A stretch of 64,000 bases of DNA from Fervidicoccaceae archaeon (GTDB lineage: Archaea > Thermoproteota > Thermoprotei_A > Sulfolobales > Fervidicoccaceae): positions 496,001 to 560,000 of the forward strand of contig JAVZVD010000001.1 of NCBI GenBank assembly GCA_038878695.1, written 5' to 3'. Numbering within the stretch: position 1 is the stretch's first letter; each line of letters starts with the position of its first letter. Position numbers and translations under genes: made by a program. The notes beneath the pieces were generated by a model. It was not told the origin of the DNA. It did not search any database and saw only the letters and a program-made list of their open reading frames with translations. Positions 1 through 64,000 of this stretch are shown here, piece by piece.

Positions 1-2002
1 GGGTTACGGAATAGAGCGAATAGCGTGGTTCACCAGTAAGACCCCGACGGCTTTCCACGCGATCTACGGGGGCCTACTCGAGAAATTCCGCTCTCTTCTC
101 GGCCTAGAGAAGCCCCCCAGAGGCCTCCTCGAGGCGGCTTTCAGGAGAGCAGGCCTCATGAACGTAGAGAAACCCGAGACGCTCGAGAGAGTCGTAGCGA
201 CCGTGGCCGAGGAGATCGGCGCAGAGCGCTCCGAGGCGGCTCGAGCGCTCGACCGAGAGGCCAAGCTCTACAGCCTCCTTGACCACACGAAGACTCTAGC
301 CTTCATGCTAGCCGATGGAGTGGTTCCTTCTAATCAGGGCGAGGGTTATCTGGCCAGACTCGTGGCGAGGAGGGCCTTAAGGAACATAGCGTTGCTCGGG
401 AGCGAAGCCTCGCTGGCCGATCTCGTGGAGCTTCAGGTCGAGTTGTGGGGCGGTCAGTTCCCCTCTCTCAGAGAGAACGCGAACTACGTGCTGGACGCCA
501 CAATAGTCGAGGAGGAGAAGTTCAAGCAAGTGCTGAGGGAGAACCTCCCGAGAGCCGTGGCTCTGCTCAAGCGTGGACCCACTATCGAGAATCTGAGGCG
601 GGTCTACAGCGAGCTGGGAATACCCCCGGAGCTCGTCGCGAGGGCCGGCGTATCGGTGGAGATACCGAGGGGCTTCTACTCGCTAATCGCTAGGGAAGGA
701 ATGAGTAGGCCGATGGAGGTGCCCGAGGAGCCGGCTTGGCTGCGAGGTCTTCCGGAGACCCTCAGGATATTCCACGAGGATCCTTACGCCTGGAGGATCA
801 AGGCTAGAGTGCTCGCCGTGAAAGGGGCCGAGGTCGTGCTGGACGCGACCATAGTTTATCCGACCGGCGGAGGACAGCTCGGAGACTCGGCGTGGATCAT
901 AGACCCTAAGGGGAGGAGAATTGCCATAGCATCGGCCGAGGCAGTGGGAGGCAAAATAATCCACAAACTAGAGAGACAGGATCACGGTCTCGCGCCGGGC
1001 GACGTAGTCGAAGTAGAAATAGATAGGGCCAAGCGCTACAAGCTGATGAGGCATCACACTGCGACTCACCTCGTTCTAGGAGCTCTGAGGAGGATCCTCG
1101 GACCCCACGTTTGGCAGGCCGGAGCCGAGAAGACTCCCGAGAAGGCTAGGCTGGACTTCACGCACTACAAGCCGCTGAGCAGAGAGGAGCTCGCGCGCGT
1201 CGAGGAAATCGTGAATTCTCTCGTGCTAGAGAACAGACCCGTCAGGTCTTACCTCATCGATAGGAACGAGGCGGAGGAGAGATACGGCTTCTCGATTTAC
1301 CAAGGGGGAGCGCCGCTTCAAGCTCGATTGAGGATCGTCGAGATCGAGGGCCACGATGCTCAGGCCTGCTTTGGGACTCACGTGAGGAGCACGGGAGAGA
1401 TAGGCGGCGTCAAGATAACGAGCCTCGCCAAGCTACAGGAAGGAGTCTACAGGCTCGAGCTCGTCGCCGGCACTGAGGTCGCTGTCTACGCGAGGAGCCT
1501 CGAGGAGAAGCTCGATGGCGTAGCGAGCGTCATCGGAGGAGACAGAGAGAGCGTTGACAAGAGGGCTCGATCTCTCCGTGATGAGCTGAGCGAGCTCAAG
1601 AGTCTGCTATCGAGGTACAGGCAATTGGCGAAGCTCAGGCTATTAGAGGAGATCCTATCGAAGGCCGAGAGGGTCGGCCCCTTCTCGGTGTACGTACTCA
1701 ACGACGAGCTCAACGATGATAAGTTGGCCACGGAGGTCCTGAAGGAGGCCGCGGAGAGAGCCAAAGACGTCGTGGTCGCCAGGGTGGCGAGCTCCGACGG
1801 CTCGACGCTGATCGAGCTGAGCTTGGGGGCGAAGGCCGCCGAGATCGTCGATGGCCTGACGCTCGTCAAGAGGATATCAGAGGTCCTCGGTGGCAGGGGA
1901 GGAGGGAAGAGCACTCACGCTTACCTCAGGATCGATGCCCCGATCAGCTCGGAAAAGGTGAGAGAGGAATTAACGAGGATCTTATCGGAGCCGAGAAGTT
2001 GA
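1..2002 (+). CDS. alaS: alanyl-tRNA synthetase, 5' end outside the window
   Basis: Charges tRNA-Ala in the cytoplasm. The frame is open from base 2 (GYGIERIAW, the motif-3-like end of the class II catalytic region) to TGA 2000-2002, giving about 666 visible residues; the N-terminal part of the catalytic core is missing only because the window starts here. The editing domain is visible: HHTATH near 1052 and CFGTHVRSTGEI near 1372 supply the His/Cys residues that bind zinc in this family. A helical C-terminal region ends with a glycine-rich GGRGGGK near 1890, typical of the C-Ala domain. It overlaps the next gene by four bases (TTGA). Identification is secure. Confidence 0.96.
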   Translation, partial: GYGIERIAWFTSKTPTAFHAIYGGLLEKFRSLLGLEKPPRGLLEAAFRRAGLMNVEKPETLERVVATVAEEIGAERSEAARALDREAKLYSLLDHTKTLAFMLADGVVPSNQGEGYLARLVARRALRNIALLGSEASLADLVELQVELWGGQFPSLRENANYVLDATIVEEEKFKQVLRENLPRAVALLKRGPTIENLRRVYSELGIPPELVARAGVSVEIPRGFYSLIAREGMSRPMEVPEEPAWLRGLPETLRIFHEDPYAWRIKARVLAVKGAEVVLDATIVYPTGGGQLGDSAWIIDPKGRRIAIASAEAVGGKIIHKLERQDHGLAPGDVVEVEIDRAKRYKLMRHHTATHLVLGALRRILGPHVWQAGAEKTPEKARLDFTHYKPLSREELARVEEIVNSLVLENRPVRSYLIDRNEAEERYGFSIYQGGAPLQARLRIVEIEGHDAQACFGTHVRSTGEIGGVKITSLAKLQEGVYRLELVAGTEVAVYARSLEEKLDGVASVIGGDRESVDKRARSLRDELSELKSLLSRYRQLAKLRLLEEILSKAERVGPFSVYVLNDELNDDKLATEVLKEAAERAKDVVVARVASSDGSTLIELSLGAKAAEIVDGLTLVKRISEVLGGRGGGKSTHAYLRIDAPISSEKVREELTRILSEPRS

Positions 2003-2661
2003 GCGAGGCAGCGAGAGATCTATACTATTTGCTCAACAGAGGCTACCCGAAGAAGTCGTCTCTTCAGCTCGTGGGCTCTAGGTATCGGCTCACTAAGACG
2101 GAGCTAGCTCTGCTAGGGAGGTGCGTCCACGAGGAGGAGTATAATCTGTCGGTAGCGCGCAAGCTTGAAGTCGGTTCGAGCGCGAAGCTATTGGTAGTCG
2201 ACGTCTACAACGTGCTCACCAGCGTCAGCGAGTACCTAGAGGGGGGGAAGCTTTACCTCTGCACTGACCTCGTGATACGCGACATCGCCTCGGCCGAGGG
2301 CCGCTCGAGGAAGACGCGTGAGGCCCTCCTCAGGGCGGCATCGCGACTCTCTGAGGCGCTAGGCTCCACTAACGTCGAGGCCTTAATCTTCGTGTTGGAC
2401 GAGCGAAGGTCGAGAAGCGCCGAGCTGGCCGCGAGCCTTCGAAAACTCCCGTGGCCCGTGGCTGAGGCGAGATTCTTGCTCTCCCAAAAGGCCGACTCTT
2501 CCATCATTGAGAAGTGCTCTGAGGAGCCCGAGAGAGCGGCCGCTACGAGCGATAGAGTAGTCTTAGAGAGGGTCGAGGCCGCGAGGGACCTCGTGAGATT
2601 GGTCGTGGAGCACGAGGGAGGATTCGAGAAAATATTGGACCTGAGGGATCTCGTGCTCTGA
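1999..2661 (+). CDS. DUF434 family protein, function unknown
   Basis: 220 residues starting at TTG 1999, overlapping the alaS stop by four bases, so the two are probably translated together. The N-terminus (LLNRGYPKKSSLQLVGSRYRL) and the following LLVVDVYNVLTSVSEYL segment match the archaeal DUF434 family as I remember it; no catalytic function is established for it. The VVDVYNVLT segment and the later conserved acidic residues could suggest a nuclease-like (PIN/NYN-type) fold, but that is only an impression. Linkage to alaS hints at a translation-related role. Family call fairly sure, function unknown. Confidence 0.7.
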   Translation: MSEAARDLYYLLNRGYPKKSSLQLVGSRYRLTKTELALLGRCVHEEEYNLSVARKLEVGSSAKLLVVDVYNVLTSVSEYLEGGKLYLCTDLVIRDIASAEGRSRKTREALLRAASRLSEALGSTNVEALIFVLDERRSRSAELAASLRKLPWPVAEARFLLSQKADSSIIEKCSEEPERAAATSDRVVLERVEAARDLVRLVVEHEGGFEKILDLRDLVL

Positions 2662-2669
2662 TCTCTTGG

Positions 2670-2744
2670 CGGCCCCGCCGGGATTCGAACCCGGGACCAC
2701 CGGCTTAGAAGGCCGGCACCCTATCCTGGCTAGGCCACGGGGCC
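2670..2744 (-). tRNA. tRNA-Arg (anticodon TCT), CCA encoded
   Basis: Minus-strand cloverleaf. The acceptor stem GGCCCCG (2744-2738) pairs with CGGGGCC (2677-2671). The anticodon stem CCGGC/GCCGG closes the loop CTTCTAA, so the anticodon is TCT, reading AGA, one of the dominant arginine codons in this window. The T arm has the usual CCGGG-TTCGAAT-CCCGG. Discriminator is G, and CCA is encoded directly after it (2669-2667). No intron. A TATA-like GCTTAAAGG on the minus strand around 2767-2775 lies about 30 bases upstream. Confidence 0.97.
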
Positions 2745-2804
2745 TCGGTTAATCTCTCGCGCGGCCTTTAAGCCTCTTCTCTCCTCGACGCTCGTCGGGC
2801 TCAA

Positions 2805-2813
2805 GCTTTTTAC
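2805..2813 (+). promoter_or_regulatory. TATA box for the aIF5A gene
   Basis: GCTTTTTAC lies about 55 bases before the TTG start of aIF5A, with an A-rich start region downstream. Position and composition fit an archaeal promoter with a leader of about 30 bases. It sits back-to-back with the minus-strand promoter of tRNA-Arg, so the 120-base gap (2745-2865) serves two divergent transcripts. Confidence 0.5.
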
Positions 2814-2865
2814 TTCACGAAAGCCCACAAGAGCTCGCAAAACGAATCCGCGCGGTGCCTCCGAG

Positions 2866-3264
2866 TTGGGAGTAAACTACGTCGAGCTGGGAGAACTCAA
2901 AGAGGGAAGCTTCATGGTGATAGACAACGAGCCGTGCCGCGTAGTAGAGATAACCAAGGCGAAGACGGGGAAGCACGGAAGCGCGAAGGCCCATGTCGTC
3001 GCGGTGGGGCTTTTCAGCGGCTCCAAGAAAACGCTCGTGGCTCCCGTCGACCAGAGAGTCGAGGTCCCGGTGGTGCTCAAGAGAGTGGCTCAGGTGCTCG
3101 CGGATACTGGCAAGTCGTTGCAGCTCATGGACCTGGAGAGTTACGAGGTCTTCGAGGTCGAGAAGCCGAGCGACCCCGAGCTCGCCTCTAAGATCTCGGT
3201 GGGCGCCGAGGTCGAATATTGGGAGGTAATGAATCGCAGACTCGTGATGCGCGTCCGCGGCTAA
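2866..3264 (+). CDS. eif5A: translation initiation factor aIF5A
   Basis: 132 residues from TTG 2866. The factor binds the ribosome between P and E sites and relieves stalling; in archaea it carries hypusine or deoxyhypusine on one lysine. The modification loop KTGKHGSAK is present, with K36 the expected modified lysine. The N-terminal SH3-like barrel and C-terminal OB fold together give the normal archaeal length of about 130. First gene of the run that continues with SRP54. Confidence 0.95.
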
Positions 3265-3293
3265 GATGCCCGAGACTCCAGAGGAAAGAGAAC

Positions 3294-4634
3294 GTGGAAA
3301 TCTTCGCGGGCCTCAGAGACGCGCTGAGGAGATTCATTTCTTCGACCGCTCCTTACGAGAAAAGCGTCGAGGAGTTCGTCAGAGATCTCCAGCGAGAGCT
3401 CATAAGGGGAGACGTCAACGTGAGATTGGTCATGGAGCTTAGTGACAGGCTGCGCAAGAGAGCTCTTCAGGAGATCCCGCCGCCCGGAGTGACCAGGAGA
3501 GATTGGTTCGTGAAGATAATCTACGAGGAGCTGGTCAAATTCCTCGGCGGCTCGGAAGAGCCGCAGATCTTACCGGAGAAGAGACCCTACGTCATCATGT
3601 TAGTAGGAGTACAAGGCAGCGGCAAGACCACTAGCGCGGGGAAGCTTGCTTGGTACTACAAGAACAGAAAGATGAAAGTAGGGCTAGTCCAAACCGACAC
3701 GCACAGGCCGGCGGCCTACGAGCAGTTGAAGCAGATAGCGGAGCGATTGGGCGTTGAGTTCTACGGCTCCAAAGACGGTAAATCGCCGATCGAGTTGGCT
3801 GAAGAGGGCCTGAGAAACATGATCGAGAAGAAAGTCGACGTCGTGATCGTAGATACGGCAGGCAGACACGGCTACGGTAGCGAGGCCGCTCTCCTCGATG
3901 AGATGAAGAGGCTCGCCGACGCCATAAAGCCGGACGAGATAATGCTCGTGCTCGACGCAACGATAGGTCAGAAGGCCCGAGATCTAGCCGAGAGATTCCA
4001 TGCCGCGGCGCCCGTGGGGTCGATATTCCTGACGAAGCTCGACGGCAGTGCCAGAGGAGGGGGAGCTCTCTCCGCCGTGGCGGTCACGGGAGCGCGCGTG
4101 AAGTTCGTTGGGACTGGCGAGAAGCTCGAGGACATCGAGGTGTTCAAGCCGACCAGATTCGTCGGCAGGCTCCTGGGGATGGGCGATATCGAAGGCCTCT
4201 TGGAGAGGCTGAGCTCTCTCGAGGAGACCGAAGAGCTCGAGGAACAGGCCCGCGAGATGCTCAGCGGAAGGCTCGACATGAGGCTGGTCTATAGGCAGCT
4301 CTACGAAATAAGACGCATGGGGCCTCTCGGGAAGATCCTCAAGATGATACCGGGCCTCGACCTCGCCTCTATCTCCGAGGAGAGCATGAAGATGAGCGAG
4401 AAGAAGCTAGACAAGTGGCTGGCAGCGATCCAGAGCATGACATACGAGGAGCTGGAGAAACCCGAGCTATTGATCAGGGAGAAGAGCAGGTTGAGGAGGG
4501 TAGCGTTCGGCAGCGGACTCAAACCCGAGGAGGTACAGGAGCTCCTCAAATACTATGCGCAGATGAGGAGAGCTCTCAAGCAGCTCAAGAGGAGGAGGGA
4601 GCTATTGAAGCGTTTCCGGCTAGGCGGGCAATGA
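3294..4634 (+). CDS. srp54: signal recognition particle protein SRP54
   Basis: 446 residues. GTPase of the signal recognition particle; binds 7S RNA and hydrophobic signal sequences and docks with FtsY at the membrane. The NG domain shows GVQGSGKTT (near residue 104), DTAGRHG (near 187) and TKLDGSA (near 248); the methionine-rich C-terminal M domain follows (MKMSEKKLDKW, IQSMTYEEL). I chose GTG 3294 because it lies after the aIF5A stop, follows an AGAGGA ribosome site, and begins the family-typical sequence (FAGLRDALRRF). An in-frame upstream start at 3219 would overlap aIF5A by 46 bases and add unconserved residues. Overlaps the next gene by four bases. Confidence 0.96.
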   Translation: MEIFAGLRDALRRFISSTAPYEKSVEEFVRDLQRELIRGDVNVRLVMELSDRLRKRALQEIPPPGVTRRDWFVKIIYEELVKFLGGSEEPQILPEKRPYVIMLVGVQGSGKTTSAGKLAWYYKNRKMKVGLVQTDTHRPAAYEQLKQIAERLGVEFYGSKDGKSPIELAEEGLRNMIEKKVDVVIVDTAGRHGYGSEAALLDEMKRLADAIKPDEIMLVLDATIGQKARDLAERFHAAAPVGSIFLTKLDGSARGGGALSAVAVTGARVKFVGTGEKLEDIEVFKPTRFVGRLLGMGDIEGLLERLSSLEETEELEEQAREMLSGRLDMRLVYRQLYEIRRMGPLGKILKMIPGLDLASISEESMKMSEKKLDKWLAAIQSMTYEELEKPELLIREKSRLRRVAFGSGLKPEEVQELLKYYAQMRRALKQLKRRRELLKRFRLGGQ

Positions 4635-5131
4635 CTAAGCGAAGGCGGAGGATACTCGTGGCGCTGTCGGGGGCCCCCAGCGACGCTCGCGCTCTGGCCA
4701 AGGCGGCGCGCGCTCTCGCTGGCGCTCTGCTCCTCTCGGGCAGCATCAGGAGGGACGCGGAAGTTCTCTTGATATTCTACGAGGCAAGGGTTCGGCTTTT
4801 AGTCGAGGGAAGCCGCGTGAGGAATCTAAGGGAAGACGAGGAGAGCTCGCTCGGCCTCGTGGCCTCGCTGCTTTCGCGACGAGCGCGGAGGCTGGAGGTC
4901 GAGGAGCGCCTCCCCTGCATCGTTCCTCGCGACTCGAAGCGGGAGCTCGCCGCTTTGACTTGCGACGCGTTATCAGAGGGCTTCGCCGTGCTCGACCCGG
5001 AGCTCCCGCCAGAGACGACGGAGCTCTACTGCGACAAGCTGCTGGAGGCTCCCGCAGCTTTAAGACTCGAGGAGCTCATAGCGCTCGGCAACATGGTGAT
5101 GGATCTTTGCGCGGGGGACCCTCGCTCGTAG
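4631..5131 (+). CDS. TrmY-like tRNA pseudouridine-54 N1-methyltransferase (SPOUT)
   Basis: 166 residues from ATG 4631 (ATGA overlap with srp54). The segment LLLSGSIRRDAEVLLIFYE followed by LREDEESSLGLVASLL matches the TrmY/DUF358 pattern in which an 'S-IRRDV' strand precedes 'SPDERN'. The C-terminal LRLEELIALGNMVMDL matches its last knot helix. TrmY methylates pseudouridine 54 in the T arm of archaeal tRNA. The next gene is Pus10, which makes that pseudouridine, so context strongly supports the assignment. It is shorter than euryarchaeal TrmY (about 195-205), lacking part of the middle. Fairly sure of family; activity inferred. Confidence 0.72.
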   Translation: MTKRRRRILVALSGAPSDARALAKAARALAGALLLSGSIRRDAEVLLIFYEARVRLLVEGSRVRNLREDEESSLGLVASLLSRRARRLEVEERLPCIVPRDSKRELAALTCDALSEGFAVLDPELPPETTELYCDKLLEAPAALRLEELIALGNMVMDLCAGDPRS

Positions 5132-6408
5132 AGAAGACACTGGAGCTCCTCGCCGAGGGGCCCCTCTGCTTCTCGTGCCTCGGCAGACAGTTCGCCTCCC
5201 TCCTGCGGGGCCTCACGAATGCCGAGAGAGGCAGAGCCCTCGCGCTCGTTGCCGTGGCCGAGCTTTACTCGAAGGCGGTGAGCGGCGACGAAGAGGCCAG
5301 GGAGGCTCTGCGCAGAATAGCGAGAAGCCTTCCAATCGAATTTGGCGAGAGTCTGAGAGCTCTCGGAATAGGGCGAGAGGAGCCCCCGGGTTCTTGCAGG
5401 CTCTGCGGCGGACTGATGGGGGAGCTCCGAGCCTTGGCGGAGAGAGCCTCGGAGCTCCTGAAGAACAGCATGGCGGAGACGTTCGTCGTCGGCGTGAGAG
5501 GGGGTGCGCTAGCGTTAAGACTCGAGGACGAGCTCTGGAGAAGGCACTCGATCACCTCGGCGGAGAGTCTGAAGAACGAGGTGAAGCGAGAGCTAGGCAA
5601 AGCTATACAGGCTCTGACCGGGCTAACGGTGGACTTCTCGAACCCGGAGGCGCTGATCCTAGTCAACCTCGACGATTGGACTCTCGAGCTCTCGCTCAAC
5701 CCCGTGAGAATTTACGGGAGGTACCTCAAAATCGGGAGGAACATAAGTCAGGCCAGGTGGGTCAAGCGAGACGGAAGTAAAGTCTATGAGTTCTCGGTCC
5801 AGGACGCGCTCGAGCCTCTGAGAGAGTACTTCGGCGGAGCCGACGTGGTGATACACGCCTCGGGCCGCGAGGACGTTGACGCGAGAATGCTGGGGAGAGG
5901 GAGGACGTTAGTTGTCGAAATAAAGAACCCGAGACGCGCGCGCATTAACGCGGAATTCCTGACGAGCCTCGTGAACAGGCGCAGCGCTTGGGTCAAGTTC
6001 GAGCTCGAGAGGAAAGCGGGGAAGAGCGACGTCAGACGCGTCAAGGGCAGCGACGCCCTGAAGAGGAAAGTCTATAAGGCTCTCATTGTTGCCTCCGCTC
6101 CCCTGAGCCCCGAGACCTTGAAGAGCTTGGAGGAGGCCTTCCGCAACACGGTCGTCAACCAGAGGACGCCGCTGCGCGTACTCGCCAGAAGAGCCGATAT
6201 CGTCAGGAAGAAGGCAGTCTACGAGGTCAAGACGCTTCAATACACTCGAAGGATCTTCGAGGCCTTGATAAGAGCGGAGGGGGGATTATACGTCAAAGAG
6301 CTCGTCTCGGGAGATGGAGGCAGAACCGAACCCAGCTTCTCGAGCGTAACGGGCGTCAATATGTCGTGCGTAGAGCTCGACGTGCTGCACGTCGAGGAGC
6401 CCGAGTAA
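5107..6408 (+). CDS. pus10: tRNA pseudouridine synthase Pus10 (positions 54/55)
   Basis: 433 residues. Forms pseudouridine 54 and 55 in the tRNA T loop. An N-terminal zinc module is visible as CFSC (near residue 19) and CRLC (near 98). The catalytic core contains ASGREDVDARMLGRGRT, with the catalytic Asp in REDVDAR, and the C-terminal LYVKELVSGDGGRTEPS block that is characteristic of Pus10. I chose TTG 5107 because a clean GGTGAT ribosome site lies at 5095-5100, six bases upstream; it overlaps trmY by 25 bases. Longer starts in the frame run through trmY coding sequence. Confidence 0.93.
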   Translation: MRGGPSLVEKTLELLAEGPLCFSCLGRQFASLLRGLTNAERGRALALVAVAELYSKAVSGDEEAREALRRIARSLPIEFGESLRALGIGREEPPGSCRLCGGLMGELRALAERASELLKNSMAETFVVGVRGGALALRLEDELWRRHSITSAESLKNEVKRELGKAIQALTGLTVDFSNPEALILVNLDDWTLELSLNPVRIYGRYLKIGRNISQARWVKRDGSKVYEFSVQDALEPLREYFGGADVVIHASGREDVDARMLGRGRTLVVEIKNPRRARINAEFLTSLVNRRSAWVKFELERKAGKSDVRRVKGSDALKRKVYKALIVASAPLSPETLKSLEEAFRNTVVNQRTPLRVLARRADIVRKKAVYEVKTLQYTRRIFEALIRAEGGLYVKELVSGDGGRTEPSFSSVTGVNMSCVELDVLHVEEPE

Positions 6409-6431
6409 GCGGAGGGCCTCGAGCCAAAAAC

Positions 6432-6441
6432 TAAATTTATA
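6432..6441 (+). promoter_or_regulatory. TATA box for the L21e-RpoF-DUF655-RsmA operon
   Basis: TAAATTTATA preceded by an A-rich BRE-like CAAAAAC, 80 bases before the GTG of L21e, in the only AT-rich gap (6409-6514) of this part of the window. A second AT-rich patch (AGAAAAATAAAC, about 6456-6468) would be around the transcription start. Confidence 0.6.
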
Positions 6442-6514
6442 GACGGCGAAAGAGAAGAAAAATAAACAACGTAAGTGATCCGACCCTTCGTCACTACAAC
6501 GAGGTGCTTGGGGA

Positions 6515-6826
6515 GTGGTTAAGCCCTCTAAAGGGACGAGACACAGAACTAGGAAGCTTCTCAGGAAGAGCGTCAGAGAACGCGGAGGAGTGCCCCCGCT
6601 CAGCCTCCTCATGATAGAGTACAAGGTAGGAGACAAGGTGGCCCTGATAGCGAACCCGGCAATCCACGCCGGCATGCCCCACCGTAGATACCACGGGTTG
6701 ACCGGCACAGTGGTCGGCCGCCGAGGGCGCGCCTACGAGGTCAAGGTGGAGCTCGGAGGCAAGAAGAAGATCCTTTTCGTTAGGCCAGAGCATCTGCGTC
6801 CTCTGAACCGCTTGCTCGGACATTGA
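6515..6826 (+). CDS. rpl21e: 50S ribosomal protein L21e
   Basis: 103 residues from GTG 6515, with GAGGTG (6500-6505) nine bases upstream. Basic N-terminus (KPSKGTRHRTRKLL) and the VGDKVALIANPAIHAGMPHRRYHGLTG segment are diagnostic of the archaeal/eukaryotic large-subunit protein L21e. First gene of an operon with rpoF. Confidence 0.95.
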   Translation: MVKPSKGTRHRTRKLLRKSVRERGGVPPLSLLMIEYKVGDKVALIANPAIHAGMPHRRYHGLTGTVVGRRGRAYEVKVELGGKKKILFVRPEHLRPLNRLLGH

Positions 6827-6864
6827 ACCGAAGCTCGAGACTCTGATCGGAGGGTAGAGAGCCC

Positions 6865-7191
6865 GTGGCACGGAAAATTCTGAGCGTGGAGCCGGTGAGC
6901 AACGCTGAGGCTATGTCGATAGTGAACTCCAAGCTCCGAGAAACCCTCACCAACGTCATCATGAAGAGAGTAGCAGAGTACCTCTCGTCTACGTCCAAGT
7001 GCGGAGATCGCGCCGGCGAAGTCAAGCGGAGGCTAGTGGAGCTGGGCTTCTCTGCGGAGAGCAGCGCTCTCCTCGTTAACACTCTACCAAGAGACCAGAG
7101 CGAGCTTCGAGCTCTCCTACTCCAACAGGACCGAGACATTGGGCCCGAGAAGATCGAGAAAGCTCTCGAGACGCTCAAGCTCTGCGTCTGA
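6865..7191 (+). CDS. rpoF: RNA polymerase subunit F (Rpb4)
   Basis: 108 residues from GTG 6865. Small helical HRDC-type subunit that pairs with RpoE (Rpb7) to form the polymerase stalk. Features: N-terminal SVEPVSNAEAMSIVNSKL, and the C-terminal LVNTLPRDQSELRALL...EKIEKALETL pattern that is conserved in archaeal Rpb4. In archaea rpoF commonly follows L21e and precedes DUF655 and the dimethyladenosine transferase, exactly as here. Confidence 0.92.
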   Translation: MARKILSVEPVSNAEAMSIVNSKLRETLTNVIMKRVAEYLSSTSKCGDRAGEVKRRLVELGFSAESSALLVNTLPRDQSELRALLLQQDRDIGPEKIEKALETLKLCV

Positions 7192-7203
7192 GGTAAAAGA
7201 TTC

Positions 7204-7911
7204 TTGTGGAGAGGATTAGACCGAAGCGAGGGAGGGCGCGGCTTCCCTAAGCGCTTCGAGCGCAGACCCTTCCCGGAGGACTTCGCCATAGTGCTAGATT
7301 TCCTGCCGCAGGGCAACCCACTCGATAGGCACCCGGAACACAGGCGTGAGCCGCTGGTCCAAGCGATCGGCGAGAAGCACTTTACGTTGATGGAGATCGT
7401 GACGAGGCACGGTGAAGACTTCAAGCCAGGCGAGAGGCTCTACGTGAACCCGGAATACGTTGGGCGCGGGCCTGTTAGGAGCATAGTAGCCCCCATAAGC
7501 TTCGAGGAGCTCACATCTGTCGCGGTCGAAAATCTAAAGAACGTTATCGAGCAGCTGGTGAAGGAGAAGGAGAAGATCTTCGTCGAGATCTTCAACGTGT
7601 CCGAGCCTCTCACGCTCAAGATGCACGCGTTGGAGCTCATACCGGGCATTGGGAAGAAGTGCTTGGGCGCTATACTCGAGGAGAGGAGGATCCGGAGATT
7701 CGAGTCGTTCGAGGACTTGGAGAAAAGACTCTCGATGCGAGGCATAAGGCTGCAGGACCCCAGCAAGCTCATAGCGGAGCGCATCTTGATCGAGCTACGT
7801 GGAGGTCAGAGACACTACCTCTTTGTGAGGCCTCGAGAGGGGGAGCGCGACGCGAGGTACCTGGGCTACCTGCGCAGGCTCTATTCGCTCGGAGAGAGAG
7901 CCGAGCGTTGA
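7204..7911 (+). CDS. DUF655 protein with OB-like and helix-hairpin-helix parts
   Basis: 235 residues from TTG 7204, twelve bases after rpoF with a GAGGTAAAAG ribosome site. Recognised as archaeal DUF655: FAIVLDFLPQG start, EKHFTLMEIV and RLYVNP strands resembling an OB fold, then the helix-hairpin-helix motif LELIPGIGKK near residue 145. The family is almost always encoded between rpoF and rsmA, and is thought to bind nucleic acid; no activity is known. Overlaps rsmA by four bases (TTGA). Confidence 0.85.
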   Translation: MWRGLDRSEGGRGFPKRFERRPFPEDFAIVLDFLPQGNPLDRHPEHRREPLVQAIGEKHFTLMEIVTRHGEDFKPGERLYVNPEYVGRGPVRSIVAPISFEELTSVAVENLKNVIEQLVKEKEKIFVEIFNVSEPLTLKMHALELIPGIGKKCLGAILEERRIRRFESFEDLEKRLSMRGIRLQDPSKLIAERILIELRGGQRHYLFVRPREGERDARYLGYLRRLYSLGERAER

Positions 7912-8795
7912 GCTTCGCGCTCGAGGAGGCTCTGCGTTCTAGGAGGGCCCTCCTCGAGCTAACCAAGCATATGTTGAGGGAGCACGGGGTACGGGCCTCA
8001 AAGAGGAGAGGGCAGAACTTCTCGATATCGCCCCGCTACTTGGAGACGTTCCGCTCCGAAGTTGCTAAGTGGCCATCTGGCTGGATCCTCGAGGTGGGCA
8101 CGGGCCTCGGCACCCTGACCTACAGCGTGGCGGCTGCGCGGAGCGATCTGGAGGTGATAAGTGTCGAATGCGATGAGAGGCTCTTCGGGGCGGCCAGCGT
8201 GCTGCTCGCCTCCCTCCCCAATGTCTCCCTCGTGCTAGCCGACGCGCTCGAGCTCCTCGAAGAGGCCCGAGTCTACGGCGTTTTCACGAGCGCTCCATTC
8301 TCGGTGGCGAGCCTCATACTCTTGGCGCTAGCACGAAACAACAACATCCAGAGGGCGGTTATCGGAGTTCAGAGGGAAGTTGCGAGGAGATTGACGGCCA
8401 GGCCCGGCTCCCGAGAATACGGCAGACTGACTGTGGTCACGTCTCTGCACTTTAGAGTGAAGAGATTAGGCGACTTCGACCCGGGAGACTTCTACCCCGA
8501 GCCCGAAGTCTGCACAACCGTTGTGGCGCTGGAGCGGAGATCTCCCTACGAGAGAGAGCTGGGCAGACTCTTGGAGAAGCTATCGGCCTGTGTTTTCTCG
8601 GCTCGCAACAAACTGGCCAAGAAGGTCGTCCACTCGTGTCTGCGAGCTTTGGGGGTGAGAGAGCCGGAGGCCTCGAGAATCGTGGCGAGCGCTGTGGCGG
8701 AGGATCAGAGGTGCAGAGACCTCAGCCCAGAGCTCCTGCTCGAGATCGCTCGGAACTCTCTGACCTCTTGGCGTGCGACCCGAGCGAGCATGTGA
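7908..8795 (+). CDS. rsmA: 16S rRNA dimethyladenosine transferase RsmA/Dim1 (KsgA)
   Basis: 295 residues from TTG 7908 (TTGA overlap with DUF655). Dimethylates two adjacent adenosines near the 3' end of 16S rRNA. KRRGQNFSI resembles the family's K-x-LGQNFL entry motif, LEVGTGLGTLT (61-71) is the AdoMet loop, and SVECDERL (86-92) holds the ribose-binding acid. The usual motif IV NLPY is here SAPF (128-131), an unusual substitution of the catalytic-loop Asn. The C-terminal helical domain begins after FYPEPEV. Identity is secure from context and motifs; the motif IV change is noted as a finding. Confidence 0.9.
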   Translation: MSFALEEALRSRRALLELTKHMLREHGVRASKRRGQNFSISPRYLETFRSEVAKWPSGWILEVGTGLGTLTYSVAAARSDLEVISVECDERLFGAASVLLASLPNVSLVLADALELLEEARVYGVFTSAPFSVASLILLALARNNNIQRAVIGVQREVARRLTARPGSREYGRLTVVTSLHFRVKRLGDFDPGDFYPEPEVCTTVVALERRSPYERELGRLLEKLSACVFSARNKLAKKVVHSCLRALGVREPEASRIVASAVAEDQRCRDLSPELLLEIARNSLTSWRATRASM

Positions 8796-8951
8796 GGACG
8801 GCTCGATTAGATCGTCTCGAGGAGCGTCGAATGATCGCCACCGAGACGGCATCGACGTCTAAAGAAGGCGTTAGCCGTTTATGGGGAGCAATTCGCTTTC
8901 TCTCTGAGGAGAAAACTCTCGGGAAGCATCGAGCGAAGGTCGCCTCGAGGA

Positions 8952-9653
8952 ATGAATGTCAAGGTAGTCCTTGTGGGAGTAGAAGGCGAGGTCAATCTCG
9001 GATTCGTGATGAGGCTGGCCGCGAACTTCGACGTGAAGCGCGTGGTGCTGGTTGAGCCGAGAGCTGCCTATGGGGAGGAGGCCAGGAGGTATGCTGCCAA
9101 AGCGGCGGCTCTCCTCGAGCCTCCTCTAGTCGTCGGAAGACTTGAGGAGGCATTCGAGCCTGGCGAGCTCAGAGTGTGCACCAGCGCTATAGCGCGAGAG
9201 GACGACGTATTGCGCAATGCGATCACGCCCCAGCAACTCGCTGCGATTTACGAGGAGACAGGCTTGCCCATAGCTCTCGTCTTTGGGAGAGAAAGCACGG
9301 GTCTGACGAGGAGAGAGCTCGAGAGCTGCGACGTCCTCGTCAACATTCAATCAAGCGACAGCTACCCCGCTCTCAACCTCTCGCACGCGGTCGCGATACT
9401 GCTCTATGAGCTCTACGTGACCAAGCGGAGGTGTCGAAGAACTCCTCCGGCTAGCGAAGAGACGCTCAGATTCCTCGAGGACAGCTTCAACGTCTTGGCG
9501 GACTGCGTGGTGAAAGACGAGGGCAAGGCCAGATCCTCTAAGATAGCCTTCAGGAGGGTCGTGAAACGAGCCCAGCCGACGGAGGCCGAGGCTAGGAGAA
9601 TACTCTACGTCTTGAGGCGAGCGAGGAGGAGAGCCTCTTGCTCTATGTCTTGA
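8952..9653 (+). CDS. trmJ: TrmJ-type tRNA 2'-O-methyltransferase (SPOUT)
   Basis: 233 residues from ATG 8952. SpoU-class methyltransferase that in Sulfolobales methylates the ribose of tRNA residue 32. The three knot motifs are visible: an N-terminal VKVVLVGVEGEVNLGFVMR with the RNA-binding N and R, then PIALVFGRESTGLTRREL, then QSSDSYPALNLSHAVAILLYEL. The C-terminal extension is Arg-rich. A 156-base gap upstream (8796-8951) carries no ORF. The next gene, Trm14, starts inside its 3' end, so the two are coupled. Confidence 0.88.
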   Translation: MNVKVVLVGVEGEVNLGFVMRLAANFDVKRVVLVEPRAAYGEEARRYAAKAAALLEPPLVVGRLEEAFEPGELRVCTSAIAREDDVLRNAITPQQLAAIYEETGLPIALVFGRESTGLTRRELESCDVLVNIQSSDSYPALNLSHAVAILLYELYVTKRRCRRTPPASEETLRFLEDSFNVLADCVVKDEGKARSSKIAFRRVVKRAQPTEAEARRILYVLRRARRRASCSMS

Positions 9654-10735
9654 AAACCGTGCCGGGCCTCGAGGATCTATTAGCCGAGGAGTGCAAATCA
9701 GTCGAGCCGAATTGCGAGCCTCTCCGAGAAGAGCGCGGCAGACTACTCGTTGAGCTGAGCCGCGAGGGCGCCGAGAAGCTAGTGCAGATCTCCAGGCTTC
9801 TCACAAGCGCCTACGAAGTCCTCGCCGAGACGGAGCTAGTCAGCCTCTCTCCCGAGGGGATCCGAAGCGTCGCGCTCGAGATCGAGTGGGAGAGGATACT
9901 ACACGACGGAGCCATTTTCGCAGTCAGAAGCGAGCGCGTCGGAGAACACAGCTTCACCTCGCTGGACGTCTCGAGAGAGGTCGGCCGGGCTGTCTTCGAG
10001 AGATGTGCGAGTCGCGGAGTGCATGTCAAAGTGCATCTGAACGCGCCGGAGGTAGTCGTGATAGCGGAGCTCTTCGGCTCTAGGCTAACCATAGGAGTAA
10101 GTCTCACGGGGGACTCGAGCCTGCACAGGCGTTGGTATAGAGTGAGAGAGCACACAGCCTCGCTGAAGCCACCAATAGCCTTTGCTATGATAATGTTGTC
10201 GGGCATGCGTGACGGCGAACTGCTCATCGACCCCATGTGCGGCGGAGGCACCATCCCCATAGAGGCTCTCTTATACTTCGAGACCTCTCGCGCCGTCTGC
10301 GGCGATGTGAGCGAGGAGAGTTTGAGGATCGCGAAGCACAACGCGGCGGCCGCCGGAGTCCTCGAGAGGCTCGAGACGTTGAGGAGCGACGTGAGAGATT
10401 TACCGAGCCTCCTTGGCAGGAGGATCGCGAAGAGAATAGTGACGAACCCTCCCTACGGGATAAGACTCGGAACGCCTAGAGCTTCGGCTTACTCTCTCGC
10501 TAAGCTCTTCGACGCGTCGAATGAATTGCTGACCGAGGACGGCTCGCTCGTCTTGATCACCCCGAGCAGGAAGAGAGCTCTAGAGGAGGCGGAGAGGATC
10601 GGCATGAGGCTCTACTGCGAGAGAGAAGTCCTACACGGAGACCTGAGGGCCTGGATCCTATGTTTCGAGAGCTCCTCGTTAGCAACGAGAAATAATAGCC
10701 CTTTGAGAGCAGAGGATCAGCGAAGTGCGTGGTGA
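9638..10735 (+). CDS. THUMP-domain tRNA guanine-N2-methyltransferase (Trm14-like)
   Basis: 365 residues from TTG 9638, overlapping trmJ by 16 bases. An N-terminal ferredoxin-like plus THUMP part (about 1-165; VKVHLNAPEVVVIAELFG) binds the tRNA acceptor. The Rossmann domain has LIDPMCGGGTIPIEA (near 196) and catalytic TNPPYGIRLG (near 271). This architecture and length fit Trm14/TrmN, which makes m2G at position 6, rather than Trm11/Trm-G10, which is encoded separately at 48318-49352. Position specificity is inferred. Confidence 0.82.
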   Translation: MLYVLKTVPGLEDLLAEECKSVEPNCEPLREERGRLLVELSREGAEKLVQISRLLTSAYEVLAETELVSLSPEGIRSVALEIEWERILHDGAIFAVRSERVGEHSFTSLDVSREVGRAVFERCASRGVHVKVHLNAPEVVVIAELFGSRLTIGVSLTGDSSLHRRWYRVREHTASLKPPIAFAMIMLSGMRDGELLIDPMCGGGTIPIEALLYFETSRAVCGDVSEESLRIAKHNAAAAGVLERLETLRSDVRDLPSLLGRRIAKRIVTNPPYGIRLGTPRASAYSLAKLFDASNELLTEDGSLVLITPSRKRALEEAERIGMRLYCEREVLHGDLRAWILCFESSSLATRNNSPLRAEDQRSAW

Positions 10736-10741
10736 GCAGTC

Positions 10742-11284
10742 GTGCCGCTGAGGCCGGCCAGGTGCTACACCCACTTCACGTCGCCTCCTTACACTCGGAA
10801 GGAGTACATACCAGGAGTCCCCCAGCCCAAGATAACGAAATTCGAGATGGGCAACAGGAATATCGAGCCGGACTACGTGGTCTACCTCGAGGCTTTAGAG
10901 GCCGGCCAGGTGCGTCACAACGCCCTAGAGGCTATGAGGGTCATGGTCCACAAGACGCTGAGCACCAGAGTCGGCGAGGACAAGTACTTCTTTAAAGTGA
11001 GACCTTACCCTCACCACGTATTGAGGGAGAACAAAATGATGGCTTTCGCGGGAGCCGATAGGCTGCAGGACGGCATGAGGCTCTCGTTCGGCAAGCCCAT
11101 AGGAACGGCCGCCAGAGTGTCCCCGGGCACGGTGATAGCGGAGGTCTACGTTAAGAAGGAACACGTGGAGGTGGCGAAATCTGCGCTTAGGATCGGTAAG
11201 TCTAAGCTCCCCATACGCAGCAGGATAGTGGTCGAGCAGCTGAGGTCGGCCGAGAACCGGGCAGAGCCCGCGAGAGGAGATTGA
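10742..11284 (+). CDS. rpl10e: 50S ribosomal protein L10e (uL16)
   Basis: 180 residues from GTG 10742. Archaeal/eukaryotic uL16: the N-terminal [25 protein letters not shown] and [16 protein letters not shown] blocks are diagnostic; the latter contains residues that contact the CCA end region. C-terminal tail is short. Six bases separate it from the upstream methyltransferase and nine from dph2, so it is part of the same transcription unit. Confidence 0.96.
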
Positions 11285-11293
11285 AGCTCCACT

Positions 11294-12310
11294 ATGGAGC
11301 CCCCCTACGACTTCGAAGTAGAGAAGATAGCTAAATACGTCAAAGAGAAGCGCTACAGCCTCGTTCTGCTCCAACTGCCCGACGGCATGAAGAGGTACGC
11401 AGCCGAGCTAGTCGACGCCCTCCGCGATGCCACTGGAGCGGAGTTCTACGTGCACGGAGAGCCTTGCTGGGGTCCCTGCGTCGTTCCCATCGAGGAGGCC
11501 AAGTCGCTAGGCGTCCAGCTGATCGTCCACTACGGTCATAGACCGCGCGGCTACGCTGCTCTGCTCCCCCGGGAGCCCGAAGTGATCTTCGTTCCGGCCT
11601 CGCTGAGATCTCCCGGCTTATCTGAGCACTTGGTGGAGCAGCTGGTCTCGGAGCTCAGGGCTCGAGAGTGCAGCAAACCGGTCCTCATAACCACGGCTCA
11701 ACACGATTGGCTGCTCCCGCGACTAGTCGAGCGCCTCGCCGCCGAGGACCTCGAGCCGGTGATGCGGGGAGCGATCGAGCACTCCGTGTTAGGCTGCGAC
11801 TACGGACCGTTGATCGAGCTGCGAGGGGCTTATCAGTGCGTCGTGGTGTTGGCCAGCGGCGTTTTCCACGCTCTAGGGGCCGCTCTATCGACCGACGTCC
11901 CAACGCTCCAAGTTGACCCCATCGAGGAGAAGGTCATTGACCTCGCCTCGATGAAGCGGACCTGGCTTAGGAGGCGCTACGCGAAGATCATAGCCTCCCT
12001 GAAAGCCGAGAGGTGGGCCCTCTGGGCGGGCTCGCCGCCGGGCCAGCATAGGCGAGAACTCATCCTCAAGCTCGCGGATCTGATAAGAGCGAAGAAGCTG
12101 AAGTACTATCTGTTCTACTCGAGAAACGTAAGCTCCGCAGAGCTGCTCAACGCGGACTCGCCCCAGATAGACGTCCACGTGGTGACTTCCTGCCCCAGAG
12201 TCCCTATAGACGATTTCACGTTGCAGGAGTTCCACAAGCCCGTGCTCAGCCCCGGCGAGGCCCTAATGGTTTTGACCGGCGACCTCGAGAGGTATAGATT
12301 CCCGTGGTGA
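11294..12310 (+). CDS. dph2: diphthamide biosynthesis protein Dph2 (radical 3-amino-3-carboxypropyl enzyme)
   Basis: 338 residues from ATG 11294. Catalyses the first step of diphthamide formation on elongation factor 2 by breaking the C-gamma-S bond of AdoMet with a 4Fe-4S cluster. The three cluster cysteines are visible, one in each domain: EPCWGPC (near residue 57-61), HSVLGCDYG (near 162) and VTSCPRVPIDD (near 300). Length is normal for an archaeal homodimeric Dph2. Overlaps the next gene by seven bases. Confidence 0.94.
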   Translation: MEPPYDFEVEKIAKYVKEKRYSLVLLQLPDGMKRYAAELVDALRDATGAEFYVHGEPCWGPCVVPIEEAKSLGVQLIVHYGHRPRGYAALLPREPEVIFVPASLRSPGLSEHLVEQLVSELRARECSKPVLITTAQHDWLLPRLVERLAAEDLEPVMRGAIEHSVLGCDYGPLIELRGAYQCVVVLASGVFHALGAALSTDVPTLQVDPIEEKVIDLASMKRTWLRRRYAKIIASLKAERWALWAGSPPGQHRRELILKLADLIRAKKLKYYLFYSRNVSSAELLNADSPQIDVHVVTSCPRVPIDDFTLQEFHKPVLSPGEALMVLTGDLERYRFPW

Positions 12311-12957
12311 GCCGTAAGAAGGAGTTGGAGCTCGCGCTGGAGAAGCTAGCGGAGCCCCTCAGCCCCAGGCGGGACCTCGAGCAGTACCCTACGCCGGCTC
12401 ACATAGCGGCCGACCTGCTTTGGGAAGAGGAGCTCGCGGGGAGAGGATTGAGCGGGCGCATCGTAGTAGACCTAGGCGCCGGCACGGGTAGGCTGTGCAT
12501 TGGAGCGGCTCTCCTCGGCGCGGAGTGCGTGGGGCTGGAGATCGACGAGAGGCAGATACGCGTACTGCTGGACAACGCGCGTATCGCTGGCGTCTCTGAG
12601 AGAGTCGAGGTCGTGCTGAGCGACGTCAGGAGGCCTCCTCTGAGGCCCATGGACGGTTCCACCGCGATCATGAACCCGCCATTCGGTACTTCGCGCAGAG
12701 GAGCAGACAGAGAGTTTCTGGCCGCGGCCTCGACCCTCTCGGATAGGATCCTCAGCCTTCATATCTATAATGAGAGCTCGCTCGACTTCCTGAGCAGATT
12801 CCTGAGATCGAGAGGCTTCGTCGTAGTGAAAATGAAAAAATACACGATGCTCCTGAGACAGACTATGGAACATCACGTAGCCAAGACCGTGAGATTCCCC
12901 GTCGTGCTCCTGGTCTCGGACAAGATGCGCGAGGTAGGAGTCCAGCGTGAAGCGTGA
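12304..12957 (+). CDS. METTL5-like rRNA adenine N6-methyltransferase
   Basis: 217 residues; GTG 12304 or GTG 12307 could be the start. Class I AdoMet methyltransferase with QYPTPAHIAADLLW at the N-terminus, VVDLGAGTGRL as the AdoMet loop, and catalytic MNPPFGTSRRGADREF. The NPPF motif plus the following basic loop mark the METTL5/HemK-like branch that methylates adenine N6 in small-subunit rRNA in eukaryotes and archaea. Encoded between dph2 and csl4, in line with a translation role. Substrate inferred. Confidence 0.82.
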   Translation: MVSRKKELELALEKLAEPLSPRRDLEQYPTPAHIAADLLWEEELAGRGLSGRIVVDLGAGTGRLCIGAALLGAECVGLEIDERQIRVLLDNARIAGVSERVEVVLSDVRRPPLRPMDGSTAIMNPPFGTSRRGADREFLAAASTLSDRILSLHIYNESSLDFLSRFLRSRGFVVVKMKKYTMLLRQTMEHHVAKTVRFPVVLLVSDKMREVGVQREA

Positions 12958-13531
12958 GCTGATCGTTGTGCCCGGCGACGTGTTGGGAGTCATCGAGGAG
13001 CTGAGTCCGGGCGAGAACACGCATGAGCACGAAGGCTATATAATATCGACCGTGCTCGGCCGAGCTGAGATAAACCTGTTGAGGAGGACCGTTAACTGTA
13101 GAGGTCTCCCAAAAAAGTACAGGATCCCGACCAAAGATTCGGTGGTCCTAGGCTTTGTTTCGAGTCTGAGAAGCGAAGTGGCTCTCATAACCATAGTGGG
13201 ACTCTTCGAGCAAGATAAATTGTTCGAGACGTCTTTTCCGCTGGCCGGGCTCCTCCACGTGAGTCAGGTTGGCTCAAACGTAGACTCGATGTATGATGTG
13301 TTAGGCCTGGGAGACCTGCTCAAGTGCAGAGTCCTGAATTCCGAGAACCCCTATCAGTTGACGATCTCAGGCCCTGCCCACACGCTGGGCGTTGTGCTCG
13401 CCTCCTGCTCGAGGTGCGGGGCAGCTCTGAGGCTTGAGAGGCTGTCGGGAACTCTCAAGTGCCCCAGGTGCGGGAACTCGGAGAAGAGGCGTGTCTCCAA
13501 GGATTACCTCAACCTGAGCAAGGTGATTTAA
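12947..13531 (+). CDS. csl4: exosome complex RNA-binding subunit Csl4
   Basis: 194 residues from GTG 12947 with GAGGTAGGAG upstream; overlaps the previous gene by 11 bases. Cap subunit of the archaeal RNA-degrading exosome. Domains in order: N-terminal strand domain (VVPGDVLGVIEEL), S1 domain (residues about 60-140), and C-terminal zinc ribbon with CSRCG (near 152) and CPRCG (near 170). Length and order match archaeal Csl4. Confidence 0.92.
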   Translation: MKRELIVVPGDVLGVIEELSPGENTHEHEGYIISTVLGRAEINLLRRTVNCRGLPKKYRIPTKDSVVLGFVSSLRSEVALITIVGLFEQDKLFETSFPLAGLLHVSQVGSNVDSMYDVLGLGDLLKCRVLNSENPYQLTISGPAHTLGVVLASCSRCGAALRLERLSGTLKCPRCGNSEKRRVSKDYLNLSKVI

Positions 13532-13533
13532 AA

Positions 13534-14199
13534 TTGCGTAAGAGAAAGCTCGTGCTCAAAGTGCCGCGCGAACCCGAGAAGGCCCTCGAGCTTATCGCGA
13601 AGGCCGTGCAAGCTCAGCTCGTCAGCTATAGGCTTCGAGGCAACAAACTCGAGATCACGCTACGAGGAGACGAGATAAGTCTCGCGAGGAGCGTCGACAA
13701 CGTGAAGAGAGCCTTGGCATCTCTCAGACTGAAGGACCAGGCGATTGGCGTGACGTTCCTTCCGAAGGGCCGTCTCGCTGAGGTCCTTGGTAGAGCCGTT
13801 CCACTAGAGGCTCTCAAAGAGCTTCTGAGCGCTCTGAAGATTTCCTACGAGGATAGAGGAGGGGAGCTCATCGTTAGGAGCAGCGTCGAAGAGCTTAGGA
13901 AACACGTGCTCCCTCTCAGTGAGTTACTCGAAGCCTCGAGCACTCTATGCGGGGGAGCGGCCCGCGAGGTTGTGGCCGTCGCGGCGCACCTCACAGAGCT
14001 CGACCCAGCTGCGATAGTCGAGATAGGCAAGGGCGCGGGGGTCCTCGTCGAGAGCAAGGACGGGAGAATCTTCCTCGGGGTGGATAGGAGGCGAGCTCTC
14101 GAGGAGCTTCTGCGCGCTGCTTCGCGAAGAAGTGAGGAGAGCGGTCGCTCCATGCCATCGTCGAGGGGGCGAAAGCGCGAAGACCGAGTCGCGAGCTGA
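13534..14199 (+). CDS. DUF2067-like archaeal protein, function unknown
   Basis: 221 residues from TTG 13534; a GGTGAT ribosome site at 13522-13527 lies six bases upstream, inside the end of csl4. The protein is an alternation of short basic strands and helices (REPEKALELIAKAV, LARSVDNVKRAL, LKELLSALKISYEDRGGELIV) with a charged tail (RGRKREDRVAS). It resembles the conserved archaeal DUF2067 family that follows csl4 in other Thermoproteota; this match is from memory. Likely tied to RNA metabolism by context only. Confidence 0.6.
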   Translation: MRKRKLVLKVPREPEKALELIAKAVQAQLVSYRLRGNKLEITLRGDEISLARSVDNVKRALASLRLKDQAIGVTFLPKGRLAEVLGRAVPLEALKELLSALKISYEDRGGELIVRSSVEELRKHVLPLSELLEASSTLCGGAAREVVAVAAHLTELDPAAIVEIGKGAGVLVESKDGRIFLGVDRRRALEELLRAASRRSEESGRSMPSSRGRKREDRVAS

Positions 14200-14219
14200 T
14201 CTCTCGAGGACCGCTCGCT

Positions 14220-14228
14220 TTTATAAAC
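14220..14228 (+). promoter_or_regulatory. TATA box for the RpoL-TFS-PCNA-PriS operon
   Basis: TTTATAAAC with upstream CGCT, 64-72 bases before the TTG of rpoL. It is the one clear promoter before the long run of co-directional genes that ends with nop10 at 19452, although weaker AT patches occur before L44e (about 17863-17877 and 17911-17920). Confidence 0.65.
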
Positions 14229-14291
14229 GATCTTTCCTCCTCGCAACAGAGGGCGGAGGAAGGAGGAAGAGCGCCGGAGGGATTCCAGAGA

Positions 14292-14600
14292 TTGCTCGAG
14301 GCCCCTACGTCTACCGAGAAGATAGTGATCAAAGAGCGGAGCGGCAACGTCCTGCGAGTGGAGGTGATAGGCGAGACGCACACCTTCGGCAACATGCTAG
14401 CGAAGGAGCTCCAGTCGAGAGAAGACGTAGAGCTAGCATATTATGTAGTAAAGCATCCCCTAATTGAGAGGTTCGAGCTTCTGCTTAGGACGAAGCCGGG
14501 GAAGGACCCGATGGAGGTTCTCGTGGAAGCCATGGGCGGCCTCGTGAGTAAGCTAGAGAGGCTCGAGTCTCTAATCGCGGAGGGCCTCCGCGGAAGATGA
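14292..14600 (+). CDS. rpoL: RNA polymerase subunit L (Rpb11)
   Basis: 102 residues from TTG 14292. Forms the assembly platform with RpoD. The diagnostic VEVIGETHTFGNMLAKEL and YYVVKHPLIERFELLL segments are present. Position 14292 is about 40 bases downstream of the predicted transcription start. Overlaps the next gene by four bases (ATGA). Confidence 0.93.
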   Translation: MLEAPTSTEKIVIKERSGNVLRVEVIGETHTFGNMLAKELQSREDVELAYYVVKHPLIERFELLLRTKPGKDPMEVLVEAMGGLVSKLERLESLIAEGLRGR

Positions 14601-14929
14601 AGAGAGAGAGCAGGAAGCTGTTCCTTCACGCCAGGGAGGGTCTATTGGTAGGGGCTATCCTGAGGGGCGAGAGCTTCGACAAGCTCATCGTGAGGACGAT
14701 CGACGAGGATCTAATGAAGAGCCTGAGCGAGGAGAAGGCTATGAGGGAGGTCAGGAGGGTCCTAGCAACGTGGGAGGCGGCAAAGGAGGCCCCTCTCGTG
14801 GTGCGAGCGCTCGGGGCTGAGCTCGGCGAGATAAAGGACCTCGCGAAGTTCCTAAATAAGGTGGCCCTCGAGACAGGAGAGCTCGTGGAGAGATTAAGGT
14901 CAAAAGAGTCGATCGAGACTAGACAATAG
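14597..14929 (+). CDS. unknown protein between rpoL and TFS
   Basis: 110 residues from ATG 14597, coupled to rpoL by an ATGA overlap. I do not recognise the family. The sequence is mostly helical and highly charged (LIVRTIDEDLMKSLSEEKAMREVRRVLATWEAAKEAP), with no cysteines and no membrane segment. Codon usage matches its neighbours, and its tight packing between two RNA polymerase genes argues it is a real gene, possibly tied to transcription. Confidence 0.7.
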   Translation: MKRESRKLFLHAREGLLVGAILRGESFDKLIVRTIDEDLMKSLSEEKAMREVRRVLATWEAAKEAPLVVRALGAELGEIKDLAKFLNKVALETGELVERLRSKESIETRQ

Positions 14930-14952
14930 CTCGTCGTTGAGAGTGAGGGAGC

Positions 14953-15288
14953 GTGTTCTGCCCCAAATGCGGCACACTGATGAAGTACACGAGAGGGAGC
15001 TCGACAAAGTCGCTGGTCTGCCCTAGCTGCGGCTACACGAGCACGGAGGCTCCAGGCGGAGCGGCTAAGCTCCCCGAGGTGCCTAAGCGTAGAGCAACGA
15101 GCGGGGTAGTGGTCGAGGAGAAGAGCTCTCTCGAGCTCTTGCCCAAGCTCAAGAACGAGGTCTTCTGCCCTAGGTGCGGTCACGACGAGGTCTACTACTG
15201 GGTCGTGCAGACGCGGAGGGCGGACGAGCCTCCTACAAGGTTCTTCAGGTGTGTTAGGTGTAATCACACGTGGAGGGAGTATGAGTAG
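14953..15288 (+). CDS. tfs: transcription elongation factor TFS
   Basis: 111 residues from GTG 14953. Archaeal TFIIS-like factor that stimulates transcript cleavage by paused RNA polymerase. N-terminal zinc ribbon FCPKC...CPSC and C-terminal zinc ribbon FCPRC...CVRC are both complete. The acidic hairpin QTRRADEPPTRF carries the Asp-Glu pair that enters the polymerase active site, so this is a cleavage-active type rather than an inhibitory TFS4-like paralogue. Confidence 0.93.
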   Translation: MFCPKCGTLMKYTRGSSTKSLVCPSCGYTSTEAPGGAAKLPEVPKRRATSGVVVEEKSSLELLPKLKNEVFCPRCGHDEVYYWVVQTRRADEPPTRFFRCVRCNHTWREYE

Positions 15289-15475
15289 CGGTAGCGAGAA
15301 TCTCAGAGAGGAGCTGAGGGGGCTGCTCTACTCCTCCAAGAGGCTCGAGGAGGAGCTGAGAGAGGCGCTAGCAAGGTCCGGGAAGAAGTACTCAGGCTGG
15401 GTGAATCTAAGAAACGCTTACCTTCTCTCGCTCTCCATCCGCAGGCGGCTCGAGAGAATGTTAGCTTTAATTTGA
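15281..15475 (+). CDS. unknown 64-residue helical protein
   Basis: Small ORF from ATG 15281, overlapping the tfs stop by eight bases. 64 residues, strongly amphipathic helix (REELRGLLYSSKRLEEELREAL, NLRNAYLLSLSIRRRLERML), no cysteines. I do not recognise the family. Coupled position between tfs and pcn and normal codon usage support it as a real gene. An upstream in-frame start at 15251 would lie within tfs and adds unlikely residues. Confidence 0.6.
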   Translation: MSSGSENLREELRGLLYSSKRLEEELREALARSGKKYSGWVNLRNAYLLSLSIRRRLERMLALI

Positions 15476-15523
15476 GGTGGCCGGCAAAGAGGCCGGAGGA
15501 GCGCTTCTCTAGGGTGCGAAAAC

Positions 15524-16261
15524 GTGAAGCTGTCTTTCCCAGACGCGTCGCTCTGGAGCGCCATATTGAGAGGAGCAGCTAAAGTGATACGAGAAAGCAC
15601 TCTGAAGGTCGAGCCGGAAGGACTCAGGCTCCGTGCTATGGATCCTAGCCGCGTCGTCATGATTGACCTCTTCATCCCGGCTGACTCCTTCAGCGAGTAC
15701 GAGGGGAGGGGCGAGAGGCTCACCGTCAATCTCGAGGAGCTGAGCAAATTGCTTCGGAGAGCCGCCGAGGACGAAGAGCTCGTGCTCGAGGCTAAGAGAG
15801 GGGGAATAGAGCTTACTCTACGTGGCAGGATAACTCGGAGAATCAGAGTCCCCCTCCTCAACATAGAGGTCGAGGAGCTCGGAGAACTCAGGATCCCGTT
15901 CAAGGCGGATGCCGCGATGCCGGCCGAGGTCTTCGCTGAGACATTGAAATTGCTAGAGCCGATGGGTGACGTATTCGGCCTAATGGCTGACGAAGACAAG
16001 CTCACGATATTCAACGAGAGCGAGCTCGGTCGATACTTCGTTGAGCTTACCACCGAGGCAGGCGGAGGTCTCCTATCGCTCGAGGCAGAAGGAGAGCAGA
16101 GGTCCATTTACAGCATGGAGTACGTGGCCAACTTCGTCTATCCGGCCGAGAGCGCCGAGCAAGTGAGGTTGCAGTTCTCGACGGATATGCCGTGTAAGAT
16201 CACGTTCGAGTTACCGAGAGGGGCGCAGTTTGCGGTCTACGTGGCCCCGAGAACGCTCTGA
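15524..16261 (+). CDS. pcn: DNA polymerase sliding clamp PCNA
   Basis: 245 residues from GTG 15524. Ring-forming clamp for replicative polymerases, ligase and Fen1. Family blocks: LKVEPEGLRLRAMDPSRVVMIDLFIPA, then the interdomain region and the C-terminal FSTDMPCKITFELP with YVAP near the end. Thermoproteota usually have up to three PCNA paralogues forming a heterotrimer; I cannot tell which one this is. The upstream gap of 48 bases contains no promoter that I can see. Confidence 0.94.
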   Translation: MKLSFPDASLWSAILRGAAKVIRESTLKVEPEGLRLRAMDPSRVVMIDLFIPADSFSEYEGRGERLTVNLEELSKLLRRAAEDEELVLEAKRGGIELTLRGRITRRIRVPLLNIEVEELGELRIPFKADAAMPAEVFAETLKLLEPMGDVFGLMADEDKLTIFNESELGRYFVELTTEAGGGLLSLEAEGEQRSIYSMEYVANFVYPAESAEQVRLQFSTDMPCKITFELPRGAQFAVYVAPRTL

Positions 16262-17393
16262 GCTCTCCGGTCTCGATTGGCTGAGGAGCCTCTTCGCCTC
16301 CTATTACGCCAGGGCCGAGGTAGTCCTTCCCGAGGACTACGCCGCGAGAGAGTGGGCGTTTCAGCCCTTGGGCAGCTCGACTTACATCAGGCATCTCTCC
16401 TTCAAAACTGAAGCGGAGCTGAGGAGATATCTCGTGAGGAATCCCCCCGCGCACGCCTACTACTCCTCGGCTCGATTCTTATTCCCCGAGGTTCCATACA
16501 TGGAGCAGAAGGTCTGGCTAGGCAGCGACCTCATCTTCGACATAGACGCGGATCACTTACCCGGCTGCGAGAACCCGAAGACCAGGTGGGCCTGCTCCTC
16601 CTGCGGGAGGAGCTTCGAGGTTGAGGGTCGTGGCAAATCGATCGCGTGCCCGGCTTGCGGCTCCCGCGAGCTTATCGACCTCAGCGAGGTCTCCCCCGAG
16701 TGCCTCAAGCTGGCGGCGCGAGAAACCGCGAAGCTCTTGCGAGTGCTCGAGAACGACTTCGGGGTAGATGACGTCCACGTATACTTCTCGGGCAATCGCG
16801 GGTTCCACGTCCACGTTACGTCCAAAGAGCTTCTCGAGCTGAACGGCGATGAGAGGAGAGAGCTGGTCGACTACCTCAAGGGAGTGGGGCTGGAGCTACG
16901 GGAGGTGCTGGAGCTCGGCGGAGAAGCTAAGAGGCCGCGGAGCTCTGCGGTAGCGCCGAGTCCGCGTGACGCCGGATGGAGGGGGAGATTAGGCCGCGTC
17001 ATCTATGATGAGCTGGGTCTGAGTGATGACAAGGTGCTCACGTTTGGCGAGTTGAAAGGGCGTGACTTAGAGGAGTTGATTCCTAAGGCCTCGGTGCACG
17101 TGGATGAGAAAGTCACGATAGACGTCCACAGGCTCGTGAGACTCCCGGGCTCTCTCAACGGCAAGACGGGGATGCCTGTCGTCGAGGTTCGTCCGCGGGA
17201 GCTCGAGGCCTTCAGCTTGACGTGCTCTCTCTCGCCTTTCGACGGAACAGCCGCGGTGGCTCTCTCGGTGGATCTCGACGTCGAGGTCTTCGACGTCGAG
17301 ATCCACGGCGAGCGAGGCGAGCTCGTGGAGCTTCCGCTATGCGCGGCCGTGTTCTTGGCACTAAGAGGAGCGGTAGAGCGCGTAGTGGCGTGA
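16230..17393 (+). CDS. priS: DNA primase small (catalytic) subunit PriS
   Basis: 387 residues from TTG 16230, overlapping pcn by 32 bases. Catalytic subunit of archaeal-eukaryotic primase. FASYYARAEVVLPEDYAAREWAFQP at the start and SDLIFDIDADHLPGC with the catalytic DxD carboxylates (about residues 94-98) are clear, as are SGNRGFHVHV and IDVHRLVRLPGSLNGKTGM. A zinc knuckle CSSC...CPAC follows the DxD motif. The only standard start before the conserved part is TTG 16230. Encoded directly after PCNA and before GINS15. Confidence 0.94.
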   Translation: MRSTWPRERSELSGLDWLRSLFASYYARAEVVLPEDYAAREWAFQPLGSSTYIRHLSFKTEAELRRYLVRNPPAHAYYSSARFLFPEVPYMEQKVWLGSDLIFDIDADHLPGCENPKTRWACSSCGRSFEVEGRGKSIACPACGSRELIDLSEVSPECLKLAARETAKLLRVLENDFGVDDVHVYFSGNRGFHVHVTSKELLELNGDERRELVDYLKGVGLELREVLELGGEAKRPRSSAVAPSPRDAGWRGRLGRVIYDELGLSDDKVLTFGELKGRDLEELIPKASVHVDEKVTIDVHRLVRLPGSLNGKTGMPVVEVRPRELEAFSLTCSLSPFDGTAAVALSVDLDVEVFDVEIHGERGELVELPLCAAVFLALRGAVERVVA

Positions 17394-17399
17394 GGGGCT

Positions 17400-17873
17400 T
17401 TGGCGGGCAATCCCGAGAGAGAGATCCTTGCGGTCAAGAGGGCCGGGGAGTACTGGGAGACCAGGAAGAAGTTACTGAGGGAGCTCCTCAACGTCTGCTC
17501 CCAAGAGGGAAGCGAAGACGCCTCTCTCGTCTGCGAGCGGGGCGCCGAATTCTACAAGGGGGCCAACGACAGCCTGATCGAGGTCCTCGCGAGCAAGCGG
17601 GACTCCTTCTTAGGAGGAGTCCTAGACAAAGTCCGCGGAGCTCTCCGCGAGGTCCTGAGCCTAGAGGCTACGGTGGTGGGCTCGAGTAGCGCTGACGCGA
17701 TAAAGGTCGCGTGCGTTACGGCCGAGGACCTCGTCCTAGGAGGACTCAGAGCGCGGCGGGGGTCGATCCTCATGTTGAGCCCCGAGAGAGCCCTCCTCGC
17801 CTACGCGCTAGGCTTGGTCTCGGTTTTGAAGATGCATCTATCGAAGAAAGTTTGGTCGGTGCGCGAAAAGTAA
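17400..17873 (+). CDS. gins15: GINS15 (Gins51) replication complex subunit
   Basis: 157 residues from TTG 17400, six bases after priS. The protein has an N-terminal all-helical A-type domain (about 1-100) and a short C-terminal strand domain (AIKVACVTAEDLVLGGLRA...SILMLSPERALLAYALGL) that resembles the GINS B domain pattern of a hydrophobic strand, 'G-D-V-L-P' turn and final helix. GINS15 is encoded next to priS in Sulfolobus and other Thermoproteota, which is the main support. It would join Cdc45 and MCM in the replicative helicase. Sequence similarity alone is weak. Confidence 0.72.
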   Translation: MAGNPEREILAVKRAGEYWETRKKLLRELLNVCSQEGSEDASLVCERGAEFYKGANDSLIEVLASKRDSFLGGVLDKVRGALREVLSLEATVVGSSSADAIKVACVTAEDLVLGGLRARRGSILMLSPERALLAYALGLVSVLKMHLSKKVWSVREK

Positions 17874-17941
17874 TAACCTCCTCGGAACTCATCCTACCGC
17901 TGAGAAGTGAGGGCGCTTAAGTCGACCGCGGTGAAGAGAGC

Positions 17942-18229
17942 TTGAAGGTGCCCAAGAAGATCAACACCTATTGTCCCAGGTGCAGGAAGCACACCGAGCA
18001 CAGCGTGACCCTCTACAAGGGCGGTAAGCGAAGATCCCTCGCGGAGGGGGAGAGGAGATATAGGAGGAAGCAAGAGGGCTACGGCTCTAAGAGGAAGCCG
18101 GAGCAGAAGAGATTCGCCAAGACCACGAAGAGGATGACTCTCAAGCTGACGTGCACAGTCTGCAAGCGCGTCAGCCACAGAGAAGGCATAAGACTCAAGA
18201 AGCTCGAAATCGTAGAGGTGCACAGGTGA
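17942..18229 (+). CDS. rpl44e: 50S ribosomal protein L44e
   Basis: 95 residues from TTG 17942. Zinc ribbon with CPRC (11-14) and CTVC (71-74), flanked by very basic sequence (KRRSLAEGERRYRRKQEGYGSKRKPEQKRF), as in L44e/eL42, which contacts the E-site tRNA. Member of the widely conserved archaeal PCNA-PriS-GINS15-L44e-S27e-aIF2alpha-Nop10 cluster. Confidence 0.96.
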   Translation: MKVPKKINTYCPRCRKHTEHSVTLYKGGKRRSLAEGERRYRRKQEGYGSKRKPEQKRFAKTTKRMTLKLTCTVCKRVSHREGIRLKKLEIVEVHR

Positions 18230-18236
18230 CGGCCTC

Positions 18237-18434
18237 GTGAAGAGGCGCGCGATTTTAGTGCCGAAGCCCAGAAGCTACTTCATCTTGGCGAGGTGCCCGA
18301 GCTGCGGCAATGAACAGATATTATTCTCGCACGCGACCTTCCCGGCCAGATGCATAGTGTGCGGGCACCAACTCGTCGAGCCGCGGGGCGGGAGATGTAA
18401 GATAAACGCGCAGATCATGCGATATCTAGGCTAG
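18237..18434 (+). CDS. rps27e: 30S ribosomal protein S27e
   Basis: 65 residues from GTG 18237, seven bases after L44e. Four-cysteine zinc ribbon CPSC (20-23) and CIVC (39-42), with the diagnostic FSHATFPARCIVCG stretch. Second ribosomal gene of the replication/translation cluster. Confidence 0.96.
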   Translation: MKRRAILVPKPRSYFILARCPSCGNEQILFSHATFPARCIVCGHQLVEPRGGRCKINAQIMRYLG

Positions 18435-18472
18435 CAGAGGCGCGGGTCCCCCGAAGTTAGGAGGTGCGCGTT

Positions 18473-19270
18473 TTGGTCAAGAGTAGGCGCAAGCTACCGG
18501 AGATCGGGGAACTCGTCGTAGCCACGGTGAAGGAGATCTTCGACTTCGGCGCGTATGTCGAGCTCGACGAGTACGAGGGCACGAGGGCTTACCTCCCGTG
18601 GAGCGAGGTAGCCTCCAAGTGGGTTCGCGACGTGAGAGAGCTCCTCAGAGAGAACCAGAAGATAGTGGTCAAAGTGATCCGCGTAGACAGGAGCAGAGGT
18701 CACATCGACGTATCGCTTAAGAGGGTCTACGACTCGGAGCGCAAGAGAAAGATGATGGAGTTCAAGCGAAAGCAGAAGGCCGAGAAGATCCTGGAAGAGG
18801 TAGCTCGTAGCTTGGGAAAGACCCTCGATCAGGCGTACGAGGAGGCCGGTTGGAAGCTCGAGGACTACTACGGCGAGATATGGGCCGCGCTCGAGAGGGC
18901 GTCCCTCGAGGGCGAGGAAGTCTTCCTCGCCGCCGGCGTGCCGCGCGAGTGGGCTCGCGCTTTGCTCGAGGAGGCTAGGAAACACGTCGAGGTAAAGAAG
19001 GTCACAGTAGAGGGGATCTTACGCGCGTGGACCTTGAGGCCCGACGGCGTCGAAGCCCTAAAGAGGGTCTTCGAGGCCGCTCTCGGCGCCGACGGGGCGG
19101 CCAACGTCAAAATAACCATAACGGCGCTGGGAGCTCCGAGATATAAGATCGAGGTGGAGGCCGAGGACTACAAGACGGCGGAGGAAGTTCTGGCCGAAGC
19201 GGTGAGGAGGGCAGAGGAAGCCGCCAAGAGAGAGAAAGTAGAACTTCACTTCCAGAGGGTAAAGAAGTGA
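18473..19270 (+). CDS. eif2a: translation initiation factor aIF2 alpha
   Basis: 265 residues. Alpha subunit of the factor that brings initiator tRNA to the ribosome. N-terminal S1/OB domain (PEIGELVVATVKEIFDFGAYVELDEYEG), central helical domain, and C-terminal alpha-beta domain (VKITITALGAPRYKIEVEAEDYKTAEE). I chose TTG 18473 because a GGAGGTG ribosome site (18460-18466) sits six bases upstream and the protein then begins LVKSRRKLPEIGELV as in homologues; the in-frame GTG 18464 lies inside that ribosome site. Overlaps nop10 by four bases (GTGA). Confidence 0.95.
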   Translation: MVKSRRKLPEIGELVVATVKEIFDFGAYVELDEYEGTRAYLPWSEVASKWVRDVRELLRENQKIVVKVIRVDRSRGHIDVSLKRVYDSERKRKMMEFKRKQKAEKILEEVARSLGKTLDQAYEEAGWKLEDYYGEIWAALERASLEGEEVFLAAGVPREWARALLEEARKHVEVKKVTVEGILRAWTLRPDGVEALKRVFEAALGADGAANVKITITALGAPRYKIEVEAEDYKTAEEVLAEAVRRAEEAAKREKVELHFQRVKK

Positions 19271-19452
19271 GATTTCTCCTAAGAAAGTGCACGGCCTGCG
19301 GCAGGTATACGTTGAGAGACTCTTGCCCTCTCTGCGGCTCGCCGACCAGGGTAGCGCACCCTCACAGGTTCTCGCCGATCGATAAATACGCGGCCCTTAG
19401 GTTGAGAGCTAAGAGAGAGGGCTCGTCGGAGGTCACCAGGGGACCCTCTTAA
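19267..19452 (+). CDS. nop10: H/ACA RNP component Nop10
   Basis: 61 residues from GTG 19267. Zinc ribbon of the H/ACA pseudouridylation complex (with Cbf5, L7Ae, Gar1): FLLRKCTACGRYTLRDSCPLCGSP followed by HPHRFSPIDKYAALR, the linker that docks on Cbf5. Last gene of the plus-strand cluster; its last 20 bases overlap the end of the convergent carS gene. Confidence 0.95.
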   Translation: MRFLLRKCTACGRYTLRDSCPLCGSPTRVAHPHRFSPIDKYAALRLRAKREGSSEVTRGPS

Positions 19453-19960
19453 GCCCCAGTTTGTAGGCCGCGTAGTTCGTGCTCAAGTGTAGGAGCGGAA
19501 CCAGGATCAGTCCTAAAAGGAAGCTGGCGAGGAGCGGCTGTGCGCACTTGTCACACGCCAGGACGAGCAAGGTCGCTCCCAAGTAGAAGTCCAGCTGATC
19601 GGCCGGGACGAGAGGGGCCCCGCGCTCTATCCCCGCCCTCCTCTTGAGGAAAGACTTCGCCAGATCCCCAATTATGGCGCCACACGACGATACCAGGCCC
19701 GTCCTCAACAGGAGGGAGGAGAACTCGGGCAACGATAGCGCGAGGAGGAGAGAGACCGCGAGTCCCGAGACCAGACCCACCAAAACGCCCTCGACGGTCT
19801 TGCCGTCGCCGAGCAGCCTCCGACCATCAGGGAGAACCAGCCCGAGGTCCAACGGCGTGCACCTCCTCCTCGAGAGGAACGCGACTGGCGCGGCGTTAGT
19901 CACCATAGCTGGCAGATAAACAGTGATGAAGTTGGCGGCGAGATCGTAGCGGGGATCCAC
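19433..19960 (-). CDS. carS: CDP-archaeol synthase CarS (integral membrane)
   Basis: 175 residues from GTG 19960. Transfers CTP to 2,3-bis-O-geranylgeranylglyceryl phosphate in archaeal membrane lipid synthesis. Several membrane helices are visible, and the signature YLPAMVTNAAPVAFL near the N-terminus is followed by LGDGKTVEG (near 63) and GAIIGDLAKSFLKRRAGI. I placed the start at GTG 19960, since the conserved sequence begins there, a TTAAAG promoter element lies about 30 bases upstream, and longer frames run into the divergent promoter. Convergent 20-base overlap with nop10. Confidence 0.9.
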   Translation of the reverse strand: MDPRYDLAANFITVYLPAMVTNAAPVAFLSRRRCTPLDLGLVLPDGRRLLGDGKTVEGVLVGLVSGLAVSLLLALSLPEFSSLLLRTGLVSSCGAIIGDLAKSFLKRRAGIERGAPLVPADQLDFYLGATLLVLACDKCAQPLLASFLLGLILVPLLHLSTNYAAYKLGLKRVPW

Positions 19961-19989
19961 GAGCCGCTCGCCTCTCGAGCCGCGGAAGC

Positions 19990-19998
19990 ACTTTAACC
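19990..19998. promoter_or_regulatory. shared TATA region of carS and the RuvX-like gene
   Basis: ACTTTAACC reads as TTAAAGT on the minus strand. Centred near 19994, it is about 26 bases from GTG 20019 on the plus strand (leaderless start) and about 34 from GTG 19960 on the minus strand. A second AT patch, GATATTAAG (20007-20015), lies beside it. The two genes are therefore divergently transcribed from about 58 bases. Confidence 0.45.
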
Positions 19999-20018
19999 CT
20001 CTCCGCGATATTAAGCGC

Positions 20019-20654
20019 GTGCGCGGAGACTCTTCAGAGCCTAGGCTCGTGGTAGTCACAGTGAGGCCCAGGACCTTCGTAGCGATCCTTAGCAGGTTGA
20101 GAGAGCTGAGCTTACCGTACAAAATACCGGAGAGCCTGCCGTACGAGTGCGGCTCGGGCGAAGTCGTCATATACGACGACGCTCGCGCGTACAGAGGCCC
20201 TTGCAAAGCCGTAGAGGCGCGCGGGCCAAGCGAGACCGAGAGAGCCGTGATAAGCGCTTTGCTCGCATTGCGCGACAAAGAAGCGTTCGACGAGGTTCTG
20301 GTTGGTGTGGATGTTGGCGAGAAGCGCCACGCCGTCGCGGTCTTAGCCGACGGAATCCTGCTCTACTCATTCAAGGAGGAGGCGGCTAGGCTCGCGCAGA
20401 GGTTGGCCGAGGCTCTGCGAGGAGTGCCGCGCTCTAGGCTGAAGATCAAAGTGGGCTATAAGCCGGCCAAGTCCGAGGCCGCTCTCTCGCTCAGCGTCGA
20501 GATCTCGAAGGCCTGCGGGACGTCCGTAGCGCTAGTCGACGAGAGCTCAACGAGCAGAGCCCTCCGCCTGAGAGCGCGAGAGGGCATGGATCCCGACATC
20601 GTGGCTGCGCGATTTATAGCGCTGAGAGAGGACTACCTCGAGAGCCTGGGCTAG
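20019..20654 (+). CDS. RuvX/YqgF-like RNase H-fold protein, archaeal, function unknown
   Basis: 211 residues from GTG 20019 (GTG 20049 is an alternative). The first 90 residues are a separate alpha-beta part. From residue 94 the sequence looks like the RuvX/YqgF branch of the RNase H fold: LVGVDVGEKRHAVAVL with D98, VALVDESSTSRALR with the E175 of a 'DERLTT'-like motif, and GMDPDIVAARFIAL with D191/D193. Those three acids are the positions expected to bind metal. It sits directly before the UbiD gene (stop and GTG adjacent). Fold is an inference from motifs; substrate unknown. Confidence 0.55.
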   Translation: MRGDSSEPRLVVVTVRPRTFVAILSRLRELSLPYKIPESLPYECGSGEVVIYDDARAYRGPCKAVEARGPSETERAVISALLALRDKEAFDEVLVGVDVGEKRHAVAVLADGILLYSFKEEAARLAQRLAEALRGVPRSRLKIKVGYKPAKSEAALSLSVEISKACGTSVALVDESSTSRALRLRAREGMDPDIVAARFIALREDYLESLG

Positions 20655-21968
20655 GTGCTTAGCTCTATGGGAGCCGCTACGGCTGCGCTCGCTCCCACGA
20701 TAGAGTCCTTCCTCAGCAAAATGGGCTTCGAGGTTCTCGAGGAGGAGTTAGAGCCAGGCCCCGAGGTCTCCAAGCTCTTGAGGAGCCGGGAGGGCTCTCG
20801 ACCGTTGGTTTTCAGAGTCAAGGGGTCGCGCTTCCCGATCGCGTCGAATCTCGTTGACACGAGAGAGAAGGCGGCGGCCGCCGCCGAAGGAGTCGGCGGT
20901 GAGGACCTCCTCTATAGGGCCCTGGCGTCGCTCCCCCCGGATCCTAGGGATAGCTTCGTCTCGGCCTCCTTCGACGAGCTCTACGATAGAGTCGAGCTGT
21001 CGGCGCGCGAGCTCGGAGCGATTAAATACTACGAGGGCGACGCCGGGCTCTACATAACCTCCGCTATCATCGTGGCGCGAGCGGGCTCCTCCCTGAACGC
21101 CAGTGTGCATAGGATGCTCGTGGTGAGCGACAAGAGGCTCGTCGTGAGAGTATCGCCAAGACATCTGCACAGGTCCATCGTTGAGGCGAGAGAGGCCGGG
21201 CGCGAACTCGAGGTGACCATACTCTTGGGGTCACACCCGGCTCTTCTCCTAGCGGCCTCGACCTCTCCACCCTATGGCTTCTACGAGCTGACGACGGCCT
21301 CGGTGCTCTTGGGCAGGAAGCTGCCGGCGGCCCCGTCCCCCATTCACGGCCACCTCATCCCATTGGGAGCCTCGATCGTGGCGGAGGCTAGGATCACGCT
21401 CGAGGAAGCGCCGGAGGGCCCTTTCGTCGATCTGCTGTTGACTTACGACAAACAGAGGCTTCAGCCCGTGGTGGAGATCGACGGGACGTGGGTCATTCGG
21501 GGCGCTAAGCCTTGCCTCCACGCTATACTCCCCGGCGGCTCGGAGCACGCTCTCCTCATGGGTTTACCGCGCGAGGCTGCGATAAAGGAGGCGGTCTCGC
21601 GCGCCGTGCCCCACGTGGTTAAGGTCAGACTGACCAGAGCCAGCGGCTGCTGGCTTCACGCCGTGATCTCCATAAAGAAATTGAGCGATGGGGATCCCAA
21701 GAACGCGATACTAGCGGCCTTCGCGGCTCACCCGAGTCTCAAGCACGTCGTAGTGGTCGACGACGATGTGGATCCGGACGACCCCGAGGAAGTTGAGTGG
21801 GCCATCGCGACGAGATTTCAAGCTGATAAAGGTCTCGTCGTAATCTCGGAGGCTAAGGGCTCCACAATGGACCCCAGTTCGAGGGACGGCCTCACGGCCA
21901 AGATGGGCATCGATGCCACGAAGCCCGTGGGAGCGGGCAGAGAGTTCGAGAGGGTGCGACTCCGTTAG
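20655..21968 (+). CDS. UbiD-family decarboxylase, probable anhydromevalonate phosphate decarboxylase
   Basis: 437 residues; GTG 20655 directly follows the previous stop (ATG 20667 is an alternative). UbiD-type, prenylated-FMN-dependent decarboxylase: AIKYYEGDAGLYITSAIIVA, then SVHRMLVVSDKRLVVRV, IPLGASIVAEARI, and the C-terminal VVDDDVDPDDPEEVEWAIATRFQADKGLVVISEAKGSTMDPSS. In archaea the UbiD homologue linked to two aconitase-X genes converts trans-anhydromevalonate 5-phosphate to isopentenyl phosphate. Both aconitase-X genes follow immediately, so that role is very likely. Needs prenyl-FMN from a UbiX not seen here. Confidence 0.85.
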   Translation: MLSSMGAATAALAPTIESFLSKMGFEVLEEELEPGPEVSKLLRSREGSRPLVFRVKGSRFPIASNLVDTREKAAAAAEGVGGEDLLYRALASLPPDPRDSFVSASFDELYDRVELSARELGAIKYYEGDAGLYITSAIIVARAGSSLNASVHRMLVVSDKRLVVRVSPRHLHRSIVEAREAGRELEVTILLGSHPALLLAASTSPPYGFYELTTASVLLGRKLPAAPSPIHGHLIPLGASIVAEARITLEEAPEGPFVDLLLTYDKQRLQPVVEIDGTWVIRGAKPCLHAILPGGSEHALLMGLPREAAIKEAVSRAVPHVVKVRLTRASGCWLHAVISIKKLSDGDPKNAILAAFAAHPSLKHVVVVDDDVDPDDPEEVEWAIATRFQADKGLVVISEAKGSTMDPSSRDGLTAKMGIDATKPVGAGREFERVRLR

Positions 21969-21984
21969 GCGGGAGGGACCTTTC

Positions 21985-23196
21985 TTGTATCTGACTAAAG
22001 AGGAAGAGAGAATGCTCAGCGGCGAGGCCGGACCGGCTATCGAGCTAGCTATGAGGGCGATTGTTAAAGTCGGCGAGGCCATGAAAGCCGAGAGGCTCGT
22101 CGAGGTGGCTCACGCTCACGTCTCCGGGATTTCCTACATGAACATCGGGGAGCCCGGCAGAGCTTTCATCGAGAAGTTGGCATCGATGGGGGCTCGCGTC
22201 AAAGTCTTTTCAACGGTGAATCCCATTGGAATGGACCTCAACAGATGGCCGGAGATGGGGATCCATCGGGACTTCGCCGAGAAGCAGCTGAGCATAGTTA
22301 GGAGCCTGACTCAAATGGGCTTCGCGCCCTCGTTTACTTGCGCCCCCTATTTGCTCCGATCGCCCTCGGTCGGCGAGCATTTGGCATGGGGCGAGAGCAG
22401 CGCCGTCGCCCTCGCTAACACGTACTACGGGGCAATGACCAATAGAGAGGGGGGTCCTTTGGCCCTCCTCTGCGCTATAGCTGGGAGGACTTACGAGGCG
22501 GGGCTCCACCTATCCGAGAATAGAGTCCCGACCATTGAGCTCATAGTCCCCAGAGAGATATCGCGAGAGCTGAGCGACCCGGGCGTGGCTGGGGCGCTCG
22601 GCTATGTGGTCGGCGAGAAGCTTAGCGGCCACGTGCCCCTCCTCAGAGGAGCCTCTCGCATGACCTTCGAATCGCTGAGAGCTTACACTGCTGCTGCGGG
22701 AGCGACCGGTGATATAGCTCTCACGATAGTGGAGGGCGTGACCCCGGGCTGGCAGCGTGCGCTGGCCTCGGCCGGGCGGCTGGAGAGGGTAGAAATAGAG
22801 GCCGAGGAAGTGAGAGGGCTCCTGCGAGATCTCGATGATAGCATCGATACGATTTTCATTGGGTGTCCCCACGCCACCCTCGAGGAGATTCGCTCCGTCT
22901 TCGAGACCCTCTCGCGGAGAGGCCGGGCCGAGCAACCAAGGATAGTCGTCTCGACGTCGAGGCAAGTCTATGAACTCGCCGAGTCGATGGGCTTTATCTC
23001 GAGAGCAGATGAATTGGGCGTCGAGATAGTCAAAGATACCTGCCCCGTCGTCTCTCCCATGGCGCCGCGACTAGGCGCCGTGGCTACGACGAGCGCCAAG
23101 TGCCTCTTCTATTTACCACGCCTTCACGGAACAAAAGCTAAGTTGATAGCCTGGTCCTCGCTGGGGGCTTTGAACGTTGTGGCGCAGAAGCGTTAG
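21985..23196 (+). CDS. phosphomevalonate dehydratase large subunit (aconitase X catalytic domain)
   Basis: 403 residues from TTG 21985, with GGAGG at 21972-21976. The conserved start LYLTKEEERMLSGEAGPAIELAMRAIVKVGEA and the VEVAHAHVSG block identify aconitase X. Cluster cysteines are in FTCAPYLL, FIGCPHATLEE and VKDTCPVVSPMAP, as expected for a 4Fe-4S dehydratase. In archaea this dehydrates (R)-5-phosphomevalonate in the modified mevalonate pathway. Partner small subunit is the next gene; the decarboxylase is the previous one. The longer frame from 21913 overlaps UbiD and is not needed. Confidence 0.9.
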   Translation: MYLTKEEERMLSGEAGPAIELAMRAIVKVGEAMKAERLVEVAHAHVSGISYMNIGEPGRAFIEKLASMGARVKVFSTVNPIGMDLNRWPEMGIHRDFAEKQLSIVRSLTQMGFAPSFTCAPYLLRSPSVGEHLAWGESSAVALANTYYGAMTNREGGPLALLCAIAGRTYEAGLHLSENRVPTIELIVPREISRELSDPGVAGALGYVVGEKLSGHVPLLRGASRMTFESLRAYTAAAGATGDIALTIVEGVTPGWQRALASAGRLERVEIEAEEVRGLLRDLDDSIDTIFIGCPHATLEEIRSVFETLSRRGRAEQPRIVVSTSRQVYELAESMGFISRADELGVEIVKDTCPVVSPMAPRLGAVATTSAKCLFYLPRLHGTKAKLIAWSSLGALNVVAQKR

Positions 23197-23572
23197 GGTG
23201 TTAGTAGAGGGAGAAGCCGAGGGCCCCCTGCTGGTCCACGAGGGACCCCTGTCGCTGCTAGGAGACGTAGACGCGGAAACGGGGGAGCTGCGAGCACGCC
23301 CTGGCGCCAAGATCGCGGGGAGGGTGCTCGCGATTTCCCACGTTCGTGGTAGTACCGTTGGCAGCTACGTGCTCTTCGCCTTGAAGGAGAAGGGACTCGG
23401 GCCCTCGGCCATAGTGACATGTAGGGCTGACCCCGTGCTCATAGCGGGCTGCGTCTTGGCCGCTATACCGCTGGCCGAGGGGCTAAGCAGGGAAGACTTG
23501 AGAGAGCTGAAGTCCCTGAATCGAGCTAGGCTGGATGGGGCCGGGGGAGCACTCGAGGCGTGGAGAGAGTAG
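23177..23572 (+). CDS. phosphomevalonate dehydratase small subunit (aconitase X swivel, DUF126)
   Basis: 131 residues from TTG 23177 (GTG 23198 possible), overlapping the large subunit by 20 bases. Swivel domain: VRVLVEGEAEGPLLV, LSLLGDVDAETGEL, then the conserved HVRGSTVGSYVLF and PSAIVTCRADPVLIAGCVLAAIPLAEG. Together with the large subunit it closes over phosphomevalonate. Small and large subunits are separate genes in archaea, as here. Confidence 0.9.
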   Translation: MWRRSVRVLVEGEAEGPLLVHEGPLSLLGDVDAETGELRARPGAKIAGRVLAISHVRGSTVGSYVLFALKEKGLGPSAIVTCRADPVLIAGCVLAAIPLAEGLSREDLRELKSLNRARLDGAGGALEAWRE

Positions 23573-23576
23573 AGTT

Positions 23577-23939
23577 CTACTTGCTCGACTGAGTAGAGTG
23601 GGACTTTAACCTCCTGATCCTCTCGAGGACCTCGAGCCACGCGGACGCTCTCCTAGCCGTTTCCTCGTCGGCTAGAACCTCCATCTCTTCAACGAGAGAA
23701 CTTAGCCTCCTAGCTATTTTCTCCTCCATAGCTAGCAGAACCGAGTCGATAGAGTGCCTCACGAGGTCCTCGTCTCTCTCTATGACGAGGACCTTACCGT
23801 GGAGAGGACAGAGGACCTCGCCGGACTTGAGCTTAAAGAGCGGAGCCCCGCAGGCGGAGCAGCTCATCGAGAGCATGGCGGCGCCCTGCCTGAGAAGCTC
23901 AACGCTCCTCCTGACGATCAGCCCCTTTTCGTCCTCCAC
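23577..23939 (-). CDS. UPF0148 / autoantigen p27-like zinc-ribbon protein
   Basis: 120 residues from GTG 23939, with GAGGTG about nine bases upstream. The motif VELLRQGAAMLSMSC followed by CSACGAPLFKLKSGEVLCP is the hallmark of the archaeal UPF0148 family, related to human SSSCA1 (p27). The usual fourth ligand CPVC is here CPLH, giving a C3H site. The rest is a long helix (VEEMEVLADEETARRASAWLEVLERI). Function unknown. Convergent with the aconitase X gene, divergent from orc1. Confidence 0.78.
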   Translation of the reverse strand: MEDEKGLIVRRSVELLRQGAAMLSMSCSACGAPLFKLKSGEVLCPLHGKVLVIERDEDLVRHSIDSVLLAMEEKIARRLSSLVEEMEVLADEETARRASAWLEVLERIRRLKSHSTQSSK

Positions 23940-24086
23940 GCGCTCCGCCACCTCGAGCGGTCCGTGCTGCAGATGCTCGTCACGGCCTCCGAGGGCTCGG
24001 TCCGCCCGTCGAGCGTCATTCCGCTTAATACTTCGGCCCGTAGCAAGAGATAAGCTTGACCGCGAGCGCCCCACGGTGAGCTCTCC

Positions 24087-25289
24087 GTGAAGCGCGATGT
24101 TGTCGACGAGATATTCGAGAGGGCTCTAGCTAGTAGGATCTTCAAAGATAGAGACAAACTCAGCCCGGACTACGTGCCCTCGCGACTTCCCTTCCGCGAG
24201 GAGCAGATATCGAAGCTCGCGTCGATACTCGCTCAAGCTCTTCGAGGCTATAAACCGAACAACGTCCTCGTCTACGGTCTGACGGGCACGGGCAAGACCG
24301 CGGTGGTACGTTACGTCCTGTCGAAGCTGGGGGAGAAAGCGAACGAGCTACGCGTCCCCCTCATGACAGTCTACGTCAATTGCAGGCAGAAGGACACGGA
24401 GTACAGAGTCCTGGCCGAGGTCCTTGAGGCGCTTGGGGTGCCCGTGCCGTTCACGGGGCTCAGCGTCGCCGAGCTCTACAAGAGGCTGGCCAGGCAGCTG
24501 GATCGCTCGGGGAGCAGGCTCATCGTCTCGCTCGACGAGGTCGACTACGTCGTCAAGAGGCACGGCGACGACCTACTCTACAGGCTCTTGCGATTGAACA
24601 GCGAGCTGTCCGAGCCGTCGATCAGCCTCATCGGCATAACGAACGACTTGAACTTCGTCGAGGAGCTGGACCCCCGAGTCAAGAGCAGTTTGGGCGAAGA
24701 GGAGCTCGTCTTCCCGCCTTACGATGCTCAACAGCTCAAATCGATACTCGAGGAGAGAGCAGGCCTGGCCTTTCGGGAGGGAGTGTTGGGCGAAGGCGTG
24801 ATAGGGCTCTGTGCGGCGCTGGCCGCGAGAGAGCACGGCGACGCAAGGAAAGCCCTCGACCTGCTGAGAGTCGCCGGGGAGATCGCGGAGAGGGAAGGAG
24901 CGCAACGCGTCGAGGTGAGGCACGTCGAGGCCGCGCGGAATCAGCTCGAGAGAGATAAGATCCACGAGGTAGTCTCCACGCTCCCGCTTCACGCGAAGCT
25001 CATTCTGCTGGCCGCGCTGTCTATAGCCGAAGCCAAGGGCAGGGCGACAACGGGCGAAGTATATGCCAAGTACCTCGAGTTAGCGGCGAGGGTGGGAATA
25101 GAGAGCGTGACGCAGAGAAGAGCCACCGATATTCTAAGCGAACTCGACATGTTGGGCATAGTCACGGCCAGAGTGATCAGCCGAGGGAGATACGGTAAAA
25201 CCAAAATCGTTAGCATACGGAGCGGGAGAGACAGCATATTAGAAGCTCTGCGCACCGACGAGCTCGTCTCGAGACTCCTGCAGGAGTGA
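24087..25289 (+). CDS. cdc6: Orc1/Cdc6 replication initiator
   Basis: 400 residues from GTG 24087. AAA+ origin-binding and MCM-loading protein. Walker A GLTGTGKT (64-71), Walker B LIVSLDEVD (about 144-152), sensor GITNDLNFVEELDPRVKSS and sensor 2 EHGDARKALDLLRVAGE are all present. The C-terminal winged helix (RATDILSELDMLGIVTARVISRGRYGKTKIV) binds origin boxes. Archaeal cdc6 genes often adjoin an origin; I see no AT-rich duplex-unwinding element or repeated origin recognition box in the 147-base gap upstream. Confidence 0.94.
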   Translation: MKRDVVDEIFERALASRIFKDRDKLSPDYVPSRLPFREEQISKLASILAQALRGYKPNNVLVYGLTGTGKTAVVRYVLSKLGEKANELRVPLMTVYVNCRQKDTEYRVLAEVLEALGVPVPFTGLSVAELYKRLARQLDRSGSRLIVSLDEVDYVVKRHGDDLLYRLLRLNSELSEPSISLIGITNDLNFVEELDPRVKSSLGEEELVFPPYDAQQLKSILEERAGLAFREGVLGEGVIGLCAALAAREHGDARKALDLLRVAGEIAEREGAQRVEVRHVEAARNQLERDKIHEVVSTLPLHAKLILLAALSIAEAKGRATTGEVYAKYLELAARVGIESVTQRRATDILSELDMLGIVTARVISRGRYGKTKIVSIRSGRDSILEALRTDELVSRLLQE

Positions 25290-25293
25290 GCCA

Positions 25294-25881
25294 ATGGAAT
25301 CTTGCCCCGCTCTCATCGGAATAGACGACGGATATTTCCCGCATCCCAAGAGCGGGGGCTCGACCGTTCTGGCGGGGGTCTTGTGGAGCGGGTGGGCTCC
25401 GCGCGACTGCTCGCTCGAGCTGATTGAGGTCGACGGCCTCGACGGAACCGAGAAAGCGTTGAGACTCTACGAGAGGCTCCTCCCGTCTGGGGCGAGAGAC
25501 GTCGTGATATTGCTCGATGGGATATCGGTGGCGGGCTTCAACTTCGTGGATCCCGTCGCCCTAGAGGACGAGACGGGCTCCCGCGTCTTAGTGATCTTCA
25601 AGAAGCCTCTAGACCTCGGGAAGATTGAGGCGGCTCTGCGCGGCAACTTCCGAGACTGGGAGCTGCGGTTAGAGGTCTACGCGGAGGTCGTGCCGAAGAC
25701 AAACAGGCTGGTGACGAAGAGAGGAGTGGTGCACTACTACTCCTCGTCGATGGGGCGGAGGGAGGCGTTGCGAGCCGTCGAGTGCGGCCAAGTCTTCAGT
25801 CCGACGCCAGAGCCCCTGAGATTATCTCACATGCTCGCCACGGAGGTCTCCCTCCTATTGCGGAGGCTCAAGCTACTTTAG
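25294..25881 (+). CDS. DUF99 protein (endonuclease V-like fold)
   Basis: 195 residues from ATG 25294, four bases after cdc6. The start ALIGIDDGYFPHP and VVILLDGISVAGFNFVDPV are the two conserved blocks of the archaeal DUF99/UPF0215 family. Known of the family: an RNase H-like fold related to endonuclease V, activity not established. Adjacent acidic residues (D-D in IDDG and LLDG) are preserved here. Coupling to cdc6 may point to DNA repair or replication, by inference only. Confidence 0.8.
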   Translation: MESCPALIGIDDGYFPHPKSGGSTVLAGVLWSGWAPRDCSLELIEVDGLDGTEKALRLYERLLPSGARDVVILLDGISVAGFNFVDPVALEDETGSRVLVIFKKPLDLGKIEAALRGNFRDWELRLEVYAEVVPKTNRLVTKRGVVHYYSSSMGRREALRAVECGQVFSPTPEPLRLSHMLATEVSLLLRRLKLL

Positions 25882-25894
25882 CTCCTACGCGAGA

Positions 25895-26143
25895 GTGAGC
25901 GCGAGGCGAGCTCGCGTGAATCGAGAGAGGGAGTCTCGCAGAGCTCTGATAGAGCTCGCGGAGGTACGAATAGAGTACGATCCTCAGAGCGACGTACTCT
26001 ACATAGACTTCGCCCCCGACTCCGAGGAAGCGAGCGAGGAAGAGCTCATCGGAGACGACGTAGTGGCCAGGCTCCGCGAGGGGGTTCTAGTGGGCTTAAC
26101 CGTGCTCGACTTCTCGAGGAGAATCCAGCGCGAGATACTCTAG
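25895..26143 (+). CDS. DUF2283 small protein
   Basis: 82 residues from GTG 25895. IEYDPQSDVLYIDFAP followed by LIGDDVVARLREGVLVGLTVLDFS matches the DUF2283 pattern (short beta-rich domain found in bacteria and archaea, often in toxin-antitoxin-like or stand-alone contexts). No toxin gene is adjacent here. Function unknown; the first 23 residues are unconserved, so a later start is possible. Confidence 0.65.
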   Translation: MSARRARVNRERESRRALIELAEVRIEYDPQSDVLYIDFAPDSEEASEEELIGDDVVARLREGVLVGLTVLDFSRRIQREIL

Positions 26144-26197
26144 GCTCAGATTTGTCACCTCAGAAGGCTCGTCGATCGCAGCCGGCTCGAGGCACTT

Positions 26198-26206
26198 CTT
26201 ATAAAG
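26198..26206 (+). promoter_or_regulatory. TATA box for the hexuloisomerase gene
   Basis: CTTATAAAG in an AT-rich 99-base gap (26144-26242), 37-45 bases before TTG 26243. The predicted transcription start near 26228 leaves a short leader that contains a GGTG ribosome site (26232-26235). Confidence 0.65.
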
Positions 26207-26242
26207 AAAAGCATGTAATATCGTAACTCATGGTGCCGAGAT

Positions 26243-26845
26243 TTGAGCCATGCTATCGACGCGATGCGCGAGATAATCTCTTTCATAGATAACGCGATAA
26301 AGCGGCTCGAGAGAGCTCAGCTCGAGGGCTTGTGCGACCTCCTCATCGACGCCTACAAAGCGAGGAGGTCGGTGCTGGTAATGGGGGCTGGGAGGAGCGG
26401 GCTCGTCGGGCGGGCCTTCGCTATGAGGCTCAGGCATCTGGGATTCGAGAGCTACGTGCTCGGCGAGACAATAACGCCGGCTCTTAAAGAGAACGACTTG
26501 GTGTTGGCCATAAGCGGCTCAGGCTCCACCGAACTGATAGTCACGGCGGCGACTGCTGCCAAGAAGGTTGGCGCCAAGGTGGTGGCAATCACATCTCATC
26601 CCAACAGCCCCCTCGGCAGGATAGCGGACCTGATCGTGGAAGTGCCCGGTAGGACGAAGATATCCGGCGAGAGCAATTACTTCGCTAGACAGATACTAGG
26701 GATACACGAGCCCCTCGCTCCTTTAGGTACGCTGTTCGAGGACACGACCATGATAGTTCTCGATGGTCTGATAGTCGAGCTGATGCAGAGGCTAGGTAAG
26801 AAGGAAGACGAGCTCAGGATCATGCACGCCAACATCGAGCTCTAG
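26243..26845 (+). CDS. hxlB: 6-phospho-3-hexuloisomerase (SIS domain)
   Basis: 200 residues from TTG 26243 (ATG 26264 is an alternative). Interconverts hexulose 6-phosphate and fructose 6-phosphate; with hexulose-phosphate synthase it supplies ribulose 5-phosphate in archaea that lack the oxidative pentose pathway. SIS-domain features: [40 protein letters not shown], and the C-terminal [23 protein letters not shown] that is typical of PHI. The synthase (hxlA) is not in this window. It has its own promoter. Confidence 0.9.
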
Positions 26846-26904
26846 TCGCCGGGAAACCGAGAAAAGCCAAAATAGAGACCCCCATATGAGGGGCGGAGAG
26901 CGAT

Positions 26905-27747
26905 TTGACGTCTAAGAGGATATACTTGTCCGTCGACTTCGAGGGCCTCGCCGGCGTCTCGTCGATGGCGCATCTCGGGCCCGGGTCCCCCTTCTATAGT
27001 GACGCGAGAGAAGCCGCTCTCTTTCTCGTCAAGGAGGTCGTGGCGACGTTGCGGGAGGCGGGAGTCGAACCTCTCGTAGCCGACAGCCATGGGTCCATGG
27101 TAAATCTGCGCTACGTCGACCTCGACGCTCAGCTAATCCAGGGCTTTCCCAGGCCTATAGCCATGGTGGCCGGAATCGAGGGGGCGAGCGCCGCCATCTT
27201 CCTCGGCTACCACGCGGCGGCAGGCACGCCGAGCGCGTTCTTCGATCACACGGTGAGCAGCGCAGCGATTCACAGAGTGACGCTCGACGGCGAGCTCGTG
27301 GGAGAGACCACGCTGAACGCTCTTTACGCTGGAGAGCACGGGGTCCCCATAGCGCTGGTAGCCGGCGATGAGGCCCTGTGGACCGAGCTCAAGAAGTTCG
27401 TCCCCTGGGCCGTGTTCGTCCCATTGAAGCGAGCTCTCTCTAGGTACTCCGCTCTCTCCCTCTCGCTCTCCGAGGCGAGGAGGACCCTGAGGAGCGGGGT
27501 CGAGGAGGCCCTCAGGAGACTCAAGGAGGGCTCGCTCAGGCCTCTCAAGCTGGAGTGGCCGCGCAGGCTGAGGGTAGAGCTTCGAGACCCGGGACTTGCC
27601 GATCTTCTAGTTGGCTTGAGAGGCGTTGAGAGAATAGACGGCTACACGCTGGAGCTCGAGGTCTGGAGCGCGAGAGAGGCCCTGATCTTCATTGAGCTGG
27701 CTGCTCTAGCTCACGCGGGCCTCAGAAAGCTCGTCGAGATCAAGTGA
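26905..27747 (+). CDS. D-aminopeptidase DppA-like, peptidase family M55
   Basis: 280 residues from TTG 26905. The family is a zinc-dependent decameric D-aminopeptidase. Zinc-site segments seen: SVDFEGLAGV (near 9), VADSHGSM (near 59), GYHAAAGT (near 98) and FFDHTVSS (near 112). The second half, EEALRRLKEGSLRPLKLEWPRRL, is the usual C-terminal alpha-beta part. Likely recycles peptides or cell-wall D-amino acids taken up from the environment; the substrate is unknown. Convergent with the pilus-like cluster. Confidence 0.85.
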   Translation: MTSKRIYLSVDFEGLAGVSSMAHLGPGSPFYSDAREAALFLVKEVVATLREAGVEPLVADSHGSMVNLRYVDLDAQLIQGFPRPIAMVAGIEGASAAIFLGYHAAAGTPSAFFDHTVSSAAIHRVTLDGELVGETTLNALYAGEHGVPIALVAGDEALWTELKKFVPWAVFVPLKRALSRYSALSLSLSEARRTLRSGVEEALRRLKEGSLRPLKLEWPRRLRVELRDPGLADLLVGLRGVERIDGYTLELEVWSAREALIFIELAALAHAGLRKLVEIK

Positions 27748-27769
27748 GTGAGAGGGTGCAGCCAGAGCC

Positions 27770-28684
27770 TCAAGTGCTCGCTCCGAAGATGAGTCGGAGC
27801 GGCACGTAGCCGGCTATCACGTGGTGCAGTACCAAGAGCAATAGGAAATGATCGCTGTAGTACTTTATTTTGCCGCGAACTATCTTGCTAATGAACAGTG
27901 AGGCGAAGAGCGATATCAGCATGTTCCCAATGTACATATAGATCCACATGATCTTGGGCTCTATGGGAGGGGTCAGTAAACCGAGCCCGGCTCCCCCCGC
28001 ATATATCCTCTGTGATATGTAAAGCATCAGAACGCACGCCCCCTCGAAGATCAACACGGCCATCAAAACGATGTAAAGGTACGACCTTAAAGTGTCGCGC
28101 TTTATCCTGTCGAAGACCAACATCCTCCTCGCGAAGTCGGCTAGGACTTCCGCGACTTCTGCCGCTCGGCCGCCGCCCTCGAAGAGCGGTTGCAAGAGCG
28201 AGAACACCACGGCCGCCCTCTCGGGGAGACCTCGCGTGACCTTCTCGAGGGCCGAGCTCAAGCCCTCCTCCCAGAGCAGCGCCTCCAACAACAAGACCCT
28301 CCTCCGGAGAGGAGCCGACGTCAGTTTCAATGCACTCATCACGAGAGAACGGCGGGCGTCGAGACCCGCACTCAGGTTGGAATACATAGACCCGGCTAAG
28401 ACGGGCAGATCGGCGTTGAGTTTTTCGAGCTCTCTATAGGCGAGGACTGACCTGACCGCTGTCGGCGCGTGAGCGACTATGAGCGCCGTGCAGAGGCTCA
28501 TCCAGAGCTCAGGCCTGTAGAGCATTGAGGAGAGAGGACCTCGAGGCACCCACGCATAGAGCATGACCGCGAGCGCTAGAGCGCCGGCAGCCGCTCCGCT
28601 CAAAACGGCCCTCCAGCCTATGGAGCCCACTTCCTCGAGCTCGAGCTCGCGTGCCGCTCGCGAGAGCCTGTGCCCGATCATCAA
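27770..28684 (-). CDS. type II/IV pilus assembly inner-membrane protein (TadC/GspF-like), second of two
   Basis: 304 residues; starts at TTG 28684 or ATG 28681, overlapping the stop of its partner. Type II secretion F domain: a cytoplasmic helical region (LNADLPVLAGSMYSNLSAGLDARRSL...LEKVTRGLPERAAVVFSLL) between membrane segments at about 28-46 and 205-300. It anchors the assembly ATPase to the membrane. Half the size of crenarchaeal ArlJ or UpsF, so it works as one of a pair, like bacterial TadB/TadC. Confidence 0.82.
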   Translation of the reverse strand: MMIGHRLSRAARELELEEVGSIGWRAVLSGAAAGALALAVMLYAWVPRGPLSSMLYRPELWMSLCTALIVAHAPTAVRSVLAYRELEKLNADLPVLAGSMYSNLSAGLDARRSLVMSALKLTSAPLRRRVLLLEALLWEEGLSSALEKVTRGLPERAAVVFSLLQPLFEGGGRAAEVAEVLADFARRMLVFDRIKRDTLRSYLYIVLMAVLIFEGACVLMLYISQRIYAGGAGLGLLTPPIEPKIMWIYMYIGNMLISLFASLFISKIVRGKIKYYSDHFLLLLVLHHVIAGYVPLRLIFGAST

Positions 28685-29562
28685 GCGCTCACCTCGCTCA
28701 GAGCCGAGTCGGCCAATATGAGCAGGATTACGAACATCGTGGGCACTACGATGAAGTCAACGATGACGAACAGTAGGATCGGAGAGATCGGCATGCCCAC
28801 GAGGCCTCCCAAGAATAACACAGCGACCTCGACCGTGAGGGGCAGCACTAGCGCTCCGACGACGAACATCTCTGAGAGAACCGCTAGAGAGTCCACGGTT
28901 TTCCTTAACTTGGCTTCGAGTTCGTCGAGGACTGCGCGCATTGAGTTATCGAGGTACTCGAATAACCCTACCCCGGTCCTAGCTATAGACGCCAGCCCCT
29001 CGTAGAGGCCGGAGAGCACGGGCGAGGCAACGATAGTGCTCTCGCGGTAGAGAGCGTCGGCGACTTCCGCTCCCGACATAACATCGAACAGGATCCTCGA
29101 GAGAGACCTCCTAGTTGCGCGGCACAACACGAAGCGAGAGGCCATCAGGAGCGCCTCTCGCACGCTCAGCCCAGCGGCCGCGGCGGTCGCTAAGACCACG
29201 AGAGTGAAGGGCGCGTATTTATTCATCGAGGACATGGACCTCTTGAATTTTATCACCGGCGCGTAGAGTAGAGTCGCTAAGACGAACAAAGACGCAATGA
29301 AGGAGAGCAGAGCGGCCAAGAGGATCGATGCGAGGAGGTCGTATCCCAAGACTAGCATGTGGAAGGGCAATAGCGCGATAAAAGAGGCCGCCAGCGCTAA
29401 GAGAGAGGCTCCGAGAGAGGCGCGGGCGTAGTACTCGCTAGGGAGGGGGAAGCCGGCTTCGATGACATATCTCTCGAGCCACGAGAATCTGGACACGATG
29501 AGCCTATCGAGCGGCGTCCCCTCGACAAGTTTAGCTAGATCGGTGAACCTCAAGGCGCGCAC
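28681..29562 (-). CDS. type II/IV pilus assembly inner-membrane protein (TadB/GspF-like), first of two
   Basis: 293 residues from GTG 29562, four bases after the ATPase. Membrane segments near 48-68, 78-105 and 240-290 flank the F domain (MNKYAPFTLVVLATAAAAGLSVREALLMASR). Together with the next gene it makes the membrane platform. No pilin with a class III signal peptide (K/R-G before a hydrophobic stretch) and no prepilin peptidase is encoded nearby, so filament genes must be elsewhere. Confidence 0.82.
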   Translation of the reverse strand: MRALRFTDLAKLVEGTPLDRLIVSRFSWLERYVIEAGFPLPSEYYARASLGASLLALAASFIALLPFHMLVLGYDLLASILLAALLSFIASLFVLATLLYAPVIKFKRSMSSMNKYAPFTLVVLATAAAAGLSVREALLMASRFVLCRATRRSLSRILFDVMSGAEVADALYRESTIVASPVLSGLYEGLASIARTGVGLFEYLDNSMRAVLDELEAKLRKTVDSLAVLSEMFVVGALVLPLTVEVAVLFLGGLVGMPISPILLFVIVDFIVVPTMFVILLILADSALSEVSA

Positions 29563-29566
29563 TCTC

Positions 29567-31096
29567 TCACGCGTATCCGGCGCCTCGAGCTCTATCGTAG
29601 ACTCTCTCCGGGTACTCGTGGAACTCTCTCAGGACGCCCGAGAGCTGCTCCGGGGATATTATCCCCTCGCCGGCCAACCACTTCATTATGGTCACTCTCC
29701 TATTGAAGTCTTCGATGACTTTCTCCTCGCTGAGGCCGCTCCTGGCCGAGATGACCGCGAAGGTGGAGTGAGGGGTCCTGAAGGAGAACTTCTGAGTATA
29801 GGGATCATATCTGGCCACGACGGAGCTCCTCACGAGATTCCTCTCCGGATCGTAGCCTAAGACCTCGACGAGCTCGAAAAGCCTCCTCGTCGTCCCGGTC
29901 TCCTCCCTAATGCTCCTCATGACGGCTACGGCGTTGAGGAGCCCGATCATTTGTCTCGAGACGTTCATGGGGGGGTTCTCCAGCCTCCTGATAACGTGCT
30001 CGTAGCTATCCCCGTGTATCGTGCCGAGACCGCCGTGGCCAACGGCTATGGCCTGGAAGAAAGTGTAGGCCTCCTCGCCCCTGATCTCGCCCACGATGAT
30101 GTAATCGGGCCTCTGCCTCAGGCTGGACTTTAACAGGTCGTAGAGGGTCACATTGGCCACGCCCGGCTGTCTGCTCTCTCGGACTACCATGGGGGTCCAA
30201 TTCTCGTGGAAGAGCCTGATCTCGTTCACTTCCTCTACCGTGACGATCTTCTTTTGCGGGGGGATGAGCATGGCTATCGCGTTTAATAGAGAGGTCTTAC
30301 CGCTGGCCATCGGACCTGCCACTAGGATCGTCAACATGTTGCTCACGAGGAGCCAGAGGTAAGCGGCTATCTCCGGTGAGAGCGTGCCAAGCCTCACGAG
30401 CATGGGCAACGTGAAGGGGGCTTCGGCGCCTTTCCTGACCGTGAAGGTGGAGCCTCGTATTGAGACCACCTCCAACGTCAGATGAGCTCTATACTGTTTG
30501 GGAGGGAGAGGGCCCTCGACTATTGGGTTCGCGTAGACCAAGTCTTGGCCAGCTTTCCAGGCAAGTCTGCGCGTGAAGTTCAAGAGCTCTTCGGGGTCCT
30601 CGAAGATCACGGTCGTCTTGAGCCATGAGTATTTCCTATGGTAGACGTAAACGTGACTCCCTGCTCCAGCGCACGTTATGTCCTCGACAAACGGATCGTT
30701 GATCATTACGTCGATGGGACCCATGCCAATGAAGTCTCTCCTCAGATAGTACATGAGCTTCCCAAACCTCGCTTGATCGAGCTTCAGCCCCATGAGCCCG
30801 AGGACCTTTTGCGCGGCTCTCTCCAACTCGCTGCTCGTGGTCTCGAGACCTCTGCCGAAGAGCCTGGCCTCCGCTTTGAGGACCCTCGGGACATACTCCC
30901 TCAGAATCGAGAGGAGCTTAGCCTCATTCTCGACGAGGAGAGGCTCCACGGGCATGTACCCGAGGCTCGCGTCCTCTCTATATATCAGGGCTCCGCTCCA
31001 CGGGCTAATGCGATAGAATTCCACTACGTCGAGCTCCTGCACTAGCTCTTTCTCCAGCGAGTTGTTCCTAGCGCCCCAGCTCTTCTCGTTAGCCAA
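29567..31096 (-). CDS. type II/IV secretion system ATPase (GspE2/TadA-like)
   Basis: 509 residues from TTG 31096. Hexameric ATPase powering pilus assembly or secretion. Visible: N-terminal domain with FIGMGPIDVMINDPFVEDITC, Walker A AGPMASGKTS (about residues 258-267), Asp box VTVEEVNEI, Walker B YIIVGEIRGEEA and the His box GHGGLGTIHGDS. Operon of three with two half-size membrane proteins, transcribed from a promoter shared with the DUF89 gene. Confidence 0.9.
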   Translation of the reverse strand: MANEKSWGARNNSLEKELVQELDVVEFYRISPWSGALIYREDASLGYMPVEPLLVENEAKLLSILREYVPRVLKAEARLFGRGLETTSSELERAAQKVLGLMGLKLDQARFGKLMYYLRRDFIGMGPIDVMINDPFVEDITCAGAGSHVYVYHRKYSWLKTTVIFEDPEELLNFTRRLAWKAGQDLVYANPIVEGPLPPKQYRAHLTLEVVSIRGSTFTVRKGAEAPFTLPMLVRLGTLSPEIAAYLWLLVSNMLTILVAGPMASGKTSLLNAIAMLIPPQKKIVTVEEVNEIRLFHENWTPMVVRESRQPGVANVTLYDLLKSSLRQRPDYIIVGEIRGEEAYTFFQAIAVGHGGLGTIHGDSYEHVIRRLENPPMNVSRQMIGLLNAVAVMRSIREETGTTRRLFELVEVLGYDPERNLVRSSVVARYDPYTQKFSFRTPHSTFAVISARSGLSEEKVIEDFNRRVTIMKWLAGEGIISPEQLSGVLREFHEYPERVYDRARGAGYA

Positions 31097-31146
31097 GCGT
31101 GAGCACCGGATAGACGACGCTCAAAGGATATCATGAAGCGCTCGAC

Positions 31147-31154
31147 CTTTAAAC
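31147..31154. promoter_or_regulatory. bidirectional TATA element between the pilus-like operon and the DUF89 gene
   Basis: A palindromic TTTAAA (31148-31153) in the 98-base divergent gap reads as a TATA box both ways. Predicted starts lie near 31177 (plus) and 31124 (minus), each 18-28 bases from the TTG start of its gene. Confidence 0.55.
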
Positions 31155-31194
31155 CTACATAGCGTAGCGAACCACGCTCGAGGGGGCATATGCT

Positions 31195-32046
31195 TTGAAG
31201 GTGACGCCGGATCTCGTAGCTCACATAGTCGAGGAGAGGGCGAACGAGGTCTCGGCCCTTCTGTGCCGCGAGAGCAACGACACGGAGCTCTGCGTCGGCG
31301 CGTTTAACGAAGTTCTGCGGGTCGTGGCAAGTTATTCCACCCCGGCAACAGAGGTGGTTCTCTTGGCTACGGCCTCGTACAGGGCTCTCAAACGTTTGCT
31401 GAGGTCCAATGACCCCCATAGGAAGCTGAAAAGCCTCGAGCTGGCCACGGCCTCGAAGATCAAAGACGAACTCCTCGGAGGCGAGGGGCGAAGTCTCTCC
31501 GATATAGTCAAGCTCTCGGCGCTGTTGACGACGCTCAGCCCCTCTCTCGACAACGCCGACGTCCTAAGATCGCTGGGGAGCCTCTCGGAGATACCGCTCG
31601 AGAGCGTTGGAGCCGTGGACCTCTCCGAGCTAAGAGGTAAGAAGGTGGCGTTTGTGCTGGCCAATATAGGCGGTTTGCCAGCCGACGCCCTGCTCATTAG
31701 GAGGCTCACGGAGGAGCTAGGATGCAGCGTAGACGTCTACGCGAAGACCGGCGCATACTCCAACGATGTAACATTCGAGGAGCTGGAGGAGCTAGGCCTA
31801 CTCGAGGGGGTTCGCGTTCTACCCGTCGACACAGACGCGGCGGGGATAGACGAGAGCGTCTACCCGAGGCGAGACCTCAGGGAGATCCTGGAGCACGATT
31901 GGGTCGTCGCGAAAGGCCTCATGAATTATTGCGGGCTCCGCGAGCTGAGCCCCGGGAACGCGCTCTGTCTTTTGACGGTTTCTAAGAGTAGCGTAGCGAG
32001 AGCTCTCGGGTTGAAGCCGAACGTGCCAGTGCTGGCGAGAGTGTGA
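31195..32046 (+). CDS. DUF89 family protein with altered metal-binding motif
   Basis: 283 residues from TTG 31195. DUF89 proteins are metal-dependent damage-control phosphatases. Fold landmarks are present: helical N-terminal half, VYAKTGAYSNDVTFEELEELGL (equivalent to the family's 'GGP-NDAT-eDa') with N190-D191, VDTDAAGI, and DWVVAKGLMNY with the conserved Lys. The canonical 'DN-GE' metal motif is replaced by ANIGG (156-160), so the first metal-binding Asp and the Glu are gone. It may be inactive or use another chemistry. Confidence 0.75.
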   Translation: MKVTPDLVAHIVEERANEVSALLCRESNDTELCVGAFNEVLRVVASYSTPATEVVLLATASYRALKRLLRSNDPHRKLKSLELATASKIKDELLGGEGRSLSDIVKLSALLTTLSPSLDNADVLRSLGSLSEIPLESVGAVDLSELRGKKVAFVLANIGGLPADALLIRRLTEELGCSVDVYAKTGAYSNDVTFEELEELGLLEGVRVLPVDTDAAGIDESVYPRRDLREILEHDWVVAKGLMNYCGLRELSPGNALCLLTVSKSSVARALGLKPNVPVLARV

Positions 32047-32195
32047 GTCAAGTCGTCCCGACGAGAATCGATTCTATAGGCGATCGCGATATCCACAATT
32101 ACTTATACCTAAATATCCCCTAGGCCGGTAAATCGACTGCGAGGGCCGCCGCGGAGCGAGCGGTCGAGCTCGCAATGACGTGTGATGAGGCTCGT
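32047..32195. other. gap before tRNA-His with palindromes and a hairpin
   Basis: 149 bases without a gene. It holds a perfect 12-base palindrome AGAATCGATTCT (32064-32075), the palindrome GCGATCGC just after it, an AT-rich TATA candidate CTTATACCTA (about 32102-32111), and a hairpin with arms GCGAGC and GCTCGC shortly before the tRNA. The TATA candidate is some 90 bases from the tRNA 5' end, much further than for the other tRNAs in this window, so the tRNA-His precursor may carry a structured leader. Confidence 0.4.
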
Positions 32196-32269
32196 GGCCG
32201 CCGTAGCTCAGCCGGAAGAGCGCCGGACTGTGGATCCGGAGGTCCCGGGTTCGAATCCCGGCGGCGGCC
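32196..32269 (+). tRNA. tRNA-His (anticodon GTG), G-1 encoded
   Basis: Acceptor GCCGCCG (32197-32203) pairs with CGGCGGC (32262-32268). The anticodon loop CTGTGGA gives GTG. The extra G at -1 (32196) is encoded and faces C73 (32269), the identity pair of histidine tRNA. No intron. Unlike the other three tRNAs here, CCA is not encoded (CTC follows C73). Confidence 0.97.
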
Positions 32270-32347
32270 CTCAGAAGAGCTCGCTCGAAGACGTTATTTA
32301 GCTGGTTCGAGTGACTATTGGGCCGCGTCGTCTCGGTGATCTGTGAC

Positions 32348-33172
32348 ATGGGCGAGAGAATAGCTATCATCGGAGCCGGGAAGATGGGTAGAATTTTAAT
32401 AAAGACGCTCGTGTCCTCCGGCTACTCCGTCGTGGCTACCGGGAGGTCCGAGGCCACGATAAGAGAAGCAGAGGCTCTGGGGGCCATCGCCACGCGCGAC
32501 AACGACCAAGCAGTTAGAAGCGCCGATTTAGTGATATTAGCGGTCAAGCCCTTTCACCTCTCCAACGTGGTAAAGGAAGTAAAACCTGAGAGCTGGGACG
32601 GCAAAGTCGTGCTCTCTATTCTCGCCGGAGTCAAGATAGCCACCATAAAGCGTTTCACCAGAGGCTCCGAAGTCTACAGGGCCATGCCCAACGTGTGCGC
32701 TCTTGTCGGTAAATCATCAACTGCGGTCTCCCACGACGGTGGAGGCAAGGGACCGGGCGCCGAGGTCGTCGAGAGGGTCTTAAGCCAGCTCGGTAGAGTT
32801 TACTGGGTTCCCGAGGAGCTCCTCGACGCCTGGACCGGGCTGGTTGGCTCCGGCCCGGCCTACATAGCAGAGATAATCGATGGACTCGTGCTGGGCGGGC
32901 TGGCCGTCGGGATGCCGAGGGAGCTCGCTCTCGCCTCAATCCTCGACGTCCTCGAGGGGACGGCAGAGTACCTCAGGAGGCTCGGAGTTCACCCGGCTCA
33001 GATGAGAGACGCGGTGATAACGCCCCGGGGAACTACCATTGCCGGCATAGCGGTCTTGGAGAGAGGCAGAGTGAAGTCGACGCTGATCAAGACCGTGCAG
33101 AGCGCCACGAAGAAGTCCGAAGCGCTCAGCAAAATGGTCAACTCCATGGTGGAGGAGGGAGGCGCGAACTGA
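32348..33172 (+). CDS. proC: pyrroline-5-carboxylate reductase
   Basis: 274 residues. NADPH-dependent last step of proline synthesis. Rossmann loop IAIIGAGKMGRILIKTL at the N-terminus, SADLVILAVKPFHL, and the C-terminal dimer domain with LDAWTGLVGSGPAYIAEIIDGL and ITPRGTTIAGIAVLE are all typical. I prefer ATG 32348 over the upstream TTG 32318, because homologues begin next to the Rossmann loop and a TATA-like GTTATTTAGC (32293-32302) would put the transcript start near 32323. Overlaps the DUF711 gene by four bases. Confidence 0.92.
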   Translation: MGERIAIIGAGKMGRILIKTLVSSGYSVVATGRSEATIREAEALGAIATRDNDQAVRSADLVILAVKPFHLSNVVKEVKPESWDGKVVLSILAGVKIATIKRFTRGSEVYRAMPNVCALVGKSSTAVSHDGGGKGPGAEVVERVLSQLGRVYWVPEELLDAWTGLVGSGPAYIAEIIDGLVLGGLAVGMPRELALASILDVLEGTAEYLRRLGVHPAQMRDAVITPRGTTIAGIAVLERGRVKSTLIKTVQSATKKSEALSKMVNSMVEEGGAN

Positions 33173-34254
33173 AGATAAGAGCTCTTACCGCCCACGCGAG
33201 CCCGCGCGATTGGAGTAAAGCTGAGTTAGAGAAGACGTTGCTCGACGCCTCCGAGCAATTAGAGCGCGCGGAGAGATCGCTGAGAAGAGCTCACCTAGAC
33301 GTGTGGTCCAAGCGGGTCTCTCTACCTCCTCCCCCTCCCGGCGTTGACGTGCGCACCCTCGTCTCGGCTGCTCTGAACTTAGACGAGAGCCTCATGATAT
33401 CAATAGGGGGCTTTCTCTCGAGCGACGCGCGCTTGCGAGAGATCAAAGACGCTCTGAGCAGCGGCCTCTTCGCTCACGCCATAGTGGCGAGTAGGGAGGA
33501 TCTGGGGAGGCTCGCCGAGCTCTTGATCGATTGGTCGGCCGAGGAGCCCGAGAACCTCACGAGATTCGCCCTCGACTTCCACGGCGGAGAATTCGTCTCG
33601 CCGTACTTCCCCATTTCTCGCTCTCCTCCCGCTGCTCTGGAGGCGCCTATGCTCACGGTGGCGCTGCTCTACGTTGAAGACGCCGAGGGAGCGCTGAGGA
33701 GAGGAGGGCTCGCCGCTCTCGAGGAGATGCTCATCGATTTCTCCGAGAGGATCAGGGGTGCCCTCTCCGAGGTCGACGACGGGAGGGCGCGCTTGAGGGG
33801 AATAGACTTCTCTCTAAGCCCCTGGATGGAGTCGTCGGTGGCCAAAGTGATCGAAGCGTATGGGCGCTGTCGCCTAGAGGGTGGCCGCTGCATACCAGTC
33901 GTGAGAGACCTGAATCGCGCGTTGAACTCCGAAAGGCTGCGCCCGCTCTCCACGGGCTTCAACGAGTTGATGCTGCCCGTGGCCGAGGACGAGGCGCTCA
34001 AGCTGAAGGCAAAGACCGGGAGCATGCGCGTGGCCGACCTGCTACTCTACGTGCCGGTCTGCCTGGCCGGACTCGACATGGTGGCCTTTCGAGCCGGTCG
34101 CCGAGACCTGCTGACTGTCCTCGACTCTCTCTACTGCTACTCCGAGGTGAAGAGGAGGCCGCTAGGATTCAGGGGAATACCCGTCGAGCCCGAAGAGAAG
34201 GTCGAGAGCATAGAAACCTCGGTCTTCGGAGAGATCCCCGTCATTGAACTCTGA
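33169..34254 (+). CDS. DUF711 (UPF0210) family protein with an apparent CTG start
   Basis: 361 residues if translation starts at CTG 33169. The conserved N-terminus LKIRALTAHASPRDWS is encoded upstream of the first standard start (TTG 33238) with no ATG, GTG or TTG before it; the CTG overlaps the proC stop (CTGA) and is preceded eight bases upstream by GGAGGAGGGA (33151-33160), one of the strongest ribosome sites here. The body has SKRVSLPPPPPGVDVRTLV and STGFNELMLPVAEDEALKLKAKTG, as in DUF711. Function unknown. Ends inside the start of cysS. Confidence 0.75.
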   Translation: MKIRALTAHASPRDWSKAELEKTLLDASEQLERAERSLRRAHLDVWSKRVSLPPPPPGVDVRTLVSAALNLDESLMISIGGFLSSDARLREIKDALSSGLFAHAIVASREDLGRLAELLIDWSAEEPENLTRFALDFHGGEFVSPYFPISRSPPAALEAPMLTVALLYVEDAEGALRRGGLAALEEMLIDFSERIRGALSEVDDGRARLRGIDFSLSPWMESSVAKVIEAYGRCRLEGGRCIPVVRDLNRALNSERLRPLSTGFNELMLPVAEDEALKLKAKTGSMRVADLLLYVPVCLAGLDMVAFRAGRRDLLTVLDSLYCYSEVKRRPLGFRGIPVEPEEKVESIETSVFGEIPVIEL

Positions 34255-35716
34255 GGAGGCTCAAGAGCTCTTGCGGCTGAAGCTGTACAACACGCTCACG
34301 AGACGCGTGGAGGAATTCGAGCCCTCTACCCCGGGCCTGGTCAAGATGTACGTGTGCGGCCCCACCGTCTACGACGAGACGCACGTCGGGCACGCTAGGA
34401 CGTACGTCGCCTTCGACTCTCTCAGGAGATTTATGGAGAGCAGAGGAGCTCTCGTGATCTACGTGCAAAACATCACGGACATCGACGACAAGATCATCAA
34501 GCGGGCTCAAGAGCTGAACGTCGCGTGGAGAGACGTGGCCGAGACCTACATCAAGGACTACGCCGAGGCTCTCCAGAGGCTGGGCGTGGAGCCCGTGATC
34601 CATCCGAGGGTGACCGAGCACATAGACGATATAATCTCTTTCGTGAGCCTCCTCCTCGAGAAAGGCTTCGCCTACGTATCGCACGGCAGCGTTTACTTCG
34701 ACGTGGCGCGCTTCCCCGACTACGGCAGACTATCGGGCAGGCTCGAGCGCGAGTCGTGGAGACAGGAGGAGGAGCTCCTGCGAGAGAAGAGGAACCCCTT
34801 CGACTTCGCCCTCTGGAAGAGGGCGAAGCCGGGGGAGCCGAGCTGGGACAGCCCATGGGGGCCCGGAAGGCCCGGATGGCACATAGAGTGCAGCGTGATG
34901 TCCACGAAGTACCTCGGCGAGGACGTGGACGTGCACGGAGGAGGACAGGACCTGATCTTCCCTCACCACGAGAACGAGAGGGCTCAATGCGAGGCTCTAC
35001 TGGGCAAGAGATGGGTGAGGCACTGGGTCCACACGGGCATGCTCACGGTTCGCGGAGAGAAGATGAGCAAAAGCCTCGGCAACATCGTGACTCTGCGCGA
35101 GCTCCTATCGAAGTTCGATGGGGGAGTCCTAAGAACCTGGATCCTGAGCTCGCACTATAGGTCTCAGCTCGACTTCTTGGAGGAGTCTCTGGAGCAGGCC
35201 AAAAAGGCGAGGGACAGAATAATCGCGGCCCTCAGAAAGGTCGAGGACCTCGTGGCCTCGAGCAGCTCAGACTACTCTCTCAGCGAGAGGGACGTAGAGC
35301 TGGCCTCCAGGATCGCTACGCTGTTCTCGCGCATGGAGGAGAGCCTCGCCGAGGACTTCAACACCGGGAGGGCTCTGGCCGAGGTGTTAGAGGCGGTGAA
35401 GCTCTTCCACCGCGACATCGAGGACTCTCCCAAGCTGGCCCACTTGCTCATGTTGCGACGCGTGCTCGGATTCGCCGACGAGATCTACGGGTTCAGCGTG
35501 GGGCTGGAGAAGCCGGAGCGTCGGGGGATCGAGCGCGAGCTCATAGAGGCGCTCGTTAGAGCTAGAGCCGAGCTGAGGAGGCGAAAGCTCTTCGACGCGG
35601 CCGACGCTCTCAGGGAGGAGCTCAAGCGGCTCGGTGTGATACTCGTAGACCGAGGGACCGAGACTCGCTGGTACTACGCGAGCGAGAGGGCTGGCGAGGA
35701 GCCTCCAGGCCGATAG
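34244..35716 (+). CDS. cysS: cysteinyl-tRNA synthetase
   Basis: 490 residues from TTG 34244, overlapping DUF711 by 11 bases. Class I synthetase: MYVCGPTVYDETHVGHARTYV carries the HIGH-type motif and the first zinc cysteine; WHIECSVMS and HGGGQDLIFPHHENERAQCEA supply other zinc ligands; KMSKS appears as GEKMSKSLGN. The C-terminal anticodon-binding helices are complete. Presence of CysS means Cys-tRNA is made directly rather than through SepRS. Confidence 0.96.
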   Translation: MNSEEAQELLRLKLYNTLTRRVEEFEPSTPGLVKMYVCGPTVYDETHVGHARTYVAFDSLRRFMESRGALVIYVQNITDIDDKIIKRAQELNVAWRDVAETYIKDYAEALQRLGVEPVIHPRVTEHIDDIISFVSLLLEKGFAYVSHGSVYFDVARFPDYGRLSGRLERESWRQEEELLREKRNPFDFALWKRAKPGEPSWDSPWGPGRPGWHIECSVMSTKYLGEDVDVHGGGQDLIFPHHENERAQCEALLGKRWVRHWVHTGMLTVRGEKMSKSLGNIVTLRELLSKFDGGVLRTWILSSHYRSQLDFLEESLEQAKKARDRIIAALRKVEDLVASSSSDYSLSERDVELASRIATLFSRMEESLAEDFNTGRALAEVLEAVKLFHRDIEDSPKLAHLLMLRRVLGFADEIYGFSVGLEKPERRGIERELIEALVRARAELRRRKLFDAADALREELKRLGVILVDRGTETRWYYASERAGEEPPGR

Positions 35717-35804
35717 ACGAAAACTAATGAGACCAGCGGAGCTCCCGGCGCCGCGGCGTAATCCGCTGCCCGCGACTCGGAGCTCGTGAAAATGTGAACA
35801 ATCG

Positions 35805-36581
35805 ATGCGGAGGCGCGTGGGAGAGCGCTTGCCGAGAGGGGGCCTCGGCCTCGCCTGGCCGCGCGTGATCGCGGCTCTGTTGGAAGCATCGAGGTTCTAC
35901 GAGCTCGCGAACAAAATCATGAGCCTAGGAACCGTGGGCTATCTGAGGAGAGCGGCGGCCCGCGGCCTCAGAAAGTGCGAGGGCCCACTCCTCGACGCGG
36001 GCAGCGGCCCGGGCCAGATGCTCGTTGAAGCCCTGCGAGCCGGGGCCAAGCCCAGCGTCTTCGTAGCACTGGACCCGCTCGAGGAGATGCTGAGATTGAT
36101 TGGGGGGGTCGACGAGCTGGCGCTCGAGAGAGTGCGCGGGGTATTCGAGAGGCTACCCCTCAGGAGCGGCGCCTTCGAGTGCGTGGCGACGAGCTTCGCG
36201 CTGCGCGACGCATTAGACGTTTACAGAGCTCTCAGAGAGCTGTCAGCGGTCGTTGGGCCGGGCGGTCGACTCGTGATCTTGGAACTTCACAGACCCCGCG
36301 AGCCGGTGAGGAGGATCCTTGTGGAGCTGTACTTCAACTTGGCTCCAAGGATAGCTGGGGCGATCGTCGCCGGACACCGAGGGCTCAAGCTCTACGGAGC
36401 TCTGCCGTTGACGATGCGCCTGCTACCTCCGGGGAGACTCTACGAAGCGGTGCTTAGGAAATTGGGCCTGATCGCTTCATCGAGGCTGTTTTTCGCGTCC
36501 TCGGTGGCCATAACCGTGGGCGTGAAGCCGCTCTCGCGGGCACGGCCCGCGGCCGCCTCAGGTGACCCTGATCTTCGCTAG
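35805..36581 (+). CDS. UbiE/MenG-like class I methyltransferase
   Basis: 258 residues from ATG 35805. AdoMet motif LLDAGSGPGQMLVEAL, then VALDPLEEML, FECVATSFALRDALD and VVGPGGRLVILELHRP, a pattern very like UbiE/COQ5 quinone C-methyltransferases, which have 'F-GLRN--d' and 'kPGG---ilef--P'. It may methylate a thermoplasmaquinone or similar quinone ring, or a lipid; no quinone genes are adjacent. Convergent with atpI, whose end overlaps it by 24 bases. Confidence 0.7.
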   Translation: MRRRVGERLPRGGLGLAWPRVIAALLEASRFYELANKIMSLGTVGYLRRAAARGLRKCEGPLLDAGSGPGQMLVEALRAGAKPSVFVALDPLEEMLRLIGGVDELALERVRGVFERLPLRSGAFECVATSFALRDALDVYRALRELSAVVGPGGRLVILELHRPREPVRRILVELYFNLAPRIAGAIVAGHRGLKLYGALPLTMRLLPPGRLYEAVLRKLGLIASSRLFFASSVAITVGVKPLSRARPAAASGDPDLR

Positions 36582-38579
36582 AGCCACGACGGGGCGGAAC
36601 GGGAAGCCCGTGCCGAGGTAGAACTTCGTGAACCACTCGTAGAAGTGCAGCCTCAGCGTGTGAGCGAACACTATGATGCCCTCTAGAGCTATCGCCATCA
36701 GATTGCCTATCGCGTATATCAAGAGAGCAGCCGCGCTTCCGAGGACCCCACCATTGACGAGCTCGGCCAACAGCATGAAGCCTACCACCATCCCACTGTG
36801 AGCCACGGCTAGGCCCATGATCCTGAGGAAAGAGGCGGTGTTGCCTATCACGAGGAGGACGCTCTCGAACAACTCCAGGAAAGCCGCGCCGAGGCTCGCT
36901 CTGGCGTGAGAGAGGCCGTGCTTCACTCCCTCAATGATGGGCTCTAACATCAGCAGACCAAAGAGGGAGGCTAGGCATCCGTACCTGGTCAAGGCGCCCT
37001 CGAAGGTCGCGGCTCCGCCGAACGTCGCGTCGTAGATCACTAAGCCAGCGGTCTTAAGGTCAAAGAAGAGGAAGGGGTAGGTGGCGAATAGGAAGAGCAG
37101 GAACTTGGGGAGCCTCACGGTCAGGGCATCCTCTACGTTCCCAGCGAGGATGGAGTTCACCACTCCGAAGAGCGTCCCGCTGATTAGCATCACGGCCGCG
37201 AGCCTGAAGGCCGCGAGCATCAGGAGCTCGAAGGCCCCTCCCTCGGCTCCAGCTTCTATGGGCGAGGCGAGCGGCGGGTGACCGTGCCAAAGCAGCTCGG
37301 AGAGGCCCGTCACAGGGCCGAAGAACTCGCCGGCGAGGACTCCCGAGACGAAAGAGGCGGCTCCCAAGTAGAGAGCGAGCATCCCTAGAATTTCTCTGGT
37401 CTCTCTACCTCTAGCCGTCTTCAACACCAGCGCTCCGAAGGCCATGATCGCTAGCGCGTGGCCCGCGTCGGGGAACATGAGAGCGTAGAGTAGGGGGAAC
37501 GTGACTGCGACGAAGATCGTCGGCACGAGCTCGTGCGAGGCCGGGGTCCCGTACTGCGTCACCAGCCAGTGGAAGGGCTTTAGAGGCTTAGGCACCCTAA
37601 CCAAGGTGGGTTGAGCCCCCCTCTCCTCGGACCCCCTCACCGTGGAGCCTATGAGCAACAAGTAGCGGCCCCCGGTGGCCTTATCGATAGCCTCGACGAA
37701 CTCCTTCTCCTTCCTCTCGGGCACGTACCCTGCCAGAAACGCCATTCTACCGACTCGCAGAAGCGAGGAGAGGACCCTGTAGACCTCTCTCAACGTGTAG
37801 AACGTAGCGTGGAAGAGCCGCAGCTCGTCCGCTCGCGACGCTATTTCTCGGCGCATGCTCCGCAGCCTGTCCTCGAACCTCTCGATGTCCTCGACAATAG
37901 CGCGGTAAGCGAGCGACGGAGTCCTCGGATAGTTCTCGGGGATCTGGAGAGGCTTGAAGCCCCCCCTCTCCAACATCTTAGAGAGCGAGGGGAAGTCCTC
38001 GGAGCGGCAGATCAACACGACGCTGGCCGAGTCGTCCTCGCGTACCATCAAGGCTACATGGGGGATTCTCCTCTCCTCGAGCGAGCGGAAAACCTCCTCC
38101 AGTTTCTGAAGAGTCATGCTGCCCACCGCGACTTTGACCCGCTCGAGCCGCGAGAGCTCATCCAGGTCCACGTCGAAGTCCTTGAAGTGCTCGAGCTCCT
38201 CTCTCCTGCTCGTCAACTGCGCCAACGTCTCTCTAGATCTCTCGATCTCCTCTATCACGCGGTCTAAAGGCTCCTCGATTTGCGCGAAAGCCCTGAGCGC
38301 TCGCTCAGCGGATTCCCTCCACCCACCCTCGCCAACGACGAGCTCGCCGGTCGCGTCAGAGAGCTCGAGGCCGGCCTCTCTCAGGTATCTGTCCACTTTA
38401 TCGAGCTTGCTCGAGAGCTCGCCGAGGACCCTGCGCGAGTAGGCGTCCTCCTCGCCCTCGAGCTTCGGCCTCGCGGGATGAAAGGTCCCGAGCTCAGCCA
38501 GAGAGGCCACGAGCTTGGGAACGTCGCTCTCTGCTACGATCAGGCCGACCTCGGCGAGTCTCTCGGGCACGAGCGACAA
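36558..38579 (-). CDS. atpI: A-type ATP synthase subunit I (stator membrane subunit a)
   Basis: 673 residues. Provides the ion half-channels and binds the peripheral stalks. A cytoplasmic coiled-coil N-terminal half (LDRVIEEIERSRETLAQLTSRREELEHF) is followed by about seven membrane helices with FPDAGHALAIMAFGALV, and the channel-region RLHFYEWFTKFYLGTGFPF at the end. I chose TTG 38579, which follows a GAGGAGG ribosome site and begins where homologues begin (LSLVPERLAEVGLIV); the longer frame would include the divergent promoter. Transcribed away from the other atp genes. Confidence 0.9.
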   Translation of the reverse strand: MSLVPERLAEVGLIVAESDVPKLVASLAELGTFHPARPKLEGEEDAYSRRVLGELSSKLDKVDRYLREAGLELSDATGELVVGEGGWRESAERALRAFAQIEEPLDRVIEEIERSRETLAQLTSRREELEHFKDFDVDLDELSRLERVKVAVGSMTLQKLEEVFRSLEERRIPHVALMVREDDSASVVLICRSEDFPSLSKMLERGGFKPLQIPENYPRTPSLAYRAIVEDIERFEDRLRSMRREIASRADELRLFHATFYTLREVYRVLSSLLRVGRMAFLAGYVPERKEKEFVEAIDKATGGRYLLLIGSTVRGSEERGAQPTLVRVPKPLKPFHWLVTQYGTPASHELVPTIFVAVTFPLLYALMFPDAGHALAIMAFGALVLKTARGRETREILGMLALYLGAASFVSGVLAGEFFGPVTGLSELLWHGHPPLASPIEAGAEGGAFELLMLAAFRLAAVMLISGTLFGVVNSILAGNVEDALTVRLPKFLLFLFATYPFLFFDLKTAGLVIYDATFGGAATFEGALTRYGCLASLFGLLMLEPIIEGVKHGLSHARASLGAAFLELFESVLLVIGNTASFLRIMGLAVAHSGMVVGFMLLAELVNGGVLGSAAALLIYAIGNLMAIALEGIIVFAHTLRLHFYEWFTKFYLGTGFPFRPVVALAKIRVT

Positions 38580-38666
38580 GCCGTCGCGCCTCCTCGCGAG
38601 CGATATCCCGCGCAGAGGGGTCCGAGCGGGGGCTAAAATGATTGAGTGCGCCGAGAGCGCGGCAAT

Positions 38667-38675
38667 GTTTAAAAT
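38667..38675. promoter_or_regulatory. shared TATA element of the divergent atpI and atpF operons
   Basis: TTTAAAAT (38668-38675) is nearly palindromic and reads as TATA on both strands. It predicts starts near 38698 (plus, 25 bases before ATG of atpF) and near 38645 (minus, about 65 bases before atpI). This would keep both halves of the ATPase under one control point. Confidence 0.5.
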
Positions 38676-38722
38676 ACGTTGATAATTCACGATAGCGCGA
38701 GTTTCGGAGGCGCGCTGAGCGG

Positions 38723-39037
38723 ATGGACCCCCTCCTCCAGGGGAAGATCGTAGTGATAGGGGGCGAGGACCTCGCCACGGCCTACGGGTTACTCGGTTGC
38801 GAGACGAGAATAGCATCCTCGCCGGACGAGCTGCTCAGCGTGCTCGAGGAGGTCGTTGCAGCGGACGACGTGGCCCTAATACTGATCTCCCAGGAACTCT
38901 CCGAGCCCGTCCGAGGGGAAGTAGACGCTCTCATAGCCAGGACCAAGAAAATAATCTCGTATCTACCGACGCCGACAAGCGAGGGCAGGCCTATCGACAT
39001 GCGTAAGCTCCTGCTCAAAGCGCTGGGCTTCGGGTAA
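38723..39037 (+). CDS. atpF: A-type ATP synthase subunit F
   Basis: 104 residues from ATG 38723. Central-stalk subunit with a CheY-like fold: KIVVIGGEDLATAYGLLG, DVALILISQEL, and ISYLPTPTS near the end, as in archaeal subunit F. First gene of the plus-strand order F-E-A-B-D-K. Confidence 0.88.
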   Translation: MDPLLQGKIVVIGGEDLATAYGLLGCETRIASSPDELLSVLEEVVAADDVALILISQELSEPVRGEVDALIARTKKIISYLPTPTSEGRPIDMRKLLLKALGFG

Positions 39038-39061
39038 GATGAATGGTGTGCTGGTGATAGC

Positions 39062-39691
39062 TTGGCCGAGGTGCGCGGAGACTTAGTTAGGCTCGTCGAC
39101 TCAGTGATAGAAGAGGCCCTCGCTAGGGCGAGGAAGGAAATAGAGGAGGTCTATAGCGCATCCTCTAAGATTCTCGACGAAGCCCGCTCTGCGCTCGAAT
39201 CGAAGATAGAGCGCGGGCTACTTGAGAGCTACTCGAGAGCGCTCGAGTCATTGAAGAGCGCCGAGGCCTCGGCGGAGAGCTCCATCAGGATGAAGCTCTC
39301 CGAGGTGAAGTCCAAGTGGATAAACGAAGCTCTCGGGGTCATACGAAGCGAGGTCCTCTCGTGGCGCGGTGAGAGGCTCAAGAAAATACTCGAGAAGCTC
39401 CTAGAGGACCTGATCTCGAAGGCGCCCGAGGGATTGAGCATCAAGCTATTGGCTCCCCCCTCATCGGCTGAGGCTCTTAGGTCCCTCCTCGAGCGAGGCG
39501 GCGCTGCCGATTCCGCTCGAGAGAGGAAGCTCAGGCTCGTGGTGGAGATCGATGAGAAGATAAGCTCGGGGTTCAGAGCGGTCTCGGAGGACGGGAAGAT
39601 CTCGTTCGATTACACGCTCGAGCGATCTCTAGAGCACTTAAGACCCGCTCTGGAGGCTATGCTCTCGGAGGAGCTATTTGGGGAGAGGTGA
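39062..39691 (+). CDS. atpE: A-type ATP synthase subunit E (peripheral stalk)
   Basis: 209 residues from TTG 39062. Long charged helix over the first 120 residues ([28 protein letters not shown]) and a C-terminal alpha-beta head ([32 protein letters not shown]). It normally forms the stalk with subunit H/G, whose gene is not seen here. Confidence 0.88.
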
Positions 39692-39698
39692 GCGAACC

Positions 39699-41486
39699 GT
39701 GGGCGTAAGAGGTAGAATAGTTCGCGTATCGGGCCCCCTCGTCGTGGCCGACAACATGACGGGAGCCCAGATGTACGAGATGGTGGAGGTCGGCGAGGAC
39801 AGGCTCGTGGGCGAGATAAATAAGATGCGAGGAGACCTGGCCTACATACAGGTCTACGAGTCGACCTCCGGGCTGAGACCCGGGGAGCCCGTCTACGGGA
39901 CGGGCGGACCTCTCAGCGTGGAGCTCGGACCGGGTCTGCTCTCTCAGATCTACGACGGCATCCAGAGACCGCTGAACGTCATTAAGGATCTAATGGGGGA
40001 CATTTTCATCAGGAGAGGGGTCAAAGTCTACCCCCTCTCCCGCGAGGCCCAATGGCACTTCGTGCCCAGAGAGGACTTGAAGCCGGGGACCGAGGTCTCG
40101 GGAGGAGACTTGTTGGGCACGGTCCAGGAGACCCCCCTCATTGAGCACAGAGTAATGGTGCCGCCCGGCTTGCGCGGGAGATTGGTCGAGCTCTCCCCGG
40201 AGGGACGTTACGGGGTCGAGGACGCGATAGCCGTCGTGGAGCACGACGGGCGTAAAGACGAGGTGAGGCTGCATCACAGGTGGCCGGCTAGGCTGCCCAG
40301 ACCGTTCGTCGAGAAGTTGGAGCCCACGGAGCCTCTGATAACCGGGACGAGGATCATAGATACGCTGTTCCCCATGGCCAAGGGAGGCACCGGCGCTATC
40401 CCCGGGGGCTTCGGCACGGGAAAGACCGTCACGCTTCACAGCTTGGCTCAGTGGAGCGCCGCGAGGGTGGTCATCTACATAGGATGCGGCGAGAGGGGCA
40501 ACGAGATGACGGAGGTCCTCGAGAGATTTCCCAAGTATAAAGATCCGTGGACTGGCAGACCTCTGATGGAGAGGACCATACTGATAGCCAACACGAGCAA
40601 CATGCCGGTGGCGGCGAGAGAGGCCAGCATATACGTGGGAGTGACGATGGCCGAGTACTATAGAGATCAGGGCTACGACGTGCTGCTCGTCGCCGACTCC
40701 ACGAGCAGGTGGGCCGAGGCGCTCAGAGAGATTGGGGGGAGACTCGAGGAGATGCCGGCGGAGGAGGGCTTCCCGAGCTATCTCGCGTCCAGAATAGCGG
40801 AGTTCTACGAAAGAGCGGGCAGAGTCGTCGCGGTCGGCTCCCCTCGGAGAATCGGCTCCGTAACGTTGGTGGGAGCAGTCAGCCCGCCCGGCGGAGACTT
40901 CACCGAGCCTGTAACGAGCCATACCAGGAGGTTCATAAGGGTCTTCTGGGCTCTCGACACCGCTCTGGCTTACTCCAGGCACTACCCGGCGATAAACTGG
41001 ATCCTGAGCTACAGCGCCTACGCCGATACCGTGGCGGACTGGTGGACGCGAGAGACGGGACCCCAGTGGAAGAGGCTCAGGGAAATCGCGATGGAGGTTC
41101 TCCTCAGAGAGGACGAGATAAAGGAGATAGTTAGGTTAGTCGGCACCGAGGGGCTTTCAGAGCAGGACAAGCTCGTTCTCTTGGCTTCCAGGCTCCTCAA
41201 GGAGGGCTTCCTCAAGCAGAACGCCTACGATCCCATCGACGCCTTCGCGACTCCCCTCAAGCAGTACAAGCTCCTCGAGGCCATCGTGAGCTTCTACGAG
41301 GAGGCGCTGAAGCTCGTCAGGGCTGGCAAGGTGACTGTCGCCACCATACAGAGCGAGATGTCCGAGCTCCTGGCGGAGCTCATGAGGGCGCGCTTCCAAG
41401 TGACTAACGAGCAGCTCGACAAGGTGGACTCACTACGAGATAGACTCCTCCGAAAGCTCAACGAGCTGGGGGGTGGTAGGGCATGA
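39699..41486 (+). CDS. atpA: A-type ATP synthase catalytic subunit A
   Basis: 595 residues. Catalytic subunit; P loop GGFGTGKTV, the insertion (non-homologous region) after [31 protein letters not shown] and [19 protein letters not shown] chose GTG 39699, six bases after GAGAGGTGAG and immediately before the conserved [19 protein letters not shown] 39678 upstream would overlap atpE. Overlaps atpB by four bases (ATGA). Confidence 0.97.
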
Positions 41487-42904
41487 GCTCGAGGGCGAGC
41501 AGGGCCAGACCCCTGGGCCTGATCGAGTACGAGACCATCGAGGCCGTCTCCGGGCCGCTCGTCTTCGTGAGAGGCGCCTCGATGGTAGCCTACGACGAGC
41601 TGGTCGAGGTAGAGCTCCCCAGCGGCGAGAAGAGGCGCGGCAGAGTGCTCGACGTTAGCAGAGACGTGGCGGTGGTGCAAGTCTTCGAGGGAACCACCGG
41701 CGTAACCACCGTGGGAACGAAGGTCAGATTCCTCGGTAGGACCCTAGAGATCCCGGTCTCCGACGACATGCTGGGGAGAATATTCAACGGATTGGGGGAG
41801 CCTATAGATGGAGGCCCGCCGATCGTGGCCGAGGAGACGAGAGACGTGAACGGGGCGCCGCTCAACCCGGCCTCGAGAGCTTATCCCGAGCACTTCATAC
41901 AGACGGGAGTGAGCGCTATAGACGGTATGAACACCCTCGTGAGGGGGCAGAAGCTGCCTCTCTTCAGCGGCAGCGGCCTCCCTCACAACATGTTGGCCGC
42001 TCAGATCGCCAGGCAGGCGACGGTTAGGGGAGAGGGAGAAGAGTTCGCGGTAGTCTTCGCGGCGATGGGAATAAAACACGACGAGGCCCTGTTCTTTAGG
42101 AGATTCTTCGAGAAGACCGGAGCAATGAGCAGAGTAGCTATGTTCTTGAACTTAGCCAACGAGCCGGCCATGATAAGGCTCGTGACGCCTAGAGCAGCTC
42201 TCACTCTAGCCGAGTACCTGGCATTCGAGAGGGACATGCACGTTCTCGTCATATTGACCGACATGACCAACTACGCCGAGGCTCTCCGAGAGATAAGCGC
42301 GGCCAGAGAGGAGGTGCCGGGCAGGCAGGGCTACCCGGGCTACATGTACAGCGATCTGGCTTCGATATACGAGAGAGCGGGCAGGGTCCACGGCAAGAAG
42401 GGCAGCATAACGCAAATGCCTATACTCACCATGCCAAACGACGATATAACCCACCCCATCCCAGACCTCACAGGCTACATCACTGAGGGCCAGATAGTGC
42501 TTGACAGAAGCCTTCACAATAGGGGCATCTATCCGCCGGTCAACGTCTTGATGAGCCTCTCCAGGCTCATGAAGGAGGGCATCGGTAAGGGCAAGACGAG
42601 GGAGGATCACGCCAACGTCTCCGACCAGCTCTACGCGGCCTACAGCAGGGCTCAGGAGCTGAGAGGGCTCGCCACGATCATCGGCGAGGAGAGCCTCAGC
42701 CCGGTCGACAAGAGGTATTTGAGATTCGCTGAGGCCTTCGAGAGGAGATTCCTGAGTCAGGGGGTCACGGAGAATAGGAGCATAGAGGAGACCCTAGACA
42801 TAGCGTGGGAGGTGCTGAGCATTTTGCCAGAGACTGAGCTGACCAACATCAGGCCGGAATTCATAGAGAGATACTACCGCGGCGAGAGGCGCCTCCCAAG
42901 CTGA
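41483..42904 (+). CDS. atpB: A-type ATP synthase regulatory subunit B
   Basis: 473 residues from ATG 41483. Non-catalytic partner of [32 protein letters not shown] in place of a P loop, [36 protein letters not shown], and [29 protein letters not shown]. Normal length; complete. Confidence 0.97.
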
Positions 42905-42919
42905 AGAGGCTGAATTCGC

Positions 42920-43546
42920 TTGGTCGTGGACCCGAGGCGCCTTTTACCAACGAAGATAAATCTCATCAGGCTTAGACGCGAGGAGCGCGGCATAAAGAGG
43001 ATCAGGAAAGTCCTCGAGGAGAAGAGGAGCGCGCTCGTCCTTTACGTCAGGACCATGATAGAGGAGTACGAGAGACTTTATCGAGAGGTCTACGAGAGCC
43101 TGACCAGAGCCTACGACGTCTACGGGAGCGCACTCATTCGGACGGGTTACGAGAGAGCTAGAGAGCTCGCGGCCGCCGTTCCCCCGACGCTGAGCGTCGT
43201 GGTGCAGGAGAGGATGGCATTCGCCGTGAGAGTCCCCGTGCTCAGACTCGCCGAGGAGGCGCCGGAGAGCCTCAGCGAGGTCCTCGATGTGCCCCCAGCC
43301 TTGGTCGAGGCCGTTGCCTCTCTCCGCGAGGCCCTCGCGAGCTACGTGAAGCTCGTTGAACGCGAGTACGCTCTAAGAAGGCTAATAGAGGAGCTCAAGA
43401 AGACGCAGAGGCTGATAAACGCCATAGATAACGTCGTCATGCCGAGCATTCAGAAGGCGATAAAGCACATAGGTCTGGTTCTCTCGGAGAGGTCGAGGGA
43501 GGAGTTCATTCGACTGAAGCTTATGAAGAGGAAAAGGAGCGCATAG
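42920..43546 (+). CDS. atpD: A-type ATP synthase subunit D (central stalk)
   Basis: 208 residues from TTG 42920. Two long antiparallel helices: PTKINLIRLRREERGIKRIRKVLEEKR at the N-terminus and YALRRLIEELKKTQRLINAIDNVVMPSIQKAIKHI at the C-terminus, the diagnostic segments of subunit D, which rotates with F inside the A3B3 ring. Confidence 0.94.
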   Translation: MVVDPRRLLPTKINLIRLRREERGIKRIRKVLEEKRSALVLYVRTMIEEYERLYREVYESLTRAYDVYGSALIRTGYERARELAAAVPPTLSVVVQERMAFAVRVPVLRLAEEAPESLSEVLDVPPALVEAVASLREALASYVKLVEREYALRRLIEELKKTQRLINAIDNVVMPSIQKAIKHIGLVLSERSREEFIRLKLMKRKRSA

Positions 43547-43591
43547 AACTTTTAACACCCTCACTGCGAGCGTCCGCTCGGAGGATGCCCA

Positions 43592-43918
43592 TTGAGGAGC
43601 AGCATCGAGGAAACGAAGCCAGCATCGTTTAACGGTCTGCTACTGCTGCTAGCTCTGAGCCTCGTTATCTGCGTCGCCGAGCCAGCTTTTGCCGAGAGCT
43701 CCCCCGAGGATGTGATCTACAAGCCTATCGGCGCCGCGCTAGCCGTCGGGTTGTCGGGGATAGGAGCGGGACTAGCTATAGCGGTGGCCGGGGCCTCGGG
43801 CCTCAGCGCTTTAGCTGAGAGACCAGAGATGTTCTCGTCAGTCCTGCTTGTCGTCGCTCTCGGCGAGGGGATAGCCATATACGGACTCATAGTGGCTCTG
43901 CTGCTCATAATCATGTGA
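43592..43918 (+). CDS. atpK: A-type ATP synthase proteolipid subunit K (c ring)
   Basis: 108 residues from TTG 43592. The mature part has two membrane helices: IGAALAVGLSGIGAGLAIAVAGASG and FSSVLLVVALGEGIAIYGLIVALLLI, with the ion-carrying Glu near residue 92. In front is a signal-peptide-like segment (GLLLLLALSLVICVAEPAFA, likely cleaved after AFA at about 34), as in other Thermoproteota. A T run GTTTTTTCC (43941-43949) follows and probably ends the operon. No subunit C or H/G gene lies in the cluster. Confidence 0.93.
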   Translation: MRSSIEETKPASFNGLLLLLALSLVICVAEPAFAESSPEDVIYKPIGAALAVGLSGIGAGLAIAVAGASGLSALAERPEMFSSVLLVVALGEGIAIYGLIVALLLIIM

Positions 43919-43940
43919 GGACCGCTACGGTCGAGCGTCA

Positions 43941-43949
43941 GTTTTTTCC
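43941..43949 (+). terminator. T-rich terminator after atpK
   Basis: GTTTTTTCC 23 bases after the atpK stop, in the 78-base gap before proS. Runs of T on the coding strand are the usual termination signal in archaea. Confidence 0.5.
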
Positions 43950-43996
43950 TCGCTCGGCATACTCTATTCGAGGAGCTTGCCGCGAGGCACCGCGCC

Positions 43997-45436
43997 TTGC
44001 TCGAGAGGCCCGAGCCCGAGAGCTTCGGCGAGTGGTTCGACAAAGTATTGAGCGACGCCGAGCTCTACGACTATGGCAGGTACCCGGTCAAGGGCGCCGG
44101 GGTGTGGATGCCCTACGGCTTCGCGCTGAGGAGGAATGTTCTCGAGGTGGTCAGGAGGCACCTGGACTCCACGGGGCACGAGGAGGTCCTATTCCCCATG
44201 TTGATTCCCGAGGAGCTCCTCGTTAAGGAGGAGGAGCACGTGGCCGGCTTCAGAGACCAGGTGCTCTGGGTGACGCACGGAGGATTGGAGGAGCTCGACA
44301 TCAAGTACGCTCTCAGACCCACTAGCGAGACATCGATAAGCTACATGGAGAGTCTGTGGTTGAGCAGCTACAAGCAGCTCCCCAAGAAGTACTATCAGGT
44401 GGTCAGCGTCTTCAGGTACGAGACCAAGGCCACGAGGCCTATGATAAGGCTAAGAGAGGTCACTACGTTCAAGGAGGCTCACACGGCTCACGCCTCATTC
44501 GAGGACGCCGAGAGGCAGGTGCTCGAGGCGATCGAGATCTACAAGAAGATCTTCGACGAGCTGCGCGTGCCCTACGCGATCAGCAAGAGGCCAGACTGGG
44601 ATAAATTCGCCGGCGCCCTCTACACGATAGCCTTCGACACAGTCTTCCCGGATGGCAGAGTCCTTCAGATAGGCACGGTCCACCACTTGGGGCAAGCCTT
44701 CTCGAAAGCTCTTGACGTCAAGATACAGTTGGCCGACGAGGACCACGACTACGTCTGGCAGACGAGCTACGGCTTATCGGATAGAATTATTGCCTCCGTC
44801 GTAGCGATCCACGGAGACGTTCGAGGGCTCATTCTGCCCTTCGCGATAGCGCCGATCCAGGTGGTGATAGTACCGATACCAGCGAGGAGCGAGGAGGTCA
44901 GGAGGAGAATAGAGGAGCTGGTCTCGAGCCTAGCCTCTCAGCTGGCCGAGTGCGGCCTGAGGGTCAAGGTGGATCTCAGAGAAGAGCTCACGCCGGGGAG
45001 GAAGTTCTACGAGTGGGAGACCAAGGGAGTCCCTCTGCGCCTCGAGGTGGGCGCCGCCGAGGTAGAGAGCGGCGAAATCGTGGTGGCGAGGAGAGACACT
45101 CTTACGAAGATGAAGGTAAAGCGCGAGGACCTGTGCCAAGAGCTGAGAAGGCTGGGCCAGGAGATAGACTCAAATCTCTCGGCGAGAGCCTGGAGGTGGC
45201 TGCGCGAACACTACGCGGTCGTGAAGAGCGTCGACGAGGCGAGGAGCGTCCTGAGCAGCGTCGGCGGGATTGTGGAGGTGCCGTGGTGCGGCAGGAGCTC
45301 CTGCGGTAAGGGGCTGGAGGATAGAATCGACGCGAGAGCTCTCGGAACTCCGTTGGACGAAGTCAGGGCGAGCGGGGACTGCCCTCTCTGCGGGAGCCCC
45401 TCGGTCACGTCATTGCGCTTCGCTAGGACATATTAA
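43997..45436 (+). CDS. proS: prolyl-tRNA synthetase, archaeal type
   Basis: 479 residues from TTG 43997. Class II synthetase: [21 protein letters not shown], motif 2 [28 protein letters not shown], motif 3 around [18 protein letters not shown], then the anticodon-binding domain. The C-terminal zinc domain typical of the archaeal/eukaryotic type has [17 protein letters not shown] and DCPLCGSPS (four Cys). Length normal. Confidence 0.95.
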
Positions 45437-45477
45437 GAGGAGCGGAGCATCGATACGACAGCACGGGGTGCGACGAG

Positions 45478-45765
45478 TTGCCGAAGAAGAGGGAGAGCAG
45501 AGGTAGAAGAAAGGGCGATAAGGGTTACGTGGAGAGGATCCAATGCGATAACTGTGGAAGGCTCGTGCCGGAGGACAAGATAATAGTAGTCACGAGAACG
45601 TATAGCCCGGTGGATCCTCAGCTCGCGAGAGAGCTGGAGAAGAAGGGAGCGATGATAATGAGATTCCCCATCGAGAAAAAGTACTGCGTGTCGTGCGCTA
45701 TACACTACGGGATAATCAAGGTGAGAGCCGAGGAGGAGAGGAAAAGGAGAGGCCTGACGCTTTAG
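45478..45765 (+). CDS. rps26e: 30S ribosomal protein S26e
   Basis: 95 residues from TTG 45478. Strongly basic start (KKRESRGRRKGDKGYVERIQCDNCGRLVPEDKI) and a C-terminal YCVSCAIHYGIIKVR; the two CxxC pairs bind zinc. S26e occurs in eukaryotes and Thermoproteota-type archaea but not in Euryarchaeota, so it is a lineage marker here. Confidence 0.95.
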   Translation: MPKKRESRGRRKGDKGYVERIQCDNCGRLVPEDKIIVVTRTYSPVDPQLARELEKKGAMIMRFPIEKKYCVSCAIHYGIIKVRAEEERKRRGLTL

Positions 45766-45766
45766 C

Positions 45767-46393
45767 TTGCGCGCCGCGCTGGTCGTCTTCTCTCTCCGCG
45801 GCGAGACTGAGATCTCGTCTCTTCCTCGCCGCGGCTTCGCCTCGGCGTCGCGCAGACTCGACATAGCGATTAGAGTCTCCTACTACATTCTCACCAACCG
45901 CTACCTCGTTAGACGTCTGAAGCCCAGGATCTCCATAGTGATAGGAGAACCTCCTCGCCGCCCTCTCCACCTTATGTTGCGCGAGGACTTCTGGGAAGAC
46001 TTCGCCGGAGCCACGGAAGTTGAGGCTCTCGGGTACTTCAGGGACTCGGTGGCCGGCCGGAGGAGAGTCAATCGACTGAGGGAAGGGCTTTACGAGGCTC
46101 TATCGCGTTACGTCCACTCCGGCTACAGGGTCGTGGTGCTCAGAGAGCGAGGCGCGAGAATAGCTCCGCAAGAGTTTCGGAGCCTCGGGGATCCCGTCTT
46201 CGTCGTAGGCAGCGACGCCGACCCCCCCGATTGGGTGGAGAGATACTTCAAGGGCTCGATAAACATCTCGCTGGGCTCCAGAAGCTACTTGACGCTCCAC
46301 GCGGCTCTCTTCGCTCTCTTATGCTGCGCCTCCTGGGAAGATTACGTCCTCATCCCTCGCAGGCTCTCGCGCACATCTCTCGCATTACGATAG
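45767..46393 (+). CDS. putative SPOUT-fold methyltransferase, TrmY-like, unknown substrate
   Basis: 208 residues from TTG 45767, one base after the S26e stop. I do not recognise a named family with certainty. RGFASASRRLDIAIRVSYYILTNRYLVRRLKPRISIVIGEPPRRPLHL has the layout of the TrmY N-terminal half ('LP-G-RlDi--R----al-lS---R-dv'), and the end, VFVVGSDADPPDWVERYF followed by INISLGSRSYLTLHAALFALL, looks like a SPOUT knot ('GDH-g--' then 'iSL-p--l-----'). If correct it is a second TrmY-like protein besides the one at 4631-5131. Its end overlaps the convergent nfo gene by 44 bases. Confidence 0.45.
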   Translation: MRAALVVFSLRGETEISSLPRRGFASASRRLDIAIRVSYYILTNRYLVRRLKPRISIVIGEPPRRPLHLMLREDFWEDFAGATEVEALGYFRDSVAGRRRVNRLREGLYEALSRYVHSGYRVVVLRERGARIAPQEFRSLGDPVFVVGSDADPPDWVERYFKGSINISLGSRSYLTLHAALFALLCCASWEDYVLIPRRLSRTSLALR

Positions 46394-47204
46394 CGTCTCT
46401 CTCGAGAAGGGGGCTCTCGCTTATCACGACGGCGTCTATCCCAGCCTCCGAGTAAGCCGAGCATACTGCCCCGAAGTCAGGGCCCCCCTCGTCGGACATC
46501 ACCAGGTGCCTCTTCTCTCCACCCCGCCCGTGCTCTATCTTCGAGAAGTGCGTGTGGAGGGGCCTCACGGCCTCTCTCCCGAGCTCTCTCTCGATCAAAT
46601 CGATGGTTCTCAGAACGTCGCTCGGACTCGAGGGGAACTTGCCGCCGCTCCTCGCGTACAAATGAGCCCAATCGATGGTCGGTCTGCATCTATCGACAGA
46701 AGAGCATATGGCGATGATCTCCTCGACGCTTCCTATCTGCTTGGTCTTGCCCGTGGTTTCGGGCGCTAGCCACGACGACCTGCCGCTCACGATCTTCGAG
46801 ACTTCCTCGACGCCTTTCACGACCATCTTCAGGGCCTCGGTTCGCGTGAAGGCGCCGTAGTAGCCCGGGTGGAAGACGACGGCGTAGCTTCCCATCCAAT
46901 CGCTGGCCTCGACGGCCTCGGCGAGTCTGCGCACGCTAGCCTCGCGAGTCTGCTGCTTCTCGCTGGCTAAATTGATGTAATATGGCGCGTGGAGGCTCAA
47001 TAGCACGCCATTTTCCGAGGCGGCGCGTCCGAGCGCCTCAGCCCTCTCCTTGGAGATGTTGACCCCGCGGACAGCTTCGTATTCCATGGCGTCAAGGCCC
47101 AATTCTCTGAGGAATCGAGGAGCCTCGAGCAGGTCTCCTCTGAGGTCGATCGGCTTCCCAGCTGGACCGAACCTAACGTCTCCGCACTTGCGGCCGAGCC
47201 TCAG
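46350..47204 (-). CDS. nfo: endonuclease IV (AP endonuclease Nfo) with an apparent CTG start
   Basis: About 284 residues if it starts at CTG 47204. TIM-barrel zinc enzyme that cuts at abasic sites: LSLHAPYYINLAS, VVFHPGYYG, LAPETTGK, PTIDWAHLYAR and HTHFSKIEH carry the metal-binding His/Glu/Asp residues. The conserved opening VRFGPAGKPIDLRGD lies upstream of the first standard start (TTG 47102), and the frame back to the TAG stop contains no ATG, GTG or TTG. Candidates are CTG 47204 or GTT 47177. A TATA-like CAATAAAAATC (47251-47241) fits a start close to 47204. Confidence 0.85.
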   Translation of the reverse strand: MRLGRKCGDVRFGPAGKPIDLRGDLLEAPRFLRELGLDAMEYEAVRGVNISKERAEALGRAASENGVLLSLHAPYYINLASEKQQTREASVRRLAEAVEASDWMGSYAVVFHPGYYGAFTRTEALKMVVKGVEEVSKIVSGRSSWLAPETTGKTKQIGSVEEIIAICSSVDRCRPTIDWAHLYARSGGKFPSSPSDVLRTIDLIERELGREAVRPLHTHFSKIEHGRGGEKRHLVMSDEGGPDFGAVCSAYSEAGIDAVVISESPLLERDAIVMREMCARACEG

Positions 47205-47240
47205 AGAGCACCGCCCGGCTCGACGTACGTGAAGACTCTA

Positions 47241-47251
47241 GATTTTTATTG
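47241..47251 (-). promoter_or_regulatory. TATA box for nfo
   Basis: CAATAAAAATC on the minus strand, centred about 42 bases before the CTG at 47204; the predicted transcript start near 47220 would leave a leader of about 16 bases. It rules out a start further upstream. Confidence 0.5.
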
Positions 47252-47300
47252 TTTCGCTCTGCGCGGAGTCGAAGGCAGCTGCGCTGTCGGCGTCGAAAAT

Positions 47301-47309
47301 CTTATTAAT
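47301..47309 (+). promoter_or_regulatory. TATA box for lysW
   Basis: CTTATTAAT on the plus strand, 39-47 bases before TTG 47348. A GGAGGT ribosome site (47334-47339) follows the predicted transcript start, so the leader is about 15 bases. The nfo and lysW promoters are divergent within a 143-base gap. Confidence 0.5.
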
Positions 47310-47347
47310 TGAGCGCGGCCCGGAGCGGGCCGCGGAGGTCCAGGGCC

Positions 47348-47521
47348 TTGGTCAAGATGGAGTGCCCAATCTGCGGCGGAGAAATCGAAGTGCCCGAGGA
47401 TGCGATGCCGGGAGAGGTCTTCGAGCACGCGGAGTGCGGGACGCAGCTCGTCCTCTATGAGGAGGGGGGAGCGCTCAAGCTGAGAGAGCTCGAGGAAGTG
47501 GCCGAGGATTGGGGCGAGTAG
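47348..47521 (+). CDS. lysW: amino-group carrier protein LysW
   Basis: 57 residues from TTG 47348, which follows GGAGGT by eight bases; ATG 47357 is too far from that site, and the longer frame from 47309 crosses the promoter. Zinc site C6-x2-C9 and H27-x2-C30 (CPICGGEIEVPEDAMPGEVFEHAECG) and the C-terminal EDWGE are diagnostic: the terminal Glu is loaded with aminoadipate or glutamate for lysine and arginine synthesis in archaea. No lysX, lysZ, lysY or lysJ gene is nearby, so this copy stands alone in the window. Confidence 0.9.
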   Translation: MVKMECPICGGEIEVPEDAMPGEVFEHAECGTQLVLYEEGGALKLRELEEVAEDWGE

Positions 47522-47530
47522 CGGCGAGCC

Positions 47531-48325
47531 TCACAGAATTATCTTGAGCCCTCTCTTAGCCAAGAAGACTTCTCTGTGAATGGCGAGAGCCTCACTGAGC
47601 AGCAGCCACTCTCTCCCCCTATATCTGGTGCTCCTGTGGAACAGCACGAGCATCTTGCTATTGGTCTCCTCGGCAACGAGAGCGGCGTCGCGAGCCGTGG
47701 AGTGTCCATATCGATGCGCTACCTCTCTATCAAGCCAACTGAACGTGGCATCGTGTATCAGGACGTCGGAGCCCTCGACGTGGCGAAAATAGTCGGGGCA
47801 GGGGCTCGTGTCGCCGGTGTAAGAGACCTTGAAGACCCTCGAGAGCCCCTCTCTCTTCTTCCTGTACCCGCTGACAGCGTACCCGTAGGACTCCGAAACG
47901 TGGCACGTTCTGAAGCACGAGACCTCGAGGAGAGCTCCCGAATCCTCGAAGATCACGGGCTCGTTGCACGAGGCAAAGCGCACGGAGTAGGAGGGCTCGA
48001 AGCCCGTATTGACGAACGAGGCCTCGAGGAGAGACCTCACGGCCTCGGGCCCCTGCAAAATCAAGGGCCGAGAGCGAGAGGACATGCTCATGCTCTGGAG
48101 GAGGCCCGGGAGGCCGAACACGTGGTCTCCGTGAGCGTGGGTTACATGGATTGAGTCCAATCTGGCGGGCCCCACGCCTGCTCTCAAGAGCTCGAGTTGA
48201 GCTCCCTCTCCGGCGTCTAAGAGGATCTTCCACCCGCGGAACGACATGAGGATCGCCGGCATGCCCTCCGACGGCAAGGGCGCTCCCGCCGAAGTTCCCA
48301 AGAACAGCACGTAGCCCTCACTCAC
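47531..48325 (-). CDS. rnz: ribonuclease Z (tRNA 3' processing endonuclease)
   Basis: 264 residues from GTG 48325, overlapping the upstream gene by eight bases. Metallo-beta-lactamase fold: ILLDAGEGAQLELLRAG, IHVTHAHGDHVFGLPGLLQSM with the zinc-binding His/Asp cluster, SYTGDTSPC, and the C-terminal LFHRSTRY. It removes 3' trailers from tRNA precursors, which matters for tRNA-His here, the one tRNA of four without encoded CCA. Slightly shorter than many archaeal homologues. Confidence 0.88.
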   Translation of the reverse strand: MSEGYVLFLGTSAGAPLPSEGMPAILMSFRGWKILLDAGEGAQLELLRAGVGPARLDSIHVTHAHGDHVFGLPGLLQSMSMSSRSRPLILQGPEAVRSLLEASFVNTGFEPSYSVRFASCNEPVIFEDSGALLEVSCFRTCHVSESYGYAVSGYRKKREGLSRVFKVSYTGDTSPCPDYFRHVEGSDVLIHDATFSWLDREVAHRYGHSTARDAALVAEETNSKMLVLFHRSTRYRGREWLLLSEALAIHREVFLAKRGLKIIL

Positions 48326-49352
48326 GCTCGTACACCGTTATCTGCCTGGTGAGCGCCGAGTGGACGTACATGGGGCATCTCCTCCAGAGCGCCAGGCCTC
48401 CTTCGCCTCGGCGGGGCAACCTCCACTCCATCGGTGTTACGATCACGGCTCTTCCTCCTCTTTTCAGGAGGAGGGGGAGCAACTCGATGAAGCGTCGAGC
48501 TAGCTCCTCTTCGCAATTGGGCCCTCGGGTCGATCTCCCGTACGGCAAATCCGAGGCGACGGCCTCTATGGCTTCTCCTCGGAGCGGCGGAGAGCGCGCG
48601 TCCCAGCGAACGACGTCGCAATTGGCCTCGCGCTCGGATCCCGCATTTAGCTTCGCGCACTCAGCGTAGTCGCGCCTCAACTCGCCGCAGAGCACGTAGA
48701 GAGAAGCACCGATGGCCTGCCTCGCGATCGTGCCCACTCCACAGAAAAAGTCAGCGAACTTAGAGACTTGATTGCGCGAGGCTAAGTTGAAGAGTAGCCT
48801 TGCGAACCACGCGTTGAGAGCACCAGGCCTATAGCAGGGAAGCTCGTGTGGGTTCTCGAGAAGCAGAGCGCCCTTGCTCTCGCTCGAGAGCACGCGCCCC
48901 AGAGCCATGAGGCCGTCGACTAGCGCGATCCTAATCGCCCCAGCTCTCCCTCTGCCCCCTAGTCTGACCCTCACGCCCCAGCGCCCCTCAATGAAACGAG
49001 CGGCCTCGCGCAGAATCTCCTCGCCCGTCGGAATCGCCGACGCCGAGCCGAGAGTCCTCAGGCTCAGGGTCACGCCGATCGTCGGAGGCTCGCGCAGGCA
49101 CTCCTCGAGGAGAGACCCCACGTCCTCCCTCCGCTCGAGCTCGCCGATGCAGAGGAGCTCCCCGACCTCCTTGATGGTAGCCGAGAGCCTTTGAGCCATC
49201 ACGGCTCTCTCGGGGGAAGTCCTGAGAGCAACGAACTGGGTCAACTCTAGCAGGATCTCCTCCTCATTGAAAAAGGAGAGGAGCTCGGCCATAGACAAGC
49301 ACGGGTGCGAGCCGCTATAGAGAGCGTAGAGCGCGCCGTCGCGCTTCCACAT
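48318..49352 (-). CDS. tRNA guanine-10 N2-methyltransferase (Trm-G10/Trm11 type)
   Basis: 344 residues from ATG 49352. N-terminal THUMP-containing part beginning YALYSGSHPCLSMAELLSFF, then a Rossmann domain with FADFFCGVGTIARQAIGA as the AdoMet loop and catalytic ASDLPYGRST (DLPY in place of the usual DPPY). This layout matches archaeal Trm-G10 enzymes, which make m2G or m2,2G at tRNA position 10. Distinct from the Trm14-like gene at 9638. Runs ten bases after prs. Confidence 0.8.
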   Translation of the reverse strand: MWKRDGALYALYSGSHPCLSMAELLSFFNEEEILLELTQFVALRTSPERAVMAQRLSATIKEVGELLCIGELERREDVGSLLEECLREPPTIGVTLSLRTLGSASAIPTGEEILREAARFIEGRWGVRVRLGGRGRAGAIRIALVDGLMALGRVLSSESKGALLLENPHELPCYRPGALNAWFARLLFNLASRNQVSKFADFFCGVGTIARQAIGASLYVLCGELRRDYAECAKLNAGSEREANCDVVRWDARSPPLRGEAIEAVASDLPYGRSTRGPNCEEELARRFIELLPLLLKRGGRAVIVTPMEWRLPRRGEGGLALWRRCPMYVHSALTRQITVYERE

Positions 49353-49362
49353 GCCTCTCCTC

Positions 49363-50277
49363 CTACCTCAAGAGCCCGGATCGCTCTATGGCCTCGGCGG
49401 CCTCTCTCAGGAAGCTGTGATAGACCACCCCCTCGACGGGGGGGAGCGTATCGAGGGCGTGCACCTCGGCCACGCCGGCCTCTCTCAGCCTCTCGCGCGC
49501 TCCGCCGCACATGAGAGCGTGCGACGCGACCACTCTGACGCTCTTGGCGCCGCGCTCTAGCATCATGGCGGCGGCTCTGGCCACGGTGCCTCCCGTACTT
49601 ATTATGTCGTCTACTATGAGCACATCCCTCCCGCTCACGTCGACGCTCTTCGGGCTCACGCTGACTTCTCCCGTGACTCTGTCTCTGCTCTTCTCGAGGT
49701 AGTCGTGTGGCGCTCCGAGGATCGCGGCCAGAGAGCGCGCGCGGTAGAGCGCTCCGGCATCCGGGGCCAAGACCACCAAGTTCTCGGGCCTCAGCCCGGC
49801 GGCCGCCTCGGCCAGAGCCCTTGTGGCGAGGACGTTCTCAGCGTATCCCCCGAAGGCTCGGAGGACCGACGCGCTGTGGACGTCCACGGCGAAGAGAGCG
49901 CGGATCCCCTGGAGCGAAAGCACCTCGAGGAGCGCGAAGACGCTGACGGGCTCGCCCGGGAGGAAGACCTTATCCTGTCTGGCGTATGCTAGGTAGGGCA
50001 CTAGCGCGAGCAGCCTCTCCGCTCCCGCGCGCCTACAAGCGTCGGCCATCAGCACGAGCTGCCACAGACTCTTATCCTGCGGGGGCGCGAGAGACTGAAG
50101 GAGCAGTACTCGCCTACCGCGCACGAGGCCGGGGTCGACCCTCACGTAAGTTTCCCCGTCGGGGAAATCGCGGTGAGCGGCGCGCGATACCTCAACCTCT
50201 CCGAAGGCCTCGATCACGCGACTCTCGTCGAGCCACCACGATTGAGGCCCCATGATCACCACTACGTCTCTCGACAA
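49363..50277 (-). CDS. prs: ribose-phosphate pyrophosphokinase (PRPP synthase)
   Basis: 304 residues from TTG 50277. Makes phosphoribosyl pyrophosphate from ribose 5-phosphate and ATP for nucleotide, His and Trp synthesis. Visible: RDFPDGETYVRV, YLAYARQDKVFLPGEPVS (ATP loop), FAVDVHSASVL, APDAGALYRARSLA, and the PRPP loop DVLIVDDIISTGGTV. Complete. Confidence 0.95.
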   Translation of the reverse strand: MSRDVVVIMGPQSWWLDESRVIEAFGEVEVSRAAHRDFPDGETYVRVDPGLVRGRRVLLLQSLAPPQDKSLWQLVLMADACRRAGAERLLALVPYLAYARQDKVFLPGEPVSVFALLEVLSLQGIRALFAVDVHSASVLRAFGGYAENVLATRALAEAAAGLRPENLVVLAPDAGALYRARSLAAILGAPHDYLEKSRDRVTGEVSVSPKSVDVSGRDVLIVDDIISTGGTVARAAAMMLERGAKSVRVVASHALMCGGARERLREAGVAEVHALDTLPPVEGVVYHSFLREAAEAIERSGLLR

Positions 50278-50296
50278 GGCTCTTCGCCCCTCGCGC

Positions 50297-52345
50297 TCAC
50301 TGGCGGATCTCGAACTTTATAGCTCCGCTCAAAATGCCCTTGGCCACCTCGCGAGCGGCCGAGCCGTGGGACTTGCTCTCGGCCACCCAGGCAACGGCCT
50401 TGATGGGGCCGACCCCCAGCCTCTCGACGAGCTCGCTCAAAGAGCTCGAGAGAGACTCGAGGGCTCTGCGATGAATAAAGCAGAGGCCCCCGTCGCTGGG
50501 CAGCTCGCAGACCGCGCACTTCTTATCTCTCGGAGTAACCTCGTAGGATGAGATCAGCGAGATCGCCTCCTCTATCTTGCCGCGCACCTCCTCAATGAGC
50601 TTCACAACGGTTCTCCTCGCCTCGTCGAGCACGCGCTCTCTGGTCTCCGCCCTCTCTCTGACGCGCCTCAACATCTCTTCGAACTCTCTTGTGAGGTTCA
50701 CGTCGGCTAGCTTGGGGAAGTATCGCTTGGTCAACTCGTAAATCTCGAGGCCGAGCCTTGTGGGCTTGACCTCCTTGCCATCCTCCACCACGTAGCCCCG
50801 CTTAAACAGCGTCTCGATTATCGGCGCTCTGGTAGACTCAGTCCCTATGCCGCTAAGCTCCATCCAAGATAATAGCGAGGCCTTCGTATGGCCTCGTCTC
50901 CTCCTCTCCGACTCTCGCCTAACGCTGGCTCTCACGAGAGTCAGCTCTTCTCCCCTCTCGAGGGGAGGGAGGGGCTTCTCGCGAGGCTCGCGCGGGTAGC
51001 ACTCAGTCCAGCCGGGTTCCACTACTTTTACGCCCGAGCACCTGACTTCGACTCCATCGAAGGAGACCACCGCGTCGGTCTTCAATAGAACCGCGGATCT
51101 CATGAATGTGGCTATGTAGCGTCTCGCTACTAGATCGTAGAGTCTCTCTTGAAGCTTGCTTAATCTTCGAGGTCTGAGGCCCGTGGGGAATACGGCCGGA
51201 TGAGCCGGGTCGGTCCTCTTCCCCTCGACCGGTTTAGGAGGTCTCCCGCGCCCTAGTATGGGCTCAACGCAGTCGGCGTAGCCAAACGACGAAAGAGACC
51301 GGAGGATCCTCTCGTGATCGGCCTCCGGCGGATAGCGCTGGCTATCGGTCCTGGGATAAGTTATCAGGCCCTCGAGGTATAGCTCCTCAGCAATTTTTTG
51401 AGTAACATAGGGAGAGAGGCCCATGAGCCTATAGGCCTCGGCCTGCAAATCGCCGAGATTAAAGGGCGGAGGAGGGTCGAGGCGCAAGACCTCCTCGCGA
51501 ACCTCCTTCACGATTCCTCGGCCAACTTCGCGTATTCTCTCTACTCGCTCTACAGCCTCGGCTCTCGTCCTAAACGGGCTACCCTCCACGACGCACTCTA
51601 CCCTCTCTCCGCTCCTTCGCGCGGCCACGACCATAGCTCGGTAGATCGGCATCGCGATCTCGCTGGCTACCTCGACGAATCTATCCACAGCCTCCACTAG
51701 CGTGGGCGTCTGAACTCTTCCAACGCTGAGCACGAGCCTCCTGCCGGTGGCCTTCTTGTGAATGTCCATGAGGAGCCTGCTGAGGTTGACCCCCCATAGC
51801 CAGTCAAGCTCGTGCCGGCAGAGGCCGGCCTCAACCATCTCGACGTCGGGACCCGTCAAGCTCCTGTAAGCTCTCGTCAGCTCCTCGGGCGTGAGGCTGG
51901 AAAACTTCATCCTCCTGTAATCTCTTCGTCTCATGACGTTGACTATTACGAGATACCCTATCACGCTGCCCTCGACGTCGTAGTCGCAGGCGTTGACGAG
52001 CTTAGAGGGCCCGAGCCTCGAGAGCCACTCCATCAGCTCAAGGAAGCGCCTCGTGTGCCTGGCCTCACGATCTACGGACCACCTAGGGACCCAAGAGTAC
52101 TCGAGCACCGGGTAGCCGCGCGCCTCTGTGTGGAGTTCGAAGAGGTGGCCCGCGGCCGGCGCGACAACCGCGACCTCCTCATCGGTCGCGCCGACCCAAT
52201 AGGGCGCGCCCCCGAGCCTGCACTCCACGGGCCTCTCGAGCAAGGCTAGGGCCAGAGCTCTAGCAGCCTTGGTCTTCTCGGCGATCAGAAGCGTGAAGCC
52301 GCTGGGCGGAGCGCACCGGCCTCTCTTCGCCGAGCCTCTCTTCAA
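50297..52345 (-). CDS. topA: DNA topoisomerase IA
   Basis: 682 residues from TTG 52345, coupled to rpoK by a TTGA overlap. Toprim domain with [16 protein letters not shown] and [14 protein letters not shown] (118-131); the active-site tyrosine is Y330 in [10 protein letters not shown]. Later: [26 protein letters not shown]. One zinc-finger-like segment CAVC...CFIH lies near the C-terminus. No helicase domain is fused, so it is not reverse gyrase; it is a topoisomerase III-like relaxing enzyme. Confidence 0.93.
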
Positions 52346-52659
52346 CGAGCGACTACACGCTCTTCAGCTTTCTCTGATCGAATGAGCCAGGAGATGGGGA
52401 CGAGCTGAACGCCTCTGCCGGGCACGCGCCGAGCTATAGTGATGGGCAGAACCCCTCTCTCGAGCTCGGCCTTTGCTAGATCTAGCGGATCGGTGCTGCC
52501 CACCTCTCGGGGATCAACGAGAGGAGGAGCGCCGAGAGAGAGCTGGAGAGCTCGAGCGCCTATGATCCTGGCTCTCTCGTACTTCGTCAACTTCTTCGGC
52601 CCCACGACCTCGTCCAACGAGCTCGGTATCTCGATGGACGCCAAGGCGCCGTCCTCCAC
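52342..52659 (-). CDS. rpoK: RNA polymerase subunit K (Rpb6/omega)
   Basis: 105 residues from GTG 52659. The signature [27 protein letters not shown] followed by [24 protein letters not shown] is that of RpoK. It helps polymerase assembly by clamping the largest subunit. Own promoter: TCTTTTAATCT on the minus strand (52722-52712). Confidence 0.95.
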
Positions 52660-52711
52660 CTGCTCTGGTCTCTCCGAGAAGCGCCGATGATGATCAAAGC
52701 TCGCGAATCTG

Positions 52712-52722
52712 AGATTAAAAGA
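52712..52722 (-). promoter_or_regulatory. TATA box for rpoK
   Basis: TCTTTTAATCT on the minus strand, about 58 bases before GTG 52659. It lies in a 95-base gap that also holds the T-rich end of the thermosome transcript (ATTTTTAA near 52733-52725). Confidence 0.5.
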
Positions 52723-52724
52723 GG

Positions 52725-52733
52725 TTAAAAATA
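52725..52733 (-). terminator. T-rich terminator after the thermosome gene
   Basis: On the minus strand TATTTTTAA occurs about 22 bases after the thermosome stop at 52755, directly before the rpoK TATA box. Confidence 0.45.
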
Positions 52734-52754
52734 GTTTGTCATAGTGGGGAGAGG

Positions 52755-54416
52755 TCAGAGCTCTCCGAACTTCTCCTTCTCCTCCTCTTCTCCCTTCTCC
52801 TTCTCCTTCTCCTCCTTCTTCTTAGGCGGCGCCGCCGCTATAACGTCGTCGATCTTGAGGATGGTCACGGCGGCCTCGGTGGCGCTCTTGATAACCTGCT
52901 TCTTGACGAGCACGGGCTCTATGATGTTCTCGGCCAGAGTATCATCGACGAGCTCTCCCTTCACGACGTTGATTCCCGCGAACACTTTGCCTTCGCCGTG
53001 CCTCTGCCTTAGTTTCATTATTGACTCGAGCGGGTCGAGGCCCGCCGTCTCCACGAGTATGGCCGGTATCTCCTCGAGCGCGTCCGCGAAGGCCTCGACG
53101 GCCAGCTGGGTCTTGCCACCGAGCGTCTGAGCGAATCTCCTGAGCCTCAACGCGAGCTCGATCTCCGGGGCGCCTCCTCCTCCTAGGACCTTAGGCTCTC
53201 TCAACACGTTCCTCAACACGTGGAGAGCATCATTCGTGCTCCTCTCGGCCTCGTCCAGTAGCATGTCGTTGGCTCCTCTTAGCAGTATCGAGACGCTCTT
53301 CGGATTCTTCACGCCCTCGACGAACACCATCTTGTCGTTACCGACCTTTCTCTCCTCCACGAGCTCGGCCTCGCCCAGGTCGGTCGACCTTAAGTCCTGT
53401 ATGCTCGTGACTATCCTCCCTCCGGTCGCCCTCTCGAGCTTCTCCATGTCGCTCCTCTTGACCCTCCTCACCGCGAGTATGCCCCTCTTGGCGAGGAAGT
53501 GCTGAGCCACGTCGTCTATCCCCTTCTGGCATATCACGACGTTGGCTCCGGCCTCGGCGATCTTGTCGACCATGCTCTTGAGGAGCTTCGTCTCCTCCTC
53601 GAGGAAGGCCTTTATCTGCTCGGGGCTCGTGATGTTTATCTTGGCCGTTATCTCGGGCTTCTTTACCTCGAGCGGCGCGTCGAGCAGCGCTATCTTAGCC
53701 TTCTCGACCCTCTTCGGCATGCCGGGGTGCACCACCTCTTTGTCGAGGACCACTCCGCGCACTAGGACGCTGTCGAGGAGACCCCCTCCCTTCTTCTTCT
53801 CGATCTTGATATTGTCCAGTCTGACGTTGTAGCCCTCGCCATCTTTTATCGGCTCAGCAGCTATCCTCGCGGCCTCCAGAGCCATCTCCGTGATCTTGTC
53901 CATGGTGGCGCCCGTGCCGATGTACTTGCTGGTTATGGCGGTTCTGGCCACTCTCTTGAGCATCTCGTCGTCGTTGAGGTCAACCTTCTTAGCTATCTCG
54001 TCTAAGTACTCGAGCGCCTTCTTCATGGCTTCATTGAAGCCGCTTATTATGATGGTCGGATGGATGTTTTGGTCGAGCAGTCTCTCGGCTTTTTCCAAGA
54101 GAGCTCCGGCTAGCACGACCACTGAGGTCGTGCCATCGCCTACCTCGGCGTCTTGAGCCTTGGAGGCCTCAACGAGGAGTTTGGCGGCCGGGTGATTTAC
54201 CTCCATTTCCTTGAGTATCGTGACGCCGTCGTTCGTCACGGTGACATCGCCGAAGCTGTCAACGAGCATCTTATCGAGGCCTCTAGGCCCGAGGCTAGTT
54301 TTGAGGACCTCGGCGAGGATCCTCGCGGCCATGATGTTGCCGCGGAGAGCGTCGCGGCCGGTGGTTCTCCTGGTCCCCTCTTTCAATATGAGTACGGGGA
54401 CGCCGTAGAGTGCCAA
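52755..54416 (-). CDS. thsA: thermosome subunit (group II chaperonin)
   Basis: 553 residues from TTG 54416. ATP-driven double-ring folding chamber. ATP-site motifs: [55 protein letters not shown] and the catalytic Asp in GLDPLESI. The C-terminal tail is a 20-residue Lys/Glu run ending KEKFGEL instead of the Gly/Met tail seen in several chaperonins. Single-gene transcript from a strong promoter with an inverted repeat around the TATA box. Confidence 0.97.
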
Positions 54417-54452
54417 CCCTCGTCACACCTCGAGCCGAGTAAGGACTTAGCG

Positions 54453-54468
54453 AGCTTCTATAAAAGCT
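54453..54468 (-). promoter_or_regulatory. thermosome promoter with inverted repeat around TATA
   Basis: On the plus strand AGCTT-CTATAA-AAGCT (54453-54468) is a perfect five-base inverted repeat whose centre is the TATA box (minus strand: AGCTTTTATAGAAGCT), with BRE-like GCGAAAAGC just upstream. Predicted transcript start is near 54435, about 20 bases before TTG 54416. The repeat could be a binding site for a heat-shock regulator; this is an inference. Confidence 0.6.
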
Positions 54469-54516
54469 TTTCGCATTTTGACACCAGAAATATGCCGTCT
54501 AGCCTATTAGTAATTA

Positions 54517-54825
54517 TTAATGATTAACGTTTAAGAGCCGTGCCCCCCGTTCGGTGAGCCTGTAGACTCTGAGGGCGCTCGAGCGACCCGACGAGCTCAC
54601 GACGGAACAGGAGGGCCTCAAGGGGCAAGCTTCGCAAGGCTTGACGAGCTCCTCCTCGACGACGAGCCCCTCAGCGACCGCTGCTCCGAGTAGTAGCTTG
54701 AGGTCTCGCTCATCGACATTCACCGCTCTGAGCAGATCTCGCAGAGTTTTGCACTCGCCGCACGCGAGAAATCGGAGGATCGAGCGAAGAATATCGCCTC
54801 GCTCGCTCAAGCTGCTCGACCTCAC
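54517..54825 (-). CDS. FeoC-like winged-helix regulator with a cysteine cluster
   Basis: 102 residues from GTG 54825, overlapping the feoB stop by four bases. The N-terminal winged-helix (LRSILRFLACGECKTLRDLLRAVNVDERDLKLLLGAAVAEGLVV) is followed by CEACPLRPSC. Cysteines C22, C25, C64, C67 and C73 could hold an Fe-S cluster, as in bacterial FeoC, which sits next to FeoB and regulates it. Role is inferred from neighbour and architecture; the overall similarity to FeoC is loose. Confidence 0.6.
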   Translation of the reverse strand: MRSSSLSERGDILRSILRFLACGECKTLRDLLRAVNVDERDLKLLLGAAVAEGLVVEEELVKPCEACPLRPSCSVVSSSGRSSALRVYRLTERGARLLNVNH

Positions 54826-56945
54826 GCTAAGAGCTCTAGGGTTGCGTAGAGCGCGAGCGAGAGGACGTAGGCAAGACCCACGGTGTAAACCGCTTGAGCC
54901 AGCACGGCTCTCAAACTCCTGGTCTCAACGTATAATGTCGTTATTGTAGCTACGCAGGGTACATATAACATAACGAAAACTAGAATCGAAAAGGCTTGAG
55001 CTTGGCTCAGCCCTAGTCCCAGAAGAGCCTCTCGCGCGTCGGCGCTCCCCTGCATAAGCGCGATCGTCTCGAGGAAGATCTCCTTGGCGAAGAACCCGCC
55101 GACGAGCCCGACAGCCACCTTGCGGGCGGCCTCGTCGCCGAGGCCCAGAGGGCTCAGGAGCGGCGAGAGAACTCCCCCCACGGCGTAGGCGAAGCTGTCC
55201 TCGGGCCTCGCCGCGAGGCCCGAGGCCCCGAAGCTCATGAGAGCCCATAGCACGACGCCGGCGCCGAAGAGCACGGTGCCCGCCCTCTTAAGGAAGCCGG
55301 CCAGGTAATCCCACGAGAGCCAGAGGACTACTCTGAGGTTGGGGGCGTGGATAGGCGGAGCCTCGAGGAGGAGGATCGGCGGCTCCGCGGCCTTTGACAC
55401 GATCCTCCTGTAGGCGAGACTCGTGGCCAGGAAGGCGGCGAAGCCGATCGCGTAAACTGAGAAAAGGCCCGCCGCTTGTTTGAGCGGCGAGGCGAAGTAG
55501 GCCGAGAGAACGGCGAGAGCCACGACGAGTCTGGCCTGACAAGGTATCAGAGGAGCTGCCAACTGAACCTGCCTCCTCTCCGTCTCGTCTGCGAGAGTTC
55601 TAGCGGCCATGATGCCCGGGACGTTGCAGCCCAGACTCACCGTGGCCGGATAAATCGCGACCCCGGTCAAGCCGAACTTGTTCATTAGGCTGTCAACGCC
55701 GAGCGCCAGCCTTACGAGAAGGCCGCTGTCCTCCAGCGCCGATAATATCACGAATACCGTCAAGACGAGCGGGGCGAACGAGAGAACGGCGCCGAGGCTG
55801 GCCAAGACCCCCTTCGAGATCAACGAGGCTAGGAGAGGGTTCCAGCCGCCGAGTCTCTCATCGACCGCGGCGGCTAAGGCCTCGAAGCCTCTGCCGAGAA
55901 GACCGCTCAGAGTGTGCTCCTCGAGCGCCTTTGCGGCTTCCGCGAGCCCCGCGTATTGCAGGATCAAGTTCAGCGGGAAACCTGTATTGATGGCGAAAGC
56001 CGCAACGAAAGCTAGAGCGTATATGGTGGCTCCGACGGCGAAGCCCACGACGCGCGCTTCGATGATCCGCCCCAAGAGCTCCGCCCCTCTCCCTCGCTTG
56101 GTCCTCACCACCGCTCTCCCGGACAGCGAGCGGACGTACTCGTATCTGGCGCTTATCGCCAGCTCGAGGGGCTCCCTACCGACGGTCCTCCTCACCGCGT
56201 CCCTCAACTCCCTGGCCCTCTCGAGGAGGGCCGCGTCTCCCCTCGATGCCAGAAGCTTCTCGATTTCTGGGTCGCCCTCGAGGAGCTTCAGCGCGATCCA
56301 GCGCTTCGGGTAGACCTCGGGGATCTCGACGCCGGTGAGCCCCCTCTCGACCTCGTCAATGAACGGCTCGAGGGGCCCGTAGCTCAAGCGGAGCGGCTCG
56401 CGCTTCGCTCGGTCCTGGGCAACCTCGAGGAGGCGGTCGAGGAGCTCCTCGAGGCCTCTCCTGTTCACAGCCGAGGTGAGCACCACTGGGACGCCCAAAG
56501 CCGACTCGAGCGCGTGAGTGTGGACGTGTATCCCCAGCTTCTCCATCTCGTCGGCCTTTGTCACCGCCAAGACTACTCGGGGGGTCAGCTCGAGGACCTG
56601 AACGGCCAAGTAGAGAGTCCTCTCGGGGGCCGTGCCGTCGATTAGCACGAGCACTACGTCTGGCTCACCGCTCGTTATGTAGTCGCGAGCCACCTTTTCC
56701 TCTGGGCTCGTGGCCGTGAGCCCGTAGACGCCGGGTAGGTCGATGAGCACGATCTCGCGCCCTCTGCGCGCCACCAAGCCCTCTCTCCTCTCGACGGTCA
56801 CGCCTGGCCAGTTGCCTATCCTCGTTATCTTGCCGGTGAGAGAGGTGAATAGAGTGGACTTGCCCACGTTGGGATTGCCGAGTACGGCCACTCTGACTTG
56901 GGCTTTCTCCGCCGCCCTCTCTACTCCCCCGAGGTGGCAGCTCAA
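54822..56945 (-). CDS. feoB: ferrous iron transport protein FeoB
   Basis: 707 residues from TTG 56945 with GGAG six bases upstream. N-terminal G domain: GNPNVGKST (23-31), LIDLPGVYGL, and VTKADEME; then the linker and a membrane domain with two Gate motifs (GCNVPGIMAARTL; YVPCVATITTL). Imports Fe(II) across the cytoplasmic membrane. No FeoA gene is adjacent and no FeoA domain is fused. An SH-containing start (LSCHLGG) is unusual but short. The promoter carries a DtxR-like operator. Confidence 0.95.
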   Translation of the reverse strand: MSCHLGGVERAAEKAQVRVAVLGNPNVGKSTLFTSLTGKITRIGNWPGVTVERREGLVARRGREIVLIDLPGVYGLTATSPEEKVARDYITSGEPDVVLVLIDGTAPERTLYLAVQVLELTPRVVLAVTKADEMEKLGIHVHTHALESALGVPVVLTSAVNRRGLEELLDRLLEVAQDRAKREPLRLSYGPLEPFIDEVERGLTGVEIPEVYPKRWIALKLLEGDPEIEKLLASRGDAALLERARELRDAVRRTVGREPLELAISARYEYVRSLSGRAVVRTKRGRGAELLGRIIEARVVGFAVGATIYALAFVAAFAINTGFPLNLILQYAGLAEAAKALEEHTLSGLLGRGFEALAAAVDERLGGWNPLLASLISKGVLASLGAVLSFAPLVLTVFVILSALEDSGLLVRLALGVDSLMNKFGLTGVAIYPATVSLGCNVPGIMAARTLADETERRQVQLAAPLIPCQARLVVALAVLSAYFASPLKQAAGLFSVYAIGFAAFLATSLAYRRIVSKAAEPPILLLEAPPIHAPNLRVVLWLSWDYLAGFLKRAGTVLFGAGVVLWALMSFGASGLAARPEDSFAYAVGGVLSPLLSPLGLGDEAARKVAVGLVGGFFAKEIFLETIALMQGSADAREALLGLGLSQAQAFSILVFVMLYVPCVATITTLYVETRSLRAVLAQAVYTVGLAYVLSLALYATLELLA

Positions 56946-56954
56946 CTTAGCTCC

Positions 56955-56986
56955 TTTAGAGATATCTAAATTTTCGATTATAAGCT
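56955..56986 (-). promoter_or_regulatory. feoB promoter with a DtxR-like operator
   Basis: Minus-strand TATA element GCTTATAATCG (56986-56976) is followed by an inverted repeat TTTAGA-GATA-TCTAAA (56955-56970 on the plus strand) reaching to the predicted transcript start near 56955. The core TTAG-N6-CTAA matches the left part of the DtxR/IdeR operator consensus (TTAGGTTAGCCTAA). A metal-dependent repressor bound here would block transcription initiation, as expected for an iron importer. Confidence 0.6.
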
Positions 56987-57739
56987 ATTCGTCGGAGCTC
57001 CCCACGGCAGGAGGAACCTGAGCGAGGCGGCTAGAGACGAGGACGCTATGAGCGCCAAGACGATCCTCTCCAGCAGCTTGGCCCTCTCGCTAGCGCGCTT
57101 CAATAGCTGAGCGCCGAGCCAGTATCCCACTAGCACGCCCGGGGCCAGGAGCGCGAAGACCTCGAGGTGCTCGACCCTCAAGCCCCCGATCATTGGGAGA
57201 GAGATCAAGGCCAGGAGATCGGTGAAGCTGACGAAGGTCATAGTGTATCTCCTCACGTAGACCGGGTTGCGCCCTTGATTGATCAGAGCGAGAGCCACTT
57301 GGGGGCCAGCCACCCCCGTGAGTATGCTCATGAACCCCCCGGCGAAGCCGGCGACGCTCATGAGCTCTCTCTCCCTCCTCACTCTCCACCTGGCTCCCAC
57401 CAACATGAGGAGGGCTAAGGCCAGAATCCCCAAGCTCAGCACCGCTCCGACCAGGCGCTGAGAGGCCAGCGAGTATAGCGCGAGGCCGAGGGCGAAGCCT
57501 ATCGCGCCCGACGCGTAGGCCCCCGCGAACTCGAAGAGAGGCCTCTCACTGAGCAGGAACGTCGCGTCGATCAAAGCTCTGACGAGTATCGAGAGGGCGA
57601 TCACGTCCTTGGGCGGCAGCAGGAAGGACACGAGAGGGGCGATCAGCGCAGCCGCCCCCATGCCCGAGAAGGCCCTCGCGATCGACCCTACGAGCACCAA
57701 CATCTCCAGCAGCGCTAGCTTAAGCGCGCCGAGCTCCAC
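56978..57739 (-). CDS. TSUP (TauE/SafE) family membrane permease
   Basis: 253 residues from GTG 57739. Eight or so hydrophobic helices; the two repeated halves show ARAFSGMGAAALIAPLVSFLLPP and AGFAGGFMSILTGVAGPQVALALI, typical of the TauE/SafE (DUF81) family that exports sulfite, organosulfonates or takes up sulfur compounds. Substrate unknown. The feoB TATA box lies in its last codons. Downstream of the TenA genes and on the same strand, with its own TATA (minus TTTTTAAAAGT, 57797-57787). Confidence 0.82.
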   Translation of the reverse strand: MELGALKLALLEMLVLVGSIARAFSGMGAAALIAPLVSFLLPPKDVIALSILVRALIDATFLLSERPLFEFAGAYASGAIGFALGLALYSLASQRLVGAVLSLGILALALLMLVGARWRVRRERELMSVAGFAGGFMSILTGVAGPQVALALINQGRNPVYVRRYTMTFVSFTDLLALISLPMIGGLRVEHLEVFALLAPGVLVGYWLGAQLLKRASERAKLLERIVLALIASSSLAASLRFLLPWGAPTNSL

Positions 57740-57786
57740 CGTATTCCATCTCCAGGAACGGGGGTCTCGGAAGAGTTAAAGATGTC

Positions 57787-57810
57787 ACTTTTAAAAAATC
57801 CGATAAAAAG
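57787..57810 (-). promoter_or_regulatory. promoter of the TSUP gene, overlapping the T-rich end of tenA
   Basis: On the minus strand CTTTTTATCGGATTTTTTAAAAGT contains two T runs that would end the tenA transcript and a TTTTTAAAAGT TATA element whose predicted start is near 57766, 27 bases before GTG 57739. The same bases thus serve as terminator and promoter. Confidence 0.45.
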
Positions 57811-57823
57811 CGAGGGCGCGGAC

Positions 57824-58492
57824 TTAGAGGGGCCAGCTCTCCCCCCTATACGCCATGTCCCAGAACATGTACTCGAAGCGCGAGCCTCTCAGGAAGTGCC
57901 TCAGGAGCCTATCGTATCCTCTCCCCTCCCAAGCAGCGTCGACGAGCGAGCGCAGCCTCTCCACGAGCGACCTGTAATCGGCGGAGAGGTACACTTTAGC
58001 CCACTTGACGTACAGCTCGATGGGGTTTCTCTCCAGTTTATCGGCGTGGCGCTCGGCGATCTCGGCGTAAGACCAGAAGCAGGGCAGAGTGGCCACGAGG
58101 CACTCAAGCGGCTCCCCGAGAGCGCACGTCGACACGAGATAACTCATGTAGGCCACGTTGGTCGGCGCCGGCTCCATCGCGATGACGTCCTCGAGCCTCA
58201 TCCCCAGCTCCCTCAGTAGCAGCTCATAGTTCTTCATCTCGACGGTCGCGTCGGCGTGAGCTATCTCTAGAGCCGTCCTCGCCACCTCGTAGTCTGCTCT
58301 CGAGGCCAGCAGAGAAAAGGCCCTCATCATGCCGACCAAATAGTTGTAGTCCTGAGCCGCGTAGAACTTGAACTTCTCGAGGGGGAGCGAGCCCTCGTAG
58401 AGCTCTACCACGAAGGGGTGCTCGAAGATCTTAGACCAAATGGCGTCGGCGTCTCTCCTGAGCCTGGAGCTGAGGCTCTCGCTCGAGCCCAC
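57824..58492 (-). CDS. tenA: TenA-family thiaminase II / aminopyrimidine hydrolase
   Basis: 222 residues from GTG 58492, six bases after its paralogue. Helical TenA fold: IFEHPFVVELYEGSLPLEKFKFYAAQDYNYLVGMMRAFSLL, the catalytic-loop LPCFWSYAEIAE with the conserved Cys, and the C-terminal FEYMFWDMAYRGESW with conserved Glu/Trp. It salvages the pyrimidine part of degraded thiamin. No other thiamin gene is in the window. Confidence 0.88.
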   Translation of the reverse strand: MGSSESLSSRLRRDADAIWSKIFEHPFVVELYEGSLPLEKFKFYAAQDYNYLVGMMRAFSLLASRADYEVARTALEIAHADATVEMKNYELLLRELGMRLEDVIAMEPAPTNVAYMSYLVSTCALGEPLECLVATLPCFWSYAEIAERHADKLERNPIELYVKWAKVYLSADYRSLVERLRSLVDAAWEGRGYDRLLRHFLRGSRFEYMFWDMAYRGESWPL

Positions 58493-58498
58493 GCTCTC

Positions 58499-59125
58499 TC
58501 ACCTGTAGATCGCGTCCCAGAACATCTTCTCGTATCTCTGTATCATCTTGGCCACCAGGCTGTACCTGCCGACGGCCTCATACCTCTCGATCACAGGATA
58601 AGCGGCCTCTTCGAAGGGGGCGTAGTCGACCGAGAAGAGCTTGAAGAGCCCCGTCTCCTTAATGCCGTAGATCCTCTCGAGAGCGGATCCGAGCCTGCTC
58701 ACGGCTCGGCCCCAAACGGGGAGATTGACCACGAGCGCCACGGCGGCCTCGCCCGGGTTGGCGTACAGCGAGAGCCAGGCCAAATAGTGCGTGTACGCGA
58801 CCGCCTCCGGGTCAGGCTCCTCCGCCTCGCTCACTCCAAGCTCCGCTGCGAGTCTCCTGAGCTCGGCGAGAGCCGCGTAGTCCCCATCGAGCGCCCCCTT
58901 GAAGAGGCTCTGCTCGTCGGGGTGCTCGGCTCGATGCAGCATATGAGCTATGCTCCTCATGTCATGTGGTATTATGTAGAGCTGATTGACGGCGAAGCGC
59001 TTGACCTTCTCGAGCGGTAGAGCCCCGCTCTCGGCCTCGCGGAGGTAGGGGTGGTCTATTATCGCCGCGTTGAGGGGCTCGAGCTCTCTCCTGAGCCTCT
59101 CCACGATCTCTCGGCCTCGTCTCAC
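58499..59125 (-). CDS. TenA/PqqC-like protein lacking the TenA cysteine
   Basis: 208 residues from GTG 59125. Same heme-oxygenase-like helical fold (IIDHPYLREAESGALPLEKVKRFAVNQLYIIPHDMRSIAHML; C-terminal YEKMFWDAIYR), but the catalytic loop reads NLPVWGRAVSRL, with no Cys where TenA has CFWSYAE. It is probably not a thiaminase by the usual mechanism; it may act on another cofactor or as a partner of tenA. First gene of the pair, with a TATA-like TTTTTTATTG (minus, 59170-59161) upstream. Confidence 0.72.
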   Translation of the reverse strand: MRRGREIVERLRRELEPLNAAIIDHPYLREAESGALPLEKVKRFAVNQLYIIPHDMRSIAHMLHRAEHPDEQSLFKGALDGDYAALAELRRLAAELGVSEAEEPDPEAVAYTHYLAWLSLYANPGEAAVALVVNLPVWGRAVSRLGSALERIYGIKETGLFKLFSVDYAPFEEAAYPVIERYEAVGRYSLVAKMIQRYEKMFWDAIYR

Positions 59126-59195
59126 GTCTCACATCCCTCTTAACTTGAGAATAGTCGACACAATAAAAAAGATATCGAGACGTTCTGGAACTCAA

Positions 59196-59205
59196 GCTTT
59201 TTAGT
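59196..59205 (+). promoter_or_regulatory. TATA box for tRNA-Leu
   Basis: GCTTTTTAGT, 29-38 bases before the first base of tRNA-Leu, giving a predicted start within about seven bases of the mature 5' end. It is divergent from the tenA-pair promoter. Confidence 0.55.
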
Positions 59206-59233
59206 TGCGCGGCGAATCCTCTCCTCCACGCGG

Positions 59234-59318
59234 GCGGGGGTGCCCGAGCCAGGACAAAGGGGCGGGACTCAGGCTCCCGTGGCGAAGGCCTGCGTGGGTT
59301 CGAATCCCACCCCCCGCA
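59234..59318 (+). tRNA. tRNA-Leu (anticodon CAG), CCA encoded
   Basis: Class II tRNA with a long variable arm. Acceptor GCGGGGG (59234-59240) pairs with CCCCCGC (59311-59317). The anticodon stem CGGGA/TCCCG closes the loop CTCAGGC, so the anticodon is CAG (codon CTG). T arm GTGGG-TTCGAAT-CCCAC. Discriminator A, followed by encoded CCA (59319-59321). No intron. Confidence 0.97.
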
Positions 59319-59321
59319 CCA

Positions 59322-59819
59322 GCGAGCCTCCCCTCGATTTTCTCGCGGTCGCCGAATGGCCTCGCGACCCTCTTCTCGAATCCACTCATCGATTATGTAG
59401 AGCTTTACCTCTCTCGACCCGAAGAGCGCGAGGAACGCTCGCGCTCCAAGCTCTTCGGCATCGCGAAGACGGCCCGCTCTCCTCTAGGCGAGGCCCCCTC
59501 GCGGCAGTTGAACGCACCGCGGCGCTAGAGCCTCTCGACCTCACGGAACCCCCATTCATAGGATCCTCGGGAGCTCCTCGGCCTCTCTCGAAGCAACAGA
59601 GAGGGCGCTTCGCGTCGCTCGACTCGGTTCGCGCCGCTAAAGTACTCGGCAGAGCCATCTCGGCTGCCTCCGCTTTAAGCGGCTCGAGGGCTCGACGGGT
59701 GCCCCCCTCTAAGCGCTCGATCGCCCTCTCGATTCCGAGAACGTCGGGCTTCTCCGTCGACTCGAGCTAGCTCAAAAAGCATTTATATTCAGCGCTCGCT
59801 TTAACGCCTGTGATGAGAG
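59322..59819. other. 498-base stretch after tRNA-Leu without a convincing gene
   Basis: No frame has a good start, ribosome site and family match. Frames on both strands are open in parts because stop codons are rare at this GC. Protein-like scraps include, on the plus strand, NPLIDYVELYLSRPEE (about 59383-59430), and on the minus strand EKPDVLGIERAIERLEGG and, in another frame, REVKLYIIDEWIREEGREA. Scraps in different frames interrupted by stops are what a decayed gene would leave, and a tRNA 3' end is a common integration site, but I find no repeated att sequence and cannot name a parent family. I saw no SRP or RNase P RNA signature. Confidence 0.4.
59782..59789 (+). promoter_or_regulatory. 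TATA box for the secreted protease gene
   Basis: TTTATATT within AAAAAGCATTTATATTC; the predicted start is near 59811, about nine bases before ACG 59820. The same bases read ATATAAATG on the minus strand, so transcription into the 59322-59780 region is also possible. Confidence 0.6.
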
Positions 59820-60485
59820 ACGAAGAAAACCGTCCAAGCCGGAGTAATAGCGGCTCTGCTTTTGCTCTCTATATCAGCTATCTCCGCGGTGAGAGCTTCT
59901 CAAGGCGCGATAGAGCTCGTAGGCAAAGAATGGAACCATGATCCTTTGAAAGTCTACGTGAAAGCCCCCTCGGATCTGTTCCTCCAAGTCTCGATAGCCC
60001 TCAACGATTGGTCGAGCGCTCTAGAAGCCGCGAGCGGGAGAAACGTCGATAACAGCGAGTTGGGAGGGAGCCTCCCCGATGGAGTCTTCGATTTCGTTAT
60101 CGTGAGCTCGAGCAAAGAAGCTGATATAATCATAAGCGTGGAGAGGGGAGCGGCGGCTGGACTGCTGGGAATGACGCTATTGCAGGATAAGAACGGAGAC
60201 GGGTACTTCGACAAGGCGAAGATAACGGTCAAGGCCGGGCGGGGGCTCGACGTCGCCGACTTCAGGAATGTCATGAGGCACGAAATAGGACACGCGCTAG
60301 GACTCGGGCACGCGGAGGATCCGAGCGACTTAATGCACCCGACATATGATGCTTCAGCGACTAAGACCGATATCTATCCATCGAACCTCGACGTCTGCGC
60401 TCTGCGATCCATATACCTAGACGACGGCTTCGGTGGCGATAATCTGCCCCCCCAACTGATACCATCGACGTACAGCTCCACGTGA
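59820..60485 (+). CDS. secreted matrixin-like metalloprotease (M10 type), apparent non-standard start
   Basis: 221 residues if it starts at ACG 59820; the first standard start, TTG 59862, would delete half of the signal peptide. From ACG the protein reads (M)KKTVQAGVIAALLLLSIS with a likely cleavage near residues 23-26, so it is exported. HEIGHALGLGH (154-164) is the matrixin zinc motif, and LMHP (171-174) the Met-turn. QDKNGDGYFDK (122-132) is an EF-hand-like calcium loop (D123, N125, D127, D131). Total length is small: essentially a bare catalytic domain with no prodomain. A T-rich stretch follows. Probably an extracellular peptide-scavenging enzyme. Confidence 0.8.
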   Translation, partial: TKKTVQAGVIAALLLLSISAISAVRASQGAIELVGKEWNHDPLKVYVKAPSDLFLQVSIALNDWSSALEAASGRNVDNSELGGSLPDGVFDFVIVSSSKEADIIISVERGAAAGLLGMTLLQDKNGDGYFDKAKITVKAGRGLDVADFRNVMRHEIGHALGLGHAEDPSDLMHPTYDASATKTDIYPSNLDVCALRSIYLDDGFGGDNLPPQLIPSTYSST

Positions 60486-60492
60486 GAATAGA

Positions 60493-60508
60493 TCTTTCTT
60501 CCTTTTTA
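60493..60508 (+). terminator. T-rich terminator after the protease gene
   Basis: TCTTTCTTCCTTTTTA, seven bases after the protease stop. A pyrimidine-rich stretch on the coding strand is the usual archaeal termination signal. The rest of the gap to tRNA-Ala (60509-60629) holds nothing I recognise. Confidence 0.5.
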
Positions 60509-60632
60509 GAGAAAAATATTGTCGCCTCGAGGCTGCGAACGTCGTCGGAAGCTTCTGCTCCTCGCGCGAAGGCACGAAGCCGTGAGCTCCTAGCTCGGTC
60601 GATCCTCATTTCGGGAAGTGAGGAGAGAGTGG

Positions 60633-60706
60633 TGGACCGGCCGGGATTCGAACCCGGGACCTCACGGATGCCAACCGTGCGCTCTTCCGGGCTGAGCTAC
60701 CGGCCC
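60633..60706 (-). tRNA. tRNA-Ala (anticodon GGC), CCA encoded
   Basis: Minus strand. Acceptor GGGCCGG (60706-60700) pairs with CCGGTCC (60640-60634), including the G3-U70 wobble pair that identifies alanine tRNA. The anticodon loop TTGGCAT gives GGC. T arm CCGGG-TTCGAAT-CCCGG, discriminator A and encoded CCA (60632-60630). No intron. TATA-like CCTTTAAAGA on the minus strand at 60752-60743. Confidence 0.97.
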
Positions 60707-60801
60707 TCTCTCCGAGCACCTCTGCCGTTAGAGGCGCCGGAGTCTTTAAAGGTTTCGCGAGTGGCCGAAGCGCGGGGATCGCCACAGTAGCAAAGATACA
60801 T

Positions 60802-60815
60802 ATTTTTATATTTTT
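60802..60815 (+). promoter_or_regulatory. TATA box for the MATE gene
   Basis: ATTTTTATATTTTT in the 163-base gap between tRNA-Ala and the MATE gene, 55-68 bases before TTG 60870. GAGGGAGGCGGG just before the start is a strong ribosome site. Confidence 0.6.
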
Positions 60816-60869
60816 CGAGCTCAGCTGCGGGTCGCGGCCGAGGAGGTCGGAGAGGGAGGCGGGCGATCT

Positions 60870-62240
60870 TTGCCGGGCGAGGACCGCCGAGCTCTGAGAG
60901 AGCTGCTAGGCCTCGCTCTCCCGGCGGCGCTTCAGGAGGCGGTGAACATCTCGTACTGGTTCATCGACTCCCTCTTCCTCAGTAGGCTAGGCGAGGAGGC
61001 CTTCTCGGCTCCCGTGCTCAGCTGGCCGATCATATACGTCTTCTATCTAGGGGGAGTAGGCCTCCTGCTCGGCGGCACGGCGCTCGTGAGCCAGAGCTTC
61101 GGGTTCGGCGACGCGGCGAGAACGCGTAGAAGCGCGGGCGCGGTCCTCCTCGCCTCTCTCCTCGCCTCGATCCCCCTCACGCTGGTCCCGCTCGCGGCGA
61201 GAGGCCTACTGGTCGAGGCGATGGGGGTACCGGTCGAGATGCGAGAGGAGGTCGAGGTATACTTCGGCCTTACCCTTCTCGGGATCCCACTGGGCCTCGG
61301 GACTCAGGCCTACGCGATAATCTCCAACGCGCTTGGGGACACGAGGACCCCTCTGCTCATCGAGCTGGCCTCCACGATCTTCAACCTAGCGCTCGACCCC
61401 CTATTGATCTTCGGCCTCCTAGGAGCTCCAGCCATGGGGGTCGCGGGGGCGGCGATCGCCACCGTCGCGGCCAGAGGCCTGGCCCTCTCGCTGGGGCTCC
61501 GCGTCCTCTTCGCAAGCGGGGTCAGAGGGCTCAGGATCTCGCCGAGAGACCTGGCCCCCGACTCGAGATCACTTATTCTCCTCGCGAGGGTGGGCCTCCC
61601 TCTCGCCGCCACTAGAGTGCTCAACGCACTGGCGGGATTCGTCTTCGTCTCCCTCGTGGCCAGGGCCGGCCCGGCCGCGGTGGCGGCGTATGGCTCGACA
61701 GACAGGATAATGCAGCTCGTCATGATAGGCTCGACCGGGCTTCAGAGAGCCTCCGCGGCCATGATAGGGCAGCGAATCGGGGCGGGCGATGGGACCGGAG
61801 CCAGGAGGCTCGCCGCGATCTCTTCGCGAGTCATGGCGACCTACATGGCCGCGTGGTCCGCCATCCTTCTCGCTTCCTCGCGAGAACTGACATCTTTCTT
61901 CCTCAGCAGCGGGGAGAGCCTCGCGGAAGGAGCTCGTCTGCTCTCTCTCGTGGCTCTCACGCTCCCCCTCCTCGGCCTCCACCTGGTCATGGAGGCCGTG
62001 GCGCGCGGCTCCGGGCGCACCGTGTACTACATGCTCACGGTCGTGGTCAGGCTGTGGGCCGTGAGGATAGGCTTGGGGCTCGCGCTCCTCGAATCCATGG
62101 GCCCTCTCGGCCTCTGGCTTGCGGCCTCGCTCAGCAACGCCGTCGCTGGAGCCCTGGCGGTTCCGTGGATAACTAGCGGCCTCTGGGCGGCGAGGATCAT
62201 CGAATCCAACGAGAGGGAGAAAAATTTTTCCCCGAGATAG
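60870..62240 (+). CDS. MATE family multidrug or metabolite exporter
   Basis: 456 residues from TTG 60870. Twelve hydrophobic helices in two six-helix halves; LALPAALQEAVNISYWFIDSLFLSRLGEEAFSA and ISNALGDTRTPLLIELASTIFNLALDPLLIFGLLGAPAMGVAGAAIAT are typical of the MATE/NorM family, which exports drugs or metabolites in exchange for Na+ or H+. Substrate unknown. Own promoter. Confidence 0.9.
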   Translation: MPGEDRRALRELLGLALPAALQEAVNISYWFIDSLFLSRLGEEAFSAPVLSWPIIYVFYLGGVGLLLGGTALVSQSFGFGDAARTRRSAGAVLLASLLASIPLTLVPLAARGLLVEAMGVPVEMREEVEVYFGLTLLGIPLGLGTQAYAIISNALGDTRTPLLIELASTIFNLALDPLLIFGLLGAPAMGVAGAAIATVAARGLALSLGLRVLFASGVRGLRISPRDLAPDSRSLILLARVGLPLAATRVLNALAGFVFVSLVARAGPAAVAAYGSTDRIMQLVMIGSTGLQRASAAMIGQRIGAGDGTGARRLAAISSRVMATYMAAWSAILLASSRELTSFFLSSGESLAEGARLLSLVALTLPLLGLHLVMEAVARGSGRTVYYMLTVVVRLWAVRIGLGLALLESMGPLGLWLAASLSNAVAGALAVPWITSGLWAARIIESNEREKNFSPR

Positions 62241-62271
62241 CCTCGAGAGATGCTGAGCGAGCGGGGAGGCG

Positions 62272-62556
62272 ATGAGTCCTTTGAGCTCGGGGGCGGCGCA
62301 CGGGAGCGAGGACAAGATAAAAGCGGCCATAAATATGTTGACGAAGATAGTCGGCGACACGAGCGTCCCCAGGAACATAAGGAGAGTCGCCACCGAGGCG
62401 ATAAATCAGCTGAGGGCCCCTAACCTGAGCCCGGGGGTCAGAGCGGCGAACGCTGTGCACGTGCTCGAGGAGATAAGCCAGGATCCCAACATGCCTGTCC
62501 ACACGAGGATAGCGATTTGGAACGTGGTGACGCTCCTCGAGACGGTCAGAGATTGA
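62272..62556 (+). CDS. UPF0147 family protein
   Basis: 94 residues from ATG 62272. The archaeal UPF0147 signature is clear: [28 protein letters not shown] and [24 protein letters not shown] small all-helical protein of unknown function found across archaea, commonly near translation or RNA genes, here before FAU-1. Confidence 0.88.
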
Positions 62557-62585
62557 GGCCTTCCCTCAGAGGTGGCCGCTGACGC

Positions 62586-64000
62586 TTGAGCTCGGAGGAG
62601 AAGCCTCCCGGGGCAGCGGCCGTCAGGGTCAGGGGCATATACTCAACTGCGATCAGCAAGTTTCTACTCGATAGAGGTTTCCGAATAGCGCAGCCTAGCC
62701 CCAAGATCGTCGAGAGATTGAAGCTCGAGAGAGCAGACCACGAGCTGGCCGACGTCACGATCAAGGAGCTCGACGACGATAAGAGCAGGCTTCTCGTGCT
62801 CGGACATCCTCGAGCCTTCGACGACGTCCTCCGAGCTCTACTCGAGCTCTTAGAGGGCTCTTTCGTCCGAGTGAGCGAGCTCCAGAGGTACTCCACCGTG
62901 GCGGTCGAGGTAATCGGCGGAGAGAGAGGTTCGTGTGTGGCCGCGAGCGGCGGCGCCCGCCTCCTCCTCGATACTGGGAGCTGCGTGCCGGGAAAACTCG
63001 TCAAAGCCTCGATAATCAAGGCCCCGATCTTCCCGAGCGATCAGGCCGTAGCGAGGGAGGGCTTCAGCGTTCTGAAGAGGACTCTCGTTCTCACGAGCTG
63101 GCGCGAGCTCAGCTTCAGCGAGCACATCAAGAGCAGGTCCAGGAGAGACGAGCTGACTCAGCTCTCGGCCGAGGTTCTACGAGCCGGGCTCGGAGTCAGG
63201 TGGCGCAGCAGCGCCGGCGTAGCCCCCATAGAGGTCGTGAAGTCCGAGCTGAGCGAAGCGCTCGAGGAGGCGAAGCGCCTCTCCCCAGCGCTCCCCGAGC
63301 GCGGCGCGGTGCTCAGCCCGGGCGAGAAGATAGCTCTCCTCACGCTTTCGAGCGTCGACAGGAAATCCCTCGACGAGTTGAGGAGCTCCGCGATTCCGAC
63401 CGCCTCTTTTCACCACACGCTGAAGATGCAGGGGCTCGCGGGAGGAGCCATGGCCGATCTCGCCGACGAGCTCGTCGAGAGGGGGCTGGACGGAGAGCTC
63501 GTGGGGCTGGCCGCCCTGGAGCTCTCGCTCGAGAAGCTCCTCGAGCGCCAATCGATCGAGCTCAGGCACTACACGCCTGAGGGCGAGGTGATCCGGATAG
63601 GCCCGGCGCGACCTTCTCGGCTCGCGAGGACGAAGAAGGGCCCGGTTCTGCTGCTCGAGAGGAGAGCGAGATCCGCGGGGACCTACGATGGAATCGGAGC
63701 TCGGAGAGAGCCGGGGGACCTTATGCTCACGGCCTGCCCCCTGGGCGCGTGGTTCTCGCTACACGCGTATTTCGGAGCCGACGAGAAGCTCAAGGGGTTG
63801 TACCTCAACGTCAACACGCCGGCCGAGCCTCTCGAGGACTCCATAGCGTATCTCGATCTGCAAATCGACGTCGTGAAGCGCCCCGGAGAAGCTCCCGACG
63901 TCATAGATAGGGAGAAGCTCGAGGAGGCGGCATCGAGGGGTCTCCTCGGGGAGAGGCTTAGAGCTAGAGCGCTGGAGGTCTCGGAAGAGGCCGCCTCCGC
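62586..64000 (+). CDS. FAU-1-like RNA-binding ribonuclease (RNase E/G-like), 3' end outside the window
   Basis: Starts at TTG 62586 and stays open to the window edge (471 residues visible). AAVRVRGIYSTAISKFLLDRGFRIAQPSPKIVERL is the S1-like, RNase E/G-like N-terminus of FAU-1, and the later part has RTKKGPVLLLERRARSAGTYDGIGARREPGDLMLTACPLGAWF, the DUF402-like domain. FAU-1 of Pyrococcus binds AU-rich RNA and cleaves rRNA precursors. The final residues are beyond base 64000. Confidence 0.82.
   Translation, partial: MSSEEKPPGAAAVRVRGIYSTAISKFLLDRGFRIAQPSPKIVERLKLERADHELADVTIKELDDDKSRLLVLGHPRAFDDVLRALLELLEGSFVRVSELQRYSTVAVEVIGGERGSCVAASGGARLLLDTGSCVPGKLVKASIIKAPIFPSDQAVAREGFSVLKRTLVLTSWRELSFSEHIKSRSRRDELTQLSAEVLRAGLGVRWRSSAGVAPIEVVKSELSEALEEAKRLSPALPERGAVLSPGEKIALLTLSSVDRKSLDELRSSAIPTASFHHTLKMQGLAGGAMADLADELVERGLDGELVGLAALELSLEKLLERQSIELRHYTPEGEVIRIGPARPSRLARTKKGPVLLLERRARSAGTYDGIGARREPGDLMLTACPLGAWFSLHAYFGADEKLKGLYLNVNTPAEPLEDSIAYLDLQIDVVKRPGEAPDVIDREKLEEAASRGLLGERLRARALEVSEEAAS

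Follow-up and report, generated by a model that had tools for sequence, protein, structure and literature searches.

Which codon starts the DUF711 (UPF0210-like) gene that follows proC on the forward strand, when its conserved N-terminus is encoded upstream of every canonical start codon in its frame? The gene lies in a window of 64,000 nucleotides (the whole stretch of DNA analysed, 60% GC) from an archaeal genome of 1.11 Mb in 5 contigs. A scan of the DUF711 frame from its opening at 32797 agreed with the first-pass annotation that no ATG, GTG or TTG stands between the upstream stop and TTG 33238. The features of the locus are listed below.

32318..33172, + strand: proC (pyrroline-5-carboxylate reductase), upstream gene, start putative; Pfam P5CR_dimer (1.5e-30) and F420_oxidored
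33151..33162, + strand: Shine-Dalgarno tract GGAGGAGGGAGG, three overlapping GGAGG, able to pair with the genome's own 16S 3' end
33169..33171, + strand: probable CTG start codon of the DUF711 gene, the sole column aligning with homologous starts; upstream frame without ATG, GTG or TTG
33170..33172, + strand: TGA stop of proC, read from the sequence, overlapping the CTG as CTGA
33169..34254, + strand: DUF711 / UPF0210-like gene, 361 codons from the CTG plus stop; PF05167 match and 2ha9 fold match
33175..33189, + strand: codons of the IRALT strand, upstream of TTG 33238
33238..33240, + strand: TTG, codon 24, first canonical start codon in frame, judged a non-start

As far as comparison of sequences can tell, a conserved archaeal DUF711 gene almost certainly begins here at the rare start codon CTG. 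Homologues, Shine-Dalgarno spacing, overlap geometry and the structure model all point to CTG 33169 as the start. Four things were observed directly: the sequence, conservation of the N-terminus, an aligned start column and complementarity to the organism's own anti-Shine-Dalgarno. In-frame reading from CTG 33169 gives LKIRALTAHASPRDWS, and the 23 residues ahead of TTG 33238 contain the conserved first strand LKIRALT. Upstream of the CTG, GGAGGAGGGA (33151-33160) can pair with the genome's own 16S 3' end (GGATCACCTCCA) and ends 8 bases before the CTG, the distance stated in the first-pass annotation. The GGAGG copies lie at 33151-33155, 33154-33158 and 33158-33162; 6 bases separate the last copy from the CTG. 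The claimed CTGA overlap with the proC stop is seen at 33169-33172; its four-base geometry is identical to that of the ATGA, GTGA and TTGA overlaps of translational coupling, but the start codon here is CTG and the coupling is putative.

Of 59 genomes searched, 58 (this one included) had a DUF711 homologue, and the 5' ends of 29 relatives were compared with this gene. All 29 encoded a strand of the type [IVL]R[ASTM]x[TAV] (IR[AST]xT type), with a canonical start 1-8 codons upstream of it, which bears out the expectation that DUF711 proteins open with an IRT/IRALT-like strand. The CTG column stands two codons before the strand. Nine relatives had ATG, GTG or TTG exactly there, as expected if CTG 33169 occupies the position of the homologues' Met, and the remaining starts fell within 6 codons of the column. 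Exact-column starts were TTG in four genomes of the same family (L005-L008) and ATG or GTG in five others. The four same-family genes read TTG-Lys/Arg-Ile-Arg-Ala-Leu-Thr, compared with CTG-Lys-Ile-Arg-Ala-Leu-Thr here. The alignment of homologues proposed as a check places the starts at CTG 33169 or within 6 codons of it, and the opposite pattern, starts at the column of TTG 33238, was absent (0/29).

The protein matched PF05167 with 56.8 bits (gathering cut-off 25), mainly over its C-terminal part (residues 208-348), and scored 29.3 bits against the full-length UPF0210 equivalog PRK05313, below its cut-off of 440. The only solved relative, 2ha9 (SP0239 of Streptococcus pneumoniae), gave a weak sequence match; Foldseek matched the AlphaFold model to it over most of the length (E 1e-7, TM 0.55), with a mean model pLDDT of only 54.5. 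Since the Pfam match is mainly C-terminal, the protein is placed by its sequence in a divergent archaeal DUF711 subfamily, which shares the Pfam match and the fold with DUF711 / UPF0210 and differs in length (361 aa from the CTG, vs a profile of 413 positions and the 446 aa of 2ha9). In the model, residues 2-10 form a strand and residues 17-40 a helix (block pLDDT 65-87), so that a product from TTG 33238 would be predicted to lack strand 1 as well as the beginning of helix 1.

Further CTG starts were sought in 400 kb of the same contig plus the window (464 kb in total), in which 478 genes were predicted with a home-made codon-usage model, by screening for genes whose coding signal or homology reaches upstream of the first canonical start. 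Three further genes need CTG and are well supported, and two CTGA candidates are weaker.

C1:323021, minus strand: prefoldin beta, TTAGGTGA-GAAGCT-CTG-GCC-GAG-CAG; NCBIfam TIGR02338 above cut-off
C1:52372, minus strand: JAB-like protein (domain assigned by eye), GGTGA upstream of a CTGA overlap
C1:112229/112232 (112229-112234): P-loop protein, two adjacent CTGs, the relatives' Met at the second
C1:110131: ABC ATPase, weaker CTGA candidate
C1:171825, minus strand: small protein, weaker CTGA candidate

For prefoldin beta, all 19 relatives read had ATG, GTG or TTG at the CTG codon (e.g. MAEKVPPEI); the gap from the upstream stop to the CTG is two codons only, and the next canonical codon lies more than 80 codons on. 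In the gene of the JAB-like protein, stop and CTG are likewise two codons apart, and LRWHRLVEGDP with CTG aligns with relatives having TTG (LKWHKLIEGDP) or ATG (MKWQEV) at that position. Relatives of the P-loop protein read MRILVAGL, vs LKILVVGL here. All four CTG sites, that of DUF711 included, have a GGAG-, AGGTGA- or GGTGA-type match upstream, and two of the four genes are CTGA overlaps.

Several other genes with irregular N-termini came up in the same survey. The gene for GcvPA (glycine dehydrogenase subunit, C1:204268) probably starts at ACG in this genome, and atpA of the low-GC relative G002 probably at ATA, after GGTGA. An endonuclease-IV-like gene (window 46350-47237, minus strand) has a conserved N-terminus, RFGPAGKPIDL, upstream of its first canonical TTG at 47102; it was not retained as a CTG start, since its only near-cognate candidate, CTG 47204, precedes the column of the homologous starts by four codons. 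Two more genes were set aside, those for HisC (C1:147159) and for a radical SAM protein (C1:100408), both with a conserved N-terminus upstream of any ATG, GTG or TTG and no convincing near-cognate start; an indel is one possible cause. A GT2 glycosyltransferase gene (C1 about 123490, minus strand) proved to have a one-base frameshift at a C run instead of a start problem, either a sequencing error or a pseudogene. The G002 homologues of C1:229106-230539 and C1:276008-276952 (one of the pair RtcB-like) carry insertions of ~465 and ~170 residues, respectively, which are missing from this genome and are probably inteins.

CTG is not a general start codon in this genome. It followed Shine-Dalgarno matches in 5 of 74 cases, without enrichment, and CTGA overlaps (11/65) were barely above the control of the same register at TAA/TAG stops (25/192, 13%). 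The other NTGA overlaps were clearly above the control rate (ATGA 14/37, GTGA 31/116, TTGA 31/68); genes of this genome often start in such an overlap, consistent with the earlier remark on TTGA and ATGA overlaps elsewhere. Because CTGA is not in excess over the chance register, a CTGA overlap alone proves nothing. Since CTG shows neither Shine-Dalgarno enrichment nor CTGA excess, it is to be regarded as a rare start on which few genes rely, at least 4 of ~480, or ~0.8% at minimum in this sample with its home-made gene set (four genes, one genome). The first-pass annotation had called a CTG start in an archaeal chromosomal gene rare; rarity holds here, but the DUF711 gene is not a singleton, as at least three more genes need CTG. 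CUG accounts for 0.024% of bacterial start codons, and its efficiency in E. coli is 0.86% of that of AUG (PMC11497404). The share of ~0.8% here exceeds this bacterial 0.024%, an excess based on four genes of one genome. Switches to CUG from UUG, GUG and AUG are rare (UUG-to-CUG 4e-4, AUG-to-CUG 3.2e-5; PMC5622118). In the archaeon Methanosarcina mazei, CTG-started small ORFs made up 5% of unannotated small ORFs (PMC11456600), and the literature searched contained few reports on CTG starts in archaeal chromosomes.

Three other accounts of the DUF711 locus were weighed. Starts at TTG are common in this genome, and automatic gene finding would pick TTG 33238, leaving the LKIRALT stretch untranslated. 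That the protein begins there is very improbable: no relative does so, the 23 residues upstream hold the strand kept in 29/29, the coding score upstream is positive in the codon-usage model, no good Shine-Dalgarno was seen by eye before the TTG, and codon 24 falls inside helix 1 of the model. Equally slight chances attach to a start at another non-canonical codon, ATA 33175, or to a ProC-DUF711 fusion made by frameshifting. The ATA is the third codon counted from the CTG start and has a precedent in the probable ATA start of atpA in G002, but the homologous starts of nine relatives align with the CTG and not with the ATA, and the spacer suits the CTG better (6 bases vs 12). A fusion would be in keeping with a DUF711 frame open far into proC, but inspection of the overlap by eye showed no slippery heptamer, and no proC precedes DUF711 in the relatives read.

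The third account, a TTG or ATG at 33169 misread in sequencing or assembly, would fit an assembly in 5 contigs, the C-run frameshift found in one conserved gene of the sample, and a TTG that looks like the ancestral codon. It is weakened by the lack of mid-gene nonsense codons. Among 186 sense genes with conserved counterparts in G002 (169,647 aligned bp), no clear mid-gene nonsense codon was found; stops occurred in four alignments, near the ends, one of them 25 columns into an alignment of 259 columns. As 3.8% of random substitutions yield nonsense, the error rate is limited to about 4.7e-4 per base (95% bound); errors would then account for fewer than 0.08 CTG starts in 478 genes, vs four seen; error as the source of all four would imply ~160 nonsense codons. 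This bound makes CTG starts by sequencing error very unlikely, and for CTG 33169 itself the chance of an error is just as small as that of the two accounts above.

Translation of DUF711 from CTG 33169, aided by the Shine-Dalgarno tract and the CTGA overlap, read by a CAU initiator tRNA and derived from an ancestral TTG, is thus the best explanation and a highly probable one. The CTGA would be covered either by a ribosome finishing proC or by a 30S subunit that the GGAGG tract in the proC end recruits. The ordinary initiator tRNA, with anticodon CAU, would probably accept CUG with a first-position mismatch; decoding of CUG by this tRNA is established and is applied here. The protein would then start Met-Lys-Ile-Arg-Ala-Leu-Thr. 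The CTG most probably arose when a single T-to-C change altered an ancestral TTG, the genome being 60% GC, and Shine-Dalgarno pairing together with putative coupling to proC may keep initiation sufficient, the terminating ribosome being already in place at CTGA sites. As none of the relatives read was found to have proC beside DUF711, such coupling, if real, would be recent.

An uninterrupted initiator tRNA gene was not found with an anticodon-arm pattern, a 5'-half pattern or the Rfam tRNA model, so the initiator tRNA may be split or intron-holding. A tRNA 3'-half-like piece ending CCCGGCTACCA, with an initiator-like acceptor end, lies on C2 near 22.8 kb (L216 about 1430-1491), and no matching 5' half was found next to it. 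A lineage with relaxed start selection, in which CUG would be a regular minor fourth start (~1% of genes, prefoldin beta included), is conceivable, with odds clearly against it; that reading would take in other near-cognates too (the probable ACG of GcvPA and ATA of G002 atpA), and an initiator tRNA or initiation factor of an unusual kind could underlie it.

CTG starts are already known, and what is new here is their recurrence in one genome, a chaperone subunit included. As in other prokaryotic CUG initiation, the CUG would be read by initiator tRNA after a Shine-Dalgarno; the difference is that the genes concerned, at least 4 of ~480, are ordinary chromosomal ones, conserved, in an archaeon of the order Sulfolobales. 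Gene finders limited to ATG, GTG and TTG would shorten such proteins or drop the genes, and without the CTG start about two thirds of prefoldin beta would be missing. The four defined CTG sites, with orthologues starting at TTG, GTG or ATG, provide a test set for the tolerance of CUG in archaea, at which the parts of initiation factors, Shine-Dalgarno pairing and stop-start coupling could be tested.
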